From Nevskia sp. (GTDB taxonomy: Bacteria; Pseudomonadota; Gammaproteobacteria; Nevskiales; Nevskiaceae), in contig JAKFUK010000005.1 of NCBI GenBank assembly GCA_021732745.1, positions 124,001 through 188,000 of the forward strand: a stretch of DNA of 64,000 nt, in the 5' to 3' direction. A program made the position numbers and the translations under genes. Under the pieces are notes generated by a model that was given only the letters and a program-made list of their open reading frames with translations, was not told where the DNA came from and ran no database searches. This document shows, one piece after another, positions 1-64,000 of this stretch; position 1 is the stretch's first letter; each line of letters opens with the position of its first letter.

Positions 1-372
1 CACCCGGGTGATTTCCAGCAAGGTCGCTGGATGGCGGCTGATGAAGGCCAGCAGCGCCTCACGCTCGATGCGCAGCAGCAGGCTGTCGCGCAGCGCGTAG
101 ACCTCGCCGCTGCGCGGCTCGTCGGTCATCACGCTGATTTCGCCGATCGGCTCCAGCCGCGAGATATCGCCGGCCACCGAGCCGTCCGGCCGCAGCGCGC
201 GCAGGCGGCCGCTGGCGACGATGTACAGGCAATCAGCCGCGCCCCCGGCGGCAAAAAGCCGTTCGCCGCCGGCCACCGGATGGTGGCTGCACAGTGTCGC
301 GAGCTGGCTGATCGCCCGGCTGTCGAGGCTGGCAAACAGCCCGCATTGCGACAGGATGGCGGCTACGTCCAT
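1..372 (-). CDS. Cyclic nucleotide-binding domain protein (5' part, runs off window)
   Basis: I read 124 codons on the minus strand from an ATG at 372 to the window edge. The translation has the cyclic nucleotide-binding fold pattern: a CGLF.SLD start, an RLFAAGGAADCLYIV beta stretch, a SGRLRALRPDG turn and GEISVMTDEPRSGEVYALRDSLLLRI. This N-terminal cNMP domain is typical of Crp-like regulators and of NTE-type patatin phospholipases. The final piece, AFISRHPATLLEITR, resembles the phospholipase group more, but no catalytic part is inside the window. An upstream ATG in another frame stops after 11 codons, which supports the chosen start. Family is fairly sure, function is not. Confidence 0.7.
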   Translation of the reverse strand, partial: MDVAAILSQCGLFASLDSRAISQLATLCSHHPVAGGERLFAAGGAADCLYIVASGRLRALRPDGSVAGDISRLEPIGEISVMTDEPRSGEVYALRDSLLLRIEREALLAFISRHPATLLEITRV

Positions 373-420
373 GCGCTTTCGGGGAGTGGAATCGGCATGT
401 CGCTAGCTTCGCAGAAACAA

Positions 421-448
421 AAAAGGCGGGCCGAGTGGCCCGCCTTTT
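421..448. terminator. Rho-independent terminator
   Basis: A perfect 12-bp inverted repeat (AAAAGGCGGGCC / GGCCCGCCTTTT) with a 4-nt loop sits 19 bp past the stop of the minus-strand S8 protease. It is A-rich on one side and T-rich on the other, so it could work in both directions. Confidence 0.85.
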
Positions 449-466
449 CAGTGCCGCCCGAACGTC

Positions 467-1696
467 TTAATGGACGACGTACAGCATCGCGTTCGGTGAT
501 TCCGGACCGACATCGCTGAGCACGCCGAGCGTGGCTTCACCGAGCAGCGCGTCGATCACCGCGTCGACATTCGCCGCCGGATTGCTGCCGCGCACCAGCG
601 CTGCCGCACCGGCAACATGCGGCGACGACATCGAGGTGCCGCTGAGCACCCGGGTGCCGGTGTCATTGGTGTGCGAGGCCGAGGTGATCGAGGAGCCGGG
701 CCCGAAGATGTCGACGCATTCGCCGAAGTTCGAGAACGATGAGCGGGCGTCGGTGTTGGTGGTGGCACCGACGGTCAGCGCCGATGGCGTGCGCGCCGGC
801 GACTGCAAGCAGGCGTCCTGATCGCTGTTGCCGGCCGACACCGCGAACACCACGCCCGCGTCGACAGCGTTCTCCACCGCCAGGTCGAGTGCCGCCGAAG
901 CGCCGCCACCGAGCGACATGTTGGCAACCGCCGGGGCGATCGCATTGGCCGCCACCCAATCCACACCGGCAATCACGCCGGCATTGGTGCCGCTGCCGTT
1001 GCAGCCCAGCACCCGCACCGGGTGCACGGTGGCCCGCTTTGCCACGCCGTAGGTGGTGCCGACCGCCGTGCCCGAAACATGGGTGCCGTGGCCGTTGCAG
1101 TCGAGCGTGTTGACCGGATCGACACGGCCCAGCGCCCCCAGCGGCAGGCGCGAATTCGACGCGAAGTTGCGGCCGACGCCGACTCGGCCGGTGAAGTCGG
1201 TGTGGGTCGGGCTCAGGCCGGTGTCGATGATGTAGACGTGAGTGCCGGCACCGGCCTGCGCCGGGTAGACATACAGACCATCCATCGGCAGCGTGCGCTC
1301 GTCAACGCGATCCAGACCCCAGGTTGCGCCGGTCTGGGTGCTGGTCGGCGTCTGGGTGGTGCTCATCACCTGATCCTGCTCGATGAAGGCCACGCCCGGC
1401 TGCTTGGCCAGGGCCTCGGCCTGCGTGCGGCTCATGCGCGCGGCGAAGCCGAGCAGGGCGTGGCTGTATTCGGCCATCACTTCAGCGCCGCCGACCCGGG
1501 TCAGCAGGTTCTGCACGGTGTTGCGCAGGCCATCGCGCTGCACCGTGCCGGCCATCGCCTTGCGATCGAGTACCACGATGTACTGGCTGGCAATGGCATT
1601 GCTGACCGGCACACGCGGCGCGGCGGCAACGGCGGACGGGCCGGCGGCCAGCATCGCCGCAGCGATCGTGACCAGGGAAAGTGACTTCATTTTCAT
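467..1696 (-). CDS. Secreted subtilisin-like serine protease (S8, proteinase K type)
   Basis: This 409-residue protein starts at the ATG at 1696, preceded by AGAGG at good spacing; an upstream in-frame start at 1747 has no such support. It has a signal peptide (residues 1-26), an inhibitor I9-type propeptide (about 37-110, QYIVVLDRKAM to VAFIEQDQV) and a peptidase S8 domain. The catalytic triad is visible: Asp158 in IIDTG, His203 in GHGTHVSGT and Ser355 in GTSMSSPH, with oxyanion Asn290 in SAGN. It should degrade protein outside the cytoplasm after the propeptide is removed. It lacks an obvious C-terminal sorting domain. It is monocistronic, with a terminator right after the stop. Confidence 0.93.
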   Translation of the reverse strand: MKMKSLSLVTIAAAMLAAGPSAVAAAPRVPVSNAIASQYIVVLDRKAMAGTVQRDGLRNTVQNLLTRVGGAEVMAEYSHALLGFAARMSRTQAEALAKQPGVAFIEQDQVMSTTQTPTSTQTGATWGLDRVDERTLPMDGLYVYPAQAGAGTHVYIIDTGLSPTHTDFTGRVGVGRNFASNSRLPLGALGRVDPVNTLDCNGHGTHVSGTAVGTTYGVAKRATVHPVRVLGCNGSGTNAGVIAGVDWVAANAIAPAVANMSLGGGASAALDLAVENAVDAGVVFAVSAGNSDQDACLQSPARTPSALTVGATTNTDARSSFSNFGECVDIFGPGSSITSASHTNDTGTRVLSGTSMSSPHVAGAAALVRGSNPAANVDAVIDALLGEATLGVLSDVGPESPNAMLYVVH

Positions 1697-1902
1697 GACG
1701 GGAACCTCTGAGCAGGCTGTAGGGGGAGGCCAAACGAACGAGAACAATCGTGTTCTGACGCCTCATTCAGCGATGCTGCGGCAGCCTGCTCGATCCGGCA
1801 ACGGTAATTCCTTCCCGATTTCGCGGGATCGGGTCGGACTTGCGCCACATCAAGACCGGCCACGACTTCACAATGACAGCCCGTTTCGACCGACCCTGCA
1901 CC

Positions 1903-2679
1903 ATGCACGATCCCGACCGTTACCGCCCGACCGAACGCTTCGGCGACCGGGTCGACGACTACCGCCGCTATCGCCCCGGCTACCCCGGTGCCCTGACCCG
2001 CTGGCTGATCGCCGAAGCGGTACTTGACGCCGGCGACGCCGTGGCCGACATCGGCGCCGGCACCGGCCTGCTGACCCGCGATCTGCTGGCCGCCGGCCTC
2101 CACGCTCGCGCTGTCGAGCCGAACGCACCGATGCGCGCGGCGGCCGAAGCCGATCTCGGTCACTACCCGGGTTTTTCCAGCGTCGACGGCACGGCCGAAG
2201 CAACCACGCTGGCGGATGCCTCGGTGAAGCTCGTCACCGCTGCCCAGGCCTATCACTGGTTTCAGCCGGAAGCGGCGCGGGCGGAAAGCATCCGTATTCT
2301 CGTGCCCGGCGGTCATGCAGCGCTGATCTGGAACGTGCGGCGCATCGACAGCCGGTTCGCCGAAGCCTACGAAACCCTGCTGATGGCACGCTGCCCGGAC
2401 TACGCGGCCGGCCAGCCGCATCAGGCATCGGTTGCCGACATCGCCCGCTACTTCGGCCCGGCGACAACCCGGCATGTCGACTTCGACTACCAGCAGCACT
2501 TCGATTTCGAAGGTCTGAAGGGCCGGCTGCTGTCGTCCTCGTACACGCCTAAGCCCGGCGATCCGGCGCGCGAGCCGCTGTGTGATGCCCTGCGGACCCT
2601 GTTCGATCAGTACCAGCAGGACGGCCAGGTGGCGTTCGGCTACGACACCCGAGCCTGGATCGCCCAGCTCAAGGTTTGA
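1903..2679 (+). CDS. Class I SAM-dependent methyltransferase
   Basis: A 258-residue protein with the Methyltransf_11 pattern: motif I is DIGAGTGLLTRDLL, followed by an acidic AVEPNAPMR motif II, then TAQAYHWF and a PGGHAALIWN stretch near residue 140. This matches small YcgJ/UbiE-like methyltransferases whose acceptor is usually unknown. The N-terminal sequence RFGDRVDDYRRYRPGYP is the family's normal start, so I prefer the ATG at 1903 over in-frame ATGs at 1840 and 1873; none has a clear ribosome-binding site. Its last 11 bases overlap the end of the convergent LysR gene. Substrate is unknown. Confidence 0.85.
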   Translation: MHDPDRYRPTERFGDRVDDYRRYRPGYPGALTRWLIAEAVLDAGDAVADIGAGTGLLTRDLLAAGLHARAVEPNAPMRAAAEADLGHYPGFSSVDGTAEATTLADASVKLVTAAQAYHWFQPEAARAESIRILVPGGHAALIWNVRRIDSRFAEAYETLLMARCPDYAAGQPHQASVADIARYFGPATTRHVDFDYQQHFDFEGLKGRLLSSSYTPKPGDPAREPLCDALRTLFDQYQQDGQVAFGYDTRAWIAQLKV

Positions 2680-3577
2680 CGGTGTAGAGCCTGAGCATCA
2701 GTTCCCGCAGCCAGAGATTGGCGGGGTCCTGATGCTGGCGGGTGTGCCAGAACAGCTTGATGGCGATCTCCGGCAGCTTCGCCGGATGGTCGACGACCCG
2801 CAGCCCGAACGGTTCGACGATCTTTTCGGCGAAGCGCGCCGGCACCGTCGCGATCATGTCGCTGGCCGCCAGGATGTGGCCGACGGCGACGAAATGCGGC
2901 ACCCGCAGCCGGATCCGCCGGGCGATGCCCTGACGATCGAGCAGCGCATCAACCCGTCCGTGACCGGTACCGGCCGACATCACCACGACGTGCTCGGCCG
3001 CCGAGTAGGCATCGAGCGTCAGCGGCGCACGGCTCAAAGGATGGTCGCGGCGCATCAGGCAGACGTAGCGCTGCGAGAACAGCGGGCGCTGGAAGAAACC
3101 GGCTTTCAACTGCGGCAGCAACCCGAGCGCCAGATCGACCTGCCCGGCCTCCGTGGCGTCGCGCAGGTTCACCGCCGTGTTGCGCACCGTGCTGATGGTG
3201 ATCTGCGGCGCCTCGCGGGCCAGCGCGTCCATCAGGGTCGGCAGGAACCAGATTTCGCCGATGTCGGTCATGCCGATGGTGAAGCCGCGCTCTGCCGTCG
3301 CCGGAGCGAAGCCGCTGCGCTGATTGACGGCGCGCTGCAGCAGGCCGAGGGCGGTTGCCACCGGCTCGGCCAGGCTTTCGGCGAACGGTGTCGGCTCCAT
3401 GCCGCGCGAGGTGCGGCGGAACAGCTCGTCGCCGAACAAGCGGCGCAGCCGCGACAGCGCATTGCTGACCGCCGGCTGGCTCAGACCTAGCGTCTCTGCG
3501 GCACGCGACACGCGGCGCTCCAGCATCAGCTGCCGAAACACCACGAGCAGGTTCAGGTCGATTTCGCGCAGGTCCAT
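2669..3577 (-). CDS. LysR-family regulator, NahR/NagR-like
   Basis: A 302-residue LysR protein with an N-terminal winged helix (MDLREIDLNLLVVFRQL, then LGLSQPAVSNALSRLRRLF) and a substrate-binding domain. The middle and end closely follow what I remember of NahR, the salicylate-responsive activator of naphthalene degradation: GMEPTPFAESLAEPV, TIGMTDIGEIWF, AGFFQRPLFSQRYVCL, AGTGHGRVD and LPEIAIKLFWH. It faces the gentisate operon across a 303-bp spacer holding two NahR-type boxes. I infer that it activates that operon in response to salicylate or a related acid and controls its own transcription. Confidence 0.88.
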   Translation of the reverse strand: MDLREIDLNLLVVFRQLMLERRVSRAAETLGLSQPAVSNALSRLRRLFGDELFRRTSRGMEPTPFAESLAEPVATALGLLQRAVNQRSGFAPATAERGFTIGMTDIGEIWFLPTLMDALAREAPQITISTVRNTAVNLRDATEAGQVDLALGLLPQLKAGFFQRPLFSQRYVCLMRRDHPLSRAPLTLDAYSAAEHVVVMSAGTGHGRVDALLDRQGIARRIRLRVPHFVAVGHILAASDMIATVPARFAEKIVEPFGLRVVDHPAKLPEIAIKLFWHTRQHQDPANLWLRELMLRLYTVKP

Positions 3578-3589
3578 CGCCGGTCTTTC

Positions 3590-3604
3590 ATTCGTAAACG
3601 TGAT
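3590..3604. promoter_or_regulatory. NahR-type operator box 1 (ATTC-N7-TGAT)
   Basis: The 15-mer ATTCGTAAACGTGAT starts 13 bp upstream of the LysR start codon. The consensus I recall for NahR (ATTCACGCT-NN-TGAT) has the same ATTC-N7-TGAT frame. Binding is inferred. Confidence 0.6.
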
Positions 3605-3620
3605 GTTTCGTATTCAGAAC

Positions 3621-3635
3621 ATTCTATTGGCTGAT
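3621..3635. promoter_or_regulatory. NahR-type operator box 2 (ATTC-N7-TGAT)
   Basis: ATTCTATTGGCTGAT repeats the ATTC-N7-TGAT frame of the box at 3590. The two are 31 bp apart centre to centre, about three helical turns, as expected for a LysR tetramer binding one DNA face. Confidence 0.6.
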
Positions 3636-3678
3636 GAAGCTTGGGCGGGGATGATTCGTTCGCGACAGTTAAAAAAAA

Positions 3679-3856
3679 GCGGTCTCACGCAGAGAACGCA
3701 AAGGACGCAGAGAAAAGCGAAAGAGCAACGTAGGGCGGCAACCCCTCGCCGCCGACAGTTCTCGATCAAGCATGCGTGTCGGCAAAGGTTTGCCGACCTA
3801 CTTCGTCTTTTTTTGCGCTTTTCTCTGCGTCTTTCGCGTTCTCTGCGTGAGACCGC
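3679..3856. repeat. Palindromic intergenic repeat (copy A, long CACGCAGAGAACGC type)
   Basis: The outer arms are GCGGTCTCACGCAGAGAACG and its complement at 3836-3856. The interior has A-rich AAGGACGCAGAGAAAAGCG facing CGCTTTTCTCTGCGTC. A second, smaller palindrome sits inside: GTAGGGCGGCAA at 3731 faces GCCGACCTAC ending at 3803. The element lies 25 bp before the start codon of nagI, so it is part of the operon's leader RNA. Confidence 0.85.
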
Positions 3857-3880
3857 CTTGTTTCCTGGCCCACAAAAGCG

Positions 3881-4906
3881 ATGACCGACAGCCGCCGCGC
3901 CTACTACGACCGCATCAATGCCCACGGCCTGACGCCGCTCTGGGAAGTGCTCGGCGCGCTGGTGCCGCCGTCGCCGCGCTCGCCCGCAGTTCCTGCGCTG
4001 TGGCGCTACGCAGAACTGCGCGAGCACGTCATGGAGGCCGGCCGGGTGATCACGGCAGAGGAAGCCGAACGCCGCGTGCTGATCCTCGAAAACCCGGGGC
4101 TGCGCGGCCAGTCCTGCATCACCCAGTCGCTGTACGCCGGCTTGCAGCTGATCCTGCCGGGCGAAGTCGCGCCCGCGCATCGCCACACGCAATCGGCACT
4201 GCGGCTGGTGCTGGACGGCGAGGGCGCCTACACGGCGGTCGATGGCGAACGCACCACGATGCGCCGCGGCGATTTCATCATCACCCCGGCCTGGACCTTC
4301 CACGATCACGGCAACCTTGGCGATCAGCCGGTGGTCTGGCTCGATGGCCTCGACATTCCGACCGTGCGTTTTCTCGATGCCGGCTTTGCCGAAAAGGCCG
4401 CCGCGCATTCGCAGACCGTTTCCCGTCCGGAAGGCGATGCGCTGGCGCGCTACGGCAGCAATCTGTTGCCGATGGATTACGCCCCGAAAGCGGCTGATCC
4501 GACCCGGGTGTTCGTCTACCCGCATGCCAAGACCCGCGCTTCGATGCAGGCGATCGCCGCCGCTGGCGCGCCCGATCCGCATCTCGCCCACAAGCTGCGC
4601 TACGTCAATCCGGCCACCGGCGCTTCGCCGATGCCGACCATTGCTGCGTTCACGCAAGCGATTCCGGCCAGCTTCGAGACCCGCAGCCTGCGCTCGACCG
4701 ACGGCACCATCCACGTCTGCCTCGAAGGCAGTGGTGAGGCCGAGATTGCGGGGACGACGTATCGCTTCGCCGAGAACGACATCTTCGTCGTGCCGTCCTG
4801 GCACGCGTTGAAACTGCGCGCCGGCCACGACGACGCGATGCTGTTCAGCTTTTCCGACCGCCCGATCCAGCAGGCGCTGGGGCTGTGGCGCGAGGAGCGG
4901 TTGTGA
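3881..4906 (+). CDS. nagI: Gentisate 1,2-dioxygenase
   Basis: A 341-residue bicupin that should cleave the ring of gentisate to maleylpyruvate using Fe(II) and O2. The metal-binding cupin motif PAHRHTQSALRLV gives His100 and His102, with His141 in TFHDHG as the third ligand. The C-terminal cupin (about 265-335) lacks the same histidines, as usual. The length matches the family's roughly 340-350 residues. It is the first gene of a five-gene operon with a fumarylpyruvate hydrolase and a salicylate 5-hydroxylase-like oxygenase, which supports gentisate as substrate; the sister enzyme salicylate 1,2-dioxygenase cannot be fully excluded from sequence alone. Confidence 0.9.
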   Translation: MTDSRRAYYDRINAHGLTPLWEVLGALVPPSPRSPAVPALWRYAELREHVMEAGRVITAEEAERRVLILENPGLRGQSCITQSLYAGLQLILPGEVAPAHRHTQSALRLVLDGEGAYTAVDGERTTMRRGDFIITPAWTFHDHGNLGDQPVVWLDGLDIPTVRFLDAGFAEKAAAHSQTVSRPEGDALARYGSNLLPMDYAPKAADPTRVFVYPHAKTRASMQAIAAAGAPDPHLAHKLRYVNPATGASPMPTIAAFTQAIPASFETRSLRSTDGTIHVCLEGSGEAEIAGTTYRFAENDIFVVPSWHALKLRAGHDDAMLFSFSDRPIQQALGLWREERL

Positions 4907-4934
4907 GCGCGCTTGTTGGTCGAGAAGCTTTTTT

Positions 4935-5035
4935 AGCGCGGAGGCGCGAAGAACAGCCAGGAGGAGAACGCGGAACAGCAACGAATCTGAAAAAGCTGTT
5001 CTGCGTCCTTTCTTTTATCTCTGCGCCTCTGCGCT
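4935..5035. repeat. Palindromic intergenic repeat (copy C)
   Basis: The left arm AGCGCGGAGGCGC (4935-4947) faces GCGCCTCTGCGCT (5023-5035), and inside GAACAGC faces GCTGTTC. It separates nagI from nagK by 174 bp, an unusual gap inside an otherwise tight operon. It belongs to the same architectural class as the copies at 3679 and 14051 but has a diverged sequence. Confidence 0.75.
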
Positions 5036-5080
5036 GAAAGCCTTTGATGTTGCCGTTTTCGATACGAGCCACCGCACGAC

Positions 5081-5776
5081 ATGACCTACGCCATCCCCGC
5101 CCCGACGCAGCGCAGCCTGAGCATCGCCGGCAGCCCCGAGCGCTTCCCGGTCAACCGCATCTTCTGCGTCGGCCGCAACTACGCCGCCCACGCCCGCGAG
5201 ATGGGCCGCGATCCGGACCGCGAAGCGCCGTTCTTCTTCATGAAGCCGGCGCAGGCGGCGGTCGATGCCAGCGCGCCGGCCACGATTCCGTATCCGCCAC
5301 GCACCAAGAACTTCCACCACGAGATCGAACTGGTGGTGGCGATCCACAAGGGCGGCGCTGACATCAGCGTCGAGTCGGCACTCGATCACGTCTACGGCTA
5401 CGCCATCGGCCTCGACATGACCCGCCGCGATCTGCAACTCGACGCCCGCGACAAGGGCCGGCCCTGGGAGTTCGGCAAGTCGTTTGCGCAGTCGGCACCG
5501 ATCGGCGCGATCCATCGTGCAGCCGACATCGGCCATCCGGAGCACGCGCGGATCGCGCTGACCGTCAACGGCCAGCCACGGCAGTCCTCGGACATCGACA
5601 AGCTGATCTGGTCGGTCGCCGAGTCGATCGCGCAGCTGTCGATGTTTGATGCACTGGAAGCGGGTGATCTGATCATGACCGGCACGCCGGAAGGCGTGAA
5701 TGCCGTGCTGCCGGGCGATGTGATGCTTGGGACGATCGCTGGCTTGAGCAGCATCGAAGTCCACGTCGCGAAATAA
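5081..5776 (+). CDS. nagK: Fumarylpyruvate hydrolase (FAH family)
   Basis: A 231-residue fumarylacetoacetate-hydrolase-fold enzyme. Landmarks are FCVGRNYAAHAREMG near residue 28, KNFHHEIELVVAI with the metal-binding glutamates near 85, GYAIGLDMTRRDLQ, and MTGTPEGVNAVLPGD near the end. In gentisate pathways this subfamily splits fumarylpyruvate to fumarate and pyruvate. It stands directly downstream of nagI. The isomerase that would turn maleylpyruvate into its substrate is not in the window. Confidence 0.88.
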   Translation: MTYAIPAPTQRSLSIAGSPERFPVNRIFCVGRNYAAHAREMGRDPDREAPFFFMKPAQAAVDASAPATIPYPPRTKNFHHEIELVVAIHKGGADISVESALDHVYGYAIGLDMTRRDLQLDARDKGRPWEFGKSFAQSAPIGAIHRAADIGHPEHARIALTVNGQPRQSSDIDKLIWSVAESIAQLSMFDALEAGDLIMTGTPEGVNAVLPGDVMLGTIAGLSSIEVHVAK

Positions 5777-5803
5777 CAACAAACCCAAACGAGGAGCCCG
5801 AAG

Positions 5804-6523
5804 ATGGCCCACTACGTCCTGATCCACGGTGCCTGGCACGGCGGCTGGTGCTGGCGCGAGGTCGCGAAAACCCTGCGCGCGCAGGGCCACACGGTGTTCA
5901 CGCCGACGCTCACCGGCAATGGCGAAACCCGTCATCTCGGCGGCGAGCGCATCACCCTGGAAACCCATACCCGCGACGTGCTCGGGCTGATTGCCGCAGA
6001 GGAGCTGGACGACGTGATCCTCGTCGGCCACTCCTACGGCGGCATGGTGATCACCTCGGCCGCCGATCGCTGCGCCGACCGGATCAAGCGGCTGGTCTAT
6101 CTCGATGCCTTCGTGCCGACGCATGGCGACAACCTCGTCGACTGCATCCGCCGTAACCTGCCGCCGGAAGCCGCAGCGATCTTCATCGGCCATTTTCATC
6201 AGGCGCGCCAGAACGACGGCCTGATTCCGCCGATTCCCGGCGCACTGTTCGGCCAGACCCCGGCCACCACCGCGTGGATGGAACGGCAGTGCAACGCGCA
6301 GTCGCTCGCCACCTTCCAGTGGCCGGTGCTGCTGACCGGTGCTGCCGACGCGATTGCGCGCAGCTACATCGTTGCCGACGACTGGCAGCCGAGCCCGTTC
6401 CAGGCCGAAGCGGCGCGCTATGACGGTGCCGCCGGCTGGACGCTCGATCGCCTGCCCGGCGGTCACTGCCTGATGATGGACAGCCCGGCCGAGCTGTCGG
6501 CCCTGCTCGCGAAGCTGGCCTGA
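5804..6523 (+). CDS. Alpha/beta hydrolase, putative salicylate-type ester hydrolase
   Basis: A 239-residue alpha/beta hydrolase of the plant SABP2/EstC-like group: YVLIHGAWHGGWCW at the N-terminus, nucleophile elbow GHSYGG (Ser77), and catalytic His221 in GGHCLM. It has no signal peptide, so it acts in the cytoplasm. GAGGAG precedes the ATG at good spacing. It lies between nagK and nagG in the operon. SABP2-like enzymes hydrolyse methyl salicylate, so I infer that it frees salicylate, or a close analogue, from an ester for the downstream hydroxylase. The family is certain; the substrate is a guess from context. Confidence 0.8.
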   Translation: MAHYVLIHGAWHGGWCWREVAKTLRAQGHTVFTPTLTGNGETRHLGGERITLETHTRDVLGLIAAEELDDVILVGHSYGGMVITSAADRCADRIKRLVYLDAFVPTHGDNLVDCIRRNLPPEAAAIFIGHFHQARQNDGLIPPIPGALFGQTPATTAWMERQCNAQSLATFQWPVLLTGAADAIARSYIVADDWQPSPFQAEAARYDGAAGWTLDRLPGGHCLMMDSPAELSALLAKLA

Positions 6524-6532
6524 GCGCCTGCG

Positions 6533-7798
6533 ATGAACGCGCCGATTCCACTCGCCGAGCTGACGGCCTCCACGATGAACTGGGAGCGCGGCACCAGCCG
6601 CATTCCGTTCGCCGTCTACAACGATCCGGCACTCCACAAGCTGGAATTGCAGCGCTTCTTTTACGAGAAGCACTGGTGCTATGTCGGGCTTGAAGCGGAG
6701 ATTCCAAAGCCCGGCGACTACAAGCGCAGCAGCATCGGCGAGCGTTCGGTGCTGCTGGTGCGGGCGCTGGACGGCATTATCCATGTCGTCGAAAACGCCT
6801 GTGCGCATCGCGGCGTGGCTTTCTGTCGCGAACGCTTCGGCAATCGTGAGGCGTTCATCTGCCCCTACCACCAATGGAATTACGCGCTCGACGGTCGCCT
6901 GCGCGGCGTGCCGATGCGCCACGGTGTGAAGCGCGACGGTGTGGTCCAGGGCGGCATGCCGGCTGATTTCAATCTCGCCGATCACGGCCTGACCCGGCTG
7001 AAAGTGGCGGTGCGTGGTGGTGTGGTGTTCGCCAGCTTCGATCACCAGGTGGAGTCTTTCGAGGATTTCGTCGGGCCCGACGTGCTGCGCTACTTCGATC
7101 GTCTGTTCGATGGGCGTCAGCTCACCATCCTCGGCTACAACCGGCAGCGCATTCCCGGCAACTGGAAGCTGATGCAGGAAAACATCAAGGACCCCTATCA
7201 CCCGGGCCTGCTGCACACCTGGTTCGTGACCTTTGGTCTGTGGCGCGCCGACAACCGCGCGCAGATGGTGATGGACGCGCATCACCGCCATGCAGCGATG
7301 ATTTCCACGCGCGGCAATGCTGGTGCAGTGTCGGAAGTGTCGCGGGTGTCGAGCTTCAAGCAGACCATGAACCTGCACGATCCGCGCTTCCTCGACATCG
7401 TCCCCGAGCCCTGGTGGAACGGCCCGACCGCAGTGATGACGACTCTTTTTCCGAGCGTGATCCTGCAACAGCAGGTCAACAGTGTGTCGACCCGCCAGAT
7501 CATCCCCGACGGCCACGGCCACTTCGATTTCATCTGGACTCATTTCGGCTTCGAGGACGACACGGCCGAGATGACTCAGCGGCGCTTGCGGCAAGCCAAC
7601 CTGTTCGGGCCGGCCGGTTTCGTGTCGGCCGACGACGGCGAAGTGATCGAGTTCTCGCAGGAGAGCTTCGAGGCGAAGCCCGCGCATCGCACGCTTGCAG
7701 AACTCGGTGGCCGCGACGTCGAAAACACCGAGCACATGGTCACCGAAACGCTGATTCGCGGCATGTACCGCTACTGGCGCGAGGTCATGGCGCGATGA
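6533..7798 (+). CDS. nagG: Rieske oxygenase large subunit, salicylate 5-hydroxylase type
   Basis: A 421-residue ring-hydroxylating oxygenase alpha subunit. The Rieske [2Fe-2S] ligands are Cys90, His92, Cys110 and His113 (CAHRGVAFC...CPYHQW). The mononuclear iron site appears as ENIKDPYHPGLLH with His223 and His228 and bridging Asp220. The long stretches RQRIPGNWKLMQENIKD, TWFVTFGLWRADNR and NLFGPAGFVSADDGEVIEF match my memory of NagG from the naphthalene-gentisate pathway. It should add oxygen at C5 of salicylate, giving gentisate for NagI. It starts 10 bp after the hydrolase and overlaps nagH by ATGA. The ferredoxin and reductase that must feed it are absent here. Confidence 0.85.
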   Translation: MNAPIPLAELTASTMNWERGTSRIPFAVYNDPALHKLELQRFFYEKHWCYVGLEAEIPKPGDYKRSSIGERSVLLVRALDGIIHVVENACAHRGVAFCRERFGNREAFICPYHQWNYALDGRLRGVPMRHGVKRDGVVQGGMPADFNLADHGLTRLKVAVRGGVVFASFDHQVESFEDFVGPDVLRYFDRLFDGRQLTILGYNRQRIPGNWKLMQENIKDPYHPGLLHTWFVTFGLWRADNRAQMVMDAHHRHAAMISTRGNAGAVSEVSRVSSFKQTMNLHDPRFLDIVPEPWWNGPTAVMTTLFPSVILQQQVNSVSTRQIIPDGHGHFDFIWTHFGFEDDTAEMTQRRLRQANLFGPAGFVSADDGEVIEFSQESFEAKPAHRTLAELGGRDVENTEHMVTETLIRGMYRYWREVMAR

Positions 7799-8277
7799 GC
7801 GCGGCCCTCCGCTTCGAGGACTGGTACGCGCTGACCCAGCTCTATGCCGACTATGCGAGCGTGGTCGATGCCGGAAATTGGGAGCAGTGGCCGGAGTTCT
7901 TCACCGAGGACTGCGTCTATCGTGTGCAGCCGCGCGAGAACCATGAGCGCGGTTTTCCGCTGGCGACCCTGAGCTTCGAAAGCAAGGGCATGCTCAAGGA
8001 CCGCGCCTACGGTATTCGCGAGACGCTGTTCCACGATCCCTACTACCAGCGCCACGTCGTCGGTGTGCCGCGCCTGCTGCGCGTTGCCGATGGCTGCATC
8101 GAGGTGGAAGCGAACTACGCGGTGTTTCGCACCAAGCTCAGCCAGCTGACCACGGTCTACAACGTCGGCCGCAGTCTCGATGTCGTGGTGCGAACGCCGG
8201 CAGGGCTCAAGTTCGCGCGCCGCGAATTCATCTACGACAGCGAGATGATTCCGAATTCGATGATTTATCCGCTTTGA
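7795..8277 (+). CDS. nagH: Rieske oxygenase small subunit, salicylate 5-hydroxylase type
   Basis: A 160-residue beta subunit with an NTF2-like fold (DWYALTQLYADYASVVDAGNWEQWPEFFTEDCVYRVQPREN, then FARREFIYDSEMIPNSMIYPL). It has no cofactor ligands and completes the alpha3-beta3 oxygenase. Its ATG overlaps the alpha subunit's TGA in an ATGA junction, which points to translational coupling and equal production. It is the last gene of the operon; a palindromic repeat follows 20 bp later. Confidence 0.85.
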   Translation: MSAALRFEDWYALTQLYADYASVVDAGNWEQWPEFFTEDCVYRVQPRENHERGFPLATLSFESKGMLKDRAYGIRETLFHDPYYQRHVVGVPRLLRVADGCIEVEANYAVFRTKLSQLTTVYNVGRSLDVVVRTPAGLKFARREFIYDSEMIPNSMIYPL

Positions 8278-8297
8278 GCGGTTGTTTGCGAGAAGCA

Positions 8298-8434
8298 GGT
8301 CTCACGCAGAGAACGCGGAGATCGCAGAGAAAAGTAAATGTAGGGCGGCAATCCCTTGCCGCCTTGCGCCTCGAACGGGGAGCGCCGGCGGCAAGGGATT
8401 GCCGCCCTACGATCCGTGGACTTCTCCGCGTGAC
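8298..8434. repeat. Palindromic intergenic repeat (copy B, with a nested palindrome)
   Basis: The left arm GGTCTCACGCAGAGAACGCG is nearly identical to the arms of copies A and E. The right arm is eroded to CTTCTCCGCGTGAC. The interior is almost entirely a near-perfect nested palindrome of 24-bp arms, beginning GTAGGGCGGCAATCCC at 8340 and ending at 8410. It fills the space between two convergent genes. Confidence 0.85.
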
Positions 8435-8443
8435 AAACGTCGT

Positions 8444-10258
8444 TCAGCCGTTCGCTTTCCCAGCCAGCCAGCGGTCGACCACCGCTTCCAGCACCGGCAG
8501 CGGCATCGAGCCCGGCGTCAGCACCACTCGGTGGAATTCCTTGAGGTCGAACTGGTCGCCGAGTTGGGTCTTGGCCCGCTCGCGCAGTTCGAGAATCTTC
8601 AGCATGCCGAGCTTGTAGCCCAGCGCCTGCCCCGGCCAGACCAGATAGCGTTCGATTTCGGCGGTGGCCTCCACTTCGGCCATGCCGGTCTTGTCGATCA
8701 GGAAACTGAGCGCCTGTTCGCGGCTCCAGCGCTTCTGGTGCATGCCGGTGTCGACCACCAGACGCACGGCGCGGAACATCTCGGCCTGCAGGCGGCCGAG
8801 GTTGTCGAACGGGTCGCGCTCGAAGCCCAGTTCCCAGGCCAGCCGCTCGGCGTACAGCGCCCAGCCTTCGGCATAGGCGTTGAACGGCAGCACGTTGCGG
8901 AACACCGGCACGCCTTTCAGTTCCTGGGCGATGGCGATCTGGAAGTGATGGCCGGGAATCGCTTCGTGATAGGCCAGCGTGCGCATGCCATAGCGGCTGA
9001 TCTCGTCGACCTTGCGCAGGTTGGCGAAGAACACGCCGGGGCGCGAGCCATCGAGCGCGCCGGGTTCGTAATAGGCACCGGGGGCCGATGCTTCCTTGAA
9101 CGCCGGAATCGCCTTCACCTGCACGCCGAGCTTCGGCCGCACGTCGAAGTAGGGTGCCAAGCCTGCGTCGATCTCGTCGATGATCGTCTGGTAGTCCGCC
9201 AGCACCTGCTCGCGCACGCCGGGACCGTCGACGTACTTGAAACGTGCTTCCTCGCCCAGGGCGGTGACGCGGGTGCCGACGCTGCCTTCCGCATAGCCCT
9301 GCTCGACGAGCAGCGCGTTCATCTCGCCTTCGATGCGCGCCACTTCGGCCAGGCCGATGTCGTGGATGGCGTCCGGCGAAAGTGTGGACGTGGTCTGCTG
9401 GCGCACGCACCAGGCGTAATAGGCCGCGCCATCGGGCAGCGACCAGACGCCGTTGTTCTCGGTGACTTTCGTCGCCAGTACCTCGAAGTTCTCGATCAGC
9501 CGGCCGTACGCCGGGTAGACGGTGTTGTTGATGATCGCCGCCGTGCGATCGAGTAATTCGTTGCGCTGGGCGTCGTCGATATCGCCGAGCTTGGCGAGCT
9601 TTTCCGACAAGCCGACATACAGCGCGTTGTCCTGCGGCTTCTTGGCGATGAAGTCACGCATCTGCATGAGCGTCTTGTCGACCACGAACTTCGGTGGCCG
9701 GATGCCGCGTGATTCGCGCAGGGCCAGGCTCTCGAGGATCTGATCGAAGCGGGTGCCGAACTGCGCAAGACGCGCGTGGAAGCTGTCGACATCGGCAAGC
9801 GAATCAATCGGATGCTGGCTGAGCAGGAAGCTCGGCAACTCGCTCTGCTCACCGGCCGTGGGGTTCAGCGGATAGCCGTGGAACTGCCAGGGGATGCCGT
9901 CCACCGAGGTGGCGAGGAAATCCTCCAGGATGTCGTAGGACAGCTTCTGGCCGTCGCCGAGCCCGTTGCGATCGTAGGAACGCAGGATGTCGAGTTCGCC
10001 CTTCACGAACGCTGACTGTTTCAATTGCGCAGCGACCGAGCCATCGCTCAATCGACGATCGAAATAGCGAATGCCGAGCGGATGCGGGGCGAGGCTGGTG
10101 ACCAGTTCCGGGCTTTCCAGCAGGAAGCGCACGAACACCCGGTTGTAGAACAGGTCGATCGAATAGGGCTTGTAGAAGCCGACGTTGGCGATCCACAGAC
10201 CCGCACCGATCAGCACGACGAGGAACAAGCCACCCAGGGCTTTGAAGAAGGTTTTCAT
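8444..10258 (-). CDS. DUF885 family putative metallopeptidase, membrane-anchored
   Basis: A 604-residue protein of the DUF885 family. The start is the ATG at 10258 (MKTFFKALGGLF); the frame stays open further upstream but reads through a palindromic repeat and should be ignored. The N-terminus has one hydrophobic segment (about residues 7-25) that would anchor it in the inner membrane facing the periplasm. The hallmark AYHEAIPGHHFQ is a variant HExxxGHH zinc-site motif near residue 430, and AYAEGWALYAE follows. Members are thought to be peptidases, but the reaction is poorly known. It belongs to a minus-strand block with an M2 dipeptidase and a peptide transporter. Confidence 0.85.
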   Translation of the reverse strand: MKTFFKALGGLFLVVLIGAGLWIANVGFYKPYSIDLFYNRVFVRFLLESPELVTSLAPHPLGIRYFDRRLSDGSVAAQLKQSAFVKGELDILRSYDRNGLGDGQKLSYDILEDFLATSVDGIPWQFHGYPLNPTAGEQSELPSFLLSQHPIDSLADVDSFHARLAQFGTRFDQILESLALRESRGIRPPKFVVDKTLMQMRDFIAKKPQDNALYVGLSEKLAKLGDIDDAQRNELLDRTAAIINNTVYPAYGRLIENFEVLATKVTENNGVWSLPDGAAYYAWCVRQQTTSTLSPDAIHDIGLAEVARIEGEMNALLVEQGYAEGSVGTRVTALGEEARFKYVDGPGVREQVLADYQTIIDEIDAGLAPYFDVRPKLGVQVKAIPAFKEASAPGAYYEPGALDGSRPGVFFANLRKVDEISRYGMRTLAYHEAIPGHHFQIAIAQELKGVPVFRNVLPFNAYAEGWALYAERLAWELGFERDPFDNLGRLQAEMFRAVRLVVDTGMHQKRWSREQALSFLIDKTGMAEVEATAEIERYLVWPGQALGYKLGMLKILELRERAKTQLGDQFDLKEFHRVVLTPGSMPLPVLEAVVDRWLAGKANG

Positions 10259-10299
10259 GTTCGTGCTCCGAGCCAACAGACAAACTGCCCGGAGCACCA

Positions 10300-10377
10300 G
10301 GGCACAAAGAAAAACAGCAAGGACACAAAGGTGCTCTTCGTGTCCTTGCTGTTGCGGTTCTTCGCGCCTTTGTGGCC
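10300..10377. repeat. Palindromic intergenic repeat (copy D, GGGCACAAAG type)
   Basis: GGGCACAAAG at 10300 faces CTTTGTGGCCC ending at 10377, and CAGCAAGGACA faces TGTCCTTGCTG inside. It shares its architecture (A-rich left arm, T-rich right arm, CACAAAG/CTTTGTG units) with the other copies. It lies between the M2 peptidase and the DUF885 gene and would be transcribed if they form one operon. Confidence 0.7.
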
Positions 10378-10392
10378 CGGATTCTTGTTGTT

Positions 10393-12375
10393 TTACAGCC
10401 CCGCAGCCGCCATCGAATCTGCCGGCAGTGTCCAGCCACAGCTCTGGCCCTTGTTCTGCTCTTCCAGATAAGTCTTCAGCGGCGCGAAGTATTCGAGGAT
10501 CGCCGAGGCGTCCATCTGCTTCGTCCCCGTGAGCTTTTCCAGGGTTTCCGGCCACGGCGCGCTCTGGCCGGCGGCCAGCATCGCCGAGAATTTCTCGCCG
10601 GCTGCCTTGTTGCCGTAGATGTCGCAGTCATGCAGCGGGCCGGTGTAGCCAGCGGCCTCGCACAGCGCCTTGTGGAACTGGAACTGCACCACGAAGCTCA
10701 GGAAATAGCGCGTGTACGGCGTGTTGCCGGGGATGTGGTACTTGGCACCCGGATCGAAGTCCTCTTCGGTACGCGCCAGCGGCGGAGCGACACCCTGATA
10801 CTCCTCGCGCAGCTTCCACCAGGCCTTGTTGTAGTCGGCCGGCGCCACTTCGCCGGAAAACACTTTCCAGCGCCATTGATCGACCAGCTTGCCCCAGGGC
10901 AGGAAGCTGAGCTTGTCGAGCGCCAGCTTCATCTGCGAATTGATGACCGCCTTTTCGTCGGTCTTCACGTCCTTGACCAGACCGATCTTCTGCAAGTGGC
11001 CCGGCGTCAGCGACAGCGTGACGGTATCGCCGATCGCTTCGTGGAAGCCGTCGTGGGCACCGCCCTGGAAGACGGTTGGCTGATCCTTGTAGAGCAGGTA
11101 GTAGTAGATGTGGCCGAGTTCATGGTGGATGGTGGTCAGCGATTCCTCGTCCGGCTTGATGCACTGCTTGATGCGGACATCGTTCTCGCCGTCCATCGGC
11201 CAGGCCGAGGCATGACAGACCACGTCGCGATCACGCGGCTTGACCAGCAGCGACTTGGTCCAGAACGAATCCGGCAGCTTCGGCATGCCCAGCGAGGTAT
11301 AGAAGTCCTCGGCGGTGCGGGTCATCTTTTCGGCGAACACGGCATCGGCCTTGTGCTCGAGTTCGGCGGTCTGCACCGCCGTCGGCTTGCCCTTGAAGCC
11401 GGCCAGCAGGGTTTTCAGTTCGGCATCACGCTGGATTTTCAGCGAGGCGCTGACATCCAGATCGGACACGCCCTTGTACGGCTCGACCAGCGGATAGAGG
11501 TTGCCCCACTGCTGCGCCCACATGTTGCCGAGCAGGTGGGCGGGGATTGGGCCGGTCTTCGACACCACGGCGTCGCCGTACTTGGCGTTGAGCTTGGTGC
11601 GCACATGGCAGTGCAGGGCGTCGTAGAGCGGCTTCATCTGGCCCCAGAGACGCTCGGTTTCCGCCGAGAAATCGGCCGGGCTCATGTCGTAGCCGCCTCG
11701 CCACCATTCACCGGCATCACCGTAGCCGGATTCCTTCGCCGCACCGTTGTAGAGGCCGACGAAGTTCTGGTAGTCGTCGCGAATGGGCTTGGCGGTTGAG
11801 TGCCAGCCGGCCCAGGCTTCGGCGATCTCCGCCGCACTGCGCTTGCCATCGACGTTGTTGACGATCTCCTCGATCTGCGGCAGCGACAGGCATTCCTCGT
11901 TGCCGCCGGCATTCTTGCGGCACCACTGGCCCTTGCCGTAGTTGGCTTCCATGTCCGACAGCACGGTGGCGAGCTTGGCGCGGTTGCCGGGATCGCTCGG
12001 GGCCACGGTGCCGATCTTGATCAGGTCCAGCGCGCGCGCCGTGGCCGGTGCCAGATCCTTCAGCGCGTAGAACGGCTTGGCGGCCTGGCCTTGATTGAAG
12101 TTGAATTCCAGGTACTGCTCGCCGTACTTGGAGGCGATGAGCTGCGAATCGTCGGTGATGTACGTCGATTGCAACCACTGCGCCGAGGCGTAGTACTTGC
12201 CGAGCTCCTTGGCCTGCTGGTTGAAGCTGGCGACGAAGTTGTCGGCGTCGGCCGAGGTGGCGGCGGTGGGCGCTGCTGCTGCTGGTGCTGCGGCGGTTTC
12301 AGCCTTCTTGCCGCAGGCCGACAGGCCCAGCGCCAGACCGGCGACGAGGCCGGCCTGGATCAGGTGTTGTTTCAT
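10393..12375 (-). CDS. M2 family peptidyl-dipeptidase (ACE-like) lipoprotein
   Basis: A 660-residue protein starting at the ATG at 12375, preceded by AAGGGGAG. A lipoprotein signal (LALGLSAC, Cys near residue 21) is followed by an Ala/Pro-rich linker, so it should sit in the periplasm on a lipid anchor. The zinc site is clear: His418-Glu419-Leu-Gly-His422, with Glu446 exactly 28 residues after the first histidine, as in angiotensin-converting enzyme. M2 enzymes remove dipeptides from C-termini. The downstream POT transporter imports di- and tripeptides, so the two probably work together in peptide nutrition. Confidence 0.92.
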   Translation of the reverse strand: MKQHLIQAGLVAGLALGLSACGKKAETAAAPAAAAPTAATSADADNFVASFNQQAKELGKYYASAQWLQSTYITDDSQLIASKYGEQYLEFNFNQGQAAKPFYALKDLAPATARALDLIKIGTVAPSDPGNRAKLATVLSDMEANYGKGQWCRKNAGGNEECLSLPQIEEIVNNVDGKRSAAEIAEAWAGWHSTAKPIRDDYQNFVGLYNGAAKESGYGDAGEWWRGGYDMSPADFSAETERLWGQMKPLYDALHCHVRTKLNAKYGDAVVSKTGPIPAHLLGNMWAQQWGNLYPLVEPYKGVSDLDVSASLKIQRDAELKTLLAGFKGKPTAVQTAELEHKADAVFAEKMTRTAEDFYTSLGMPKLPDSFWTKSLLVKPRDRDVVCHASAWPMDGENDVRIKQCIKPDEESLTTIHHELGHIYYYLLYKDQPTVFQGGAHDGFHEAIGDTVTLSLTPGHLQKIGLVKDVKTDEKAVINSQMKLALDKLSFLPWGKLVDQWRWKVFSGEVAPADYNKAWWKLREEYQGVAPPLARTEEDFDPGAKYHIPGNTPYTRYFLSFVVQFQFHKALCEAAGYTGPLHDCDIYGNKAAGEKFSAMLAAGQSAPWPETLEKLTGTKQMDASAILEYFAPLKTYLEEQNKGQSCGWTLPADSMAAAGL

Positions 12376-12457
12376 GGAATGACTCCCCTTGTTGTCTGTT
12401 TGCGGGCGCTGCCCGATTGGGTCGGACGCAGCGCACACGGAAAAGGTTTGAGCGATT

Positions 12458-13960
12458 TCAGCGGACGTTGCCCATCAGACGCTTGATTGGCTTGACCATG
12501 ATCGCCATCAGCAGGCCCAGGGTCAGGGCCAGCGCGAAGATCATCAGGTAGCGGCTGGGCGCGCTGGCGATGTCATCGGCACCCAGATGGCCGGCAATCA
12601 GCCCGGACAGCAGGTTGCCGAGCGCGGTACCCGCGAACCAGGTGCCCATCATCTGGCTGACGAAGCGCGGCGGGGCCAGCTTGGTCACGGCAGACAGGCC
12701 GATCGGCGACAGGCACAGCTCGCCGAAGGTGTGCAGCAGATAGGTCAGCAACAGCCACACCGGCAGCACCTTGGTGCCATCGCCGCCGGTCACCACGACA
12801 TGCGCGGCATAGGCGATGACCACGAAGCCGAGGCCCATCTGGATCAAGCCCAGCGCGAACTTGGCCGGGATCGACGGCTCCAGATTGCGCCGGCCGAGCT
12901 GCACCCAGAGTGCCGCGAAAACCGGCGAGAAAGCGACCACGAACAGCGGATTCAGCGACTGATACCAGCTGGCCGGATGCTGGCCATCGGAAAAAAAGCC
13001 GCCGAAGGCCGTGCGATCGGTGAAATCGCGGGCGAACAGGTTGAAGGTCGAGCCGGCGAGTTCGAAGCCCATGAAGAAGGTGGCGGCCCCGAAGAACAGC
13101 ACCAGGATCACCGACACCCGCTTGGCTTCATCCGATGTCAGCTTGCCGAACAGGAACACGTAGCCGAAGAAGAACGCCGCGATGATGACGATGGCCACGC
13201 CGACCTTCTCGGCAATCGCCACCGGTTCCAGATTGAAGGCACCGAGCGCAGCGGAAGCGATCAAGGCCGCGAACAGGCCGAGGCCGATGAACAGCGCCGT
13301 CCAGGCCTTGCGGCGCTCTTCCGGCGTCTTGGCGCTGGAATCGTCAGCGGTCGGCGGCAGGGTGCTGCGCATGACATGGAACTGCACGAGGCCCAGCAGC
13401 ATCAGGATGCCGGCACCGGCGAAGCCGACCTGCCAGGAAATCTTTTCGCCGATGGTGCCGACCAGCAGTGGCGCCATCACCGCGCCGACATTGATGCCCA
13501 TGTAGAAGATCGAGAAGCCGGCGTCGCGCTGACCCGAAGGCAGGCCGTCGTACAGCTTGCCGACCATGGCGCTGATGTTGGGTTTCAGCAGGCCCACGCC
13601 AAGCACGATCACCACCAGTCCCAGGAAGAACAGCGTGCGATCACCGATCGCCAGCATGAAATTGCCGAGCGCGATGATCACGCCACCGGCGATCACCGCC
13701 GTGCGCTGGCCGGTCAGGCGATCGGCGACCCAGCCGCCGGGCAGCGAGAACAGATACACGCAGGACAGATACAGGCCGTAGATCGCGTTCGCTTCGCCTT
13801 CGGTGAGCCCCAGGCCCGGGTTGTCGCTGCCGATCACCGACGCGGTCATGAACAGCACCAGCAGGCTGCGCATGCCGTAAAAGGTGAAGCGCTCCCACAT
13901 TTCGGTGAAGAAAAGGGTGGCGAGGCCGCGCGGATGGCCGAAAAACGTCTGGCTGGACAT
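12458..13960 (-). CDS. Proton-dependent oligopeptide transporter (POT/PTR family)
   Basis: A 500-residue major-facilitator protein with about 12-14 membrane helices. The POT signatures are present: EMWERFTFYGMRSLLVLFM (ExxER motif in helix 1, residues 20-38) for proton coupling, and FSIFYMGINVGAVMAPLL (PTR2 motif). It should import di- and tripeptides with protons across the inner membrane. It is transcribed in the same direction as the M2 and DUF885 peptidase genes downstream, 82 bp before the M2 gene. Confidence 0.92.
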   Translation of the reverse strand: MSSQTFFGHPRGLATLFFTEMWERFTFYGMRSLLVLFMTASVIGSDNPGLGLTEGEANAIYGLYLSCVYLFSLPGGWVADRLTGQRTAVIAGGVIIALGNFMLAIGDRTLFFLGLVVIVLGVGLLKPNISAMVGKLYDGLPSGQRDAGFSIFYMGINVGAVMAPLLVGTIGEKISWQVGFAGAGILMLLGLVQFHVMRSTLPPTADDSSAKTPEERRKAWTALFIGLGLFAALIASAALGAFNLEPVAIAEKVGVAIVIIAAFFFGYVFLFGKLTSDEAKRVSVILVLFFGAATFFMGFELAGSTFNLFARDFTDRTAFGGFFSDGQHPASWYQSLNPLFVVAFSPVFAALWVQLGRRNLEPSIPAKFALGLIQMGLGFVVIAYAAHVVVTGGDGTKVLPVWLLLTYLLHTFGELCLSPIGLSAVTKLAPPRFVSQMMGTWFAGTALGNLLSGLIAGHLGADDIASAPSRYLMIFALALTLGLLMAIMVKPIKRLMGNVR

Positions 13961-14050
13961 AAAAAGGTGGGGATCAGGGTCAGCGCCGACTATGGCGGCG
14001 GGCTGTGTGACGGGTCAATGACATTTCGCATCTGCGGCGCGGCAACCACC

Positions 14051-14176
14051 GGTCTCACGCAGAGAACGCGGAGATCGCAGAGAAAAGCACGACTGCGACA
14101 ACAGCGGAAAGCGGCTAATTCTTGCCACCCCGCGCTTTGGTCCGTTCTCTGCGGTCTCGGCGTTCTCTGCGTGAGA
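14051..14176. repeat. Palindromic intergenic repeat (copy E)
   Basis: GGTCTCACGCAGAGAACGCG at 14051 faces CGTTCTCTGCGTGAGA at 14161-14176; inside, GGAGATCGCAGAGAAAAGC faces an eroded copy. The outer 26 bp are the same as in copy B at 8298. Confidence 0.85.
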
Positions 14177-14220
14177 AATGCTTCCGGCCTCGTGGAAAAG
14201 GCAATACCCCGGCACGCTTC

Positions 14221-14226
14221 TATAAT
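14221..14226 (+). promoter_or_regulatory. Possible -10 box for plsB
   Basis: A perfect TATAAT lies 114 bp before the plsB start. I do not see a good -35 at 17 bp spacing. Confidence 0.4.
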
Positions 14227-14339
14227 CGGCCGACAAAACCTGCGGTCGGATTCATGACCGCGCTCAGCCGACTGCCCAGGTCCACCGCTTCCGTGATCCT
14301 CATCCGCCCGCTGTCCAACGTCGATCGCGGAGTGCGCAG

Positions 14340-16964
14340 TTGAAGGCGCTGATCGAATTCGCCTTCCTGCTGGCGCGCTGGCTGACCAAGCCGCTGATCC
14401 ACTGGATGAAGTACCGCGTGGCACCTGACGCCGCGATCGGCACGCTGGCGCTGGATCCGCTGAAGCCGGTCGTCTACGTGCTGCCGCAGCGGTCCTGGAT
14501 CGACCGTTTCGCGCTCGAACGCATCTGCCGCGATCTCGGGCTGCCCAATCCCGGCCGCTCGGCCGCAGCGCTGCCGACTCCGGAACGCCCCGGTCTGGTC
14601 TATCTGCCGGCGCTGCTGGAAACCTTCGCGCCCCGGCATCGCGGCGATACCGATCTGGCGCGCTTGATGGCGGTAGCGGCATCCACCCCGGCTTTCGACG
14701 TGCAGATCGTGCCGGTGTCGATCTTCTGGGGCCGCGATCCGGGTCAGGAAACCTCGCTGTTCAAGCTGATCTTCGCCGACAGCGTCCAGGCCGGCCGGGT
14801 CCGCAAATACCTGATCGGTGTCGCCAACGGCCGCAACGTGCTGGCCAATTTCGGCAAGCCGCTCGGCTATCGCGACTACCTGGTCAGCGTCACCGAAAAC
14901 ATCGGCGGCAATACCGAACAGGCCTCTCAGAAGCTGGCCCGGGCGCTGCCGCGTGCCTTGCATTTTCACTTTCTGCGCGCTCGTACCGCCGCCCTGGGTC
15001 CGACGCTGCTGCGCCGCAGCGTGGTGATGAAGGGCGTGGTCGAGTCGGCCGGCGTGCGCGCCGTAATCATCGCGGAAGCCAAGCGACTCAACCTGCCGAT
15101 CGAGAAAGCCGAGGCCAAGGCCCGCAAGTGCATCGACGAGATCGCCGCCGACTACTCGTCGGCCACCGTCCGGGTGCTGGAACGGGTGCTCGAAGCGATC
15201 TGGAACCGGGTGTTCAAGGGGGTGGAGGTCAAGGGCCTGGAGCGGGTGCGGGCGCTGGCGCAGTCGCATGAAATCGTTTTCATGCCCTCGCACCGCAGCC
15301 ATGCCGATTACCTGCTGCTGAGTTACGTGCTCTACACCAACGGTCTGGTGGTGCCGCATATCGCGGCCGGCATCAATCTGAATTTCTGGCCCGTCGGCGC
15401 GCTTCTGCGCAAGGGCGGGGCGTTCTACATGCGCCGCAAGTTCAGCGGCGATCCGATCTACACCGCCGTGTTCCGCGCCTATGTCGACAGCTTGATCCGG
15501 CGTGGCTACTCGATGGAATTCTTCCCGGAAGGCACGCGCTCGCGCACCGGTCGGCTGCTGCCGCCGAAAACCGGCCTGCTGGCGATGGTCGCCGAATCCG
15601 GCCTGCGTTCGCGCTCGCGCAAGGTGGCGCTGGTGCCCGTATTTCTCGGCTACGACAAGGTTTTCGAGGTCGGCAGCTACTTCAAGGAACTGAAAGGGGC
15701 CAAGAAGCAGAGCGAATCAGCCGAAGGCCTCTTGAAGGCAACCAAGATCCTCGGCAAGAGCTACGGCCGCGCCTATGTGAACTTTGGCGAGCCGGTGATC
15801 CTGCAGGACCACGCCGACGCCCATCTGCCGGGCTGGCGTGCGGCGATGGCCGCCGATCCCGATGGCCGGCCGGACGGCTTTCCGAAATGGGTGCGGATGC
15901 TCGCTTTCGAGCACATGCGGCGGATCAATGCGGCGGCGATCGCCAGTCCCGTCGGGCTCGCGGCCTGCGCGCTGCTGGCGGCACCGCGCGGTGCGGCGAC
16001 CGAGGACGAGCTGGTCGAACAGATCGGCCATTTCATCGACCTGCTCGAACCCTGGCCGGGCGGCAAGGAGCTGATGATCCCGACACCGGACGCCAAGGCG
16101 GTGCTCGACTGGGCCGGGCCGGTGGCGCGCATCCAGCGCATCACTCATCCCTGGGGCGATCTGCTGGCCGCCAACGGCCGCGACGCCGTGCTGATGACCT
16201 ACAACCGCAACAACATCCAGCACCTGTTCGCGGTACCCGCCTTGATCGCGGCGTTCTTCCGCACGCGCGGCATCTTGTCCGACGAGCTGGTGCTGACCGG
16301 CTGCCGCGCGCTCTATCCGTTCCTGCGCAACGAGTTCTTCCTGCCCTGGCCGGTCGCCGACTGTGAAAAGGTTGCTCGCGGCTATCTCGACAAGATGCTG
16401 GCCACCGGCCTGCTGATTCGCGACGGCGAGGCGCGACTGCGCCGTCCGGAAGTGGGCAGCGATGCGTATTCCGGCTTCGCAGCCCTCGGCCGCGTGCTCG
16501 GCGAAACCCTCGAACGCCAGGCGATGGCAGTGCTGCTGCTGACCGAGGAAAAGAAGCGCAGCGGCACGGTCAAGCGCGAGCAGTTCGAAAGCGATTGCCG
16601 CCTGCTTGCCGAACGCATGGCGGTCTTGACCGGCCGCGAAGCGCCAGAGTTCTTCGACAAGGCACTGTTCGCCGCCTATCTCGACACCCTGATCGAAGTC
16701 GGCGTGGTCACCGCCGGAGCCGGCGGCGTGCTGACCGTCGACGCCCGCTGTGACCGCATCGCCGAGCGCTCCGTGGAACTGCTCAGCGACGAAACCCGGC
16801 AGACGCTGCAACAGTTGCTGGCCCGTCGCCGGACGCCGAAGACCGAGCCGGCTGCGATAACGCCGACACCAGAACCAGCCCCCGCCCCGGCGGAAGCCGA
16901 CGAGGAAACCGCAGAGGCTGCATCATCTTCGGCCGTCATGACGGAACGGAACGCTGGGCTATAA
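14340..16964 (+). CDS. plsB: Glycerol-3-phosphate 1-O-acyltransferase
   Basis: An 874-residue inner-membrane enzyme that makes lysophosphatidic acid, the first step of phospholipid synthesis. Acyltransferase block I is SHRSHADYLLLSY (catalytic His318 and Asp323), followed by the GGAFYMRRKF block and FPEGTRSRTGRLLPPKTG (block III). The length is close to the usual 800-850, with an extra low-complexity Pro/Ala/Glu tail of about 35 residues. The start is TTG, supported by GGAG seven bases upstream; no ATG fits better. A rare start codon may keep its level low. Confidence 0.93.
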   Translation: MKALIEFAFLLARWLTKPLIHWMKYRVAPDAAIGTLALDPLKPVVYVLPQRSWIDRFALERICRDLGLPNPGRSAAALPTPERPGLVYLPALLETFAPRHRGDTDLARLMAVAASTPAFDVQIVPVSIFWGRDPGQETSLFKLIFADSVQAGRVRKYLIGVANGRNVLANFGKPLGYRDYLVSVTENIGGNTEQASQKLARALPRALHFHFLRARTAALGPTLLRRSVVMKGVVESAGVRAVIIAEAKRLNLPIEKAEAKARKCIDEIAADYSSATVRVLERVLEAIWNRVFKGVEVKGLERVRALAQSHEIVFMPSHRSHADYLLLSYVLYTNGLVVPHIAAGINLNFWPVGALLRKGGAFYMRRKFSGDPIYTAVFRAYVDSLIRRGYSMEFFPEGTRSRTGRLLPPKTGLLAMVAESGLRSRSRKVALVPVFLGYDKVFEVGSYFKELKGAKKQSESAEGLLKATKILGKSYGRAYVNFGEPVILQDHADAHLPGWRAAMAADPDGRPDGFPKWVRMLAFEHMRRINAAAIASPVGLAACALLAAPRGAATEDELVEQIGHFIDLLEPWPGGKELMIPTPDAKAVLDWAGPVARIQRITHPWGDLLAANGRDAVLMTYNRNNIQHLFAVPALIAAFFRTRGILSDELVLTGCRALYPFLRNEFFLPWPVADCEKVARGYLDKMLATGLLIRDGEARLRRPEVGSDAYSGFAALGRVLGETLERQAMAVLLLTEEKKRSGTVKREQFESDCRLLAERMAVLTGREAPEFFDKALFAAYLDTLIEVGVVTAGAGGVLTVDARCDRIAERSVELLSDETRQTLQQLLARRRTPKTEPAAITPTPEPAPAPAEADEETAEAASSSAVMTERNAGL

Positions 16965-16965
16965 T
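16960..16965 (+). promoter_or_regulatory. Possible -10 box for the FKBP gene
   Basis: TATAAT overlaps the plsB stop codon, 83 bp before the FKBP gene. The -35 region is weak. Confidence 0.4.
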
Positions 16966-17047
16966 CCGGCCGCTATGCGGCGGGACCCCACCGCCGATCC
17001 CCCGCTGAATTGCTCAACGAACCCTTTTCCCAACAGGTATTGAACCC

Positions 17048-17812
17048 ATGCTCAAGCATTCCCGCGCGCTGCTGCTGATTGCCGGCGCCGCGTTCCTCGT
17101 CGCCTGCTCGAAGCCGGCCACCGACACCGCCGCTGCTGCCGCCCCCGCCGCCGGCAACGCCGATCTCGCCACCGATGCCCAGAAGTTCGGCTACGCCATC
17201 GGCGTCGATCTCGGCCGCTCGCTGGCCACGGTCAAGGACGAAGTCGACCTCGCCGCACTGAAGAAGGGCCTCGAAGAAGTGGCCGGCGGCAAGGAACCGC
17301 GCATGGACGACGCCGCCCGCGAAGAAATCAAGAACGCCGTTTCCAAGAAGATCCAGGAAAAGCAGGTCGCCGAGCGCACCAAGGCCGCTGACGAAGCCAA
17401 GGGCAAGGGCGAAGCCTTCCTCGTCGAGAACGGCAAGAAGCCGGGCATCAAGACCACCGCCTCGGGCCTGCAGTACGAAACCATCACCGAAGGCACCGGC
17501 GCCGCGCCGACCGCCGCCGACAAGGTCGAAGTCAACTACAAGGGCACCCTGCTGAACGGCGAAGTGTTCGACAGCTCCTACGACCGCAACCAGTCGGTGA
17601 CCTTCCCGCTGGCCAACGTCATCCCGGGCTGGACCGAAGGCCTGCAGCTGATGAAGGTCGGCGGCAAGTCCAAGTTCTACATCCCGGCCGCCCTCGGCTA
17701 CGGCGATCGCGGTGCCGGCGGCAAGATCGGCCCGAACGAAACGCTGATCTTTGAAGTCGAGCTGATCAAGATCGAAAAGGGCGACGCCTCGGCCCCGGCC
17801 GAAAAGAAGTAA
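17048..17812 (+). CDS. FKBP-type peptidyl-prolyl isomerase lipoprotein (FkpA/Mip-like)
   Basis: A 254-residue periplasmic foldase. A lipobox (FLVACSKP, Cys20) suggests outer-membrane attachment. The FKBP_N dimerisation domain (about 40-135, FGYAIGVDLGRSLATVKDEVDLAALKKG and a charged helix rich in Lys/Glu) leads to the FKBP_C catalytic domain (about 150-245, VEVNYKGTLLNGEVFDSSYDR, VIPGWTEGLQLMKVGGK, ETLIFEVELIKI). It should catalyse proline isomerisation during envelope protein folding. A strong terminator follows directly. Confidence 0.93.
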   Translation: MLKHSRALLLIAGAAFLVACSKPATDTAAAAAPAAGNADLATDAQKFGYAIGVDLGRSLATVKDEVDLAALKKGLEEVAGGKEPRMDDAAREEIKNAVSKKIQEKQVAERTKAADEAKGKGEAFLVENGKKPGIKTTASGLQYETITEGTGAAPTAADKVEVNYKGTLLNGEVFDSSYDRNQSVTFPLANVIPGWTEGLQLMKVGGKSKFYIPAALGYGDRGAGGKIGPNETLIFEVELIKIEKGDASAPAEKK

Positions 17813-17835
17813 GCCTTACGCCTCAGGCAGTCACG

Positions 17836-17861
17836 AAAAGCCCGGCACTGCCGGGCTTTTT
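17836..17861 (+). terminator. Rho-independent terminator after the FKBP gene
   Basis: AAAAGCCCGGCA / TGCCGGGCTTTTT forms a G/C-rich hairpin ending in a T run, 24 bp past the stop codon. Confidence 0.92.
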
Positions 17862-17938
17862 GCTGGGCGCTTGAAAATCCGGCGGCGCGACAGAATCATG
17901 TCAAGGCGGCAGACATCGCAACCTGGAGACCGATCGAC

Positions 17939-18178
17939 ATGAACAACGGCAAGCGCCTGTGGCGCTCGGATGACGAAAAGATGATTGCCGGTGTCTGCGG
18001 CGGCATCGCTGAATTCCTCGGCTGGACGCCGCTGTCGGTCCGCGTGCTCTACGTGCTGATCTCGATCTGCTCAGCCGCGTTCCCGGGCTTCATCGCCTAC
18101 CTGGTGCTGTGGTTCGTGATGCCACGCCAGCTGCCGCCTGCGATTCCGGCGCAGTCGCCGACATCGGGGGCTGGCTGA
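17939..18178 (+). CDS. PspC domain membrane protein
   Basis: A 79-residue protein that is almost only a PspC domain: KRLWRSDDEKMIAGVCGGIAEFLG, then WTPLSVRVLYVLISICSAAFPGFIAYLVLWFVMP with one or two membrane helices. PspC proteins are inner-membrane sensors linked to phage-shock or envelope stress responses. No pspA or pspB neighbour is seen, so this is a stand-alone member. Confidence 0.88.
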   Translation: MNNGKRLWRSDDEKMIAGVCGGIAEFLGWTPLSVRVLYVLISICSAAFPGFIAYLVLWFVMPRQLPPAIPAQSPTSGAG

Positions 18179-18193
18179 GCGCAGGTTCGTAGG

Positions 18194-18216
18194 GTGGGCA
18201 GGCTTCATCTGCCCAC
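18194..18216. repeat. Small hairpin of the GTAGGGTGGGC type
   Basis: GTGGGCA and TGCCCAC flank a 9-nt loop, preceded by CGTAGG, just past the PspC gene. There is no T run. It looks like a short intergenic repeat rather than a standard terminator. Confidence 0.5.
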
Positions 18217-18364
18217 CGATTCGCAAAGGCTTGACCGTCGCGCACCGCGTGGCCAGAAGACGAGCTACGTCAAGGAGTTCACTTTTCGCTCCAACGAAGG
18301 CAAGTGCAAGATTCCGGCGATGAGCCGCAATGACTCGTCGATTGTTAAGTCGGAGGGTACGAGC

Positions 18365-18544
18365 ATGACTTACGCGCAATTGACCGTATGTAAAGACGAG
18401 CCTTCCGACCGCATGGTCGATCAAGTCTCGAAAATATTTACCGCCGAAAGAGCGAAAGTCCCAGTAGTGCAAGGCAGTGCAAGTCGAAATGAAACGGCTG
18501 TTCATGAGGCAAAGCCAATGAAGTCGAAAGAGCGGAAGAAGTGA
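18365..18544 (+). CDS. Small protein of unknown function
   Basis: A 59-residue cytoplasmic protein (MTYAQLTVCKDEPSDRMVDQ...) ending in a Lys/Glu-rich tail (KPMKSKERKK). The start at 18365 is chosen because GGAGGG sits seven bases upstream; the frame is open further back but without a ribosome site. Its stop overlaps the next gene's GTG start in a GTGA junction, so the two are probably translated together. I do not recognise a family. Base composition is lower in GC than the flanks. Confidence 0.55.
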   Translation: MTYAQLTVCKDEPSDRMVDQVSKIFTAERAKVPVVQGSASRNETAVHEAKPMKSKERKK

Positions 18545-19437
18545 GCCGACTGGCAGCGATTGCGCTAGTTGTCGGTCTTGTTTGCCCCAACGCGTGGGGG
18601 CAACCCACAGTTCCCTCACATGGTTCCGGGTTTCCCGAAACTGCTCCAACCCGGCAGGGTCAGGTAGACCCTCAGAAGTGCGGCACTAGCGATGCGCAGA
18701 AAGAACCGACGGATTCTGTCACTGTCGTAAATCCTTCTCTGTATAAACTCGGCTCCGGCAATGGCGCTGAGCCAGCCAAGAGTTACGACAAAGAAAATCT
18801 GAATGTCTACACACGTGCTGCTGAAGCTGCCGAAAGCCAAGCGCTTGCAAGCTGGTTGGGATTTGCTTCCGGCATTATTGTTACGATGCTTGTTTGGATG
18901 ACTTTCCGAGAAACTCAAAAACAGGTGGTTGCCTCCGAGCGACAGGCCACTATCGCTATTCAAAATGCTAGGCCTTACGTTTTTTTCTTTCGTACTGTTA
19001 AGAAATCCGATGATGACGTTTCTCATCCAAACAGCGGATATGAAAACGTACTTGGTTTTAATTTGATGAACCACGGCAGCACTCCCGCCTTCGTGTCGAA
19101 AATTAAACACAATGTTGGGGTGTTTTCGACGAACATGCCGCCAAGCGCTGCACTTATCCCGGAATCGGAATCCGTCGAAATGCCCAGAGGGTCGGTGCTT
19201 TCTGGTGGAGAGCTCTGGCCGAGAAAGGCACATAGACATAGCTCGATAACGCAAGAAATGGTCGATGAGGTTAACGCCGATCAATCGAAGATGATTTATC
19301 TGTATGGGGAAATTACTTATAGAGATGCTTTTATTGGTGCTGATACAACCTACAAGACTAGATTTTGTAGATACTTCAACGGTAACCAATTTGTTGTGGG
19401 TAATCTGTCCGACCCAAAGCAAAACGACTACAGCTAA
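18541..19437 (+). CDS. Membrane protein of unknown function in an AT-richer island
   Basis: A 298-residue protein with a GTG start overlapping the preceding stop. It has a signal-peptide-like N-terminus (AAIALVVGLVCPNAWG), a polar stretch, then one clear membrane helix (LASWLGFASGIIVTMLVWMTF, about 104-124) followed by RETQKQVVASERQATIAIQNARPYVFF. That pattern of one or two helices, an ERQ repeat and ARPYV/RAYV, followed by a soluble beta-rich domain, is common in uncharacterised membrane proteins. The soluble part ends in CRYFNGNQFVVGN. Codon use and base composition differ from neighbours, so acquisition by transfer is likely. Confidence 0.7.
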   Translation: MSRLAAIALVVGLVCPNAWGQPTVPSHGSGFPETAPTRQGQVDPQKCGTSDAQKEPTDSVTVVNPSLYKLGSGNGAEPAKSYDKENLNVYTRAAEAAESQALASWLGFASGIIVTMLVWMTFRETQKQVVASERQATIAIQNARPYVFFFRTVKKSDDDVSHPNSGYENVLGFNLMNHGSTPAFVSKIKHNVGVFSTNMPPSAALIPESESVEMPRGSVLSGGELWPRKAHRHSSITQEMVDEVNADQSKMIYLYGEITYRDAFIGADTTYKTRFCRYFNGNQFVVGNLSDPKQNDYS

Positions 19438-19722
19438 GAAAGCTAATGACTTAAGTGCTTAGTTCCCTTTAATTTTAATTGAATTGGCACCGTGCAACTC
19501 TTCTAATTCTATAAGTTGTGCCGAAGCTTTTGCCTCCTGGCTCACATTCCAGGAATAGCGAGATTTAGGTCAAGCGCGGAACGTACCGCGAACATCATCC
19601 TCGCGACAACGGGATTCCATTTTTGATATCTGCGCAGCAGTTCGTCAGGACTGTGGATGGCGGCGCGGAGACTGAGACAGCCCGCAGCCCGACAAAAACC
19701 GCCAACAACCCGACTCAAAGCC
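19438..19722. other. AT-rich spacer after the accessory gene
   Basis: The first 120 bp are AT-rich and belong to the accessory island; host-like GC returns by about 19640. I see no gene, attC site or terminator in it. Confidence 0.5.
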
Positions 19723-22083
19723 TCAACGCAGGTCGTAACTGAAAGTCACGCCGACGGTCCTTGGCTGCCCGGCGTAGGCAAACGCGGTATCGCCGAGATT
19801 GACCACCGATGCGCGATAGAACGCGTTGCTGAGGTTGCGGACGAAGGCAGTGACTTGCCATTTCTGCCCCGGGGCCGAGAAGCCTAGGCGGAGGTCGATG
19901 ATCTGGTGTTCGTTGAGGGCGAATACCGGGTCGCCTTCCAGGGTGGAGTTGCTGGCACCGGTGTGGCTCCAGGTGATGCCCGGTGACAGGTTCAGCGTTT
20001 CGGCGACGGTCCAGGTGTAGTGGGCGAGCAGGCTGGCTTGCAGGCGCGGCGCGTAGTTGAACGGGCGACCGGCGAAGTCGAAGTCGTCGCCGGTGGCGGT
20101 CTGGCCGGTGAATTCGATGACCTGGGTGCGGACATAGGAGCCGAGTGCGGTCAGGTAGAGATTGCGGACCGGCAGCCAGGTGGCGGTGATTTCACCGCCC
20201 TGCACGCGCGATTTCGGCACGTTCTGCAGGTATTGCAGGGCACCGAAGATCGGGTCGCTGAAATAGGTCAGCAGTTGTTTGTTCTTGTATTCGTACTGGA
20301 AAGCCGCGCTGTTGATCTGCACGCGCTTGCCGAACAGGCCGAGCTTGGCACCCACTTCCCAGGCATCGAGCCGTTCCTGGACCACAGGGGCAAGGCTGGC
20401 CTGATCGACCGAGAACACGGTCGGGAAGCCGCCGGACTTGTAGCCGCGCGTGTACGAGGCATAGAACAGCGCGTCGTCGACCGGCGTCCAGCTGACCACT
20501 CCGCGATAGGCGAGGTTGTCCTGTTTCAGCCGGTCCGCGTACAGGCCGGCGTTGCCTTGGGCATCGACGCTGCCGCATTCGCCGGGCGTGACCACGGTGT
20601 TGCCGCCACGGGCAATGCTGGCGAAGGTGAACAGGCTGGACAGCGGCACCAGCGAGTTGTTGTCGACGTTCTCGAAGGTGCAGCCGCTGTAGGCCTGCGC
20701 TTCGCGCGAGTAGCGCAGGCCGGCGCTAAGCTTCACGGTGTCGACCAAGGCCCAGGAGGCGTCGGCAAACGCGCCGTTCGAGCGGATCTGGCCGTCGCCG
20801 CGCGCCGAGCCGCGATTGAGCAGCAGCGGCGTGAACAAGGGCGCTGTCGAGCCGAACAGCGGGAAATTGAGGCTGTTCTCGGAGGCGCGACCTTCCACCA
20901 CGATGCCGTATTCGTCGTAGTTGGAATTGACGCCGACCAGCCATTCGCCGCGCTCGCCAATGCTGCCTTCCAGGCGGATTTCACCGGACAGGGTGCGGAT
21001 GTTGCCGCGCAGGAACTGGTCGATGTTTTCCAGATCGGTGCCGCCCTGCGGCAAGGTGGAGCCATCGGAGCGCACCTGCGAATAGGCGAACAGGCCGGTC
21101 AGCTTCAGGTTTTCGCTGATCTGCCATTGCGGCTTGAGGGTGGCGTTCCAGAAATTGTCGTTGAGGCCGAAGCCGCCGTTCGGGTTCCAGTCGGCGAGCT
21201 TGTTGCTGTTGTTGTCGGCGATCAGCGGGTAGTTGCGCAGGCGCGGCGAAATCGCGGCATTGCCGGGCACCAGCGGGTTCTGTGGCCGGATGTCGACGGC
21301 GTACGGCGCCTGCGGCTCGCTCTTGTCGAGCCAGCCCGAAACCGCCAGGCGAACGCTGACCGCCTCGCTCACATCCCAGTCGGCGATACCGCGTGCGGCA
21401 CGTTTTGACACTTTGCCCAGGCGGTCGTCGGGGCGGGTGTTGCTGCGCTGCCAGCCGCTTTGCGATTCACTCAAGGAGCCGGCCAGGCGCACGCGCAGGG
21501 AGTCGCCAAGCGGGCCGCTGATGTAGCCCTCGGTATCGAAGCGGCCATAGCTGCCACCGGTCGCTTCCAGGCCGGCGGCGAATGTCCGGGTCGGCTTGTT
21601 GGCGATGTAGTTGATGGTGCCGCCGGTGGCGTTGCGGCCGTACAGGGTGCCTTGCGGGCCTTTCAGCACTTCGACGCGGCGCAGGTCCAGATTCGGCCCC
21701 TTGCTCATCACCGGATAGGGCAGCGCGACCTCGTCGAGATAGACGCCGACGGTCGACTGGTTGGCGAAGCTGGAATCGGCGAAGCCGACGCCGCGCAAGG
21801 TGTAGATCGGCGTGTTGAAGCCGGAATCGGCGTAGGTGAAGCCGGCGACCAGCTTCGACAGCTCGCGGCTGTCGCGGATGCCGGCGGCTTTCAGGTCGTC
21901 GCCGGCAAAGGCGCTGATCGAAGTCGGCAGTTCGTCGATGTAGCCATCGCGGCGGGTCGCTGTGACCACGATTTCCTCGATGCGCACGGCGGATGGTTCG
22001 GTAGTGGCCTGCGCGCTGGCCGGGGCGGGCGCGGCCGTGCCGAAGGCCGCTGCGGCAGCGGCGATGAGACGCAATCGGCGCAT
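19723..22083 (-). CDS. TonB-dependent outer-membrane receptor
   Basis: A 786-residue receptor. The signal peptide ends near ASAQA (residue 25), a TonB box (EEIVVTATRRD, about 36-46) follows, then the plug (LPTSISAFAGDDLKAAGI to RRVEVLKGPQGTLYGRNATGGTINYI) and a 22-strand barrel ending in a C-terminal aromatic-rich strand (VGVTFSYDLR). The ATG at 22083 lies four bases after the cysB-like stop codon, so the two form one transcript. It should import a scarce ligand using TonB. Its link to a CysB regulator suggests an organosulfur or sulfate-ester ligand, which is an inference; the sequence alone resembles siderophore/polyphenol-type receptors. Confidence 0.9.
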   Translation of the reverse strand: MRRLRLIAAAAAAFGTAAPAPASAQATTEPSAVRIEEIVVTATRRDGYIDELPTSISAFAGDDLKAAGIRDSRELSKLVAGFTYADSGFNTPIYTLRGVGFADSSFANQSTVGVYLDEVALPYPVMSKGPNLDLRRVEVLKGPQGTLYGRNATGGTINYIANKPTRTFAAGLEATGGSYGRFDTEGYISGPLGDSLRVRLAGSLSESQSGWQRSNTRPDDRLGKVSKRAARGIADWDVSEAVSVRLAVSGWLDKSEPQAPYAVDIRPQNPLVPGNAAISPRLRNYPLIADNNSNKLADWNPNGGFGLNDNFWNATLKPQWQISENLKLTGLFAYSQVRSDGSTLPQGGTDLENIDQFLRGNIRTLSGEIRLEGSIGERGEWLVGVNSNYDEYGIVVEGRASENSLNFPLFGSTAPLFTPLLLNRGSARGDGQIRSNGAFADASWALVDTVKLSAGLRYSREAQAYSGCTFENVDNNSLVPLSSLFTFASIARGGNTVVTPGECGSVDAQGNAGLYADRLKQDNLAYRGVVSWTPVDDALFYASYTRGYKSGGFPTVFSVDQASLAPVVQERLDAWEVGAKLGLFGKRVQINSAAFQYEYKNKQLLTYFSDPIFGALQYLQNVPKSRVQGGEITATWLPVRNLYLTALGSYVRTQVIEFTGQTATGDDFDFAGRPFNYAPRLQASLLAHYTWTVAETLNLSPGITWSHTGASNSTLEGDPVFALNEHQIIDLRLGFSAPGQKWQVTAFVRNLSNAFYRASVVNLGDTAFAYAGQPRTVGVTFSYDLR

Positions 22084-22087
22084 GGCG

Positions 22088-23083
22088 TCAGCGCAACTGG
22101 AGCTGCGGAATACGGTCGAGCACGACCCTGCGGCGCGACTCGGCGTCGGGAATTTCCGCCACCGCATCGACCAGTTCGCGGCTCAGGTGCGGCGCGAAGC
22201 GGTGGATGAAGTCGTACATGTAGGCGCGCAGGAACATGCCGTGACGGAAGCCGATGCAGGTGGTGCTCGGCTCGAACAGGTGATGCACCGGCAGGGCCAC
22301 GAGATCGGCGTCGATGCTGGCGTCATGCGACATCGAAGCGACGATGCCGATGCCCAGACCCAGGCGCACATAGGTCTTGATGACGTCGGCATCGACCGCC
22401 GTCAGCACCACATCCGGCTTCAGGCTGTGGGCGGCGAAGGCCTGATCGAGCTTGGAACGGCCGGTGAAGCCGAAGGTGTAGGTGACCACCGGATGCTCGG
22501 CGATCGCTTCCAGGCTCAGTGCTTCCGGCCGGTCGCGGTAGCCGATGGCCAGCGGATGATCCGGCAGCACCAGCACGCTGCGGTTCCAGTGGTAGCAGGG
22601 CAGCATCACCAGATCGTCGAAGTGCTCCAGCGCTTCGGTGGCGATGGCGAAATCGGCGCTGCCTTCGACCGCCTGCTTGGCGATCTGGATCGGGCTGCCC
22701 TGATGCAGATGCAGCGCCACCGACGGCCAGGCGCGGCGGAAGCCGCCGATCACTTCCGGCAAGGCATAACGGGCCTGGGTGTGGGTGGTGGCGACACTCA
22801 AATCGCCGCGATCGGCGGTGCGGAACTCGTCGGCGATGTTGCGGATGTTGTCGGCTTCCAGCAGCAGCCGCCGGGTGTATTCGAGGATGCGCTGGCCGGC
22901 CGGCGTGATCTCGGCAATGTGCTTGCCGTTGCGCACGAAAATCTCGACGCCCAGTTCTTCTTCGAGCAGGCGCACCTGTTTCGACACGCCAGGTTGCGAG
23001 GTAAACAGCGCTTCGGCGGCAGCGGTGACGCTGAGGCCGCGCTTGGCGATTTCCTGCACGTAATGCAGTTGACGGAGCTTCAT
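22088..23083 (-). CDS. cysB: CysB-type LysR regulator of sulfur metabolism
   Basis: A 331-residue LysR protein that follows E. coli CysB closely from memory: MKLRQLHYV, the FTSQPGVSKQVRLLEEELG helix-turn-helix, TTHTQARYALPEVI (sulfate/N-acetylserine pocket near residue 100), LPCYHWNRSVLVLPDHPLA, YTFGFTGRSKLD, ATDADVIKTYVRLGLGIG in the form AVDADVIKTYVRLGLGIG, and FLRAYMYDFIHRFAPHL. CysB and its paralogue Cbl activate sulfate and sulfonate uptake under sulfur limitation. The neighbourhood of sulfate ABC transporter genes supports this. It is cotranscribed with the TonB receptor. Confidence 0.92.
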   Translation of the reverse strand: MKLRQLHYVQEIAKRGLSVTAAAEALFTSQPGVSKQVRLLEEELGVEIFVRNGKHIAEITPAGQRILEYTRRLLLEADNIRNIADEFRTADRGDLSVATTHTQARYALPEVIGGFRRAWPSVALHLHQGSPIQIAKQAVEGSADFAIATEALEHFDDLVMLPCYHWNRSVLVLPDHPLAIGYRDRPEALSLEAIAEHPVVTYTFGFTGRSKLDQAFAAHSLKPDVVLTAVDADVIKTYVRLGLGIGIVASMSHDASIDADLVALPVHHLFEPSTTCIGFRHGMFLRAYMYDFIHRFAPHLSRELVDAVAEIPDAESRRRVVLDRIPQLQLR

Positions 23084-23132
23084 GTCGCGTCCCTTTTATG
23101 GCTTTTCGTGATCCGGCGTTTTCAAGCGGGGT

Positions 23133-23744
23133 TCAGCAGAACTGCGCTTCGCTGGCCCGGTAGACGCCGTCGTGACCATCGAGCGACAACAGGCGGCGAT
23201 CGACCCAGCGGGCGTTGCTCAGCCACAGGCCGTTCCAGTCCAGGCCATCCGCGCGATGCAGCAGTTCGATACGGCCTTCGTTTTCGTCCAGAAACACGAT
23301 GCGGTTCTGCGGCCCCAGCCAGGCATCGAGGATGTGGCGGAAATCGCGGTCGTAGATCAGCCGTCGGCGATTGGCGAGGAAGGGCGCCAGGTAGTCGTGC
23401 ACCAGATGCCAGGTGTCCGAACGGCCGGCCAGGCGGATATCGACGTTCGCGGTGCCGTTGTGCATCAGGTACAGGCCGGGTGCCAGCTTGAACGGATGCA
23501 GGTTTTCGGCTGCCGAGGAACCGCGCGTGCGGCGGCGGAAATGGAAGGCGCAGTTGCGGCCCGCGTACTCCCCGGCGAGGCGGGTGGCCAGCGCCACATC
23601 GGCCTCGCCGCTGCGCTCGATATGGCTGCGGCCGTGGCGATCGAAGCCCATGAAGCCGAAGCCGTCCGGGTTGTATTCGGCAGCGGAGCGCAGCAGTTCG
23701 ACCGGCGTGGTGCTGCCCGCCGGCTGGTGGATGATCAGGCACAT
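23133..23744 (-). CDS. Class II glutamine amidotransferase-like (Ntn hydrolase) protein
   Basis: A 203-residue protein that begins MCLIIHQPAG, giving the Cys2 nucleophile of Ntn-type class II amidotransferases once Met1 is removed. NPDGFGFMGFDR, AFHFRRRTRGS and LMHNGTANVDIR correspond to the conserved NxDGxG, HxRxxT/S and HNG pieces of that fold. There is no synthase domain, so it is a stand-alone domain whose acceptor is unknown. The start at 23744 fits the essential Met-Cys; the frame is open upstream through the molbindin gene, but that extension is not coding. It lies 11 bp after the molbindin gene. Confidence 0.75.
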   Translation of the reverse strand: MCLIIHQPAGSTTPVELLRSAAEYNPDGFGFMGFDRHGRSHIERSGEADVALATRLAGEYAGRNCAFHFRRRTRGSSAAENLHPFKLAPGLYLMHNGTANVDIRLAGRSDTWHLVHDYLAPFLANRRRLIYDRDFRHILDAWLGPQNRIVFLDENEGRIELLHRADGLDWNGLWLSNARWVDRRLLSLDGHDGVYRASEAQFC

Positions 23745-23755
23745 GGCGGGCTCGC

Positions 23756-23971
23756 TCAGATCTTCGCGAGCATCACTTCGGTGGCCTTGAACACCGCCAG
23801 CACTTCGCTGCCGACCTGCAGGTTCAGGCTTTTGATCGAGCGCGTGGTGACGATCGAGGTGACGATGCCGGAGCCGGTTTCGACATCGACTTCGGAGACC
23901 ACCGGGCCGAGCACGATCTCGACGATCCGGCCGGGGATCTGGTTTCTGCTGTTGATCGCGTGGATCACCAT
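23756..23971 (-). CDS. Molbindin-like TOBE (Mop) domain protein
   Basis: A 71-residue single Mop/TOBE domain (INSRNQIPGRIVEIVLGPVVSEVDVETGSGIVTSIVTTRSIKSLNL... pattern). The SRNQ..G.V..I..G.V.SEV and TTRSIKSL..G motifs are those of hexameric molbindins, which store or buffer molybdate, tungstate or sulfate-like oxyanions in the cytoplasm. AGGAGCGAG gives a strong ribosome site. It heads a two-gene unit with the amidotransferase-like gene, next to the sulfate transporter, where stray molybdate uptake could matter. Confidence 0.85.
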   Translation of the reverse strand: MVIHAINSRNQIPGRIVEIVLGPVVSEVDVETGSGIVTSIVTTRSIKSLNLQVGSEVLAVFKATEVMLAKI

Positions 23972-24019
23972 GACTCGCTCCTGAAACGGAAAAGGACAAC
24001 GGAGCGAGAGCTTACGGCG

Positions 24020-24075
24020 CTGTTTTTAGCAGATAAAGAACTATTAAATGCTTTTAATATGCAATTAATTAATCT
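24020..24075 (-). promoter_or_regulatory. AT-rich promoter region upstream of the molbindin gene
   Basis: A sharp AT-rich block (TAAAGAACTATTAAATGC, then ATATGCAATTAATTAATCTGG) in GC-rich surroundings. The end CAATTAATTAATCTGG resembles TCAATTAATTTGG at 29733 upstream of sbp. CysB sites are AT-rich and poorly conserved, so control by CysB is possible. Confidence 0.4.
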
Positions 24076-24084
24076 GGCGATGCC

Positions 24085-25539
24085 TCAACGGCTGGGCTGA
24101 GCATCCGTTGCGCTGCGATCGTTTCGACCGATCAGGGCCGTGGCCGGCATTGGGACGCTCGCCAGCAACTGCCGCGCCAGCGCCTGCGCCTGACCGCGAA
24201 TCTCCGGCACGGCTGTGGTTTCCCACAGCGAGCCCTTGCGCGGCGGACCGAGCGTGTACAGGCAGGCGGACGTGCGGCCATCGGCCTGTTGCAGGCGGCC
24301 GTCGCGGTCGGTTTCGATGCCCAGGCCGTTGTCGTCGACCACCGCCAGACCCTGCTCGCGCAGCGATTGCATCAGCGGATGGTTGTAGCGCCGGTAATTG
24401 CCGTCCGGGCCGGTGCAGTTGACTACTCGCTGGACCCGGCGGCTGACGCTGTCCCCCGCCCCGCGCGGCCGCAGGTGGACGACCACGGCACCATCGGCCT
24501 CGACATAGCGGATCGGCCGCGCGGCGAGCACTTCGAGCTGGCCGCTGTCGATCAGCCGCTGCACGGTGTCGAGATTGCGCGGCGCGGCGCGGTGACGGTG
24601 GATGTCCCAGCAGGTGCGCAGATGACGCAGGAAGCGCAACTGCTCGGCGCGCGGCAGGCGCTGCCAGAGCCGCTGGCCGTGCGGCCGCAGCGCGTCCATC
24701 ACCGAGCGCCAGTCGCCGCCGCTGGCCGTCACCGCTGCGATTTCCGCGCGGATCCGGCGGGTCAGCCCGCGTGCCGTTGCCGGTACCGCGTCGAGATCGA
24801 AGCTCAGCGTGTGGCTGGCGGCCGGGCGATGCGCCTGCGGCAGCAGGCCGCGCCGCGAAATCACATGGATGCGGCCGCGATGGCCGCGCTCGGCGAGCGA
24901 GGCGATCCAGTCCAGCGTGGTCAGGCCGGAGCCGATCAGCATCACATCGTCATCGTGGCGCAAGGACATCAGGCCCTGCGCCGCCCAGGCATTGCCCTGG
25001 TAGTGGGGCGATGCGTAGAAGCGGCGGTCCTCGACTTGCGGATCGGCCGGGCCGGGATTGCCGAGCGCCAGCACCAGCCGGTCGGCAGCCAGGCAAGCGC
25101 CGCTCGCCAGCCGCAGGCTCGCAGCACCGTGATCGACGCCGATGCCGACGGCCTCGTCCTGCACCATTTCCAGCCGCACCCCGGGGTGCGAGTTGGCCGC
25201 CGCATCGGCCAGCAGCGAGCACAGATACTGGCCGTACAGCCGGCGCGGCAGGAAGGCGGCCGGGTTGACCAGGGCTTCGTCGCCGCGCAGCGCTGCCAGC
25301 CATTTCAGAAAGTGTCCGGGCTGATCCGGGAACGCGCTCATGCCCTCGGCGCGCACGTTGAGCAGATGGCGGTCGGACTGCTCGCGATAGGCGATGCCGA
25401 CCGCCGCCGTTTCCGCGCGCTCGATCAGCAGCACGCGCAAGGGCCGGCGCGCTTCGCGCAGCAGGTGGACGGCCACCATGGTGCCGCTGAAACCGGCCCC
25501 GACGATGGCGACGACGGGGGCATTGGCGCGGCTGTTCAC
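24085..25539 (-). CDS. FAD/NAD(P)-binding oxidoreductase (YdhS-like)
   Basis: A 484-residue flavoprotein with an N-terminal dinucleotide fold (VAIVGAGFSGTMVAVHLL, residues 10-27), GIAYREQSDRHLLNVRAEGMSAFPDQPGHFLKWL, a second GSGLTTLDWIASL nucleotide site in the middle, and a C-terminal GPPRKGSLWETTAVPEIRGQAQALA. This is the NAD_binding_9/HpaX-like family of E. coli YdhS; substrates are unknown. A GTG start at 25539 is preceded by CGGAG at five bases. It lies between the sulfate transporter and the molbindin gene on the same strand, so a role in sulfur-compound oxidation or reduction is plausible but unproven. Confidence 0.82.
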   Translation of the reverse strand: MNSRANAPVVAIVGAGFSGTMVAVHLLREARRPLRVLLIERAETAAVGIAYREQSDRHLLNVRAEGMSAFPDQPGHFLKWLAALRGDEALVNPAAFLPRRLYGQYLCSLLADAAANSHPGVRLEMVQDEAVGIGVDHGAASLRLASGACLAADRLVLALGNPGPADPQVEDRRFYASPHYQGNAWAAQGLMSLRHDDDVMLIGSGLTTLDWIASLAERGHRGRIHVISRRGLLPQAHRPAASHTLSFDLDAVPATARGLTRRIRAEIAAVTASGGDWRSVMDALRPHGQRLWQRLPRAEQLRFLRHLRTCWDIHRHRAAPRNLDTVQRLIDSGQLEVLAARPIRYVEADGAVVVHLRPRGAGDSVSRRVQRVVNCTGPDGNYRRYNHPLMQSLREQGLAVVDDNGLGIETDRDGRLQQADGRTSACLYTLGPPRKGSLWETTAVPEIRGQAQALARQLLASVPMPATALIGRNDRSATDAQPSR

Positions 25540-25674
25540 GAAGACTCCGGCAATTCAGGGACTGTCGGCAGTATGCAAGCCGCAAGCCATTCTTGAATGA
25601 CGAAATAATCAGATCGAATGAGCGCCCGACGGTCATCGGGTTATATGAAAGACCGCCGCCGCCGCGACGACGGT

Positions 25675-26808
25675 TCAGCTACGGCTGCGGCTGCGGTGCT
25701 CGGTCACGGTCAGGGTCGGATCGAAGCCGGTGGCCGCGTCGGCGGCGAGCCCGCTGCGCGGGAACAGGCGATAGCGCGCCGGGCGCAGGCGGATGGTGTC
25801 GCCGGTCTGCCAGCGCTGCACGGCTGGATCGGGATGCGGCAGCTCGACTTCGATCACGGCACCGCTGCCCAGCAGTTGCACGCCGAGCCGCAGCAAAAGC
25901 CCGGTGCGCTGGGTTTCCACGACCTTGCCGGCGAGCGCTGCCGGATCGTCGGCGGCCGCCACCCGCAGCTCGTTTGGCCGCGTGTAGACATCGACCGTGC
26001 CTTCGGCCGCTGCCGGTGCTGCATCCAGCGCGCCGCTGGCACCGCTCAGGCGCAGCACACCGCCCGCCACTTGCCCGGGCAGCACGTTCGGCGTGCCGAG
26101 GAAGTCGTAGACGAACGGGGTGAGGGGCGCGTCCCAGACTTCGTCGGTGGTGCCGACCTGCTCGATCACCCCGCGATTCATCACCACCACGCGATCCGCC
26201 AGTTCCAGCGCTTCTTCCTGATCGTGGGTGACGAAGATGGTGGTGTAGCCGGTTTCCCGGTGCAGTTGCCGGAGCCAGCGGCGCAAATCCTTGCGCACCT
26301 TGGCGTCGAGCGCGCCGAAGGGTTCGTCGAGCAGCAGCACTCGCGGTTCGATGGCCAGCGCCCGGGCCAGCGCCACGCGCTGCTTCTGACCGCCGGACAA
26401 CTGCGCCGGATAGCGCTTTTCCAGGCCGCCGAGCTGCACCAGTTCCAGCAGTTCGCGGACCCGCTTGTTGATGGTGGCCGCGTCCGGGCGCTCTCTCTTG
26501 GGCCGTACGCTGAGGCCGAAAGCGATGTTGTCGAGCACCGTCATATGCTTGAACAGCGCGTACTGCTGGAACACGAAGCCGACCTTGCGCTCCTGCACGG
26601 ACAGCGCAGTCGCATCGACATCGCCGAACTTCACCAATCCGCCGTCGAGCGGCTCCAGCCCGGCGATGGCGCGCAGCAACGTGGTCTTGCCTGAACCGCT
26701 GGGGCCGAGCAGTGCCAGCAATTCGCCGGAGGCGATGTCGAGGTCGATGCCGCGCAGCGCGTGGAAACTGCCGTAATGCTTCTGCACGCCGCGTATCTGG
26801 ATGTCCAT
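25675..26808 (-). CDS. cysA: Sulfate/thiosulfate ABC transporter ATPase
   Basis: A 377-residue ABC ATPase. Walker A is GPSGSGKTT (35-43), the signature is [15 protein letters not shown], Walker B is [16 protein letters not shown], and the H-loop is [15 protein letters not shown]. The C-terminal part carries a TOBE-like regulatory domain. The [22 protein letters not shown] region is typical of CysA. It powers import of sulfate with CysT, CysW and Sbp, and is the last gene of that operon. A 35-bp gap from cysW contains a short GTGAGGCGTGAGG repeat. Confidence 0.92.
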
Positions 26809-26843
26809 GGGTCGTCAGGGGTGAGGCGTGAGGTGCAGGGCGA

Positions 26844-27743
26844 TCAGTGGCGACGGGTCGCGGCGAGCTGGTCGGCATAGCGCCATTCGAGGAAGGACTT
26901 GAGCGCCAGCGTCACCATCGCCAGCAGCGCCAGCAGCGAGGCCACGGCGAACGCCGACACGAACTGGTATTCGTTGTAGAGAATCTCGATATGCAGCGGC
27001 AGGGTGTTGGTCAGGCCGCGGATGTGGCCGGACACCACGCTGACCGCGCCGAATTCGCCCATCGCCCGGGCATTGCACAGCAGCACGCCGTAAAGCAGCG
27101 CCCACTTGATGTTCGGAAGCGTGACCCGGGTGAAGGTCTGCCAGCCGGTGGCACCCAAGCTCAAGGCCGCCTGCTCGTCTTCGGTGCCCTGTTCCTGCAT
27201 CAGCGGAATCAGCTCGCGAGCGATGAACGGGAAGGTCACGAACACCGTGGCCAGCACGATGCCGGGGGTCGAGAACAGCACCCTGCCGACGTTTTCGCCA
27301 AACCACGGCTGCGCCCAACCCTGGGCACCGAAGATCAGCACGAAAACCAGCCCCGCCACCACCGGCGATACCGAGAACGGCAGGTCGATCAAGGTGATCA
27401 GGAACTGCTTGCCCCGGAACTCGAACTTGGTGATCGCCCAGGCCGCACTGAGACCGAACACCAGGTTCAGCGGCACCGCGATCAGCGCGGCGATGACCGT
27501 CAGCTTGATCGCTTCCAAGGTTTCCGGATCGCCGAACGCCGCGAAATACGCGCCCAGGCCCTTGCGCAGCGCTTCGACGAACACCGACAGCAGCGGCAGC
27601 AGCAGGAACAGCGACAGAAAGGCCAGCGCCGCCCCGATCAGCAGGCCGCGCACCAGCGGCGGCTCGTTGATGACCGAGTTGGTTTTCTGTAATGGCTCAA
27701 ACGGCAGCCTGACCGGGCTGTCCGGTGCGGTGTCGAGACTCAT
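26844..27743 (-). CDS. cysW: Sulfate ABC transporter permease CysW
   Basis: A 299-residue inner-membrane permease with about six helices. The EAA loop that docks to the ATPase is [52 protein letters not shown] is characteristic of CysW. The ATG at 27743 overlaps the cysT stop in an ATGA junction, so I prefer it to the in-frame ATG at 27758. It forms the transport channel with CysT. Confidence 0.92.
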
Positions 27744-28579
27744 TTCTTTCTCGTCCACGCCTGCAACAGATTGATGGTCAGCAGCAGCAGGAACGAAAGC
27801 ACCAGCATCGTCGCGGCGACGGCGGTCGCGCCCGGGTAGTCGAATTCCTCCAGCTTGATGATGATCAGCAGCGGCGCGATTTCCGAGACCAGCGGAAAGT
27901 TGCCGGCGATGAAGATCACCGAGCCGTATTCGCCGACCGCCCGCGCGAACGCCAGCGCGAAGCCGGTGACCAGCGCCGGAAACACCGCCGGTGCGATCAC
28001 CCGCAGCACCGTCTGCCAGCGCCGCGCGCCGAGCGTGGCGGCGGCTTCTTCGAGATCGCGCTCGACTTCGCGCAGCACCGGCTCCACCGTGCGCACCACG
28101 AACGGCAGGCCGATGAAGGTCATCGCCACGACGATGCCCAGCGGCGTGTAGGCAACCTTGAGGCCGGCATGCGCCAGCACCGAGCCGATCCAGCCGTTCT
28201 CCGAATACAGCGCCGTCAGCGCGATGCCCGCCACCGCCGTGGGCAGGGCGAACGGCAGGTCGATGAAGGCATCGAACAGGCGCTTGCCGGGAAATTCGTA
28301 GCGCACGAACACCCAGGCGACGATCGAGCCGAACACGGCGTTCAGCAGGGCGGCGATCGCCGCTGCGCCGAAGCTCAGGCGCAAGGCCGCCAGCACTCTT
28401 TCCGAGCCGATCACCTGCCCGATGCCGGCGAAACCGAGCCCGGAAGCCTTGAAGAACACGCCGGCCAGCGGAATCAGCACGATCAGGCCGAGATAGAACA
28501 GCGTGAAGCCGAGCGTCGGCGTGAAGCCGGGCAGGGTGCGCCGGCTGCGACGCCGGCCGGGTCGGTCCACGGCAGTCAT
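27740..28579 (-). CDS. cysT: Sulfate ABC transporter permease CysT (CysU)
   Basis: A 279-residue permease with about six to seven helices. The EAA loop is [24 protein letters not shown], and [38 protein letters not shown] is the CysT hallmark. The ATG at 28579 is used; an in-frame GTG at 28591 would add four residues. It follows sbp closely and is coupled to cysW. Confidence 0.92.
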
Positions 28580-28598
28580 GGCGGCAGACACGGGCGGC

Positions 28599-29606
28599 CT
28601 ATTTCGACTGATAGATCTGGTCGAACTGGCCGCCGTCGGCGAAATGCGTCTTCTGCGCTTGCGCCCAGGAGCCGAATACCTCGTCGAGCCTGAACAGCGC
28701 GATCTTCGGGAAGCGGGCGAGGTCGGCCGGATCGGCCAGTTCCGGCTTCGACGGCCGGAAATAGTGCTTCGCGGCCAGCTTCTGGCCGACCGGCGTGTAC
28801 AGGAAATTCAGATAGGCCTCGGCTTCGGCCCGGTTGCCGTGCCGGGCGACATTCTTGTCGACCAGCGCTACCGACGGCTCGGCCAGGATCGAATCAGCCG
28901 GGGCGACGATGTCGAACTTGTCCGGCCCCAGTTCCCCGATCGATAGCAGCGCCTCGTTTTCCCAGGCCAGCAGCACGTCGCCGAGACCGCGCTGGACAAA
29001 AGTGGTGGTCGCGCCGCGCGCGCCGGTGTCGAGCACCGGCACATTCCTGAACAGCGCCGTCACGAAAGCCTTGGCCTTGGCCGCGTCGCCCTTGCTGGCT
29101 TTCAGGGCATGGCCCCAGGCGGCCAGATAGTTCCAGCGCGCGCCGCCGCTGGTTTTCGGATTCGGGGTGATCACCGAAACGCCGGGTTTGACCAGATCGT
29201 CCCAGGTCTTGATGCCCTTTGGATTGCCCTTGCGAACCAGGAACACGATGGTCGAGGTATAGGGCGCGGAATGGTTCGGCAGCCGCGCCTGCCAGTCGGC
29301 CGGCAGCAGCGCGCCGCGTTCGGCGATCGAGTCGATGTCGTAGGCCAGCGCCAGGGTCACGACATCGGCTTCCAGCCCGTCGATCACCGCCCGCGCCTGC
29401 TTGCCGGAGCCGCCATGCGAGGTCTGGATGCGCGTGCGCTGGCCCGATTTCGCTTGCCAGTCGGCAGCGAACTGCTGGTTGATGTCCTTGTAGAACTCGC
29501 GGGTCGGGTCGTAGCTGACATTCAGCAGGTCCGCCTGCGTGCCCGGCACGAAAGCGGACAAGGCGGCGGCAAGGACCAGCCGAATGGCCGAATGGCGAAA
29601 GCGCAT
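28599..29606 (-). CDS. sbp: Periplasmic sulfate-binding protein
   Basis: A 335-residue solute-binding protein with a Sec signal peptide cleaved near GTQADLL (residue 25). It shows the family landmarks [60 protein letters not shown] and [13 protein letters not shown]. It captures sulfate or thiosulfate for CysTWA. It is the first gene of the operon; its upstream region is strikingly AT-rich, as expected for a CysB-activated promoter. Confidence 0.93.
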
Positions 29607-29684
29607 GGGAGTTCGAGGAGGTGCAAAAACCGGCAGCCACCCCGACGGCGGCTGCGAACCCGGCGGATTATTCGCAAGACGCTG

Positions 29685-29826
29685 CCGATTTCAAAAGATT
29701 TACAAAGCTTTCCTTTAGCGCTAAAACGAATATCAATTAATTTGGACAGCGTAAATCAAGGCGCGTTTCGGTTTATTTTTAGCTCGTTTATAGATCAGAA
29801 ACGTATATAAAAATAGAGGATTTCGC
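29685..29826 (-). promoter_or_regulatory. AT-rich promoter region of the sulfate transport operon
   Basis: About 140 bp with much lower GC than the flanks, including TTAGCGCTAAAACGAATATC and TCAATTAATTTGG. It separates sbp from the GDT1 gene. Its length and composition fit CysB binding sites upstream of a sigma-70 promoter; the exact sites cannot be assigned. Confidence 0.5.
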
Positions 29827-29835
29827 GCCGCGACC

Positions 29836-30405
29836 TCAACCCACGCCGATCAGCGCCGCGATGCCGAGTGCGGCAAACAAGGCGGCGGCGATCTGGCGAA
29901 TCCGCTTGAACGACAGCTTGCGGGTGAGTTGGGCCGCGAAGATCACGGCCGGCGCGTCGGCGATCATCATGCCCAGCGTGGTGCCGCAGACCACGGCGAT
30001 CAGGGCGTCGTAACGCGCGGCCAGGGTCACCGTCGCCAGTTGGGTCTTGTCGCCGATCTCGGCGAGAAAGAAAGTCACCACGGTCAGCGCGAACACGCCG
30101 TAGCGGCCTGCCGGCTTGGCTTCGCCTTCATCGAGCGTGTCCGGCACCAGCGCCCAGGCGGCGATGCCGAGGAAGGTGAGGCCGACGATCCAGCGCAGGG
30201 TGTCAGGTGCCAACTGATCGCGCACCCAGGCCCCGAACAGCCCGGCCAGACCGTGGTTGGCGATGGTCGCAACCAGGATACCGGCCAGGATCGGCCACCG
30301 CGCGCGCGGGAATCGGCAGGCCAACAGCAGGGCCAGCAACTGGGTCTTGTCGCCGATCTCGCCGATGGCGACGAGCAGCGTGGAAACACCGAAGGCTTCA
30401 ATCAT
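29836..30405 (-). CDS. TMEM165/GDT1 family cation (Mn2+) transporter
   Basis: A 189-residue UPF0016 membrane protein with six helices in two inverted halves. Each half has the ion-binding signature: EIGDKTQLLALLLACRF (Glu16-Asp19) and EIGDKTQLATVTLAARY (Glu116-Asp119). Bacterial members export manganese or move Ca2+/Mn2+. I looked for a yybP-ykoY-type manganese riboswitch upstream and saw none; instead a short tandem repeat precedes the gene. Confidence 0.9.
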   Translation of the reverse strand: MIEAFGVSTLLVAIGEIGDKTQLLALLLACRFPRARWPILAGILVATIANHGLAGLFGAWVRDQLAPDTLRWIVGLTFLGIAAWALVPDTLDEGEAKPAGRYGVFALTVVTFFLAEIGDKTQLATVTLAARYDALIAVVCGTTLGMMIADAPAVIFAAQLTRKLSFKRIRQIAAALFAALGIAALIGVG

Positions 30406-30411
30406 TTTCGT

Positions 30412-30507
30412 CAGACGTGAGGCGTGAGGCGTGAGGGGTGAGGCGGCGAGGGGTTGCCGCCCTGCGCTTGCTCTGATTGACGGCGCTGGCGGCCATGGGC
30501 CGCCCTA
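30412..30507. repeat. GTGAGGC tandem units plus GTAGGGCGGCAA-type palindrome
   Basis: Three to four imperfect GTGAGGC/GTGAGGG units (30417-30443) abut GGCGGCGAGGGGTTGCCGCC (30442 on), which is the exact complement of the inner palindrome arm of copy A at 3731-3754. A second arm, GGGCCGCCCTAC, ends inside the stop of the next gene. A short form of the GTGAGGCGTGAGG unit also occurs at 26820-26834. Confidence 0.65.
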
Positions 30508-31407
30508 CAACTGCCGGGCAATCAAGGCGTCCTTGTCCGCCCACAGGCCGTTGACCCAGTCCTGAAAGCGTTCGCGGAAGGCTTCGTCATCCTGATAGTC
30601 GCCGCCCAGCAGCTCGGCCGGCAGCGGTTTCACATCGACCTGCACGAACGCGCCGTTCTGCTCGCCGCACAGCCAGCTCCACAGCTTGGAGCGGGTATTG
30701 CCGGTCGGCCGATAGACGATGGTGACGTCGACCAAGCCCGCAAACTGCTCGCCCATGGCATTGAGCGTGAAGCTGAAGCCACCGGACTTCGGTCGCAGCA
30801 GATGCCGGTACGGCGAACCTTTGGCAGCCGCCTTCTCCGGCGTGTAGCGGGTGCCTTCGAGGAAGTTCACCACCGCGATGGGCCTGCGCTTGAACTTCTC
30901 GCAGAACTGCCGCGTGGTTTCCAGATCGGAATTGCGCAGGCCGGGGTTCTTCGCAATCGCCGCCGCCGAATTGCGCTTCATGAACGGCATGTCCAGCGCC
31001 CAGCAGACGAAGCCGACCAGCGGAATCCAGATCAGCTCGCGCTTCAGGAAAAAGCGCGGGAACGGCGTGCGGCCGTACATCACGTCGAACAGGATCAGGA
31101 TGTCGGCCCAGCTCTGGTGGTTGCTGACGATCATCCAGCTGCGCGCCGGATCGAGCGCGCCGTTGATCGAACAGTTCTCGCGCCGCCCGTGCAGCACCTG
31201 GAACACCCGCTGATTCCAGCCGACCCAGCCGTGGTTGGCACACCAGGCGATCCAGCGATCGAGCAGGCGGGTCAGCGGCGGAAACGGCAGCAGCAGCTTC
31301 ACGATCCCGGCCGGCAGGATCAGCATGCCTGCCCAGATCATCAGCACGATGAACATCGTGACAAACGTCAGTACCCCGATGGCCTGGGGCGGCAGCCAGC
31401 GTTTCAT
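30505..31407 (-). CDS. Membrane acyltransferase, YihG-like
   Basis: A 300-residue PlsC-type acyltransferase. It has an N-terminal membrane helix pair (VLTFVTMFIVLMIWAGMLIL), the HxxxxD block VSNHQSWADI (His97, Asp102), the FLKRELIWIPLVGFVCWALDMPFMKR block, and VNFLEGTRYTPEK. The match to E. coli YihG is good from memory. YihG-type enzymes acylate lysophospholipids at the inner membrane. The start is the ATG at 31407; the frame stays open upstream across hemE, but that part is a shadow. It lies 5 bp after hemE, so it is probably cotranscribed. Confidence 0.88.
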   Translation of the reverse strand: MKRWLPPQAIGVLTFVTMFIVLMIWAGMLILPAGIVKLLLPFPPLTRLLDRWIAWCANHGWVGWNQRVFQVLHGRRENCSINGALDPARSWMIVSNHQSWADILILFDVMYGRTPFPRFFLKRELIWIPLVGFVCWALDMPFMKRNSAAAIAKNPGLRNSDLETTRQFCEKFKRRPIAVVNFLEGTRYTPEKAAAKGSPYRHLLRPKSGGFSFTLNAMGEQFAGLVDVTIVYRPTGNTRSKLWSWLCGEQNGAFVQVDVKPLPAELLGGDYQDDEAFRERFQDWVNGLWADKDALIARQL

Positions 31408-31412
31408 CAGGC

Positions 31413-32500
<1,088 letters not shown>

Positions 32501-32504
<4 letters not shown>

Positions 32505-33232
32505 GGGGTGAGGGCGCTTGCGATTTCAGTTTGGATGGCCAGCGCTGCGGCGCGGGGGTCTTGTGCATCTCGGATCGGACGGCCGACGACGAGGTAATCG
32601 GCACCGGCCTTCAGGGCCAACGTCGGCGTCATCACCCGCTTCTGGTCGCCAAGGCCTTCGGCGACATCGTTGTCCACCGGGCGGATGCCCGGCGTCACGC
32701 AAATCAGTTCGTTCGGGGCCTCAAGCCGCAGCTTCGCGACTTCCAGACCGGAGGAAACAACACCGTCGCAGCCAGCGGCGAGTGCCCGTCGGGCACGCGA
32801 CAGCACCAGCGCTTCGACATCGCAGGCAAAGCCCAGATCGTCGAGATCGCCGCGATCAAGGCTGGTGAGTGCCGTCACCGCCAGCACCTTCATGCCGTTG
32901 GATTTCGCGCGTGCCGCCGCCTGCATGATCGATTGATTGCCGTGGATGGTGCAGAACTGCGCGCCCTGTTCGGACAGCCGCGCCACGGCACGAGCCACGG
33001 TTTCCGGGATGTCGAAGAACTTCAGATCAACAAAGACTTTCTTGTCCTGCGCGCGCAGCCAGCCGAGCAGTTCGAAGAAGCCTGGCGCCATGCACAGTTC
33101 CATGCCGATCTTGTAGAACGAAGCGCCGTCGTCGATGCGCTCGACGAGCGCGCGGGCATCGTCGGCTTCGGGCACGTCGAGGGCGACGATCAGGCGGTCG
33201 CGGGGGGGAATATTGTTGCGGGGCGGGCTCAA
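32501..33232 (-). CDS. pyrF: Orotidine 5'-phosphate decarboxylase
   Basis: A 243-residue enzyme giving UMP. The catalytic DxKxxD set is Asp69-Leu-Lys71-Phe-Phe-Asp74 in [14 protein letters not shown]; the end [20 protein letters not shown] is in the form [20 protein letters not shown]. The only start that gives a normal N-terminus is a TTG at 33232, four bases past the ccdB stop. The frame continues to 33304, but that reads through the toxin gene. pyrF therefore seems to depend on the upstream ccdAB transcript, and possibly on translation of ccdB. Confidence 0.9.
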
Positions 33233-33236
33233 GGTC

Positions 33237-33557
33237 TCAGATTCCAAAGAACAGGATGTCGATCGCCCGCTTGATGGCGTATTCATCAACGGCCAGCGAT
33301 CCAACGGATTTGCCCAGCATCGTTCGCGGCAGCGCCACCAGGTGTTCTGTCGCCACTATGAGGGCGTCGCCGTTGAACATCACGGGAACGTGCAGGCCGT
33401 CGATGGGGCTCGGCAGCATTTCCGGCCGTTGCAGGGGAATCACCACAACGGTTTTCAGGCTCGACAGCACATTGGCTTGAACGACCAAGACGAATGGCGC
33501 CAAGCGCGCAGCATCGCCGCGGACGGCATGAACGTCGAACTGGGTGTACGGCGTCAT
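33237..33557 (-). CDS. ccdB: CcdB-family toxin
   Basis: A 106-residue CcdB-like protein: FDVHAVRGDAARLAPFVLVVQANVL, VVVIPLQRPE, VATEHLVALPRTMLG and the C-terminal AIDILFFGI. In F-plasmid CcdB the end AINLMFWGI carries the Trp-Gly-Ile needed to poison DNA gyrase; here the tryptophan is replaced by phenylalanine while Gly-Ile is kept. The gene follows ccdA by 6 bp and ends four bases before the pyrF start. Family assignment is secure, activity is not. Confidence 0.88.
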   Translation of the reverse strand: MTPYTQFDVHAVRGDAARLAPFVLVVQANVLSSLKTVVVIPLQRPEMLPSPIDGLHVPVMFNGDALIVATEHLVALPRTMLGKSVGSLAVDEYAIKRAIDILFFGI

Positions 33558-33563
33558 CGCCCA

Positions 33564-33815
33564 TCAGTACCAGATGGTCAGGCCACGGTGCCAAAGACCG
33601 TGCTGCTCGACATGCGCATTTCTTGCTTCGATCGCTGCCCGATTCTCCTGCAGCCAGCGTTGCTCGCGATCACTTTTCAGACGCATCTCCAGCGCTTCTT
33701 CCAGCACTCGCGACAGATTCAGCTTCTGCGCCCGTGCCTCGTCGATCAGTTTGCTGCTGACCGACAGATTCACGGCGCGGCGTTCCGGCTTGGCGGCTTG
33801 AGTTTTGGCGAGCAT
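33564..33815 (-). CDS. ccdA: CcdA-family antitoxin
   Basis: An 83-residue antitoxin. The N-terminal part (RRAVNLSVSSKLIDEARAQKLNLSRVLEEALEMRL) is a ribbon-helix-helix DNA-binding domain; the C-terminal part (REQRWLQENRAAIEARNAHVEQHGLW) matches the CcdB-binding tail of CcdA, including ERW..EN.E...... NxxxxxxG spacing. It should neutralise CcdB and repress the operon with it. A perfect inverted repeat lies just upstream. Confidence 0.88.
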   Translation of the reverse strand: MLAKTQAAKPERRAVNLSVSSKLIDEARAQKLNLSRVLEEALEMRLKSDREQRWLQENRAAIEARNAHVEQHGLWHRGLTIWY

Positions 33816-33839
33816 CGCGGAGTGTCCAGTTCGTCTGAC

Positions 33840-33860
33840 ATGCGCATTCTATCTGCGCAT
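33840..33860. promoter_or_regulatory. Candidate CcdA/CcdB operator
   Basis: A perfect inverted repeat, ATGCGCA-N7-TGCGCAT, 25 bp before the ccdA start. Its spacer contains a TAGAAT -10-like box read on the minus strand, so binding would block the promoter. Confidence 0.6.
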
Positions 33861-33872
33861 CCGCGCAGGTGG

Positions 33873-34505
33873 CTACAACAGCCGCGCGGCAATCGCTTTC
33901 ATCACCGCATGGGTGCGATCACGGGCGTCGAGCCTGGCCAGAATCTCGGTCAGATGGTTCTTCACCGTGCCGTCGGAAATGTTCAGCGCACGGCCGATTT
34001 CCTTGTTCGAGTAGCCGCCGGCCACCAGCCGCAGCACCGACAGCTCGCGTTCGGTGAGGCGCACGGCGGCTGCCGAATCGCTTGGCAGTCGGGCGCGGGC
34101 CAGAGCGAGGCTTTGCGGGGACACCAATCGGCCGCCGGCGGCGACGGTGCGGATCGCGGCAGCCAGGGCTTCGGGCTCGGCATCCTTCAGCAGATAGCCC
34201 TGGGCGCCGGCATCGACCGCGCCCTGCATCAGGCCGGGCTCGTCGAAGGTGGTCAGCAGCACCACCGGCGTGTAATCGCCGCGCGCGCGCAGCAGGCGCG
34301 TGGCCTCGATGCCCGAATGCACCGGCATGCGGATGTCGCTGAGGATCACGTCGACCTGCGTGCCTTGCAGCGCCGCCAGCAGCGCCGCGCCATCGGCTGC
34401 TTCGATAACCACATCGAGATCGCCGAGCGCTTCCAGCAGCGCCCGCAAGCCCTTGCGGACCAGCGCCTGATCGTCGGCGAGGGCGAGGCGCAGCCGCGTG
34501 CTCAT
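33873..34505 (-). CDS. NarL/LuxR-family response regulator
   Basis: A 210-residue regulator with a receiver domain (acidic Asp11-Asp12, phospho-acceptor Asp57 in ILSDIRMP, Thr/Lys in the LLTTF and LLKDA loops) and a C-terminal LuxR helix-turn-helix (LTERELSVLRLVAGGYSNKEIGRALNISDGTVKNHLTEILARL). Its ATG overlaps the kinase stop (ATGA). It probably binds near the divergent membrane-protein gene at 35805. Confidence 0.93.
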   Translation of the reverse strand: MSTRLRLALADDQALVRKGLRALLEALGDLDVVIEAADGAALLAALQGTQVDVILSDIRMPVHSGIEATRLLRARGDYTPVVLLTTFDEPGLMQGAVDAGAQGYLLKDAEPEALAAAIRTVAAGGRLVSPQSLALARARLPSDSAAAVRLTERELSVLRLVAGGYSNKEIGRALNISDGTVKNHLTEILARLDARDRTHAVMKAIAARLL

Positions 34506-35668
34506 CGGCTCACCGGCAGGCGCGCTTCAAGGCGCAGCCCGCCTTCGGGCTTCACGGTGATCGCCAGCGCGCCGCCGAGTGCGGCCAGCCGCTCGCGCAT
34601 GCCGCGCAGGCCGTTGCCTTCGATCGGTGCGCTCGTCGCGCGGCCATCGTCGTCGACGCTCAGCACGACGCCGCCATCATCCCGATCAAGCCGGATGAGC
34701 ACCGCGCCGCAGGCCGCATGGCGCAGCGCATTGGTCAGCGCTTCCTGCGCGACCCGCAGCAGCGCCTGCGCCTGATCGAGCCGCGACACCCGGGCGTCGG
34801 CCGCCAGTGCAAAGCGCACCAGCGGCCGCGGCAGCGCCGGAGCCAGCGCTTGCAGGGCGGCATGCAGGTCGATGCCATCGTGCTGGCGCAGGGTGTCGAC
34901 CACACAGCGAACATCGGCCAGCAGCTCGTCGGACAGCCGGGCGCAGTCCTTCAGCGCGTCACGCTGCTCAGGGGACGCGGCGAGCGCCAGCATCCGCAGT
35001 TGCAGCTTCAGCGCCGTCAGCTTGTGGCCGGCGACATCGTGCAACTCCCGAGACAAGGCCAGCCGCTCCTCGCCGCGTGCCGATTCCAGCAGCAGTTGCC
35101 GGGTCGCCAGCAGCTCCGCATTGACCGCGCGGATCGCGTCGCGGGCTTGCTCGGCGCGGCGGGCGTAGGTGGTGGTCAGCGCCGCGAAGGCCTGGAAGCC
35201 GGCGTAGGACAGCAGCGCCGGAAGTGCTGACGCCAGACCCCATTCGGCGATCAGCAGCACCGCGAGCAGCAGATTGATCGCCAGGGTCAGCAGCAAGGCG
35301 CGACGAGTCGGGAAGGCCGCGAAGCTCTGCGCGCTGACCAGAATCAGCAGCACCGCCATCGAACCGGATCGTGGCAGGCCCCAGACCGCCAGCAGCGCGG
35401 CCACGGCCTGAAGCAGCACCAGTCGGCGCACGCGCGCTTCGTCGCCTTGCAAGTCGGTCATCGCCCGACGCAGGAACAGCAGCAGCTGGGCGATGAGTCC
35501 GGCGACGCCGACCAGCGTTCGCGCGTCCGGCTGCAAGCGGGTGTCGACCAGATCGAGCAAGGGGCCGGCAGCAATCGCCACCCAGGTGACGTAGGCCGCG
35601 AGGTTCAGCGGCGCAGTCGGCGAATTCCACGGAGACGAAACGGCAGCGGGCTGCGAAGAAGAAGTCAT
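34502..35668 (-). CDS. Sensor histidine kinase, DesK/NarX (HisKA_3) type
   Basis: A 388-residue kinase with about five to six N-terminal membrane helices (roughly 24-170) and no large periplasmic domain, as in DesK-like membrane sensors. The H-box is ERLALSRELHDVAGHKLTALKLQL with His210, and the ATPase domain has EALTNALRHA (N-box), VDDDGRATSAPIEGNGLRGMRERL. It should phosphorylate the regulator encoded immediately downstream. The stimulus is unknown; a membrane-property signal would fit its architecture. Confidence 0.92.
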   Translation of the reverse strand: MTSSSQPAAVSSPWNSPTAPLNLAAYVTWVAIAAGPLLDLVDTRLQPDARTLVGVAGLIAQLLLFLRRAMTDLQGDEARVRRLVLLQAVAALLAVWGLPRSGSMAVLLILVSAQSFAAFPTRRALLLTLAINLLLAVLLIAEWGLASALPALLSYAGFQAFAALTTTYARRAEQARDAIRAVNAELLATRQLLLESARGEERLALSRELHDVAGHKLTALKLQLRMLALAASPEQRDALKDCARLSDELLADVRCVVDTLRQHDGIDLHAALQALAPALPRPLVRFALAADARVSRLDQAQALLRVAQEALTNALRHAACGAVLIRLDRDDGGVVLSVDDDGRATSAPIEGNGLRGMRERLAALGGALAITVKPEGGLRLEARLPVSR

Positions 35669-35703
35669 CGGCCGAGCATCGCAGCCCGCGCCAGCCGCGC
35701 CAA

Positions 35704-35719
35704 GGTGAGTTTTCTCACC
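35704..35719. promoter_or_regulatory. Inverted repeat GGTGAG-N4-CTCACC, candidate operator
   Basis: A perfect 6-bp-arm inverted repeat in the 136-bp divergent spacer between the kinase and the membrane protein at 35805. A half-site TTTTCTCAT follows at about 35733. It is a plausible site for the response regulator. Confidence 0.45.
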
Positions 35720-35804
35720 CCCGCGCCGTGCCTTTTCTCATCTGTGCGCGGCGAGGCCTGACGACGACGATGGCAACACCCCCACAGCGCAGGAAACCAC
35801 CGCC

Positions 35805-36500
35805 ATGACCGACCTCGCCAGCATCGCCTACGGGCTCATCGTCAAGCTGCATATCGCCGCCGGTATCGTCGCGCTGATCGCTTTCTGGACCGCCGGTCTG
35901 GCCCGGAAATCACGCGGCGGCCTGCATGTGAAGGCCGGTGCGATCTACCTCGCGGCGATGCGCGGCATCCTGCTCACCGGCCTGCCGATGGCGCTGGCCG
36001 CCTTCGTCCGGGGCCAGGCGGCGCAGGGCGTGTTCCTGAGCTATCTGGTGGTGCTGGTCGCGACCACGGTGTACATCGCGCCGCGCTCCGTCCGCCTCAA
36101 GCAGGACTTCGCAGCCTTTCGCAGCGGCGGCTATTGCGTCTATGCCGTGCTGCTGCCGATGGCAGCCACAGCCTCGCTCGGCTACGGCCTGAACACCGGC
36201 AATGTGCTGCTGATCGGCTTTGCCAGCGTCGGCTTCACGGTGGGTTTCGGCATGTGGCGCAACATCCGCCGCGCAACGCCGGCCGCTGGCTGGTGGCTCA
36301 AGGAACATTACGGCGCGATGATCGGCAACGGCGTCGGCACCCATATCGCATTCCTTGCCATCGGCCTGTCGCGAGTGCTGCCGAAGGACTACGCGAACAC
36401 AGTCCAGCTGCTGGCCTGGTTCGGCCCGCTGAGCCTCGCGGTGATCGCCACCCTGGTGCTGAACTGCCGCTATCGGCAGCGGCAGGCGCTGGCGGCGTGA
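35805..36500 (+). CDS. Multi-pass membrane protein of unknown function
   Basis: A 231-residue protein with about six to seven helices (LHIAAGIVALIAFWTAGLA, GIYLAAMRGILLTGLPMALAAF as AIYLAAMRGILLTGLPMAL, VFLSYLVVLVATTVYIAP, VLLIGFASVGFTVGFGMW, HIAFLAIGLSRVLP, LSLAVIATLVLNC). Two short motifs, KLHIAAG near the start and HYGAMIGNGVGTHIAF near the end, carry conserved-looking histidines. It resembles uncharacterised DUF2306-like proteins. It is divergent from the kinase-regulator pair and is a likely target of it. Confidence 0.7.
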   Translation: MTDLASIAYGLIVKLHIAAGIVALIAFWTAGLARKSRGGLHVKAGAIYLAAMRGILLTGLPMALAAFVRGQAAQGVFLSYLVVLVATTVYIAPRSVRLKQDFAAFRSGGYCVYAVLLPMAATASLGYGLNTGNVLLIGFASVGFTVGFGMWRNIRRATPAAGWWLKEHYGAMIGNGVGTHIAFLAIGLSRVLPKDYANTVQLLAWFGPLSLAVIATLVLNCRYRQRQALAA

Positions 36501-36588
36501 TCGGGCGCGGGCGAAGGGTTATCCCTCGGTTGTCCGGGCCGCGACGCTGCGGCATCAATGACGGCCCATTGCCGCCGAGTCGCCCGCC

Positions 36589-38076
36589 ATGTCTCAGGTC
36601 TGCCCGCTGCCGAAGTCCCGAGCGCTTGCCGCCGCCGTGATCCTGAGTGTTGCGAGTGCCGCGCTGGCCGCCCCGACGACGCCGGCCAAACTGCCGGTGC
36701 CGCTCGACCCCAGCCTGTTCGTCGGCATGCTCAAGGGCTACAAGGATTGCCGCGCCAAGTACGAAGAAATGGACGCCCGCATCGACGCCGCCGGTGTCCG
36801 CGACGGAAGCTACTACCGGGTGCCGGGCTTCCCGTACCTGCGCACCGATCGCTACGCCGCCTCGTTCAAGGACGAGGTTACCGGGCTCGACGAAGTGGCC
36901 GGCTGGACCCGGCGCATGCGCGAATTCGATCAGGAAGCGCGCGAGTTCGAATACCGCAACCTCGGCATGTCCGAGCAGGACATCGGCACCTGGCGTTATG
37001 ACCTGCTGTCCTGCGGCGGCGGCCTCGCCAATCTGGAGTTGTTCGAGGACGCCAACCTCGCCTTCCTGCGCAAGCAGGTTGCCCCGGGCAGCGAGTACGT
37101 GGCCAAACCGGCAAAGCTCACTGACGCTCGGCGCAAGGCCATCGCCACCCATCAGGCCGAGGTGCTCAAGCGCTTCAGCGGCGAACTGCCGGCCGCTGCC
37201 GCACCGCTCAAGCTCTGGGCCGCGAAGCCGGTCGAGGACCTGAGCCTGATCGCCAAGGGTTATGGCAATGCCATTGCCGACGAACTCGGCGTGCCGGCGC
37301 TGATCGATTCGCAATGGCGCGCCTTTGCCGAAATGCACGCCCCGGCGCTGTGGATCGAAACCGCCGCTGCCCGCGACCAGCCGGGCATGCCGATCACGAA
37401 GGACGGCGCATTCACCGTCGATCCCGCGCAGCCGCGCATGCACTACCAGATCACCTTCACCCGGTTTAAGGGTAAGCCGCTGGCCGAGATCAACTACTTC
37501 ATCTGGTTCGCCGGCCGCGATGGCAACACCGGTGCGCTCGACAGCCTGATCTGGCGCGTCACGCTCGACGCTAATGCCCATCCGCTGGTCTTTGAAGCCG
37601 TCAACGCCAGCGGCCGCGATCACCTGTGGTTCGCGGCCCAGCCGCTGAAGCGTCGCGACGCCGGCAAGAAGGACTTGGCCGATGCCGCCCTGTTCCCGCA
37701 GGCCGAGCCGATCGCCTGGCCGGTCGCCTTGCGGATTGCCGCCGGTAGCCATGACTTGCTGCGGGTCGTGCCGCTGGCCACCGCCACCGCGTCCGGCAGC
37801 AGTACGCCCTACGAACTGCGTCGTTACGAGGAAGTCTTCACGCTCGCCACCAGCGACGGCAAGACCCGCAGCCTGTACGACGCTGGCGGCGTGATTCCCG
37901 GTGTTCGCGATGATAAGCAGGCGGGGCTATTCGGGGATCAAGTCGCGACGCCCGGCGCGTTGCATGTGCTGGGCCGCGTGCCGGTGGCCTATGTCGGCAA
38001 CCGCCATTTCGATGATGCCGACCGGCTCGACCAGCAGTTGGTCCTGCCGGCGTCGAAAGTCGCGACCGCGCCCTGA
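36589..38076 (+). CDS. Secreted protein of unknown function
   Basis: A 495-residue protein with a signal peptide (cleaved near ALAAPTT, residue 27). The N-terminal half is helical and polar (YKDCRAKYEEMDARIDAAG..., TRRMREFDQEAREFEYRNLGM); the C-terminal half is beta-rich, with HYQITFTRFKGKPLAEINYFIWF, GALDSLIWRVTLD and NASGRDHLWFAAQPL. The last part has histidine and tryptophan motifs that look like a conserved core, but I cannot name a family. It likely works in the periplasm. It stands alone upstream of the catalase-like gene. Confidence 0.75.
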   Translation: MSQVCPLPKSRALAAAVILSVASAALAAPTTPAKLPVPLDPSLFVGMLKGYKDCRAKYEEMDARIDAAGVRDGSYYRVPGFPYLRTDRYAASFKDEVTGLDEVAGWTRRMREFDQEAREFEYRNLGMSEQDIGTWRYDLLSCGGGLANLELFEDANLAFLRKQVAPGSEYVAKPAKLTDARRKAIATHQAEVLKRFSGELPAAAAPLKLWAAKPVEDLSLIAKGYGNAIADELGVPALIDSQWRAFAEMHAPALWIETAAARDQPGMPITKDGAFTVDPAQPRMHYQITFTRFKGKPLAEINYFIWFAGRDGNTGALDSLIWRVTLDANAHPLVFEAVNASGRDHLWFAAQPLKRRDAGKKDLADAALFPQAEPIAWPVALRIAAGSHDLLRVVPLATATASGSSTPYELRRYEEVFTLATSDGKTRSLYDAGGVIPGVRDDKQAGLFGDQVATPGALHVLGRVPVAYVGNRHFDDADRLDQQLVLPASKVATAP

Positions 38077-38209
38077 GCAGGTTTGCACGCGTCTGCACGC
38101 GCTTGCGAGCGGCGACAGGCGCGGTCCATGCTCGGGCCATCACCCCGGCCCTGAACACCTTACCGCGCAAGGGATTCGGCACTCCTGATCGTCACCGCGA
38201 GGTTTTCGC

Positions 38210-39241
38210 ATGCTCGTTTCCCTGTCGTATCCAGCCTTGAGCCGACGCTGCCCCTTGGCCCTGGCGGTTGTCGCGGCACTGCTCGGCACGCCGACGGCCA
38301 TCGCGGCCGAAGCCGCCGCCACGCCCAGCGTTGCCGTGCAGACCGTCGACACGCTGGAAAAGCTCGCCGGTGGCCCGCACGCCGGATTCCGCGCCAACCA
38401 TGCCAAGGGCGTGCTGGCCACAGGCAAGTTCGTCGCCACGGCCGAAGCGAAGAAGCTGAGCAAGGCGGCACACCTTCAGGGTGCTGCGGTGCCGGTGATC
38501 GTCCGCTACTCGAACGCCACCGGCGTGCCGAACCTGCCGGACGCCAATCCCAACGCCAGCCCGCACGGCATCGCCATCCGCTTCCAGCTGCCGGAAGGCA
38601 GGGTCACCGACATCGTCAGCATTTCTTTCGACGGCTTTCCGGCCGCCACCCTGGAAGATTTTCTCGGCCTGCTGAACGCGATCGCCGCCAGCGGTCCGGA
38701 TGCGAAGAAGCCGACGCCGGTCGAAGCCTTCCTCGGCGGCCATCCGGCAGCCAAGGCTTTCGCCACCGCGCCGAAGCCGGCCCCGGTCAGCTACGCGACC
38801 TTGCCGTTTTTCGGCGTCAACGCCTTCAAGTTCACCAATGCGGCGGGTGCCTCGGTCTACACGCGCTATCGCATCGTGCCGGTGGCGGGCGATCAGCGCC
38901 TGAGCGATGCCGACGCCGCCAAGGCTGCGCCGAACTACCTCGTCGATGATCTCGCTGCGCGCCTCGCCAAGGGGCCGATCGCCTATTCGATCAAGGTCCA
39001 GCTGGCGAAGGACGGCGACGACGTCAACGATGCCACCAAGGTCTGGGACAGCAAGCACGTGGAAGTGACGCTCGGCACCCTGACCATCGACGCGCTGCTG
39101 CCGGACGGCGCCAAGGCGGAAAAGAGCCTGTTCTTCAATCCGCTGCTGCTGGTCGACGGCATTGCGCCGTCAGCCGACCCGATCCTGCTGGCGCGGCCGG
39201 GGGCTTATGCGGTCAGTGTTGGTCGGCGGGTTGGCAAGTAA
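38210..39241 (+). CDS. Periplasmic catalase-like peroxidase (SrpA-type)
   Basis: A 343-residue member of the catalase-related peroxidases, shorter than true catalases. A signal peptide (to about IAAEA, residue 33) sends it to the periplasm. The distal haem histidine is His64 in GFRANHAKGVLATGKF; VPVIVRYSNATGVPNLPD, SPHGIAIRFQL and the proximal tyrosine in RPGAYAVSVGRR complete the haem site. It should reduce peroxides with an unknown donor. The integron cassette array begins only a few bases past its stop codon. Confidence 0.9.
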   Translation: MLVSLSYPALSRRCPLALAVVAALLGTPTAIAAEAAATPSVAVQTVDTLEKLAGGPHAGFRANHAKGVLATGKFVATAEAKKLSKAAHLQGAAVPVIVRYSNATGVPNLPDANPNASPHGIAIRFQLPEGRVTDIVSISFDGFPAATLEDFLGLLNAIAASGPDAKKPTPVEAFLGGHPAAKAFATAPKPAPVSYATLPFFGVNAFKFTNAAGASVYTRYRIVPVAGDQRLSDADAAKAAPNYLVDDLAARLAKGPIAYSIKVQLAKDGDDVNDATKVWDSKHVEVTLGTLTIDALLPDGAKAEKSLFFNPLLLVDGIAPSADPILLARPGAYAVSVGRRVGK

Positions 39242-39260
39242 AGGCGCGTTATGCATACGT

Positions 39261-39797
39261 ATGCGTAAACCTTCCCGCCAAATGCCAGCAGCACCGACCC
39301 GTCGGGTTTCTGCAGTGGCTCGTGCGTTCGGATACCTTGCTCTTGCAGCTTTTTGCGGTGCCGTGGCATATGCGGCGTGGTGCTATCCGATTCCTACGTT
39401 CGTAATCCTCGCGCTGTTGTCAGTGGGCGTGCTTTACGAGCAGCGGCGTATGAAGCGTATTGCATTATCTCGGCCACATGTCGGCATTTGTGAGTTTGCA
39501 CGCTCATTCAACTGTGCTGAAACAGATACATGGGTAATCCGCGCGGTTTACGAGGAGCTTGGCGCTTACCTTAGTTCCAATAATGCTCCATTTCCGTTAC
39601 TCGCCTCCGACAATCTGTTCTCCAACTACAGCCTAAACATTGAATCTCTAGACCTTCAGGAGGTTGCTGAGGCCGCAGCAGCCAGAGCTGGACGCTCAAT
39701 GAAAGACACGGCAGCCAATCCATACTTCGACAAAGTCAACACTGTTTCTGATCTGGTTCATTTCTTAAACGCACAACCAAGGGTATGTCATGCCTAA
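39261..39797 (+). CDS. Cassette 1: membrane-anchored acyl-carrier-like protein
   Basis: A 178-residue protein starting 13 bp inside cassette 1. It has two adjacent membrane helices (FGYLALAAFCGAVAYAAWC and IPTFVILALLSVGVLYE, about 19-58), then a cytoplasmic domain. The last 55 residues read like an acyl carrier protein: SNYSLNIESLDLQEVAEAAA resembles the DSL-DxVEL phosphopantetheine motif, followed by a charged loop and VNTVSDLVHFLNAQ, the usual TVGDLVxxL ending. The serine is kept but the preceding Asp is Glu. It resembles the DUF1493 ACP-like group. The stop codon lies within the attC R'' site, a common cassette feature. A function in lipid or surface modification is only a guess. Confidence 0.7.
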   Translation: MRKPSRQMPAAPTRRVSAVARAFGYLALAAFCGAVAYAAWCYPIPTFVILALLSVGVLYEQRRMKRIALSRPHVGICEFARSFNCAETDTWVIRAVYEELGAYLSSNNAPFPLLASDNLFSNYSLNIESLDLQEVAEAAAARAGRSMKDTAANPYFDKVNTVSDLVHFLNAQPRVCHA

Positions 39798-39869
39798 CAA
39801 GGCATTGCACCGGAAAAACCCGCTTTCGCTTCGCTACGACGGTTTTTCCGGTGGACTTAGGCGTTATAC
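39792..39869 (+). other. attC recombination site 1
   Basis: It starts with R'' GCCTAAC (39792-39798) and ends with R' GTTATAC (39863-39869). The central stem is a perfect 13-bp inverted repeat, CACCGGAAAAACC / GGTTTTTCCGGTG, around a CGCTTTCGCTTCGCTACG-like loop typical of attC. The crossover is expected between G39863 and T39864. Confidence 0.85.
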
Positions 39870-39876
39870 CTAGAAG

Positions 39877-40365
39877 ATGAGATGCGTCGCCGTCTTTGTC
39901 TTGGCAGTCCTCGCCACCATAATTGTCCATGCCGATTCCATGAGCACCCCAAAATCAGAAGCTGAAGAAGTCTTGAGCGCAATGCTCCCGTTTGGGCAAC
40001 AGATGCTCGAGAAACACGGGGAGTTCTATCCGTATGGTGGTGCCACGACCATCGACGGCAAGGTGATAAGCGTCGGTGGCTACGAAGGTTCTGAGCATCC
40101 GCCATCTCAAAACGTCATTGATCTAATATCTTCAGGGTTCCGTGCCGGAGCGAAGGCAGGTACCTACAAGGCCACCGGCCTCTTCTACGATGTCCGCGTC
40201 ATTCCGCCAGGCACCTCGGAAAAAACAGATGCCATTGCAGTAGCGTTAGATCATCGAGACAACTATTCGGTGATCGTCTATTTCCCGTATAAAATCACAG
40301 ACGGTAGAGTGAAAATGGGAGCTGCGTTTGCGTCGCCCGGCGAGAACAAGGTCTTCGTCAAGTGA
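39877..40365 (+). CDS. Cassette 2: small exported protein of unknown function
   Basis: A 162-residue protein starting 13 bp inside cassette 2, the same distance as in cassette 1. The N-terminus is a signal peptide (VFVLAVLATIIVHADS). The rest (EEVLSAMLPFGQQMLEKHGEFYPYGG, YEGSEHPPSQNVIDLI, DVRVIPPGTSEKTDAIAVALDHRDNYSVIVYFPY) looks like a widespread uncharacterised bacterial family that normally lacks a signal peptide; here one seems to have been added. No catalytic motif is obvious. Confidence 0.75.
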   Translation: MRCVAVFVLAVLATIIVHADSMSTPKSEAEEVLSAMLPFGQQMLEKHGEFYPYGGATTIDGKVISVGGYEGSEHPPSQNVIDLISSGFRAGAKAGTYKATGLFYDVRVIPPGTSEKTDAIAVALDHRDNYSVIVYFPYKITDGRVKMGAAFASPGENKVFVK

Positions 40366-40372
40366 GCCGCAG

Positions 40373-40444
40373 GTATAACTATCGCTTCAAGACCGACGGC
40401 CCTGCCTCCGCTTCGCTGCGGTAGGGTCGCGGCTCAAGTTGGCA
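40373..40444 (+). other. attC recombination site 2
   Basis: R'' GTATAAC (40373-40379) is the exact complement of the R' at the 5' end of its own cassette (GTTATAC, 39863). A branched stem with CCGCTTCGCTGCGG at the tip follows, and the right end is CTCAAGTTGGCA (GTT at 40438). The complementarity between two ends 494 bp apart is the strongest evidence for a true cassette. Confidence 0.85.
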
Positions 40445-40465
40445 TTCTGCTATTCGGAGAGACGA

Positions 40466-40999
40466 ATGAGAGCGCACCATGTCTTCGTTGCGGTCTTGCT
40501 CAGCGGGTGTGCGAGCCAGACTACTCCGGACAGCCCATACAACAGAGGCGTCCACGCATACCAAAGCAAGAATTACAGCGAAGCGGCAGCACAGTGGACA
40601 ACCGCAGGGGAGGCAGGGGATATCAGCGCCAAGAACAACCTGGCGTTCCTCATGTTCAATGGTCTTGGAGTGGAGAAGCAGCAAGAGAAAGCATTGACTC
40701 TCTGGCAATCGGCGGCGATGCGAGGTCATGCAGAATCTCAATGGCATTTGGGCGATGCATATGAGAAAGGACAGGCCGTAGAGATGGACCAAGCCGTGGC
40801 GTATGCCTGGTACCGGTGCGCTATCGCCAGCGCCGAAGTTCATCTCAAGGGGGCAGCAGACGCTACTGAGGAGCAGATCGCTGCCGATGCGCGCAAATCC
40901 ATCATCAGTCTCACAGATCGACTGACACAGGCGGAATTGCAGCGTGGGCAGCAACTCGCAACCGAATTTATCGGCAAGTATGCCGTCGGCGTACCCTGA
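40466..40999 (+). CDS. Cassette 3: Sel1-repeat lipoprotein
   Basis: A 177-residue protein with a short lipoprotein signal (VFVAVLLSGCASQ, Cys near residue 13) and two to three Sel1-like repeats (AYQSKNYSEAAAQWTTAGEAGDISAKNNLAFLMFNG, EKALTLWQSAAMRGHAESQWHLGDAYEKG, DQAVAYAWYRCAIA). Sel1 repeats bind protein partners. GGAGAG lies six bases before the ATG. It should be exported and membrane-anchored; partner unknown. Its stop overlaps the start of a degenerate attC-like sequence. Confidence 0.82.
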   Translation: MRAHHVFVAVLLSGCASQTTPDSPYNRGVHAYQSKNYSEAAAQWTTAGEAGDISAKNNLAFLMFNGLGVEKQQEKALTLWQSAAMRGHAESQWHLGDAYEKGQAVEMDQAVAYAWYRCAIASAEVHLKGAADATEEQIAADARKSIISLTDRLTQAELQRGQQLATEFIGKYAVGVP

Positions 41000-41080
41000 C
41001 CTGTCGTTCCAGCCGAAGTGGCAGCCGCCATTTCACTCTGGATTTTCAGCCACGCGCCGCAACGGCCCGCTCAGTTCAAA
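40994..41080 (+). other. Degenerate attC-like sequence 3
   Basis: CCCTGACCTGTCGTTCCAGCC at its left and CGGCCCGCTCAGTTCAAA at its right resemble common attC ends (CCTAAC..TCGT..AGCCGA and CGGCTTAACTCAG-GTT). The core sites deviate, and R'' does not pair with the cassette's 5' end GTTGGCA. It may be inactive or a false match. Confidence 0.35.
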
Positions 41081-41092
41081 CGGCACCACGAT

Positions 41093-44000
41093 TCAGGCTG
41101 CAAGCGCGGCCTGAACCTTCTGAGCACTCGGCGAGCCATTGGCCTTCAGCTCCTGCGCAAACAGCGCGACGCGCCATTCCTCGATCACCCAGCGCGCCGG
41201 GCGGAACGGTCCGGGCAGCTTCGCGAGCAAGGGTTTGAGTTGGGCGAGCATCTCCAGATCGCGCTGCGGCTTGTGGGGTAGTCGGTCGGTGCGGATCGTC
41301 GCGGCTTTCAGATAGATGCCGATACGCGGCCAGATGTCGTCGGGGATCTGGTCGATGAAGCCGGGCGCGAACAGCGTCTGCAACTGGTTGCGCAGGTCGC
41401 TGTTGGCGTCGGGCCAGGGCTTGGCGATCGTGTCGAGCTTCTTGCGCAGGTCCATGCCGGTGGTGAGCCAGGCACAGACTTCTTCGAGCCGTTTCGCCGC
41501 TTCGCGACCGAATTCGCCGCGCTTGGCGAGTGCGGCGTGGAAGGCCTGCTCGTCGCGGATGGCTTCGGGGTTCCAGTAGCTGCGGGCAGCGCGTTCGGCG
41601 ACCTGCAAGGCCAGTTGTTCGGCGGACAGGCCGGTCTGCGCCAGCGAGATGCCGAGCTTGGCGCGCGCGGTTCTGGCCAGATCCTTCAGGCGATCGGCGA
41701 CCCGTGCCAGCAGCAAGGCTTGCGTGCCGATCGCGTGCGCCTTGGCGGCTGCCTCGGCGGACTCGAACAGCTTCAGGCCGATCCTTTCATTGGCGCTGAC
41801 CAGCGCCGGATAGGCCTTCGCCGCGCCGACCATGATGTGCGCCGGCATTGCGCCGAAATCCCAGTCGAGCACCACTTCGCGGGTCCAGCGCTTGGCTTCT
41901 GCGCTGGTTTCGGCACGCTTGGTCAGTTCGGTGCGCGCCGCGCCACCGAAGCGCTGCTGCAGGGCAAGCAGGGATTCGGCTTCGCCGAGCGGCTTGCCAT
42001 CGGCGGCGATCAGCAGCAGACGGGGCTTGAGGTGCGCTTCGAGCTTGGCCGGGGCGAAATCGTCCGGCTTCAGCAGCACGCCGTTCATGTCCTTGAACCG
42101 CGCGCAGACCGCGTCCAGCAGTTCGCCCGAACTCGGGTTCGCGGCATTGGCGATGGCATTCGCGTACTCGGCAGCCGGCGTGCACAGGCGGCGCAGGTTC
42201 ATCGGCAGGCTGCGGATCAGGGCTTCGATCTTGGCCGGCAGCAGACCGGGTACCAGCCAGTCGAAACGCGCGGCAGGCAAGGTGAAAAGTTGCGCGATCG
42301 GGATTGCGAACGTGACGCCGTCCTCGTCGGTGCCCGGGTCGTGCGAATAGCTCAAGCAGAGGCGGGTGCCGGCGAGGTCGAGATGGTCCGGGAACAGGCT
42401 GGCGACGTCGGCATTGGCGCCGGGCTTGAGCGCGTCGGCTTCGCCCATCAGCAATTGTTTCTGCAGCGCCGGTTCACGGCGCAGACCATTTTTCAGGCCG
42501 ACGGTCGTGCAGATGTCGGCCGGCAGCAGCGTGTCGTAGAAGTCGAAGAACTGACTTTCATCGGCCAGCAGATCAGGCCGCCGCAGCCGCGCTTCCTTGT
42601 CGCGCACTTCGTCGCACAGCGCGAGGTTCTTTTCCAGGAACGCCGGCTTGTTCGGCATGTCGCCGCGCACCAGCGCTTCGCGGATGAAGATCTCGCGGGC
42701 CTTGGCCGGCTCGTCCTTCCCGTAGTGGCGCGCCCGACGCAGCACCTGCATGCCGAACAGGGTCACCACCTCCATCGCTGTGACTTCGCCGCGCTCGGCA
42801 TGCCAGACCGGGTCCTGAAGCACGCGCTTGACCAGATGCGGGGCGACATCGGCCAGCCATTCCGGCTCGATTTCGGCGTTGATGCGGGCGAACAGCTGGC
42901 TGGTCTGCGACAGCTGCGCGCTCATCATCCACAGCGGCGGCTTCTTCGACAGCACCGAGCCCGGAAACACCTTGAAGCGCCGGCCGCGGGGTCCGTTGAA
43001 CTCCGGCTTTTCCGGCATCTTCTGGCCGATGTTGTCGATCAAGCCGGCCAGCAGGCATTTGTGGATGTCGGTGTAGAGCTTGTCGAGCGGCTGCGTGGTC
43101 TTGGGCTTGTCGGCGTCCTGTTTGCCGAGCATGTCGAGAATCTGCTTGTAGACCGACTCCCATTCCTCCATACGCAGATAGCTGACGAAGTGCTCCTTGC
43201 ACAGCTTGCGCAACTGGCGATTGGAAGCGTTGGCACTCCACTGCTGGTAGCGCGCCCAGAGGTTGAGCAGGGTCAGGTAATCGGACTTCGGATGCCGCCA
43301 TTCGGCGTGCTTGAGCCGCGCGGCGTTCTGCTGGTCCATAGGTACGTCGTGCGGGTCCTGCACGGAGAGTGCCGCCGCCAGCACCCAGACGTGTTCGCGA
43401 TGGGCGGTGCCCCGGCCGGCCTGGGCGATGCGGGCGATGCGCGGGTCGAGCGGCAGTCGTCCCAGCTCGCGGCCGAGCGGGGTGATGCGCTTGTCGTCAT
43501 CCAATGCGCCGAGCGTTTGCAGCAGGCGATAGCCGTCGGCGATGTGGCGGCCTTCGGGGGCGTCCAGCCAGGGGAACTCCTCGACATCGCCCAAGCCGAG
43601 CGTGGCCATCTGCAGGATCACGCCGGCCAGATTGGCGCGCAGGATTTCCGGATCGGTGAACGGTGGCCGGGTGACGAAATTCGGCTCGTCGTACAGGCGC
43701 AGGCAGACGCCGGGGCCGACGCGGCCGCAGCGGCCGGCACGCTGGTTGGCCGCCGCCTGCGACACCGCTTCGATCTGCAACTGCTGCACGCCGAGGCGCG
43801 GCGAGAAGCGGTTGATGCGCGCCGTGCCGGTGTCGATCACATAACGGATGCCGGGCACGGTCACCGAGGTTTCGGCGACATTGGTGGCCAGCACGATGCG
43901 CGGTGCGCCGCCGCTGGAAAACACCTTGTCCTGCTTTTCGGCCGGCAGCCGTGAGTACAGCGGCAGCACTTCGGCGCGCGGGAAGCGGCCGGGCAGGCTG

Positions 44001-44941
44001 CGGGCCAGGTCGTTGATCTCGCGCTCGCCGGGCAGGAAGACCAGGGTGTCGCCGACTTTTCCGGACTGCCACAGGCTGTCGATGCCGGACGCGACCTGCC
44101 CTTCGAGATCGTCGTCCTGATCCGGCTCGCGGTAGCGCATCTCGACCGGATAAGTCCGGCCTTCGACCAGCAGGATCGGCGCGGGCTCGCCGCGACTGTT
44201 GGCGAAATGCTTGGCCAGCTTTTCCGGATCGAGTGTGGCCGAGGTGATGATCAGTTTCAGCTCCGGCCGGCGCGGCAGCAGGCGCTTCAGCCAGCCAAGC
44301 AGGAAGTCGATGTTCAGACTGCGCTCGTGGGCCTCGTCGATGATGATCGTGTCGTAGGCCAGCAGTTCGCGGTCGCGGGTCAGTTCGGCGAGCAGGATGC
44401 CGTCGGTCATCAGCTTGACCAGCGAACGCTCGGACATGCGGCGATCGAAACGGGTCTCGAAGCCGACCAGTTCGCCGACCTTGGTGTCGAGTTCACTGGC
44501 GATGCGGTTGGCCACACTGCGCGCTGCCAGACGGCGCGGCTGGGTATGGCCGATCAGGCCGCGCGTGCCGCGACCGAGTTCCAGGCAGAGCTTCGGCAGC
44601 TGGGTGGTCTTGCCAGAGCCGGTTTCGCCGCACAGCACCACCACCTGATGCTCGGCGATCGCTTTCAGCAGCTCGTCCTTGGCTTGGACGACCGGCAGCT
44701 CGGCCGGGTAGTTGATGGTTTCGGGCCGCAGCCGCAGACGGTTCTCGGCGGCCAGCAAGGCGGCTTCGACATCCTTCTCGAAGCGCGCCACATCGAACTT
44801 CGGATTGTTGCGGGCACCGGCCGCCGAACGACCGAGCCGCGCGGCGTCGCGCAGCAGCAATCGGTCGCGGATCAGGTCGAATCGGGCTTGCAGCGAGGGC
44901 GTGGCAGTCACGGGCGGCGGGACAGCGGGAGCAGCCGCCAT
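41093..44941 (-). CDS. hrpA: ATP-dependent RNA helicase HrpA
   Basis: A 1282-residue DEAH-box helicase, close to the usual 1300. Motifs: GETGSGKTT (105-113), DEAH (202-205), SAT in ITSATLD, and QRAGRCGRVGPG. OB-fold/HA2 regions and the long DUF3418 C-terminal domain follow. It acts on mRNA and stalled ribosomes in related bacteria. The start is the ATG at 44941; in-frame starts up to 45025 would add 28 residues without similarity to the family. Confidence 0.95.
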   Translation of the reverse strand: MAAAPAVPPPVTATPSLQARFDLIRDRLLLRDAARLGRSAAGARNNPKFDVARFEKDVEAALLAAENRLRLRPETINYPAELPVVQAKDELLKAIAEHQVVVLCGETGSGKTTQLPKLCLELGRGTRGLIGHTQPRRLAARSVANRIASELDTKVGELVGFETRFDRRMSERSLVKLMTDGILLAELTRDRELLAYDTIIIDEAHERSLNIDFLLGWLKRLLPRRPELKLIITSATLDPEKLAKHFANSRGEPAPILLVEGRTYPVEMRYREPDQDDDLEGQVASGIDSLWQSGKVGDTLVFLPGEREINDLARSLPGRFPRAEVLPLYSRLPAEKQDKVFSSGGAPRIVLATNVAETSVTVPGIRYVIDTGTARINRFSPRLGVQQLQIEAVSQAAANQRAGRCGRVGPGVCLRLYDEPNFVTRPPFTDPEILRANLAGVILQMATLGLGDVEEFPWLDAPEGRHIADGYRLLQTLGALDDDKRITPLGRELGRLPLDPRIARIAQAGRGTAHREHVWVLAAALSVQDPHDVPMDQQNAARLKHAEWRHPKSDYLTLLNLWARYQQWSANASNRQLRKLCKEHFVSYLRMEEWESVYKQILDMLGKQDADKPKTTQPLDKLYTDIHKCLLAGLIDNIGQKMPEKPEFNGPRGRRFKVFPGSVLSKKPPLWMMSAQLSQTSQLFARINAEIEPEWLADVAPHLVKRVLQDPVWHAERGEVTAMEVVTLFGMQVLRRARHYGKDEPAKAREIFIREALVRGDMPNKPAFLEKNLALCDEVRDKEARLRRPDLLADESQFFDFYDTLLPADICTTVGLKNGLRREPALQKQLLMGEADALKPGANADVASLFPDHLDLAGTRLCLSYSHDPGTDEDGVTFAIPIAQLFTLPAARFDWLVPGLLPAKIEALIRSLPMNLRRLCTPAAEYANAIANAANPSSGELLDAVCARFKDMNGVLLKPDDFAPAKLEAHLKPRLLLIAADGKPLGEAESLLALQQRFGGAARTELTKRAETSAEAKRWTREVVLDWDFGAMPAHIMVGAAKAYPALVSANERIGLKLFESAEAAAKAHAIGTQALLLARVADRLKDLARTARAKLGISLAQTGLSAEQLALQVAERAARSYWNPEAIRDEQAFHAALAKRGEFGREAAKRLEEVCAWLTTGMDLRKKLDTIAKPWPDANSDLRNQLQTLFAPGFIDQIPDDIWPRIGIYLKAATIRTDRLPHKPQRDLEMLAQLKPLLAKLPGPFRPARWVIEEWRVALFAQELKANGSPSAQKVQAALAA

Positions 44942-45038
44942 GATAAGTCGACAGCAGACCGCGCCCACGGTTGGCTTCAGGGTGACAGCACCGCACAATC
45001 CGACGGCATAACTTGGATACATCATTCAGGGGAACCCG

Positions 45039-46052
45039 ATGCCGCTCTTTACCTGCGTCCACAAGCCCTGCCGGATCAGCCTGCGCTGGGGCGAGGCGGC
45101 AATCTGCCCGCTGCACAAATCAGCGTTGACGCCGCGCGAGGACAGTTCGCTGGCCGTCGACTGGGCGACCGGTTGTGCGCCGCATGCGAAGAAGAAGGCG
45201 TTCAAGAACACGACCTTCCGCTTGACTAGCTTCATGCCGGCGACCCAGCGCGGTCTGTTCGACCTCGGCATGAGCGGTGCCGGCCCGCAGATCAGCATCA
45301 CCGTGCTCGTGTATCCGACGTTCACGATGCCGACGCTCGACATCGACAAGGTGCCGCAGATGTTGCGCGAAGGTTTCGCGAAGCTGAAGCCGTGGACTGC
45401 GGACAAGCAATTGAAGTGGAAGAACGAGCAGCAGGCAGCGATTGACGGCATCTGGAATGCCTCGCCGTTCCGGCTGCGACTGAGTCGACCGGGCTGGGGC
45501 GTCATCGACTACAAGCCGCAATTCAATCTGCGTTTCACCGCGAATCCAAGAGATGCCCACATCATTGCCGACATCGAAAAGGCGCCGCCGATCATCCCGG
45601 AGATGTTCAACTGCGGCGGCTCGCGGCTGAATCTGGCGCAGATCATCAGCGGCAATCCCAAGGCGGTCAGCAGTGCTGCATTGAACTCGCAATCGGGGCG
45701 GCCGGTGGGCATGAACTCCAGCCTGCTCGGCATCAAGATGGACGAGGTGGTCGTTCAGTACAACATCGTGGCGCATGAATACGGCCACATGATCGGCCTG
45801 CCCGACGAGTACAACGCCGGTGGCGAGATCAAGAAGGACGGTGACCTGAGAAGCAACGCCTACGCCATCCATTGCAGCGCGACCAACAAGCTGGCCCTCA
45901 GTGCGGGCCAGCAGTGGGAGTGGAACAAGCGCACCATGAGCCTGATGTCGATTGGCAACGAACTGCGGGCGCGGCACCTGATCACGATCTGGGAAGCGGT
46001 CACCGTCGCGACGGCAAATTTCACGAAACCGCAGGACTGGACCATCGTCTGA
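45039..46052 (+). CDS. Metzincin-motif putative metalloprotease of unknown role
   Basis: A 337-residue protein with a strong ribosome site (AGGGGAA) and no signal peptide. The zinc motif HEYGHMIGLPDEY matches HExxHxxGxxD (His246, Glu247, His250, Gly253, Asp256), the metzincin arrangement with aspartate as third ligand, as in snapalysin. The N-terminal 30 residues carry clustered Cys and His (C6VHKPC11, C23PLH26) that could bind another metal. The middle has RLSRPGWGVIDYKPQFNLRF and a long beta-rich stretch. I do not recognise a close family. Lack of a Sec signal plus a protease domain would fit a substrate of another secretion system, but none is encoded nearby. Confidence 0.7.
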   Translation: MPLFTCVHKPCRISLRWGEAAICPLHKSALTPREDSSLAVDWATGCAPHAKKKAFKNTTFRLTSFMPATQRGLFDLGMSGAGPQISITVLVYPTFTMPTLDIDKVPQMLREGFAKLKPWTADKQLKWKNEQQAAIDGIWNASPFRLRLSRPGWGVIDYKPQFNLRFTANPRDAHIIADIEKAPPIIPEMFNCGGSRLNLAQIISGNPKAVSSAALNSQSGRPVGMNSSLLGIKMDEVVVQYNIVAHEYGHMIGLPDEYNAGGEIKKDGDLRSNAYAIHCSATNKLALSAGQQWEWNKRTMSLMSIGNELRARHLITIWEAVTVATANFTKPQDWTIV

Positions 46053-46367
46053 GCGTGGTCGCTTGCGGCGGTGCCATCGGTCGTGACCCGGTTTGAAATG
46101 TGGTCGTGATGCTTCGCACAAAGGTCACAAAGAACACCAAGAAAATCAATCCACTCCATCAGATCGACGTCTTTCCGGGTGGCCTTTGTGTAGGTCGTGC
46201 GACACCGCTTCATCGCCATTTCAAAGGGATGCACTGCCAACGGGTGAGCCATGCGCCAATGCATCGGCAGCAAAGGCCCGCCAGCGCCTGCTGCAAACGC
46301 CCGAAGCTTGCAGGATCGCGGCATGGCGGTTGAAATCGCCGCCTCGATCACGGCGAGTCGACAGGCA
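46053..46367. other. Intergenic region before the epimerase gene
   Basis: 315 bp with a degenerate palindromic repeat at 46116-46192. I see no convincing gene or terminator in it. Confidence 0.5.
46116..46192. repeat. Palindromic intergenic repeat (copy F, degenerate)
   Basis: GCACAAAGGTCACAAAGAACACC at the left and GGTGGCCTTTGTGTAG at the right keep the CACAAAG/CTTTGTG pairing of copy D, but the interior is eroded. Confidence 0.5.
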
Positions 46368-47378
46368 ATGAAGGTACTGGTCACCGGCAGCAGCGGCCAT
46401 CTCGGCGATGCCTTGATCCGAACGCTGCGGGCGCGCGGCGATGAGGTCATCGGCATCGATATCCAGCCTTCTCCGTATACCGATCATGTCGGCTCGATCA
46501 GCGACCCCGCATTCGTCGAGCGCTGCATGGCCGGCATCGACGCGGTGCTGCACAGCGCGACGCTGCACAAGCCGCATGTCGAAACCCATACGCGGCAGCA
46601 GTTCGTCGACACCAACATCAGCGGCACGCTGACCCTGCTGGAAGCGGCCGCGCGCTGCCGCGTTCGCGCCTTCGTCCATACCAGCACCACCAGCGCCTTC
46701 GGTGCCGCGCTGACGCCGCCGCCGGATGCACCGGCCGCGTGGATCACCGAAGACGTGGTGCCGGTATCGAAGAACATCTACGGCGCGACCAAGCTGGCAG
46801 CGGAGGATCTGTGCCAGCTTTTTCATCGGCTGGAACGGCTGCCCTGCATCGTGCTGCGCACCTCGCGCTTCTTCCTCGAAGCCGATGACGCGGCGGACGC
46901 GCGCGCGGCCTACGTCGATGCCAATCTGAAGCTCAACGAATTCCTGCATCGCCGGGTCGAGATCGAGGATGTCGTCAGCGCCCATCTGCTGGCGATCGAG
47001 CGCGCGTCGGCGATCGGCTTCGGCCGCTACATCATCAGCGCCACCACGCCATTCACGCCGGACGATGCCGCCGCCCTGCGCCGCGATCCGGCCGCCGTGC
47101 TGCGCGAACGGGTGCCGCAGTACGAAGCTGTTTACGCAAGGCGCGGCTGGCGGATGACCGATAGCCTCGATCGGGTCTACGACAACGCCCTCGCTCGTCG
47201 CCAGCTCGGCTGGCAGCCGCGCTGGGATTTCGCCGCGCTGATCGCCCGCCTCGAAGCGGGCCATGACTATCGCAGCGCACTGGCGCTGGCCATCGGCCGC
47301 AAGCCCTACCATCCGGTGCCGCTGGCGGGCGACGGTCCGTATCCGGTCGGCATGGCCCATGCTTCGCCCCGTTCCTGA
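46368..47378 (+). CDS. NAD-dependent epimerase/dehydratase (extended SDR)
   Basis: A 336-residue extended short-chain dehydrogenase. The Rossmann motif is VTGSSGHLG (5-13), NTSG-type NTSG is replaced by DTNISGTL, HTSTTSAFG precedes the active-site YGATK (Tyr/Lys pair, about 142-146), and a C-terminal substrate lobe follows. The substrate (nucleotide sugar or other) cannot be read. The start ATG at 46368 fits the Rossmann strand; an in-frame ATG at 46323 would add 15 residues. It overlaps the permease start and is likely cotranscribed with it. Confidence 0.85.
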   Translation: MKVLVTGSSGHLGDALIRTLRARGDEVIGIDIQPSPYTDHVGSISDPAFVERCMAGIDAVLHSATLHKPHVETHTRQQFVDTNISGTLTLLEAAARCRVRAFVHTSTTSAFGAALTPPPDAPAAWITEDVVPVSKNIYGATKLAAEDLCQLFHRLERLPCIVLRTSRFFLEADDAADARAAYVDANLKLNEFLHRRVEIEDVVSAHLLAIERASAIGFGRYIISATTPFTPDDAAALRRDPAAVLRERVPQYEAVYARRGWRMTDSLDRVYDNALARRQLGWQPRWDFAALIARLEAGHDYRSALALAIGRKPYHPVPLAGDGPYPVGMAHASPRS

Positions 47379-48975
47379 TCCTTCCCGTCCTGCCCGATCC
47401 GTGTCGACCACCCTTCCCGCCTTCGTCCGCGGCGACCTCGACGGCTTCGTCGGTCTGGCGCTCGACAACCTCGTGTTGCTGCTGCTGATTTCCGCACTCT
47501 GCCGCTACCTGCTCGGCTTCGACGACGCCCTGCTGCTCGGCACCGTGCTGCCCGGTGCGGCGGTGTCGCTCCTGGTCGGCAATCTGTTTTTTGCCTGGCA
47601 GGCGCGGCGGCTGGCGGCGCGCGAAGGCCGGGACGATGTCTGCGCGCTGCCGTTCGGCTTGAACACGATCACCGTGTTCTCGTTCGTGTTCCTGGTGATG
47701 CTGCCGGCCAAGCTGGCGGCGATCGCTGCCGGCAGTGCCGATCCGGCCCGCGCCGCCTGGCAGGCCGGGCTCTTGGCCTGCTTCGGCACCGGCGTGATCG
47801 AGTTCGCGGGCGCGTTCGCTGCTGGCTGGGTGCGCCGCCACACGCCGCGGGCAGCGTTGCTGTCGACACTCGCTGGGCTGGCGCTGGCCTTCATTGCGCT
47901 CGGCTTTCTGATGCGCGCCTACGCCCATCCGCTGATCGGCATCGTCACGCTCACCGTGGTGCTGATCGGCTACTTCGGCCGCGTGAAATTGCGCGGCGGG
48001 CTGCCGGTCGGCGTGGTCGTGGTACTGCTCGGAATTGCGCTGGGCTGGACGCTCGGATTGGCCCCGACCGGCCCGCCGCCACCGCCTCCGAAGCTGTCGC
48101 TGCCGGTACCGGTACTTGGCGCGCTGTGGCAAAGCCTGAGCGTCGATCAGTTCCTGAGCTACGCCGCCGTGATCGTGCCGATGGGCCTGATCTCGGTGGT
48201 CGGCTCGATGCAGAACCTGGAATCGGCGGAGGCGGCGGGGGATCGCTACGACACCCGCTCGTCGCTGGCTGTCAACGGCATCGCCACCCTGGTCGCGAGC
48301 GCCTTCGGCTCCTGCTTCCCGACCACGCTGTACATCGGCCATCCCGGCTGGAAAGCGATGGGCGCGCGCGCCGGTTATTCGAGCTTGAGCGGCGTGTTCA
48401 TCGCGCTGCTCTGCTTCAGCGGCACCATCGCCCACGTCGCCTGGGCGGTGCCGATCGACGCCGGCATCGCCATCCTCTTGTGGATCGGCATCGTCATGAG
48501 CGTGCAGGCGTTCGATGCGACGCCGCGCGCGCACTTTCCGGCCGTGGTCGTCGGCTTGCTGCCGGGCTTGGCGATGTGGGGCGCGCTGATGTTGAAGGCT
48601 GGATTGCGCGCGGCCGGTGCCGGCAGCGAAGGCGGACCGGGCATCACCGAAGCGCTGCTGCCGGCGTTTCATGCGGCCGATGTCTGGGCCGAAGGGGCTT
48701 TCGCGCTCGAACAAGGTGTCGTATTCAGCGCCATGATCCTGTCGGCGGCGACGGTGGCGATCATCGAGCGCAAGTTCGCCACCGCCGCGATCTGGATGCT
48801 GGTTGCGGCGGCGCTGTCGGCGACCGGGCTGATGCATTCCTTCCGCTACACCGGTGCCGACACGGTGCTCAGCCTGCAACCGGCCTGGACCTTCGGCAGC
48901 GCCTATCTGGCAGCGGCGGCGGTGCTGATCGCGGCACGCTGGCTCACCGTGGCCGATGACAGCGGCGGACATTGA
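47359..48975 (+). CDS. NCS2-like nucleobase permease
   Basis: A 538-residue membrane protein with about 12-14 helices. [71 protein letters not shown] and [25 protein letters not shown] resemble the NCS2 uracil/xanthine permeases (SMQNxExAxxxGD and the helix-8/10 loops). The PPPPPP linker (about 238-243) between halves is unusual. The ATG at 47359 overlaps the epimerase gene by 20 bp; a GTG at 47401 is an alternative. The substrate is unknown. Confidence 0.8.
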
Positions 48976-49013
48976 TCGACTACGCTGACGCCGTTCCCGA
49001 TCCGGTTGCCCCG

Positions 49014-50405
49014 ATGGCTGCTGCGCCGTCCCGCCTGCATGAACTGCTGCTCGCCGAAGCCCTGCGGCTGCGCGGGGCGCGGCAGCCGCTGCCGGCCGAT
49101 GCGCCGGAAACCCTGCGTCTGGCCGCGAAGGCCGCAAGCCCGGAAGCGCGGCTGCTGGCCTGGAGCGCGCTGCAAGCCGGGAGCCAACCGCTGCGCGATG
49201 CCAATGCGACGGCGCTACGCCTGCTGTTGCAGCTCGGCGGACTGGCGATGCTGATGACCGCCCTCACCGCTGGTGGCTCGCTGAGTCTGCTGCTGGGCGG
49301 CGACGGGCCGATCAATGTCAGCGCCCTGCTCGCCGGATCGCTGGTCTGGCCGCTGGCCATGCTGGTTCTGTGGGCGCTGCTGCGGCTGCGCCCGGCGTCG
49401 GCGCCGGACGGCGGCTGGCTGCAAGCGCTGCTCGCCAAACTGCTGCGGCGGCTCGCACCCGGCACTGCCGCCTTGCTGGCCCTGCTGGCGCGCGGGGCTT
49501 TCGGGGTCTGGGCGCGCAGCCTGCTGCTGCATCTGCTCTGGGCCGGCGCTTTCGTCGGGATGATCGCGGCCTGTGCGTTCCGCTTCACCTTCCAGCAGTA
49601 CGATTTCCTGCTGCAAACCACCTTGCTGACCGCGCCGAATCTGGACGCCGTACAGCAAGCGCTTGGCCTGCTGCCGTCGCTGCTCGGCTGGCCGCCGCCG
49701 GCCTCCGATCTGCCGCCGGACGCGGCCCGGCGCGCCTGGGGCCTGTTCGTGATCGCCTGTCTGATCGCCTACGGCCTGCTGCCGCGATTGCTCGCGGCGG
49801 CGCTTTCGGCGCTGCTGGCGCGGCGGGTGCTGGGCCGTCCGATGCTGGATTTGTCGCAGCCGTTCTGGGTCGATCTGCTGCTGCGCATCGGCCGCGCGGC
49901 GGTTGTCGCCACGCCGCAGGGCGCGCCGGCACCGGCGCAGGTCGCGCGGCCGGCGGCACCGGCTTCCGGGCCGGATGAGCGACCGGTCGGCCGCCACGTC
50001 GCCATCGTTCGGCTGGAACCGGAAGCGGTGTCGGAAACCCGCGCAACCAGCGACTTCTGGCCGGCACTCGATCTCGGCAGCATTGCCGGCCGCGACGATC
50101 TGCGCCGCGTGGCGGCTGATCTGGCAGCGATGAGCGCGCGGCCGGCGCGGCTGCTGGTGGTCGCCTCGCTGCTGCGCACGCCGGATCGCGGCGCAGTGGC
50201 CGGTCTTCAGGCGCTGAGCGCGGCCGCCGCGGCCCCGCTCACCGTGCTGCTCGCCGATCGCAAAGCTTGCACGCAGCGCGGCAGCGATGCCGCGCTGCGG
50301 GAAGCGGACTGGCATCGCCATGCGGCCGATGCCAGCGCGGAACAGGTACGGATCGGCGAACTGGCGGCGCTGTTGCAGCGGCCGCTGCCGGAGCTGGGCG
50401 AATGA
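49014..50405 (+). CDS. DUF2868 membrane protein
   Basis: A 463-residue protein with four to five membrane helices (about 70-290) and a soluble, Ala-rich C-terminal domain. The LLAEALRLRG start, AFRFTFQQYDFLLQTTLL loop and PARLLVVASLLRTPDRGAVAGL are features of DUF2868. In many proteobacteria this family is encoded next to a DUF3482 GTPase, as here. I use the ATG at 49014; a TTG at 48972 overlapping the permease stop would add 14 residues. Confidence 0.82.
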   Translation: MAAAPSRLHELLLAEALRLRGARQPLPADAPETLRLAAKAASPEARLLAWSALQAGSQPLRDANATALRLLLQLGGLAMLMTALTAGGSLSLLLGGDGPINVSALLAGSLVWPLAMLVLWALLRLRPASAPDGGWLQALLAKLLRRLAPGTAALLALLARGAFGVWARSLLLHLLWAGAFVGMIAACAFRFTFQQYDFLLQTTLLTAPNLDAVQQALGLLPSLLGWPPPASDLPPDAARRAWGLFVIACLIAYGLLPRLLAAALSALLARRVLGRPMLDLSQPFWVDLLLRIGRAAVVATPQGAPAPAQVARPAAPASGPDERPVGRHVAIVRLEPEAVSETRATSDFWPALDLGSIAGRDDLRRVAADLAAMSARPARLLVVASLLRTPDRGAVAGLQALSAAAAAPLTVLLADRKACTQRGSDAALREADWHRHAADASAEQVRIGELAALLQRPLPELGE

Positions 50406-51751
50406 CCACGCTGCGCCTCGCCGTGGTCGGTCACACCAACGTCGGCAAGACCTCGCTGCTGCGGACGCTGGCGCGCATCACCCGCTTCGGCACCGTGGCC
50501 GATGCGCCGGCCACGACCCGGCAGGCGGAAAGCCTCAGCCTGTTCGAGTCCGCCGCCGGATGTTTGAGCCTGACCGACACGCCCGGCCTCGAACGTGCCG
50601 GCGAACTGCTGGAACGGGTCGAAGCGCAGCCCCAGCGGCGCGCCGACGGCTGGGCCGCGATCACGGCGGTGATCGACGATCCCGCCTGGAAACCGGCGTT
50701 CGAGCAGGAAGCCCGGGTGCTGTGCGAAGTGCAGACGGCCGACGCGCTGATCGTGGTCATCGACGCCCGCGAACCGGTGCTCGGCAAGTATCTCGATGAA
50801 CTGGCGCTGCTCGCCGCCTGCGGCCGGCCGATGGTGATCCTGCTCAACTTCACTGCCGGCCGCGACAGCCGCGAGCGCGACTGGCGCGAAGCACTGGCCA
50901 GACTCGGCCAGCATCTGGTGGTGGCTTTCGACGTGGTGCTGGCCGACTGGCCCAGCGAACGCCAGTTGTACGAGCGCCTGCGCGTGCTGCTGCCAGCCTG
51001 GACGGCGCTGTTCGACGCCCTGATTGCCGAGCGCGAGCAGCACCGCGACTGGCGGCGGCAGACCGGCGCGCAGCGCATCGCGGTGCTCCTGCTGCGCCTC
51101 GCCGCGCACGAGATTCGGGTGCCGCAGGGCGATGCCGCGAAGCGGGCAGCGGCGATCGAGGCCTCGAAAAGCTGGGCGCGCGAGCAGGAAGCGCAACTGG
51201 TCGAAACCCTGGTGCGGCTGCACGGCCACGATCTCGGCCTGCTGCAACTTCCCGAACTGCTGGACGCCGACGGCCGCTGGACCGCCGATCTGTTTGCAGC
51301 GGAAACCCTGCTGCGCGCCGGTGCCGACGGCCTCGGGCCGATCGCCGGTGGCGCGCTGGCCGGTGCGGGCATCGACGCGGCCGTCGGCGGGCTGTCCTTC
51401 GGCACCGGTGCTGCGCTCGGGGCGGCGGGTGGCGCGCTGGTGGCGCTGCGCAATCCGCTGAAGCTGGCCTGGCGACGCCATGTCGGCGGCGAGGACACCG
51501 TGCAGATTGCCGACACCGTCATCCGCGCGCTGCTGGCGCGCAATCTCGGCTTGCTCGCGCTGCTGGCACGGCGCGGTCATGGCGCGGTGCAACCGCTGGC
51601 GGCCGAGCCTGCGGCACCCGATATCGGCGGCATCTGGTCCGCGATCCGCTCGCGCCTGCTGGCCGCACGCAGCGGCGGTGCGGCGATGGTCGACGATCCG
51701 GAAAGTGCTGCGCCGAAAGCGGTGGCCGAGCTGACTGCGGCGCTGCTATAG
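50402..51751 (+). CDS. DUF3482 GTPase (Era/TrmE-like G domain)
   Basis: A 449-residue GTP-binding protein. The G1 loop is VVGHTNVGKTSLLRTL (8-23), G2 lies in ATTRQAE, G3 is LTDTPGLE, and NFTAG may serve as a degenerate G4. A glycine-rich membrane-active segment (IAGGALAGAGIDAAVGGLSFGTGAALGAAGGALVAL) lies near residue 330, as in membrane-bound GTPases. Its ATG overlaps the DUF2868 stop (ATGA), so the two are probably made as a pair. The cellular role is unknown. Confidence 0.87.
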   Translation: MTTLRLAVVGHTNVGKTSLLRTLARITRFGTVADAPATTRQAESLSLFESAAGCLSLTDTPGLERAGELLERVEAQPQRRADGWAAITAVIDDPAWKPAFEQEARVLCEVQTADALIVVIDAREPVLGKYLDELALLAACGRPMVILLNFTAGRDSRERDWREALARLGQHLVVAFDVVLADWPSERQLYERLRVLLPAWTALFDALIAEREQHRDWRRQTGAQRIAVLLLRLAAHEIRVPQGDAAKRAAAIEASKSWAREQEAQLVETLVRLHGHDLGLLQLPELLDADGRWTADLFAAETLLRAGADGLGPIAGGALAGAGIDAAVGGLSFGTGAALGAAGGALVALRNPLKLAWRRHVGGEDTVQIADTVIRALLARNLGLLALLARRGHGAVQPLAAEPAAPDIGGIWSAIRSRLLAARSGGAAMVDDPESAAPKAVAELTAALL

Positions 51752-51753
51752 CC

Positions 51754-52710
51754 TCAGCGATAGCGCAGCCCGATGTGAATGCTGAAATCCGGCGACGAGC
51801 TGACCAGCACGTCTTCCTGCACGCCAAGATCGAGCTGCAGCTTCGGCGCGAGGTCGATCCGGCCGCCGAAACTCAGCTGGCCGCCCGGACGGTCAAGCCC
51901 ATTGAGGCCGGAATCCTGGTGCAGCGCCGTGTGGCCGTTGAACTGCACCAGCAAGGCCACCGGCCGCCAGATGCGATAGCCGACGGCCGCGCCGCCCAGC
52001 GCCACGAACTGCTGCTGCTGCGCGCCGATCACCTCGTTCTGGCCGCTGTACGAAGCGCCGGCCGAGACATAACCGAACCAGTTCGCGGCACCGTGAAAGG
52101 GGTTGAAGTCGAACCACAACGCGCCACCGGCATTGCCGCCGTGCAGGCGGCTGCTGCGGCCGGTCGGCAGCTTGGCCAGCACCCGGAAGGCGAAATCCTC
52201 GCGCAGCCGGAAACCGGCGCTGAGTTCGACATCGCCGATGCCGTTGGCGCCTTCGTCCTCGTTGATCCGGGTTTCGCCGTCGACCACGTACTGCACCAGG
52301 TACCGGTTCTGGCGCACCTGCTCGCGGCCGCCGTTCGGCAGGCCGAAGGCGTCGTGCCAGCCTTCGATGACGCTGTCGAGCGCGCCGCCACCGGTGAACA
52401 GCAGCGGCAGGTCGACGCCGAGTTCCACCCCTTCGGCGATTCCGCGCCGGAAGCCGAAGCTCACCCGCTGGGTTTCGGCGTCGATGGTCAGCGCTTCGCG
52501 CGCGTTCGCCTGCGTCACGTACTCGTTGCTCCAGTCCACGGTGAAGCGGGTGGCGAGCTGGCCCGCGTCGAGCACCCGCGCTTCGCCAAGCGTCGGCAAG
52601 GTGGCGCTGCGGCTCAGCGTGGCTTCGTTGCGAATCGCGAAACCGGGTTCGGCGGCTGCCAGCAGCGGCAGCAGGCAGGCGAGGGCAGGCAGCAGTGCGC
52701 GAAGAGTCAT
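51754..52710 (-). CDS. DUF3187 family outer-membrane protein
   Basis: A 318-residue beta-barrel-like protein with a signal peptide (cleaved near LLAAAEPG, residue 21). Alternating hydrophobic strands, GVELGVDLPLLFTGGGALDSVIEGWHDAFGLPNGGR, and the terminal strand FSIHIGLRYR fit a small outer-membrane barrel of the DUF3187 family. The chosen ATG at 52710 gives a clean signal peptide. It is convergent with the GTPase gene, 2 bp apart. Confidence 0.82.
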   Translation of the reverse strand: MTLRALLPALACLLPLLAAAEPGFAIRNEATLSRSATLPTLGEARVLDAGQLATRFTVDWSNEYVTQANAREALTIDAETQRVSFGFRRGIAEGVELGVDLPLLFTGGGALDSVIEGWHDAFGLPNGGREQVRQNRYLVQYVVDGETRINEDEGANGIGDVELSAGFRLREDFAFRVLAKLPTGRSSRLHGGNAGGALWFDFNPFHGAANWFGYVSAGASYSGQNEVIGAQQQQFVALGGAAVGYRIWRPVALLVQFNGHTALHQDSGLNGLDRPGGQLSFGGRIDLAPKLQLDLGVQEDVLVSSSPDFSIHIGLRYR

Positions 52711-52868
52711 GGCGGGCGAAGGGATCAAGTTCGACGCGAGGATAGAACAGCCGGGCCGACACTGGCCCGACATCATGTTTCGCGAGCTCGAAAAACCGTC
52801 GAAATGGGAGCTTTCGACACTGGCGGCGAGCGGGGGCGTCCGTCCCCGACACCACAGGAGAAGCCGAC

Positions 52869-53843
52869 ATGAACCTCGAACTGAAGCCGATCACCGCCCT
52901 GCTGCTCGCTGCCACCGCCAGCCTTCAGGTCCTGCCCGCCGCCGCCCAGGTCGGTGCGCCGCCGCCGCCGACCCCGGCCCAATACGAAGGCCGGGACGGC
53001 AACTGGTACAACCCCGCGAACTGGAGCATCGGCCGGGTACCGGGCATCGACGACTGCGTGCAACTGGACGGCCGCGACCGCGTCTCCATCGACTTCGCGC
53101 TGGCCGCGCCCGGCCAGGAAACCGCCGCCTACAACGACATCATCATCGTCGCGGCCGCTCAGCTGACCACCCAGCAGGGCGCGGTCATGGAATCGCGCCA
53201 GGTCATGCACCGCCAGGCAACGACGGCGCGCATCGTCATGCATGGCGGCGGCTGGATCGGCGGCGATTTGATCACCGAGCCCGGCCGCGCCAGCCTGCTC
53301 GGTCCCGAAGGCGGGCTGTGGCTCGATCCGAGCGCAGTCGCCAAGACCCATGTGCAGCTCGTCGATGGCTTCCGCATGCAGTTCGGGCTTGGCGGCCGCA
53401 GCCCGGCAAGCGCCAGCCGCGACGCCAGCGGTGCCCTGCAACTGGCCGCAGGCTACGGCCATTACTCGACGCTCACGGCGGACAGCGTGGCGCTCGACGG
53501 CCATCTCTGGCTGAACCTGCATCACGAGTTCCGCCCGGTGCGCGGCGACCGTTTCCAGCTGATCAAGGTCGCCCGCAGCAGCAGCGGCGAGTTCAACGGC
53601 CTGCCCGAAGGCGCACTGGCCGCCTGCACGGCCGACGGCGTCGGCCTGTCGATCAGCTATCGCGGCGGCGACGGCAACGATGTCGAACTGATCGCAGCGG
53701 ATGCCAGCCTCAAGGCCTGTCTGGCCCCGACCGTGCAGCCGCTGTTCCAGATCAACCGTCTGATCAGCATCGACAACCCGGTGGTTGCCCAGACCCGCGA
53801 ATACGTGCTCCTGGCGCGTCAGGTCGGCGTGCCGACGCTTTGA
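52869..53843 (+). CDS. Secreted beta-solenoid-like protein, autotransporter passenger-like
   Basis: A 324-residue protein with a strong AGGAGA ribosome site and a signal peptide (cleaved near LPAAAQVG, residue 27). GNWYNPANWSIGRVPGIDDCVQLDGRD is the G-x-W-x-NPxNWxxGxVPxxxD motif seen at the start of many autotransporter and cell-wall passenger repeats, and the end carries YRGGDGNDVELIA, also typical of such passengers. There is no C-terminal beta-barrel, so the passenger stands alone. Two cysteines near 256 and 282 may form a disulphide. Confidence 0.7.
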   Translation: MNLELKPITALLLAATASLQVLPAAAQVGAPPPPTPAQYEGRDGNWYNPANWSIGRVPGIDDCVQLDGRDRVSIDFALAAPGQETAAYNDIIIVAAAQLTTQQGAVMESRQVMHRQATTARIVMHGGGWIGGDLITEPGRASLLGPEGGLWLDPSAVAKTHVQLVDGFRMQFGLGGRSPASASRDASGALQLAAGYGHYSTLTADSVALDGHLWLNLHHEFRPVRGDRFQLIKVARSSSGEFNGLPEGALAACTADGVGLSISYRGGDGNDVELIAADASLKACLAPTVQPLFQINRLISIDNPVVAQTREYVLLARQVGVPTL

Positions 53844-53903
53844 TCCGCAGCAGGCGGAAAGCTTGGCGGAATGTCTGCCCGCCCGGCTACCCGCAGCGGC
53901 CGA

Positions 53904-56039
53904 TCAGTTGGCCTTGCGCCTCGGCCGCGCTTTCGGAGCCAGCTTCAGCGCCGGTTCGTCGCTGGCGGCGAGGCCGGATATGGCGACGACCCCGGCTTCG
54001 GCGAGCATCCGCACCTGCACGCCGATGGCGTCGACCGGGCCTTCGGCTCGAACGTAGCGGCCGTCGGCTTGCAGCAGCCAGCTTTGCGCGGTGTCGGCGA
54101 GGTAGGTTTCCAGATGCTCGCGGACCCGGGCGCTGATGTCCGGATCGCGCAGCGGGAACGCGATCTCGACCCGGCGCAGCAGGTTGCGCTCCATCCAGTC
54201 CGCACTCGACAGCCAGACTTCATCGTGACCGGCGTTGTGGAACCAGAACGCGCGCTGGTGCTCAAGAAAACGGCCGACCACCGAGCGCACCCGGATGTTG
54301 TCGGACATGCCCGGCACGCCGGGACGCAGGCTGCACATGCCGCGCACGATCAGGTCGATCTGCACGCCGGCCTGCGAGGCTTCGTACAGCGCCTTGATCG
54401 TTTCCGGTTCGACCAGGCCGTTGAGCTTGGCGACGATGCGCGCCTTTTTGCCTTTCAGCGCCTGCTGGCGTTCGTGGTCGATGCGTTCGCGGATGCCGAT
54501 CGCCAGGGTGAACGGCGCTTGCAGCAGGCGCTTGAGCGCGGGCACCTTGCCGAGGCTGGTGAGCTGCAGGAAGACGTTGTGGACGTCCTTGCAGATCTCG
54601 GCATCGGCGGTCAGCAGGCCGTAATCGGTGTAGCCGCGTGCGGTGCGCGGGTGGTAGTTGCCGGTGCCGAGATGGGCGTAATGCTTGAGGCCCGCATCTT
54701 CGCGACGGACGATCAGCATCATCTTGGCGTGGGTCTTGTAGCCGACCACGCCATAGACCACATGGGCGCCGACGTCCTGCAGCGCTTCGGCCAAAGTGAT
54801 GTTGTCGGCTTCATCGAAGCGTGCGCGCAGCTCGACCACAACCGTCACTTCCTTGCCAGCGCGCGCCGCCTGGATCAGCGCTTCGGCGACCGCGCTCTTG
54901 GCACCGGTTCGGTACAGCGTCTGCTTGATCGCCAGCACGTTGGGATCCTTCGCGGCCTGGCGCAGCAGTTCCAGCACCGGGGCGAAGGAGTCGTAGGGAT
55001 GCTGCAACAAGCGATCCCGTTCGCGCATCGCAGCGAACAGGTCGCCGGCCAGCGGCTTCGGGACTCTGGGCGTGAACGGCGGGTCTTTCAGGTCGGCGCG
55101 GTCGATCAGGTCCGGCACGGTGAGCAACCGCATCAGGTTGACCGGGCCATTGCAGGGATAGATGTCGCCGCTCGACAGGTTCAGCTCGTCGGCCAGATAG
55201 CGGATCAGCTCGTCCGGGCAGTTGTGCGCCACTTCCAGACGCACGGTGTCGCCCCACTGGCGCTGTTCGAGCTCGTCTTCGAGCGCTTCGAGCAGGTCGG
55301 AGGCTTCGGCTTCATCGACCAGCAGGTCGGAATTGCGGGTGACCCGGAACTGGTAGCAGCCGCTCGGTTCCATGCCCGGGAACAACTGGCCGACCTGGGC
55401 GTGGATGACGCTGGACAGGAACACGAAATCGTAGCGCCCGGTGCCGGGCACCGGCGGCGGCAGCTGGATCAGCCGCGGCAGCGAGCGCGGGGCCTGCACC
55501 ACGGCGTAGCCGATGTTGCGGCCGAAGGCGTCGCGACCATCAAGCCCGACGATGAAATTCAGCGACTTGTTCATGATCCGCGGGAACGGATGCGCCGGGT
55601 CGAGGCCGATCGGCGACAGCACCGGCAGCACCTCGTTCTCGAAGTATTCGCGCAGCCATTCGCCCTGCTCCGCCGTCCAGTGGGTGCGGCGCACGAAGCG
55701 GATGCCCTCGGCCTTCAGCGCCGGGATCATCACGTCGTTGAGCACCCGGTACTGGTCGTCGACCAGGGCGTGCGCGGAGGCGGCGATCGAGGCCAGCAGC
55801 TCGGCCGGGGAGTTGCCGTCCGGCCCGACGATGGCCGCCCCGACCTTGACCATCTGCTTGAGGCCGGCGACGCGAATCTCGAAGAACTCGTCGAGATTCG
55901 AGCAGGAAATGCACAGGAACTTCAGCCGTTCCAGCAGCGGCACTCGGGTGTCTTCCGCCTGGGCCAGCACCCGGCGATTGAATTCGAGCAGCGACAGCTC
56001 GCGGTTGATGAATGACGGCAGGGGCAGCGCGGGTGTCAT
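53904..56039 (-). CDS. ppk1: Polyphosphate kinase 1
   Basis: A 711-residue enzyme, close to the standard length, that makes polyphosphate from ATP. INRELSLLEFNRRVL and SCSNLDEFFEIRVAGL open the N domain; AIKQTLYRTG, VVELRARFDEADNI, YKTHAKM (autophosphorylated His near 437), LIVRGMCSLRPG and FWFHNAGHDEVWLSSADWMERNL are the catalytic signatures. A basic tail (PKARPRRK) closes it. It is monocistronic. A palindromic repeat lies upstream. Confidence 0.96.
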   Translation of the reverse strand: MTPALPLPSFINRELSLLEFNRRVLAQAEDTRVPLLERLKFLCISCSNLDEFFEIRVAGLKQMVKVGAAIVGPDGNSPAELLASIAASAHALVDDQYRVLNDVMIPALKAEGIRFVRRTHWTAEQGEWLREYFENEVLPVLSPIGLDPAHPFPRIMNKSLNFIVGLDGRDAFGRNIGYAVVQAPRSLPRLIQLPPPVPGTGRYDFVFLSSVIHAQVGQLFPGMEPSGCYQFRVTRNSDLLVDEAEASDLLEALEDELEQRQWGDTVRLEVAHNCPDELIRYLADELNLSSGDIYPCNGPVNLMRLLTVPDLIDRADLKDPPFTPRVPKPLAGDLFAAMRERDRLLQHPYDSFAPVLELLRQAAKDPNVLAIKQTLYRTGAKSAVAEALIQAARAGKEVTVVVELRARFDEADNITLAEALQDVGAHVVYGVVGYKTHAKMMLIVRREDAGLKHYAHLGTGNYHPRTARGYTDYGLLTADAEICKDVHNVFLQLTSLGKVPALKRLLQAPFTLAIGIRERIDHERQQALKGKKARIVAKLNGLVEPETIKALYEASQAGVQIDLIVRGMCSLRPGVPGMSDNIRVRSVVGRFLEHQRAFWFHNAGHDEVWLSSADWMERNLLRRVEIAFPLRDPDISARVREHLETYLADTAQSWLLQADGRYVRAEGPVDAIGVQVRMLAEAGVVAISGLAASDEPALKLAPKARPRRKAN

Positions 56040-56160
56040 GTGGAATTACAGCATTGATCAGGATGACGAATCCTACTAGAAGCCTGATTTGCGAAGGTTT
56101 TATGACGCGACAGGCGAACGGCGGACTTGGTCGCGATGGGCGGGAAGCCGGTAAACATTT

Positions 56161-56284
56161 CAACGCAAAGGACGCAAAGGAAAAAAGAAAGAACGCAAAG
56201 AAATGCCTGATCGAGATTTTCCCGATTTTGCTGTTCTCTGCGCGCTTTGCGTCCTTGTCTTCTTCTTTTCCTCTGCGTGAAAGC
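56161..56284. repeat. Palindromic intergenic repeat (copy G)
   Basis: CAACGCAAAGGACGCAAAGG faces CTTTGCGTCC and CCTCTGCGTGAAAGC at the right end. It keeps the purine-rich left arm and pyrimidine-rich right arm of the family. It fills the gap between ppk1 and the GST gene. Confidence 0.75.
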
Positions 56285-56312
56285 TGTTGATATTGCCGTT
56301 GCAGCCACCCGC

Positions 56313-56996
56313 CTAGCGCACCACGATCGCCTGCGCGAACTTGACGACATCGGCGGCCGGCACATCGCCCGGCACTGCCAGCCCGCGCTGCACCGCCGGG
56401 CGCTCGCGAATGGCGGTGCGCCAGCGCGACAGGTTCGGCAAATCGGCGATCTCGACACCGGCCCAGCCGTGGATGTTCGGCCAGGGGAACATGATGATGT
56501 CGGCGATGGTGTACTCGCCGCGCCCCGCGCCGCAAAGGTAATCGCGGCCTTCGAGACGCTGGTCGAGCACCTTGTACAGGCGCTTGGTCTCGTTCTGGTA
56601 GCGGTCGATGGCCGGCTGGTATTTTTCGTGCCAGTAGCGGAAAAACACGTTGGCCTGACCCTGCATCGGGCCGAGGCCGCCCATCTGGAACATCGTCCAC
56701 TGGATCACTTCGGAGCGCAGGCGCGTCTCGGCCGGCAGGAATTTCCCATATTTTTCAGCGAGATAGATCAGGATCGCGCCCGACTCGAAAACCGGGAAAG
56801 GCGCGCCGCCATCCAGCGGGGCGTGATCGACGATCGCCGGAATGCGGCCGTTCGGATTGATCGCCAGATACTCCGGTGTCTTCTGCGCGCCGCTGCCGAG
56901 ATCGAGGCGCTGCACGGTGTAGGGCACGCCCAGCTCCTCCAGCATGATCGAGGCCTTGTGGCCGTTCGGGGTGGGGGCGGTGAACAGGTCGATCAT
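56313..56996 (-). CDS. Glutathione S-transferase (YfcG/YghU-like)
   Basis: A 227-residue GST: thioredoxin-like N-terminal domain ([57 protein letters not shown] with the glutathione-binding Glu-Ser) and a helical C-domain ([31 protein letters not shown]). The TPNGHK start and [11 protein letters not shown] are hallmarks of the nu-class YfcG/YghU enzymes, which reduce disulphides and organic peroxides. It is not of the zeta class that isomerises maleylpyruvate. It is divergent from a MerR regulator. Confidence 0.9.
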
Positions 56997-57098
56997 CGGG
57001 ACGCTCGGATTCGGGGAAGTGGGCGACGCTAGCGCGAACGCGAGGCCGCTGCCACCACGGCCTGCGGACGGTCAGTGGTCGGCAGGTATGATTGCCGC

Positions 57099-57947
57099 AT
57101 GAAAGGCATCCTCGGTCGTCTGTCCCCGTTTTCGCAGCCGGCAACTGCTCGCAGGAGCGGATCGGAGGCCCTCGCGACCGCAGTCCGCGAGTACACGATC
57201 GACGAACTCGCGCGCCAGGCCGGCACCACGGTGCGCAATGTCCGCGCTTATCAGGATCGCGGCATCATCCCGCCGCCGGAGCGACGCGGCCGGGCCGGCG
57301 TCTACGGCGCCGACCATCTGTCGCGGCTCCGGATCGTCGGCCAGTTGCTGGCGCGCGGTTACACCTTGTCGTCGATCGGCGAGCTGATCGAAGCACTGGC
57401 GCAGGGCCACAATCTGGCGCAGGTGATCGGCATCGAATCGGCCGTCGCCAGCCCCTGGACCGACGAACAGCCCGCGCTCTACACCCTGCCGGAGCTGGTC
57501 AAGCTGTTCGAGGGCAATTTCGATCCGCGGGTGCTGGCGAGCGTCGTCGATCTCGACATCCTCCAGCAGCAGGGCGGCAAGTTCGTCGCCCCCAGCCCGA
57601 AGATGATCATCGCCGCCGCCGAACTGGTGAAGATCGGCATTCCGCTGGCCGACATGCTGGAAGTGGTGAGCCAGCTGCGCGCCAATGTCGAGCGCGCCGC
57701 CGAAGCGATGGTCCAGCTGATCGACAAGCATCTGCTGGAAAAATATGGCGACGGCCTGCCGCCGCCCGGCGAATCAGCCGAGATCGGCGATCTGATCTGG
57801 CGGCTGCGGCCGCTGGTGGAGATGGCGGTGCACGCCGAAGTGTCGCGGGCCATGCAGCGCGCCGCGACCCAGCATCTGGGCGATCGCTTGAGCCATGTAC
57901 TGGAAGAGTTCGAACGGGCGCGCGGGCGCGCCGATACCGAGGTCTGA
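57099..57947 (+). CDS. MerR-family transcriptional regulator
   Basis: A 282-residue regulator. The winged helix (YTIDELARQAGTTVRNVRAYQDRGIIPPPERRGRAGVYGADHLSRLRIVGQLLARGYTLSSIGELIE as a whole spans about 39-105) is preceded by a 35-residue polar N-terminal extension. The C-terminal 175 residues form an alpha-helical effector domain without the cysteines of metal sensors, so the ligand is probably organic. It is divergent from the GST gene and convergent with the lipase foldase; either could be a target. Confidence 0.85.
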   Translation: MKGILGRLSPFSQPATARRSGSEALATAVREYTIDELARQAGTTVRNVRAYQDRGIIPPPERRGRAGVYGADHLSRLRIVGQLLARGYTLSSIGELIEALAQGHNLAQVIGIESAVASPWTDEQPALYTLPELVKLFEGNFDPRVLASVVDLDILQQQGGKFVAPSPKMIIAAAELVKIGIPLADMLEVVSQLRANVERAAEAMVQLIDKHLLEKYGDGLPPPGESAEIGDLIWRLRPLVEMAVHAEVSRAMQRAATQHLGDRLSHVLEEFERARGRADTEV

Positions 57948-57963
57948 GCGCGCCGGCCGCCGG

Positions 57964-58932
57964 TCAGGGCGCGTCGATACCCAGTTGTGCCCGCGCCCGG
58001 ACCTGTTCCGGGCCGGTGTAGCGGCGTTCGATCATCGCCGTGAGCGCCCGCTGCCGGTCGTCCGCTGACAAGTCGGCCGCTGCAATCGACCGCTGTTCGA
58101 CGGCGGCTTCGGCCAGCCGCTGCGCCCAGGCGGCGTCTTCTTCATCGAGTGCGGCCAATCTGGCAGCTGCGGCTGGCCCCACGGCCTGTTCGCGCAGGGC
58201 CTGACGCTGCGCCGGGCTGGCTTGATCGGCGGCGGTCAATGCCGCAAGTGCTGCGCGGTCTTCCTCGACCTGGCGCAGTTCCAGCGGAGCCGTGGCCCGC
58301 AAGGCCGACAGCCGCGCGGCGCGCGTTGCGGCGTCCAGCGATCGGTCGCCGACAATCGCCATGTTGTCGAGAAACCAGGCATCGCGCGCTTCGTCGGCGG
58401 CGAAGAAGCCGTCGGCGGCTTCCACGCCGAGCACGGCGCGGCGCAGCGCGCGGCGGCGTTCGAGTACGGCGCGCAGTTGTTCGGGGGAGCGGTCACCGGG
58501 GTCCAGGCTGTCGGTGGCGGCGAGATAGTCGAGATAGCGGTCGAACAGGGCCAGCAATTCGCCGGTCACGGCTGGGGAAAAGCCGGCGGCAGCGGCGTCC
58601 TGCTGCAAACGGGCGCGCATGGCATCGCGGCCGATGCCGGCATCGGCGGACAGCAGCCAGTCGAAGCGGCGGCGCAGTGCCAGATCGGTCAGCAAGCGGC
58701 CATCGGCGGACAGCGTCAGCAGGCCATCCGGATCGCCGCCGACCCAAGCCGCCACCAGCGGCGCGGGGGTGCGGGCATCGGCTTCCCGGGTAGCGAGCGA
58801 CACCGGTGGTCGCGCCAGGGATGAGGCCCCCGGCGCGGCGGGTGGCGGGCGTGTTCCGCTGCCCGCCCACCACGCCAGAGTCGCCAGCAGCGCGGCGACG
58901 GCAGCAAGGGCCGCGCCGCGTGCAGTCATCAT
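57964..58932 (-). CDS. Lipase-specific foldase (lipase chaperone, Lif/LimK type)
   Basis: A 322-residue protein with one N-terminal membrane anchor (AALAAVAALLATLAWWAG) and a Pro/Ala-rich linker, then an extended all-helical domain. The foldase motif RxxFDY-LSA is present as RRRFDWLLSADAG (about 88-100), with Trp in place of Tyr. The folding arm ends in RRYTGPEQVRARAQLG. It helps fold the lipase encoded just before it, in the periplasm. The gap to the lipase gene is 10 bp. Confidence 0.9.
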   Translation of the reverse strand: MMTARGAALAAVAALLATLAWWAGSGTRPPPAAPGASSLARPPVSLATREADARTPAPLVAAWVGGDPDGLLTLSADGRLLTDLALRRRFDWLLSADAGIGRDAMRARLQQDAAAAGFSPAVTGELLALFDRYLDYLAATDSLDPGDRSPEQLRAVLERRRALRRAVLGVEAADGFFAADEARDAWFLDNMAIVGDRSLDAATRAARLSALRATAPLELRQVEEDRAALAALTAADQASPAQRQALREQAVGPAAAARLAALDEEDAAWAQRLAEAAVEQRSIAAADLSADDRQRALTAMIERRYTGPEQVRARAQLGIDAP

Positions 58933-58942
58933 CGTCAGGAAC

Positions 58943-59881
58943 TCAGTAACCGGCGTTGCGCAGGCGGTTGGCCTGATTGCGGAACAGGGTCACCGGGTTC
59001 GTGGTGAACGGGCTGACCAGGCCGAAAACCTGATCAACTTCATCCAGATGGTTCTGGAAGTAGTTGTCGGCAATGATGGTGCCGAGATGATTGCTGCAAC
59101 GGCCGACCAGACCATCGTTCTCCTCGTTGCCGAAAACGCTGCCGGTGGCCCCGAGGATGGCGTCGGAGATGTCGTAAAAGTTGGTGTAGCGGGCCGTGCC
59201 GCCCCACGAGTAATACGCCACGTTGTTGACCCGCGCCGCGCCGCTGCCGCAGGACGTGCTGGGCAGGCCGGCCGGATAGCGGCTGTTGAAGGTCTGGGTG
59301 CCGGGCGTGGTCAGGGCATCGAGGGCTGCCAGCGGGTTCTGCGGCAGATTGCCGTTGGAGACGGTGTCGATCAGATCGGCCACACCTTCGATCACGTCTC
59401 GCACCACGCTTTCGCTGACCGAGCCCGGCGGCAGGATGTTGCGCACCAGATCCGCCACCCGCGAGCCGCGATGCGGCGTGCCGACGCTGGTGACCGAGGC
59501 CACCAGATCCGGCCGCACGGCGGCCACATAGCGGGCGGTCAAACCGCCCTGGCTGTGGCCGATCAAGTTGACCCGGGTGGCGCCGGTGATCGCCATCACC
59601 TGGCGCACCTGGGACAGCAATTGCTCGCCGCGCACTTCATTGCTGTTGGTCGCCGACACCTGGGCCAGAAACACCCGCGCGCCGCCGGACACCAGGCCAT
59701 CCGGAATGTCATAGAAGTAAGGAATGCCGGCGATCGAATCGAAACCGAACAGACCGTGTACCAGCACGATCGGGTAGCGGGTCTGGGTGTAACCGGCGGC
59801 AGACGCGGTGAATGGCAGGGTCAACAGCAGCAGGCAGGCGCAAAGCGCCGCCCGGAACCGGGCAAACGGGTGCTTCGTCAT
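58943..59881 (-). CDS. Secreted triacylglycerol lipase, subfamily I.1/I.2
   Basis: A 312-residue lipase. A signal peptide (to about TASAAG, residue 28) sends it out via Sec and type II secretion. The oxyanion loop is VLVHGLFG, the nucleophile is Ser110 in GHSQGG, with Asp256 in NEENDGLV and His278 in QNHLDEV. Cys262 and the cysteine in LPSTSCGSG can form the family's single disulphide. The foldase gene directly downstream confirms the subfamily. I use the second in-frame ATG (59881), which has GAGGAG at the right spacing; the first is at 59887. Confidence 0.93.
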   Translation of the reverse strand: MTKHPFARFRAALCACLLLLTLPFTASAAGYTQTRYPIVLVHGLFGFDSIAGIPYFYDIPDGLVSGGARVFLAQVSATNSNEVRGEQLLSQVRQVMAITGATRVNLIGHSQGGLTARYVAAVRPDLVASVTSVGTPHRGSRVADLVRNILPPGSVSESVVRDVIEGVADLIDTVSNGNLPQNPLAALDALTTPGTQTFNSRYPAGLPSTSCGSGAARVNNVAYYSWGGTARYTNFYDISDAILGATGSVFGNEENDGLVGRCSNHLGTIIADNYFQNHLDEVDQVFGLVSPFTTNPVTLFRNQANRLRNAGY

Positions 59882-60145
59882 GGTCATCTCCTCGCGAAAG
59901 TCGTTTTAATGCACTGCCATCAATGAGCAGCGTTGGTGCTTTTTCGCGTAGTGAGCGGCGGGCGTCAAGCGGGCTTGATTGCGAGCAAGGATGGCCTGGT
60001 CGCCTGGGCGGCTCCTGCTGCCAATGGGCAGAAGCCGGGGAACGAGCAGGCAGTCGCCGTCCGCACGCATCGTCTCAGCCGGATTGTTCAGCCGGGATCG
60101 GTCAGATCTTGAGGAACGAGTGAGGTGCGACCTTTATTCGCGGGC
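59882..60145. other. Spacer between lipase promoter region and LprI-type gene
   Basis: 264 bp holding the lipase promoter region on the minus strand and the 3' flank of the next unit. I see no further gene, and no clear terminator. Confidence 0.4.
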
Positions 60146-60964
60146 TCAGTCGTCTCGGGGTTCCGCGAGTACTTCCAGGCGTGCTTCCATTTCCCGGGTC
60201 AGGCAGTCAGATCGAGTTCCGCAGGCATCGCGGGTTTTGCGCCATGCCCTTTGCGCAACGCGTAATTTTTCCGCACCCTCGCGATCCTCGATCTCCGCCA
60301 AAAACTGCAATCGGGAAGCGAACGCGGTGGCGATGCTCTGATCATAGGCCGCGAGTTCAGGCGATCCGCAAAGCGCTTGCTCGGTCGGTGATTGTGCCTT
60401 CGCGCAGTCAAAAGACGGCTGGGCGCGTGCGCCTTCACGGACCGACGACAGCGCGAGGATGGTTCCGTCATAGCCTCGCAGGTATAGCTTTGCGCCGGCC
60501 TGAAACCACCAATCGCTCGCCGCCGCAGCGGGGGTGCCTTCAGGCCCGGCCGAACCCGCCGAGCACGAAATCCAGGCGACGTTCAGCCGGGCAGAATCGG
60601 GGACTGGCAGGCCGAAACCTGCTGGTGAGCGAGCCGTGCTGCCCGGCAGATTTGACGCAATCAACGCTTGGGCTTCGAGCGTTTCGCGCCTGACACTTGG
60701 TTCGCGACAGCGGTCGTGCTCAGGAGTCCCGAAAGTAATTTCAGTTGGCCTTACCTGCACACGGCGACCGACGAGCCGAGGGTCGTCGTGCTGGTAATGC
60801 AGGCGCCTCGACGTTTCGCCATCGACATGAACCGATGATATCTGCCAGTCGCCCAGCCATTGCGCAGGCAAGCCGCTGTCGCTGCCTGGCGGCGCTGGTG
60901 TCGACTCGGCTTGACAGCCGGGCGCAACGAGCACCGATAACATCGAATACAAATAGGATCGCAT
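60146..60964 (-). CDS. Exported LprI/DUF1311-type protein, possible lysozyme immunity
   Basis: A 272-residue protein with a short export signal (MRSYLYSMLSVLVAPGCQAE); the Cys in VAPGC may be lipidated although the lipobox is weak. The C-terminal 80 residues (FDCAKAQSPTEQALCGSPELAAYDQSIATAF, then QRAWRKTRDACGTRSDCL) are a DUF1311/LprI domain with four conserved cysteines; LprI of Mycobacterium tuberculosis inhibits lysozyme. The start is uncertain: ATG 60964 is used, with ATG 60985 and TTG 60991 in frame. It lies immediately downstream of a lysozyme-type gene on the same strand, so an inhibitor role is likely. Confidence 0.78.
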   Translation of the reverse strand: MRSYLYSMLSVLVAPGCQAESTPAPPGSDSGLPAQWLGDWQISSVHVDGETSRRLHYQHDDPRLVGRRVQVRPTEITFGTPEHDRCREPSVRRETLEAQALIASNLPGSTARSPAGFGLPVPDSARLNVAWISCSAGSAGPEGTPAAAASDWWFQAGAKLYLRGYDGTILALSSVREGARAQPSFDCAKAQSPTEQALCGSPELAAYDQSIATAFASRLQFLAEIEDREGAEKLRVAQRAWRKTRDACGTRSDCLTREMEARLEVLAEPRDD

Positions 60965-61001
60965 CGCAAGGTACACGGTTGCCATTATCAAGCTGCCATC
61001 T

Positions 61002-61931
61002 TTACGCGTAGCGCCCGTACAAATAGAGTGTTACCTCGTGCTGACGTCGTAAGCTGAGTCCTCTCATCACGATGCCACCGGACGTGACAGCTCGTTGCAT
61101 CTCCTGCATCGCAGCGGCGATTCGTCCGCCATTGAGATGATCAGCTACACGCCTCAATCGCCCACCCGGGTTGTACGCAAAGCTCGTAAGCGCATCGTAT
61201 TGATGCTGATATATTCCAATCGAAACCAGATTTCGCACCAGTCTTTCGTACTGTTCGATGATGATGGAGAGTAGGCGGACTTCCTGTGCTCGAGTCAGGT
61301 CCACGAGAGACTTGTGATGTTTGGCAAACTCTTGCGCTTCTTCGTTCTTCAAGCTTGCTGCAAGTGAAATTTCTTGCGCGACTTTCGATTCCAGTCCGAG
61401 CGACAGCATATCCGACTCGATGGTTGTCGCACTTCGTTCCTTCATGTCATATCCTGGGCCTAAAGTGACTCCGCTAGCTCCCCGAGGCCAATGCAAGCGG
61501 TTGCTGACACCGGCTAAAGTCTCATGCGAGTAAATGAACTGTAGACCCGAAACCGACATTGACCATGCAGATGCAGGACGCAGAGGATCAGAGCGAAGAG
61601 GGGCTCGAGTACGAGCAACAGCGATTGGCACTATAAAGCTGCCAATCACGTTCATCAGATCGCGGATGCGATCTGGCGATGGCGGGACGTTAGCAAGCGC
61701 ATGGATTGATGGAATTCGAGTATTTGCCGACAGGGCACTAAGCGTCTTATCCCCCGCAATTCCATCAGGAACCAGTCCTCGCTGTATCTGAAAGGCTCGC
61801 ACCGCATTTGCTGTACTTGTTCCGTAAACGCCATCTGTAGCGAGGGCATATCCGAGTGCGACAAGCGTCGCCTGAAGTTGCTTCACTTCCGTTCCACGCG
61901 ATCCATGCTTGAACGTCATATCAGAATCCAT
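61002..61931 (-). CDS. Peptidoglycan-binding lysozyme-like hydrolase
   Basis: A 309-residue protein with a PG_binding_1 domain at the N-terminus (GTEVKQLQATLVALGYALATDGVYGTSTANAVRAFQ, about 13-68), a linker, and a lysozyme-like domain from about 125: SHETLAGVSNRLHWPRGASG followed by VTLGPGYDMKERS. Glu137 and Thr156 stand where T4-type and pesticin-type lysozymes keep their catalytic Glu and Thr. There is no signal peptide, so it would need a holin, a type VI or another route to reach peptidoglycan. Base composition is lower in GC than the flanks. The LprI-type gene follows on the same strand. Confidence 0.8.
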   Translation of the reverse strand: MDSDMTFKHGSRGTEVKQLQATLVALGYALATDGVYGTSTANAVRAFQIQRGLVPDGIAGDKTLSALSANTRIPSIHALANVPPSPDRIRDLMNVIGSFIVPIAVARTRAPLRSDPLRPASAWSMSVSGLQFIYSHETLAGVSNRLHWPRGASGVTLGPGYDMKERSATTIESDMLSLGLESKVAQEISLAASLKNEEAQEFAKHHKSLVDLTRAQEVRLLSIIIEQYERLVRNLVSIGIYQHQYDALTSFAYNPGGRLRRVADHLNGGRIAAAMQEMQRAVTSGGIVMRGLSLRRQHEVTLYLYGRYA

Positions 61932-62071
61932 TCGTCGAGCTAGCTGTCACCGACGATACGCCAACAAAGTCGTAATGGCGAGTTGATCAAGATCGACGGC
62001 TGTAAATATCGCGAACAATGCGGTTTTAAAAAGCCACTTTGTCTTGGTCGCATCGAGCATCGAGCGCTGTG

Positions 62072-62788
62072 CTACAGGATCGCGAAGCCCGCCAGCGCCC
62101 GCTCCGGATAATCCGTGAACACGCCATCGACGCCCATGCCGCGCAGCATTCGCATCTCGGCGACATTGTTGACCGTGTAGACGTAGACCTTGATGCCGTG
62201 GGCGTGGGCGTCGGCGATCAGGCGCGGGTCGACGAATTCGGAGGACAGGTTGAGCGTGGCGGCGCCGAGTTCCAGCGCGCAGCCGGCCCAGTCCAGCGGC
62301 ACGCCGCAGAGCAGGGCGCCGACCGGGATTTCCGGGGCCAGTTGCTTGAACTCCCAGAGTTCCGGCAGATGGAACGAGGACACCAGGAATTTTTCGATCG
62401 GCCAGCCGGCCGCGACGTAGTTGCGGATCACGCCGGCCACTGCTTCGGCGGTGCCGTCGGCCGATTTCAGCTCGATGTTGACGCCGACCCGTTGATCGAC
62501 CAGGTCCAGCACTTCCTCGAGCGTCGGGATCATCTGGCCGCGTCCGGCATCGAGTGCGCGCAGCGCCTCGAAGCCGTGGTCGGCCAGAAAACCGCAGCCA
62601 TTGGTGGTGCGATCGAGCGTCAGGTCGTGGAACACCAGCAGCGCGCCGGAGGGGTGCAGCTGCACATCGAACTCCACCCAGGGCGCGCCGAGCGCAATGC
62701 CGGTGTCGATCGCCAGCAGGGTGTTTTCAGGAGCGTGGCCGCGTGCACCGCGGTGGCCGATGACGGTGAATGCGGTCGCTGCGCTCAT
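62072..62788 (-). CDS. Glycerophosphodiester phosphodiesterase
   Basis: A 238-residue GDPD enzyme splitting glycerophosphodiesters to glycerol-3-phosphate and alcohol. VIGHRGARGHAPENTLLAI carries the catalytic His-Arg and Glu-Asn; VEFDVQLHPSGALLVFHDLTLDRTTNG has the second histidine and metal ligands; VGVNIELKS and VYTVNNVAEMRML follow. No signal peptide, so it is cytoplasmic like UgpQ. The ATG at 62788 has CGGAG upstream; an upstream in-frame extension to 62881 is not conserved. Confidence 0.92.
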   Translation of the reverse strand: MSAATAFTVIGHRGARGHAPENTLLAIDTGIALGAPWVEFDVQLHPSGALLVFHDLTLDRTTNGCGFLADHGFEALRALDAGRGQMIPTLEEVLDLVDQRVGVNIELKSADGTAEAVAGVIRNYVAAGWPIEKFLVSSFHLPELWEFKQLAPEIPVGALLCGVPLDWAGCALELGAATLNLSSEFVDPRLIADAHAHGIKVYVYTVNNVAEMRMLRGMGVDGVFTDYPERALAGFAIL

Positions 62789-62960
62789 GACGGAACTCCG
62801 GACATGATGGGACGGGCGGTCAACACTGTAGCGGCTGGCGAGCGCTGCTGTCGTCGTGCCGACAGCGAATCGCCTGATCATCGGGAAATTTTCCCATTGA
62901 CTTTTCTAACGTCCAATTGCGGCAAGACGCGCAACTTGCTAAACCTGATGCGTGCGACAC

Positions 62961-62978
62961 ATTTCAATCATGTGAAAT
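62961..62978. promoter_or_regulatory. Inverted repeat ATTTCA-N6-TGAAAT upstream of the S8 protease
   Basis: A perfect inverted repeat 22 bp before the start codon, overlapping the expected promoter or leader. It could be an operator. No known regulator can be named. Confidence 0.4.
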
Positions 62979-63000
62979 TTGATCAATGGGAGCGGTGACG

Positions 63001-64000
63001 ATGAACAATTTCAAGGCAGTGCTCGGCGCGGGGTTGATCGTGGCCGCAGCGGGCGCACAGGCGGGTGGCCGTCCGGCCGAAGTGCTGGCCGGGCTGTCGG
63101 CGGGTCGCGATCATGTGGCCGGCGAGATGCTGGTCGAATTCCGGCCGGAAGCCTCGGCGGCGGCGCGTGCTTCGGCACTGCGCGCAATCGGCGGCCAGCT
63201 GATCTCGAAGGTGCGCGCTGCGTCGGCCCGTGCCGGCAAGGGTGACTTGCAGCGGGTGCGGGTGCCGCTGGCGGTGGCGCTGAATCGGGCGGTGGAGGCG
63301 CTGTCGGCCAATGCCGCCGTCGAGTTCGCCGAACCGAACTGGATCTACCAGCACGCCTCGGTCTCCAACGATCCGTTCTATGTCAACAACCAGCTATTCG
63401 GCATGTACGGCGACGCCACCACGCCCGCCAATGCCTTCGGCAGCCAGGCCGGCGAAGCCTGGGCGCGCGGCAATACCTGCCAGAGCCGGCCGTACATCGG
63501 CATCATCGACGAAGGCGTGATGCTGAACCACGTCGATCTGGCACCGAATGCCGGCACCAATCCGATCGAGGCGGCCGGTGCGGCTGGCGTCGATGACGAC
63601 GGCAACGGTCTGGTCGACGACATTACCGGCTGGGATTTCGACGGCGGCAACAATTCCACCTTCGACGGCACCACCGACGATCACGGCAGCCATGTCGCCG
63701 GTACCGCTGCGGCGCGTGGCGGCAACGGTGTCGGCGTGGCCGGCGTCTGCTGGAACGCCCGCCTGCTGGCGGCGAAGTTTCTCGGCCGTCGCGGCGGCAC
63801 CACGGCCAATGCGATTGCCTCGGTCGACTACTTCACCGACTTGAAGAACGATCAGGGCCTGAACATCGTGGTCACCAACAATTCCTGGGGCGGGGGTGGT
63901 TTCTCGCAGGGCCTGCTCGACGCCATCAACCGCGCCGGCAACGCCAACATCCTGTTCGTGGCCGCTGCCGGCAACGAAAGCAACAACAACGACGCCTCGC
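63001..64000 (+). CDS. Secreted subtilisin-like serine protease (S8), 5' part
   Basis: I read 333 codons to the window edge from an ATG with GGGAG eight bases upstream. A signal peptide (AAAGAQAGG, to about residue 22), an I9-like propeptide with VAGEMLVEFRPEAS and FAEPNWIYQH (40-118), then the S8 domain: Asp170 in IGIIDEG, His228 in DDHGSHVAGT, and AAAGNESNNN with the oxyanion Asn near 324. Asp-rich stretches such as VDDDGNGLVDDITGWDFDG resemble calcium loops of the S8 clade with a VDDDGNG insert. The catalytic serine is beyond the window. Confidence 0.92.
   Translation, partial: MNNFKAVLGAGLIVAAAGAQAGGRPAEVLAGLSAGRDHVAGEMLVEFRPEASAAARASALRAIGGQLISKVRAASARAGKGDLQRVRVPLAVALNRAVEALSANAAVEFAEPNWIYQHASVSNDPFYVNNQLFGMYGDATTPANAFGSQAGEAWARGNTCQSRPYIGIIDEGVMLNHVDLAPNAGTNPIEAAGAAGVDDDGNGLVDDITGWDFDGGNNSTFDGTTDDHGSHVAGTAAARGGNGVGVAGVCWNARLLAAKFLGRRGGTTANAIASVDYFTDLKNDQGLNIVVTNNSWGGGGFSQGLLDAINRAGNANILFVAAAGNESNNNDAS

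Follow-up and report, generated by a model that had tools for sequence, protein, structure and literature searches.

The stretch between a catalase-like gene and the hrpA-type RNA helicase gene in the genome studied here carries two attC sites of integron gene cassettes. Both sites are almost certainly genuine, and the stretch is almost certainly a small CALIN, inserted relative to L040, a Lysobacteraceae metagenome assembly in which the two host genes lie next to each other. The window, i.e., the whole stretch of DNA that was analyzed, is 64,000 nucleotides long and corresponds to C5:124001–188000 of a six-contig, 3.99-Mb genome with an estimated completeness of 91%. The features of the locus, in window coordinates, are as follows.

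38210–39241, + strand: catalase-like gene, host flank (PF00199, E 5.9e-27); its orthologue adjoins hrpA in L040/G011 and L123/G008
39248–39254, + strand: left boundary of cassette 1, GTTATGC, 6/7 complementary to R″ of attC1, with the presumed G/TT crossover point
39261–39797, + strand: cassette 1 gene, 178 aa, N-terminus hydrophobic by eye; TAA stop inside R″ of attC1
39792–39869, + strand: attC1, 78 nt; R″ GCCTAAC, R′ GTTATAC; R1 55.1 bits, E 4e-10
39863–39870, + strand: boundary between cassettes 1 and 2, GTTATACC, which is the R′ box of attC1; exact reverse complement of R″ of attC2, GGTATAAC, at 40372–40379
39877–40365, + strand: cassette 2 gene, 162 aa, signal-like N-terminus by eye
40373–40450, + strand: attC2, degenerate; R″ GTATAAC, R′ ATTCTGC without GTT; R1 42.1 bits, E 3.4e-7
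40466–40999, + strand: gene 3, Sel1-repeat putative lipoprotein (PF08238, E 3.6e-11 for 40439–40996)
41093–45025, − strand: hrpA-type RNA helicase, host flank (PF11898, PF07717, PF04408)

The attC sites were searched for with a covariance model, R1, built from a gap-free alignment of ten 78-nt attC sites from five loci in four relatives’ genomes. The training sites were taken from attC arrays beside the relatives’ integron integrases, with the window excluded, and the stems were drawn by hand according to attC anatomy; the E-values are rough, as stated by the covariance tool. At both positions where an initial annotation of the DNA had predicted attC sites, this independently trained model gave the matches listed above, and the third-best match in the 64 kb has an E-value of 0.29. 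The two sites lie 581 bp apart on the same strand and, as predicted, have a like hairpin tip, CGCTTCGCT, in common. The second site was found where it had been placed, but its right end is at 40450 rather than 40444.

When applied to 32 relatives’ loci, R1 gave 118 matches at E ≤ 0.01, a number that includes the training sites and in which loci overlap and some sites are also read on the reverse strand. Weight matrices for the two arms were made from 56 distinct sites picked by hand from these matches, with duplicates, sites read on the opposite strand, and most of the weaker ones excluded. With these matrices, attC1 has the top score among 127,958 positions for the left as well as the right arm; attC2 comes twelfth for the left arm and 2064th for the right arm (score −10.0). 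Folded as DNA, attC1 is more stable than shuffled sequences on both strands (z −5.25 and −5.85; 0 of 200 shuffles as good on each), and attC2 folds no better than shuffles (z 0.32 and −1.16; 117 and 30 of 200 fold at least as well). The attC site of an integron gene cassette carries GTT at the crossover of R′. This triplet is present in attC1, and attC2 reads ATT, which is a statement about sequence and not about recombination activity. Because R′ of attC2 lacks GTT, cassette 2 is probably frozen, that is, no longer excisable.

The complementarity of the cassette boundaries provides separate evidence, since the covariance model ignores the relation between neighboring sites. In an integron gene cassette, the 5′ boundary is complementary to the R″ of the cassette’s own attC. 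The two boxes that delimit cassette 2, with 500 bp between them, are complementary at eight of eight positions, exactly as the initial annotation had stated; given the GTT/AAC core, a match over the five further bases would be expected by chance about once in 1000 cases (own arithmetic). Cassette 1 shows the claimed relation with a single mismatch, as its boundary differs at one position from the complement of R″ of attC1 (GTTAGGC). Chance would produce one mismatch in four further bases in about 5% of cases (own arithmetic), and this boundary is, therefore, weak evidence when taken alone. Counted from the G of the boundary, the start codon is 13 nt away in cassette 1 (39261) but 14 nt away in cassette 2 (39877), meaning that the distance of 13 bp originally given for both cassettes applies to the first one.

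Only 6 nt separate the stop of the catalase-like gene from the boundary of cassette 1. The three genes between the catalase-like gene and hrpA share one direction, with hrpA on the opposite strand, and the GC content of the insert (39248–41078) is 54% versus 67% for the catalase-like gene, in agreement with the initial description of an AT-richer trio between GC-rich neighbors. Searches of the window with Rfam (at gathering thresholds) and ARAGORN found nothing, and promoter and terminator scans of the window yielded no more than they did for shuffles.

Among the matches listed for the catalase-like protein, from which records of its own genome may have been omitted, the nearest named relative comes from L040 (83% protein identity). 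The distance from the stop of the catalase-like gene to the stop of hrpA is 18 nt in L040, without an insert, compared with 1851 nt in the window, and the similarity of the window to L040 ends at the stop of the catalase-like gene. The comparison with relatives that the initial annotation had suggested thus revealed an empty site. The alignment coordinates of a congener, G011, are identical to those of L040; since they coincide, the two are probably the same genome and count as one piece of evidence. The left edge of the insert is set at the stop of the catalase-like gene, and its right edge is not placed.

This site was compared in 23 sequences: besides that of L040, there were 22 from hrpA, either loci or fragments, and a number of the fragments end short of the hrpA 3′ end. 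The hrpA gene is present in 17 of the 18 genomes of the genus set, including the genome studied here. For 15 of the 17 congeners, the hrpA 3′ end was available together with no more than about 1.5 kb of the sequence that follows; no alignment to 39242–41085 at E ≤ 1e-5 was obtained for any of these. An orthologue of the gene at 36589–38076 adjoins hrpA in six congeners (G002, G005, G010, G014, G015, and G016), and the stretches fetched from these gave no match to the catalase-like gene. In G008 (L123:1127–1497), the spacer between the catalase-like gene and hrpA is occupied by different DNA of about 370 nt, which by eye looks like a small gene and has no attC match; going by this genome, insertions may also reach the spacer in other ways. 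Neither L040 nor L123 has an attC match at E ≤ 1. With no similarity to the insert beside hrpA in these 15 congeners and a GC content below that of the catalase-like gene, the three genes do not show the vertical synteny and host-like composition that the initial annotation had set against a cassette array.

The proteins encoded by the two cassettes have no Pfam or NCBIfam match above cut-off. The cassette-1 protein was found in none of the 84 other genomes of the order at E ≤ 0.001, and in plasmids, it has one distant homologue, on a plasmid of Pseudoalteromonas sp. THAF3 (34.8%, E 1e-13). This homologue has no adjoining R1 match, the sole match in the stretch (E 0.0087) being 4.4 kb away. 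The cassette-2 protein was found in four of 85 genomes of the order, its own included. Its homologue in G015 (E 3.4e-13) lies between two attC sites in an integrase-bearing array (L163: attC at 1395–1463, open reading frame at 1471–1938, attC at 1933–1990), and the homologue in G021 (E 2.2e-9) adjoins an integrase gene and has an attC site at its end (L164: open reading frame at 1519–2001, attC at 2013–2111). One TAA was counted in the matched stretch of G021; as the frame at 1519–2001 is open, this TAA should precede its ATG. Hence, in both genomes, the cassette-2 homologue is itself a cassette of an integrase-bearing integron. The remaining homologue, in G017, is weak (E 1.5e-4), with no attC at E ≤ 1 in the fetched stretch. 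An alignment of the cassette-2 protein with two homologues has 18 invariant columns, the homologues being 23 to 30% identical to the window’s protein and lacking its signal-like N-terminal stretch. Viral contigs gave no match to this protein, and plasmids gave two weak ones (28.7% and 31.3%).

Gene 3, for which the lipobox was recognized and the start codon picked by eye (the frame is open from 40439), is inserted relative to L040 and is an unproven candidate for a cassette. Downstream of it, there is no R1 match up to E 10, and the best right-arm score of the weight matrix in 40900–41095 is negative. A left-arm look-alike at 40994 (10.5 bits; 6 of 127,958 positions score as high) was considered as a truncated third attC and rejected, as it has no right arm. 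A third attC is also disfavored by the gene-3 homologue in G075, which has a similar 3′ stretch, as judged by eye, and no attC at E ≤ 0.1. Homologues of gene 3 occur in 19 of 85 genomes at E ≤ 1e-8, the own genome counted, the closest being those in G075 (71%; the stretch that matches contains one TGA) and G003 (46%). Twenty gene-3 loci were scanned, from 29 matches, and an attC site at E ≤ 0.1 was found solely at the window’s own. As its homologues have no attC in their fetched flanks, gene 3, though inserted, is not established as a cassette.

The search of the genome for further attC sites that had been proposed revealed six loci besides the window (L151–L156), with one to four sites each. 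R1 gave 13 matches at E ≤ 10, of which 11 have E ≤ 0.01; they fall in seven places once C4:317025 (E 5.98) is left out as a chance match. C2:10359 (E 0.38) was retained because its R″ exactly complements the neighboring R′. The first look in this search scored 150 of 9607 candidates, and more sites may exist.

Clusters (R1): the window (two sites); C4:228 kb (two sites); C2:10–11 kb (three sites and a fourth at E 0.38)
Single sites (R1): C1:1398594; C4:142060; C5:89059; C1:676973

The match at C5:89059 spans model positions 7 to 72 only and is without full R boxes. Judged by eye, the R′/R″ junctions within clusters are exactly complementary in five of five cases, counting that of the window, and the C2 cluster contains three of them in succession. 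One or more R1 matches at E ≤ 0.001 are present in 15 of the 18 genomes of the genus set.

The initial annotation had noted the lack of an integrase in the window, and at the family cut-off, this extends to the assembled genome. A search of the whole assembly with TIGR02249 gave a best score of 30.7 bits versus a cut-off of 265, and contig C5 has nothing at E ≤ 0.001; the genome’s two integrase-model matches are on other contigs and far under the cut-off. In the relatives set, in which the own genome is counted, 38 of 61 genomes have an integrase match above cut-off, among them 10 of the 17 congeners, two of these (G006 and G010) with an in-frame stop. The general phage-integrase family (tyrosine recombinases) is represented at five places in the genome, and none of the four that were compared reaches the XerC or XerD cut-off. 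Both XerC and XerD would be expected in bacteria of this group, and part of the genome is, therefore, probably missing from the assembly. Since the assembly is 91% complete and XerC and XerD are not among these four places, the absence of an integrase from the genome is not proven.

These data are best explained by the insertion of a two-cassette array between host genes, most likely by an integron integrase at a non-canonical site, and we consider this explanation likely to be correct. It builds on features that are established, i.e., the two attC sites, the complementarity of a cassette boundary, the foreign composition, the empty site of a relative, and cassette-2 homologues in integrase-bearing integrons. 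The array would have entered the short spacer between the catalase-like gene and hrpA through an integron integrase, most likely acting in trans on folded attC sites, and the target would be a non-canonical, attG-type genomic site beside the stop of the catalase-like gene. In this scenario, an integrase and not another route would have placed the array, and the cassettes would have come as circles. Gene 3 may have been part of this array and since been deprived of its attC, or it may have been downstream of the catalase-like gene before the cassettes were. The cassettes are codirectional with the catalase-like gene, and any expression of them would come from read-through. Points against this explanation are the right end of the insert, the fold and right arm of attC2, the 6/7 boundary, the lack of an integrase above cut-off, and the Pseudoalteromonas homologue without an adjoining R1 match. 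The covariance matches and the empty site make the original proposal, a CALIN or a cassette insertion at a secondary site, the best reading; it was supported but incomplete regarding gene 3, the GTT of attC2, and the six further attC loci.

Under an arrival by another route, the cassettes would have been joined at a different place, and homologous or illegitimate recombination would then have brought them in together with gene 3 as a single block. The right boundary, which has no R′ box, and the gene-3 relatives without attC in their fetched flanks would fit such a history, but the left boundary is of the G/TT form and complementary to R″ of attC1 at 6/7 positions, a match that by itself has a chance of about 5%. 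We consider block arrival unlikely. Another conceivable origin is a complete integron (intI and attI) that once resided here and of which the cassettes alone remain. The few nucleotides between the catalase-like gene and cassette 1 leave no space for attI or intI, the spacer of L040 contains neither, and the genome’s integrase-model matches are weak and on other contigs; even with integron integrases in 10 of 17 congeners, a relic of this kind is very improbable. We give practically no credence to the idea that the genes are normal ones of vertical descent and that their hairpins only look like attC sites: the poor fold of attC2 agrees with it, but it is opposed by the model matches, the boundary match, the empty site, the composition, the cassette homologues, and the absence of the insert from L040 and the congeners examined.

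Loot et al. (2024, Nat Microbiol) are said to have demonstrated cassette insertion at attG sites experimentally. The insertion described here is similar in that its chromosomal position is neither attI nor attC and a relative has the empty site; it differs in being natural, and the likeness concerns position and empty site, not a target consensus. Scatter of cassettes by attG-type insertion in Escherichia coli experiments is also cited in PMC12444791. According to the same paper, about half of Xanthomonas genomes have CALINs at a distance from the resident integron; in the well-sampled species, these occupy seven places on the chromosome. Those outside ilvD are comparable to the present case in bacterial group, in being small chromosomal arrays, and in occurring in some genomes without intI; the present case differs in its catalase-like/hrpA locus and in the seven attC loci of the genome, four of them single-site. 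By the default of IntegronFinder 2.0, a CALIN has at least two attC sites, 2961 CALINs being present in its RefSeq set, and single attC sites can be real (PMC9024848). The window has its two R1 attC sites on one strand, with no integrase above cut-off nearby and without the intI and attI beside the array of a complete integron. It does not differ fundamentally from other CALINs, being small and having one damaged attC. We found no description of this locus in the literature searched, and one may exist elsewhere.

The locus is an unremarkable but clear case of an element of known type, a small CALIN between host genes, and this assignment is well supported. It documents a natural insertion of cassettes at a place that belongs to no integron and is empty in a relative. 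The damaged attC2 suggests how cassette genes become fixed. With its seven attC places, the genome could serve as a test case for natural attG-type scatter of cassettes. More tentatively, in a reading that we consider less likely than not, the genome may lack a resident integron and have gathered cassettes singly or a few at a time at these places via an outside integrase, with some of the places (e.g., behind a pyruvate dehydrogenase E2-type gene) acting as genus-wide, repeated landing sites, which would amount to spread without a platform.

The region behind the E2-type gene, which was named by eye, has attC sites in the own genome (L152:5078–6436) and in G015; in G011, there is a different small open reading frame (by eye) with a similar left boundary and no attC match (other loci: L189:220–673 and L190:about 900–1311). 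This region is perhaps a repeated landing place. Within the window, two further low-GC open frames occur at 18541–19437 and 61002–61931 (GC 0.49 and 0.53) among 42 non-overlapping frames of at least 170 aa, which are mechanical open reading frames and not gene calls. Finally, an open frame of 240 aa with a GC content of 36% is located at L152:5714–6436, directly behind a cassette attC and among neighbors of about 67% GC.
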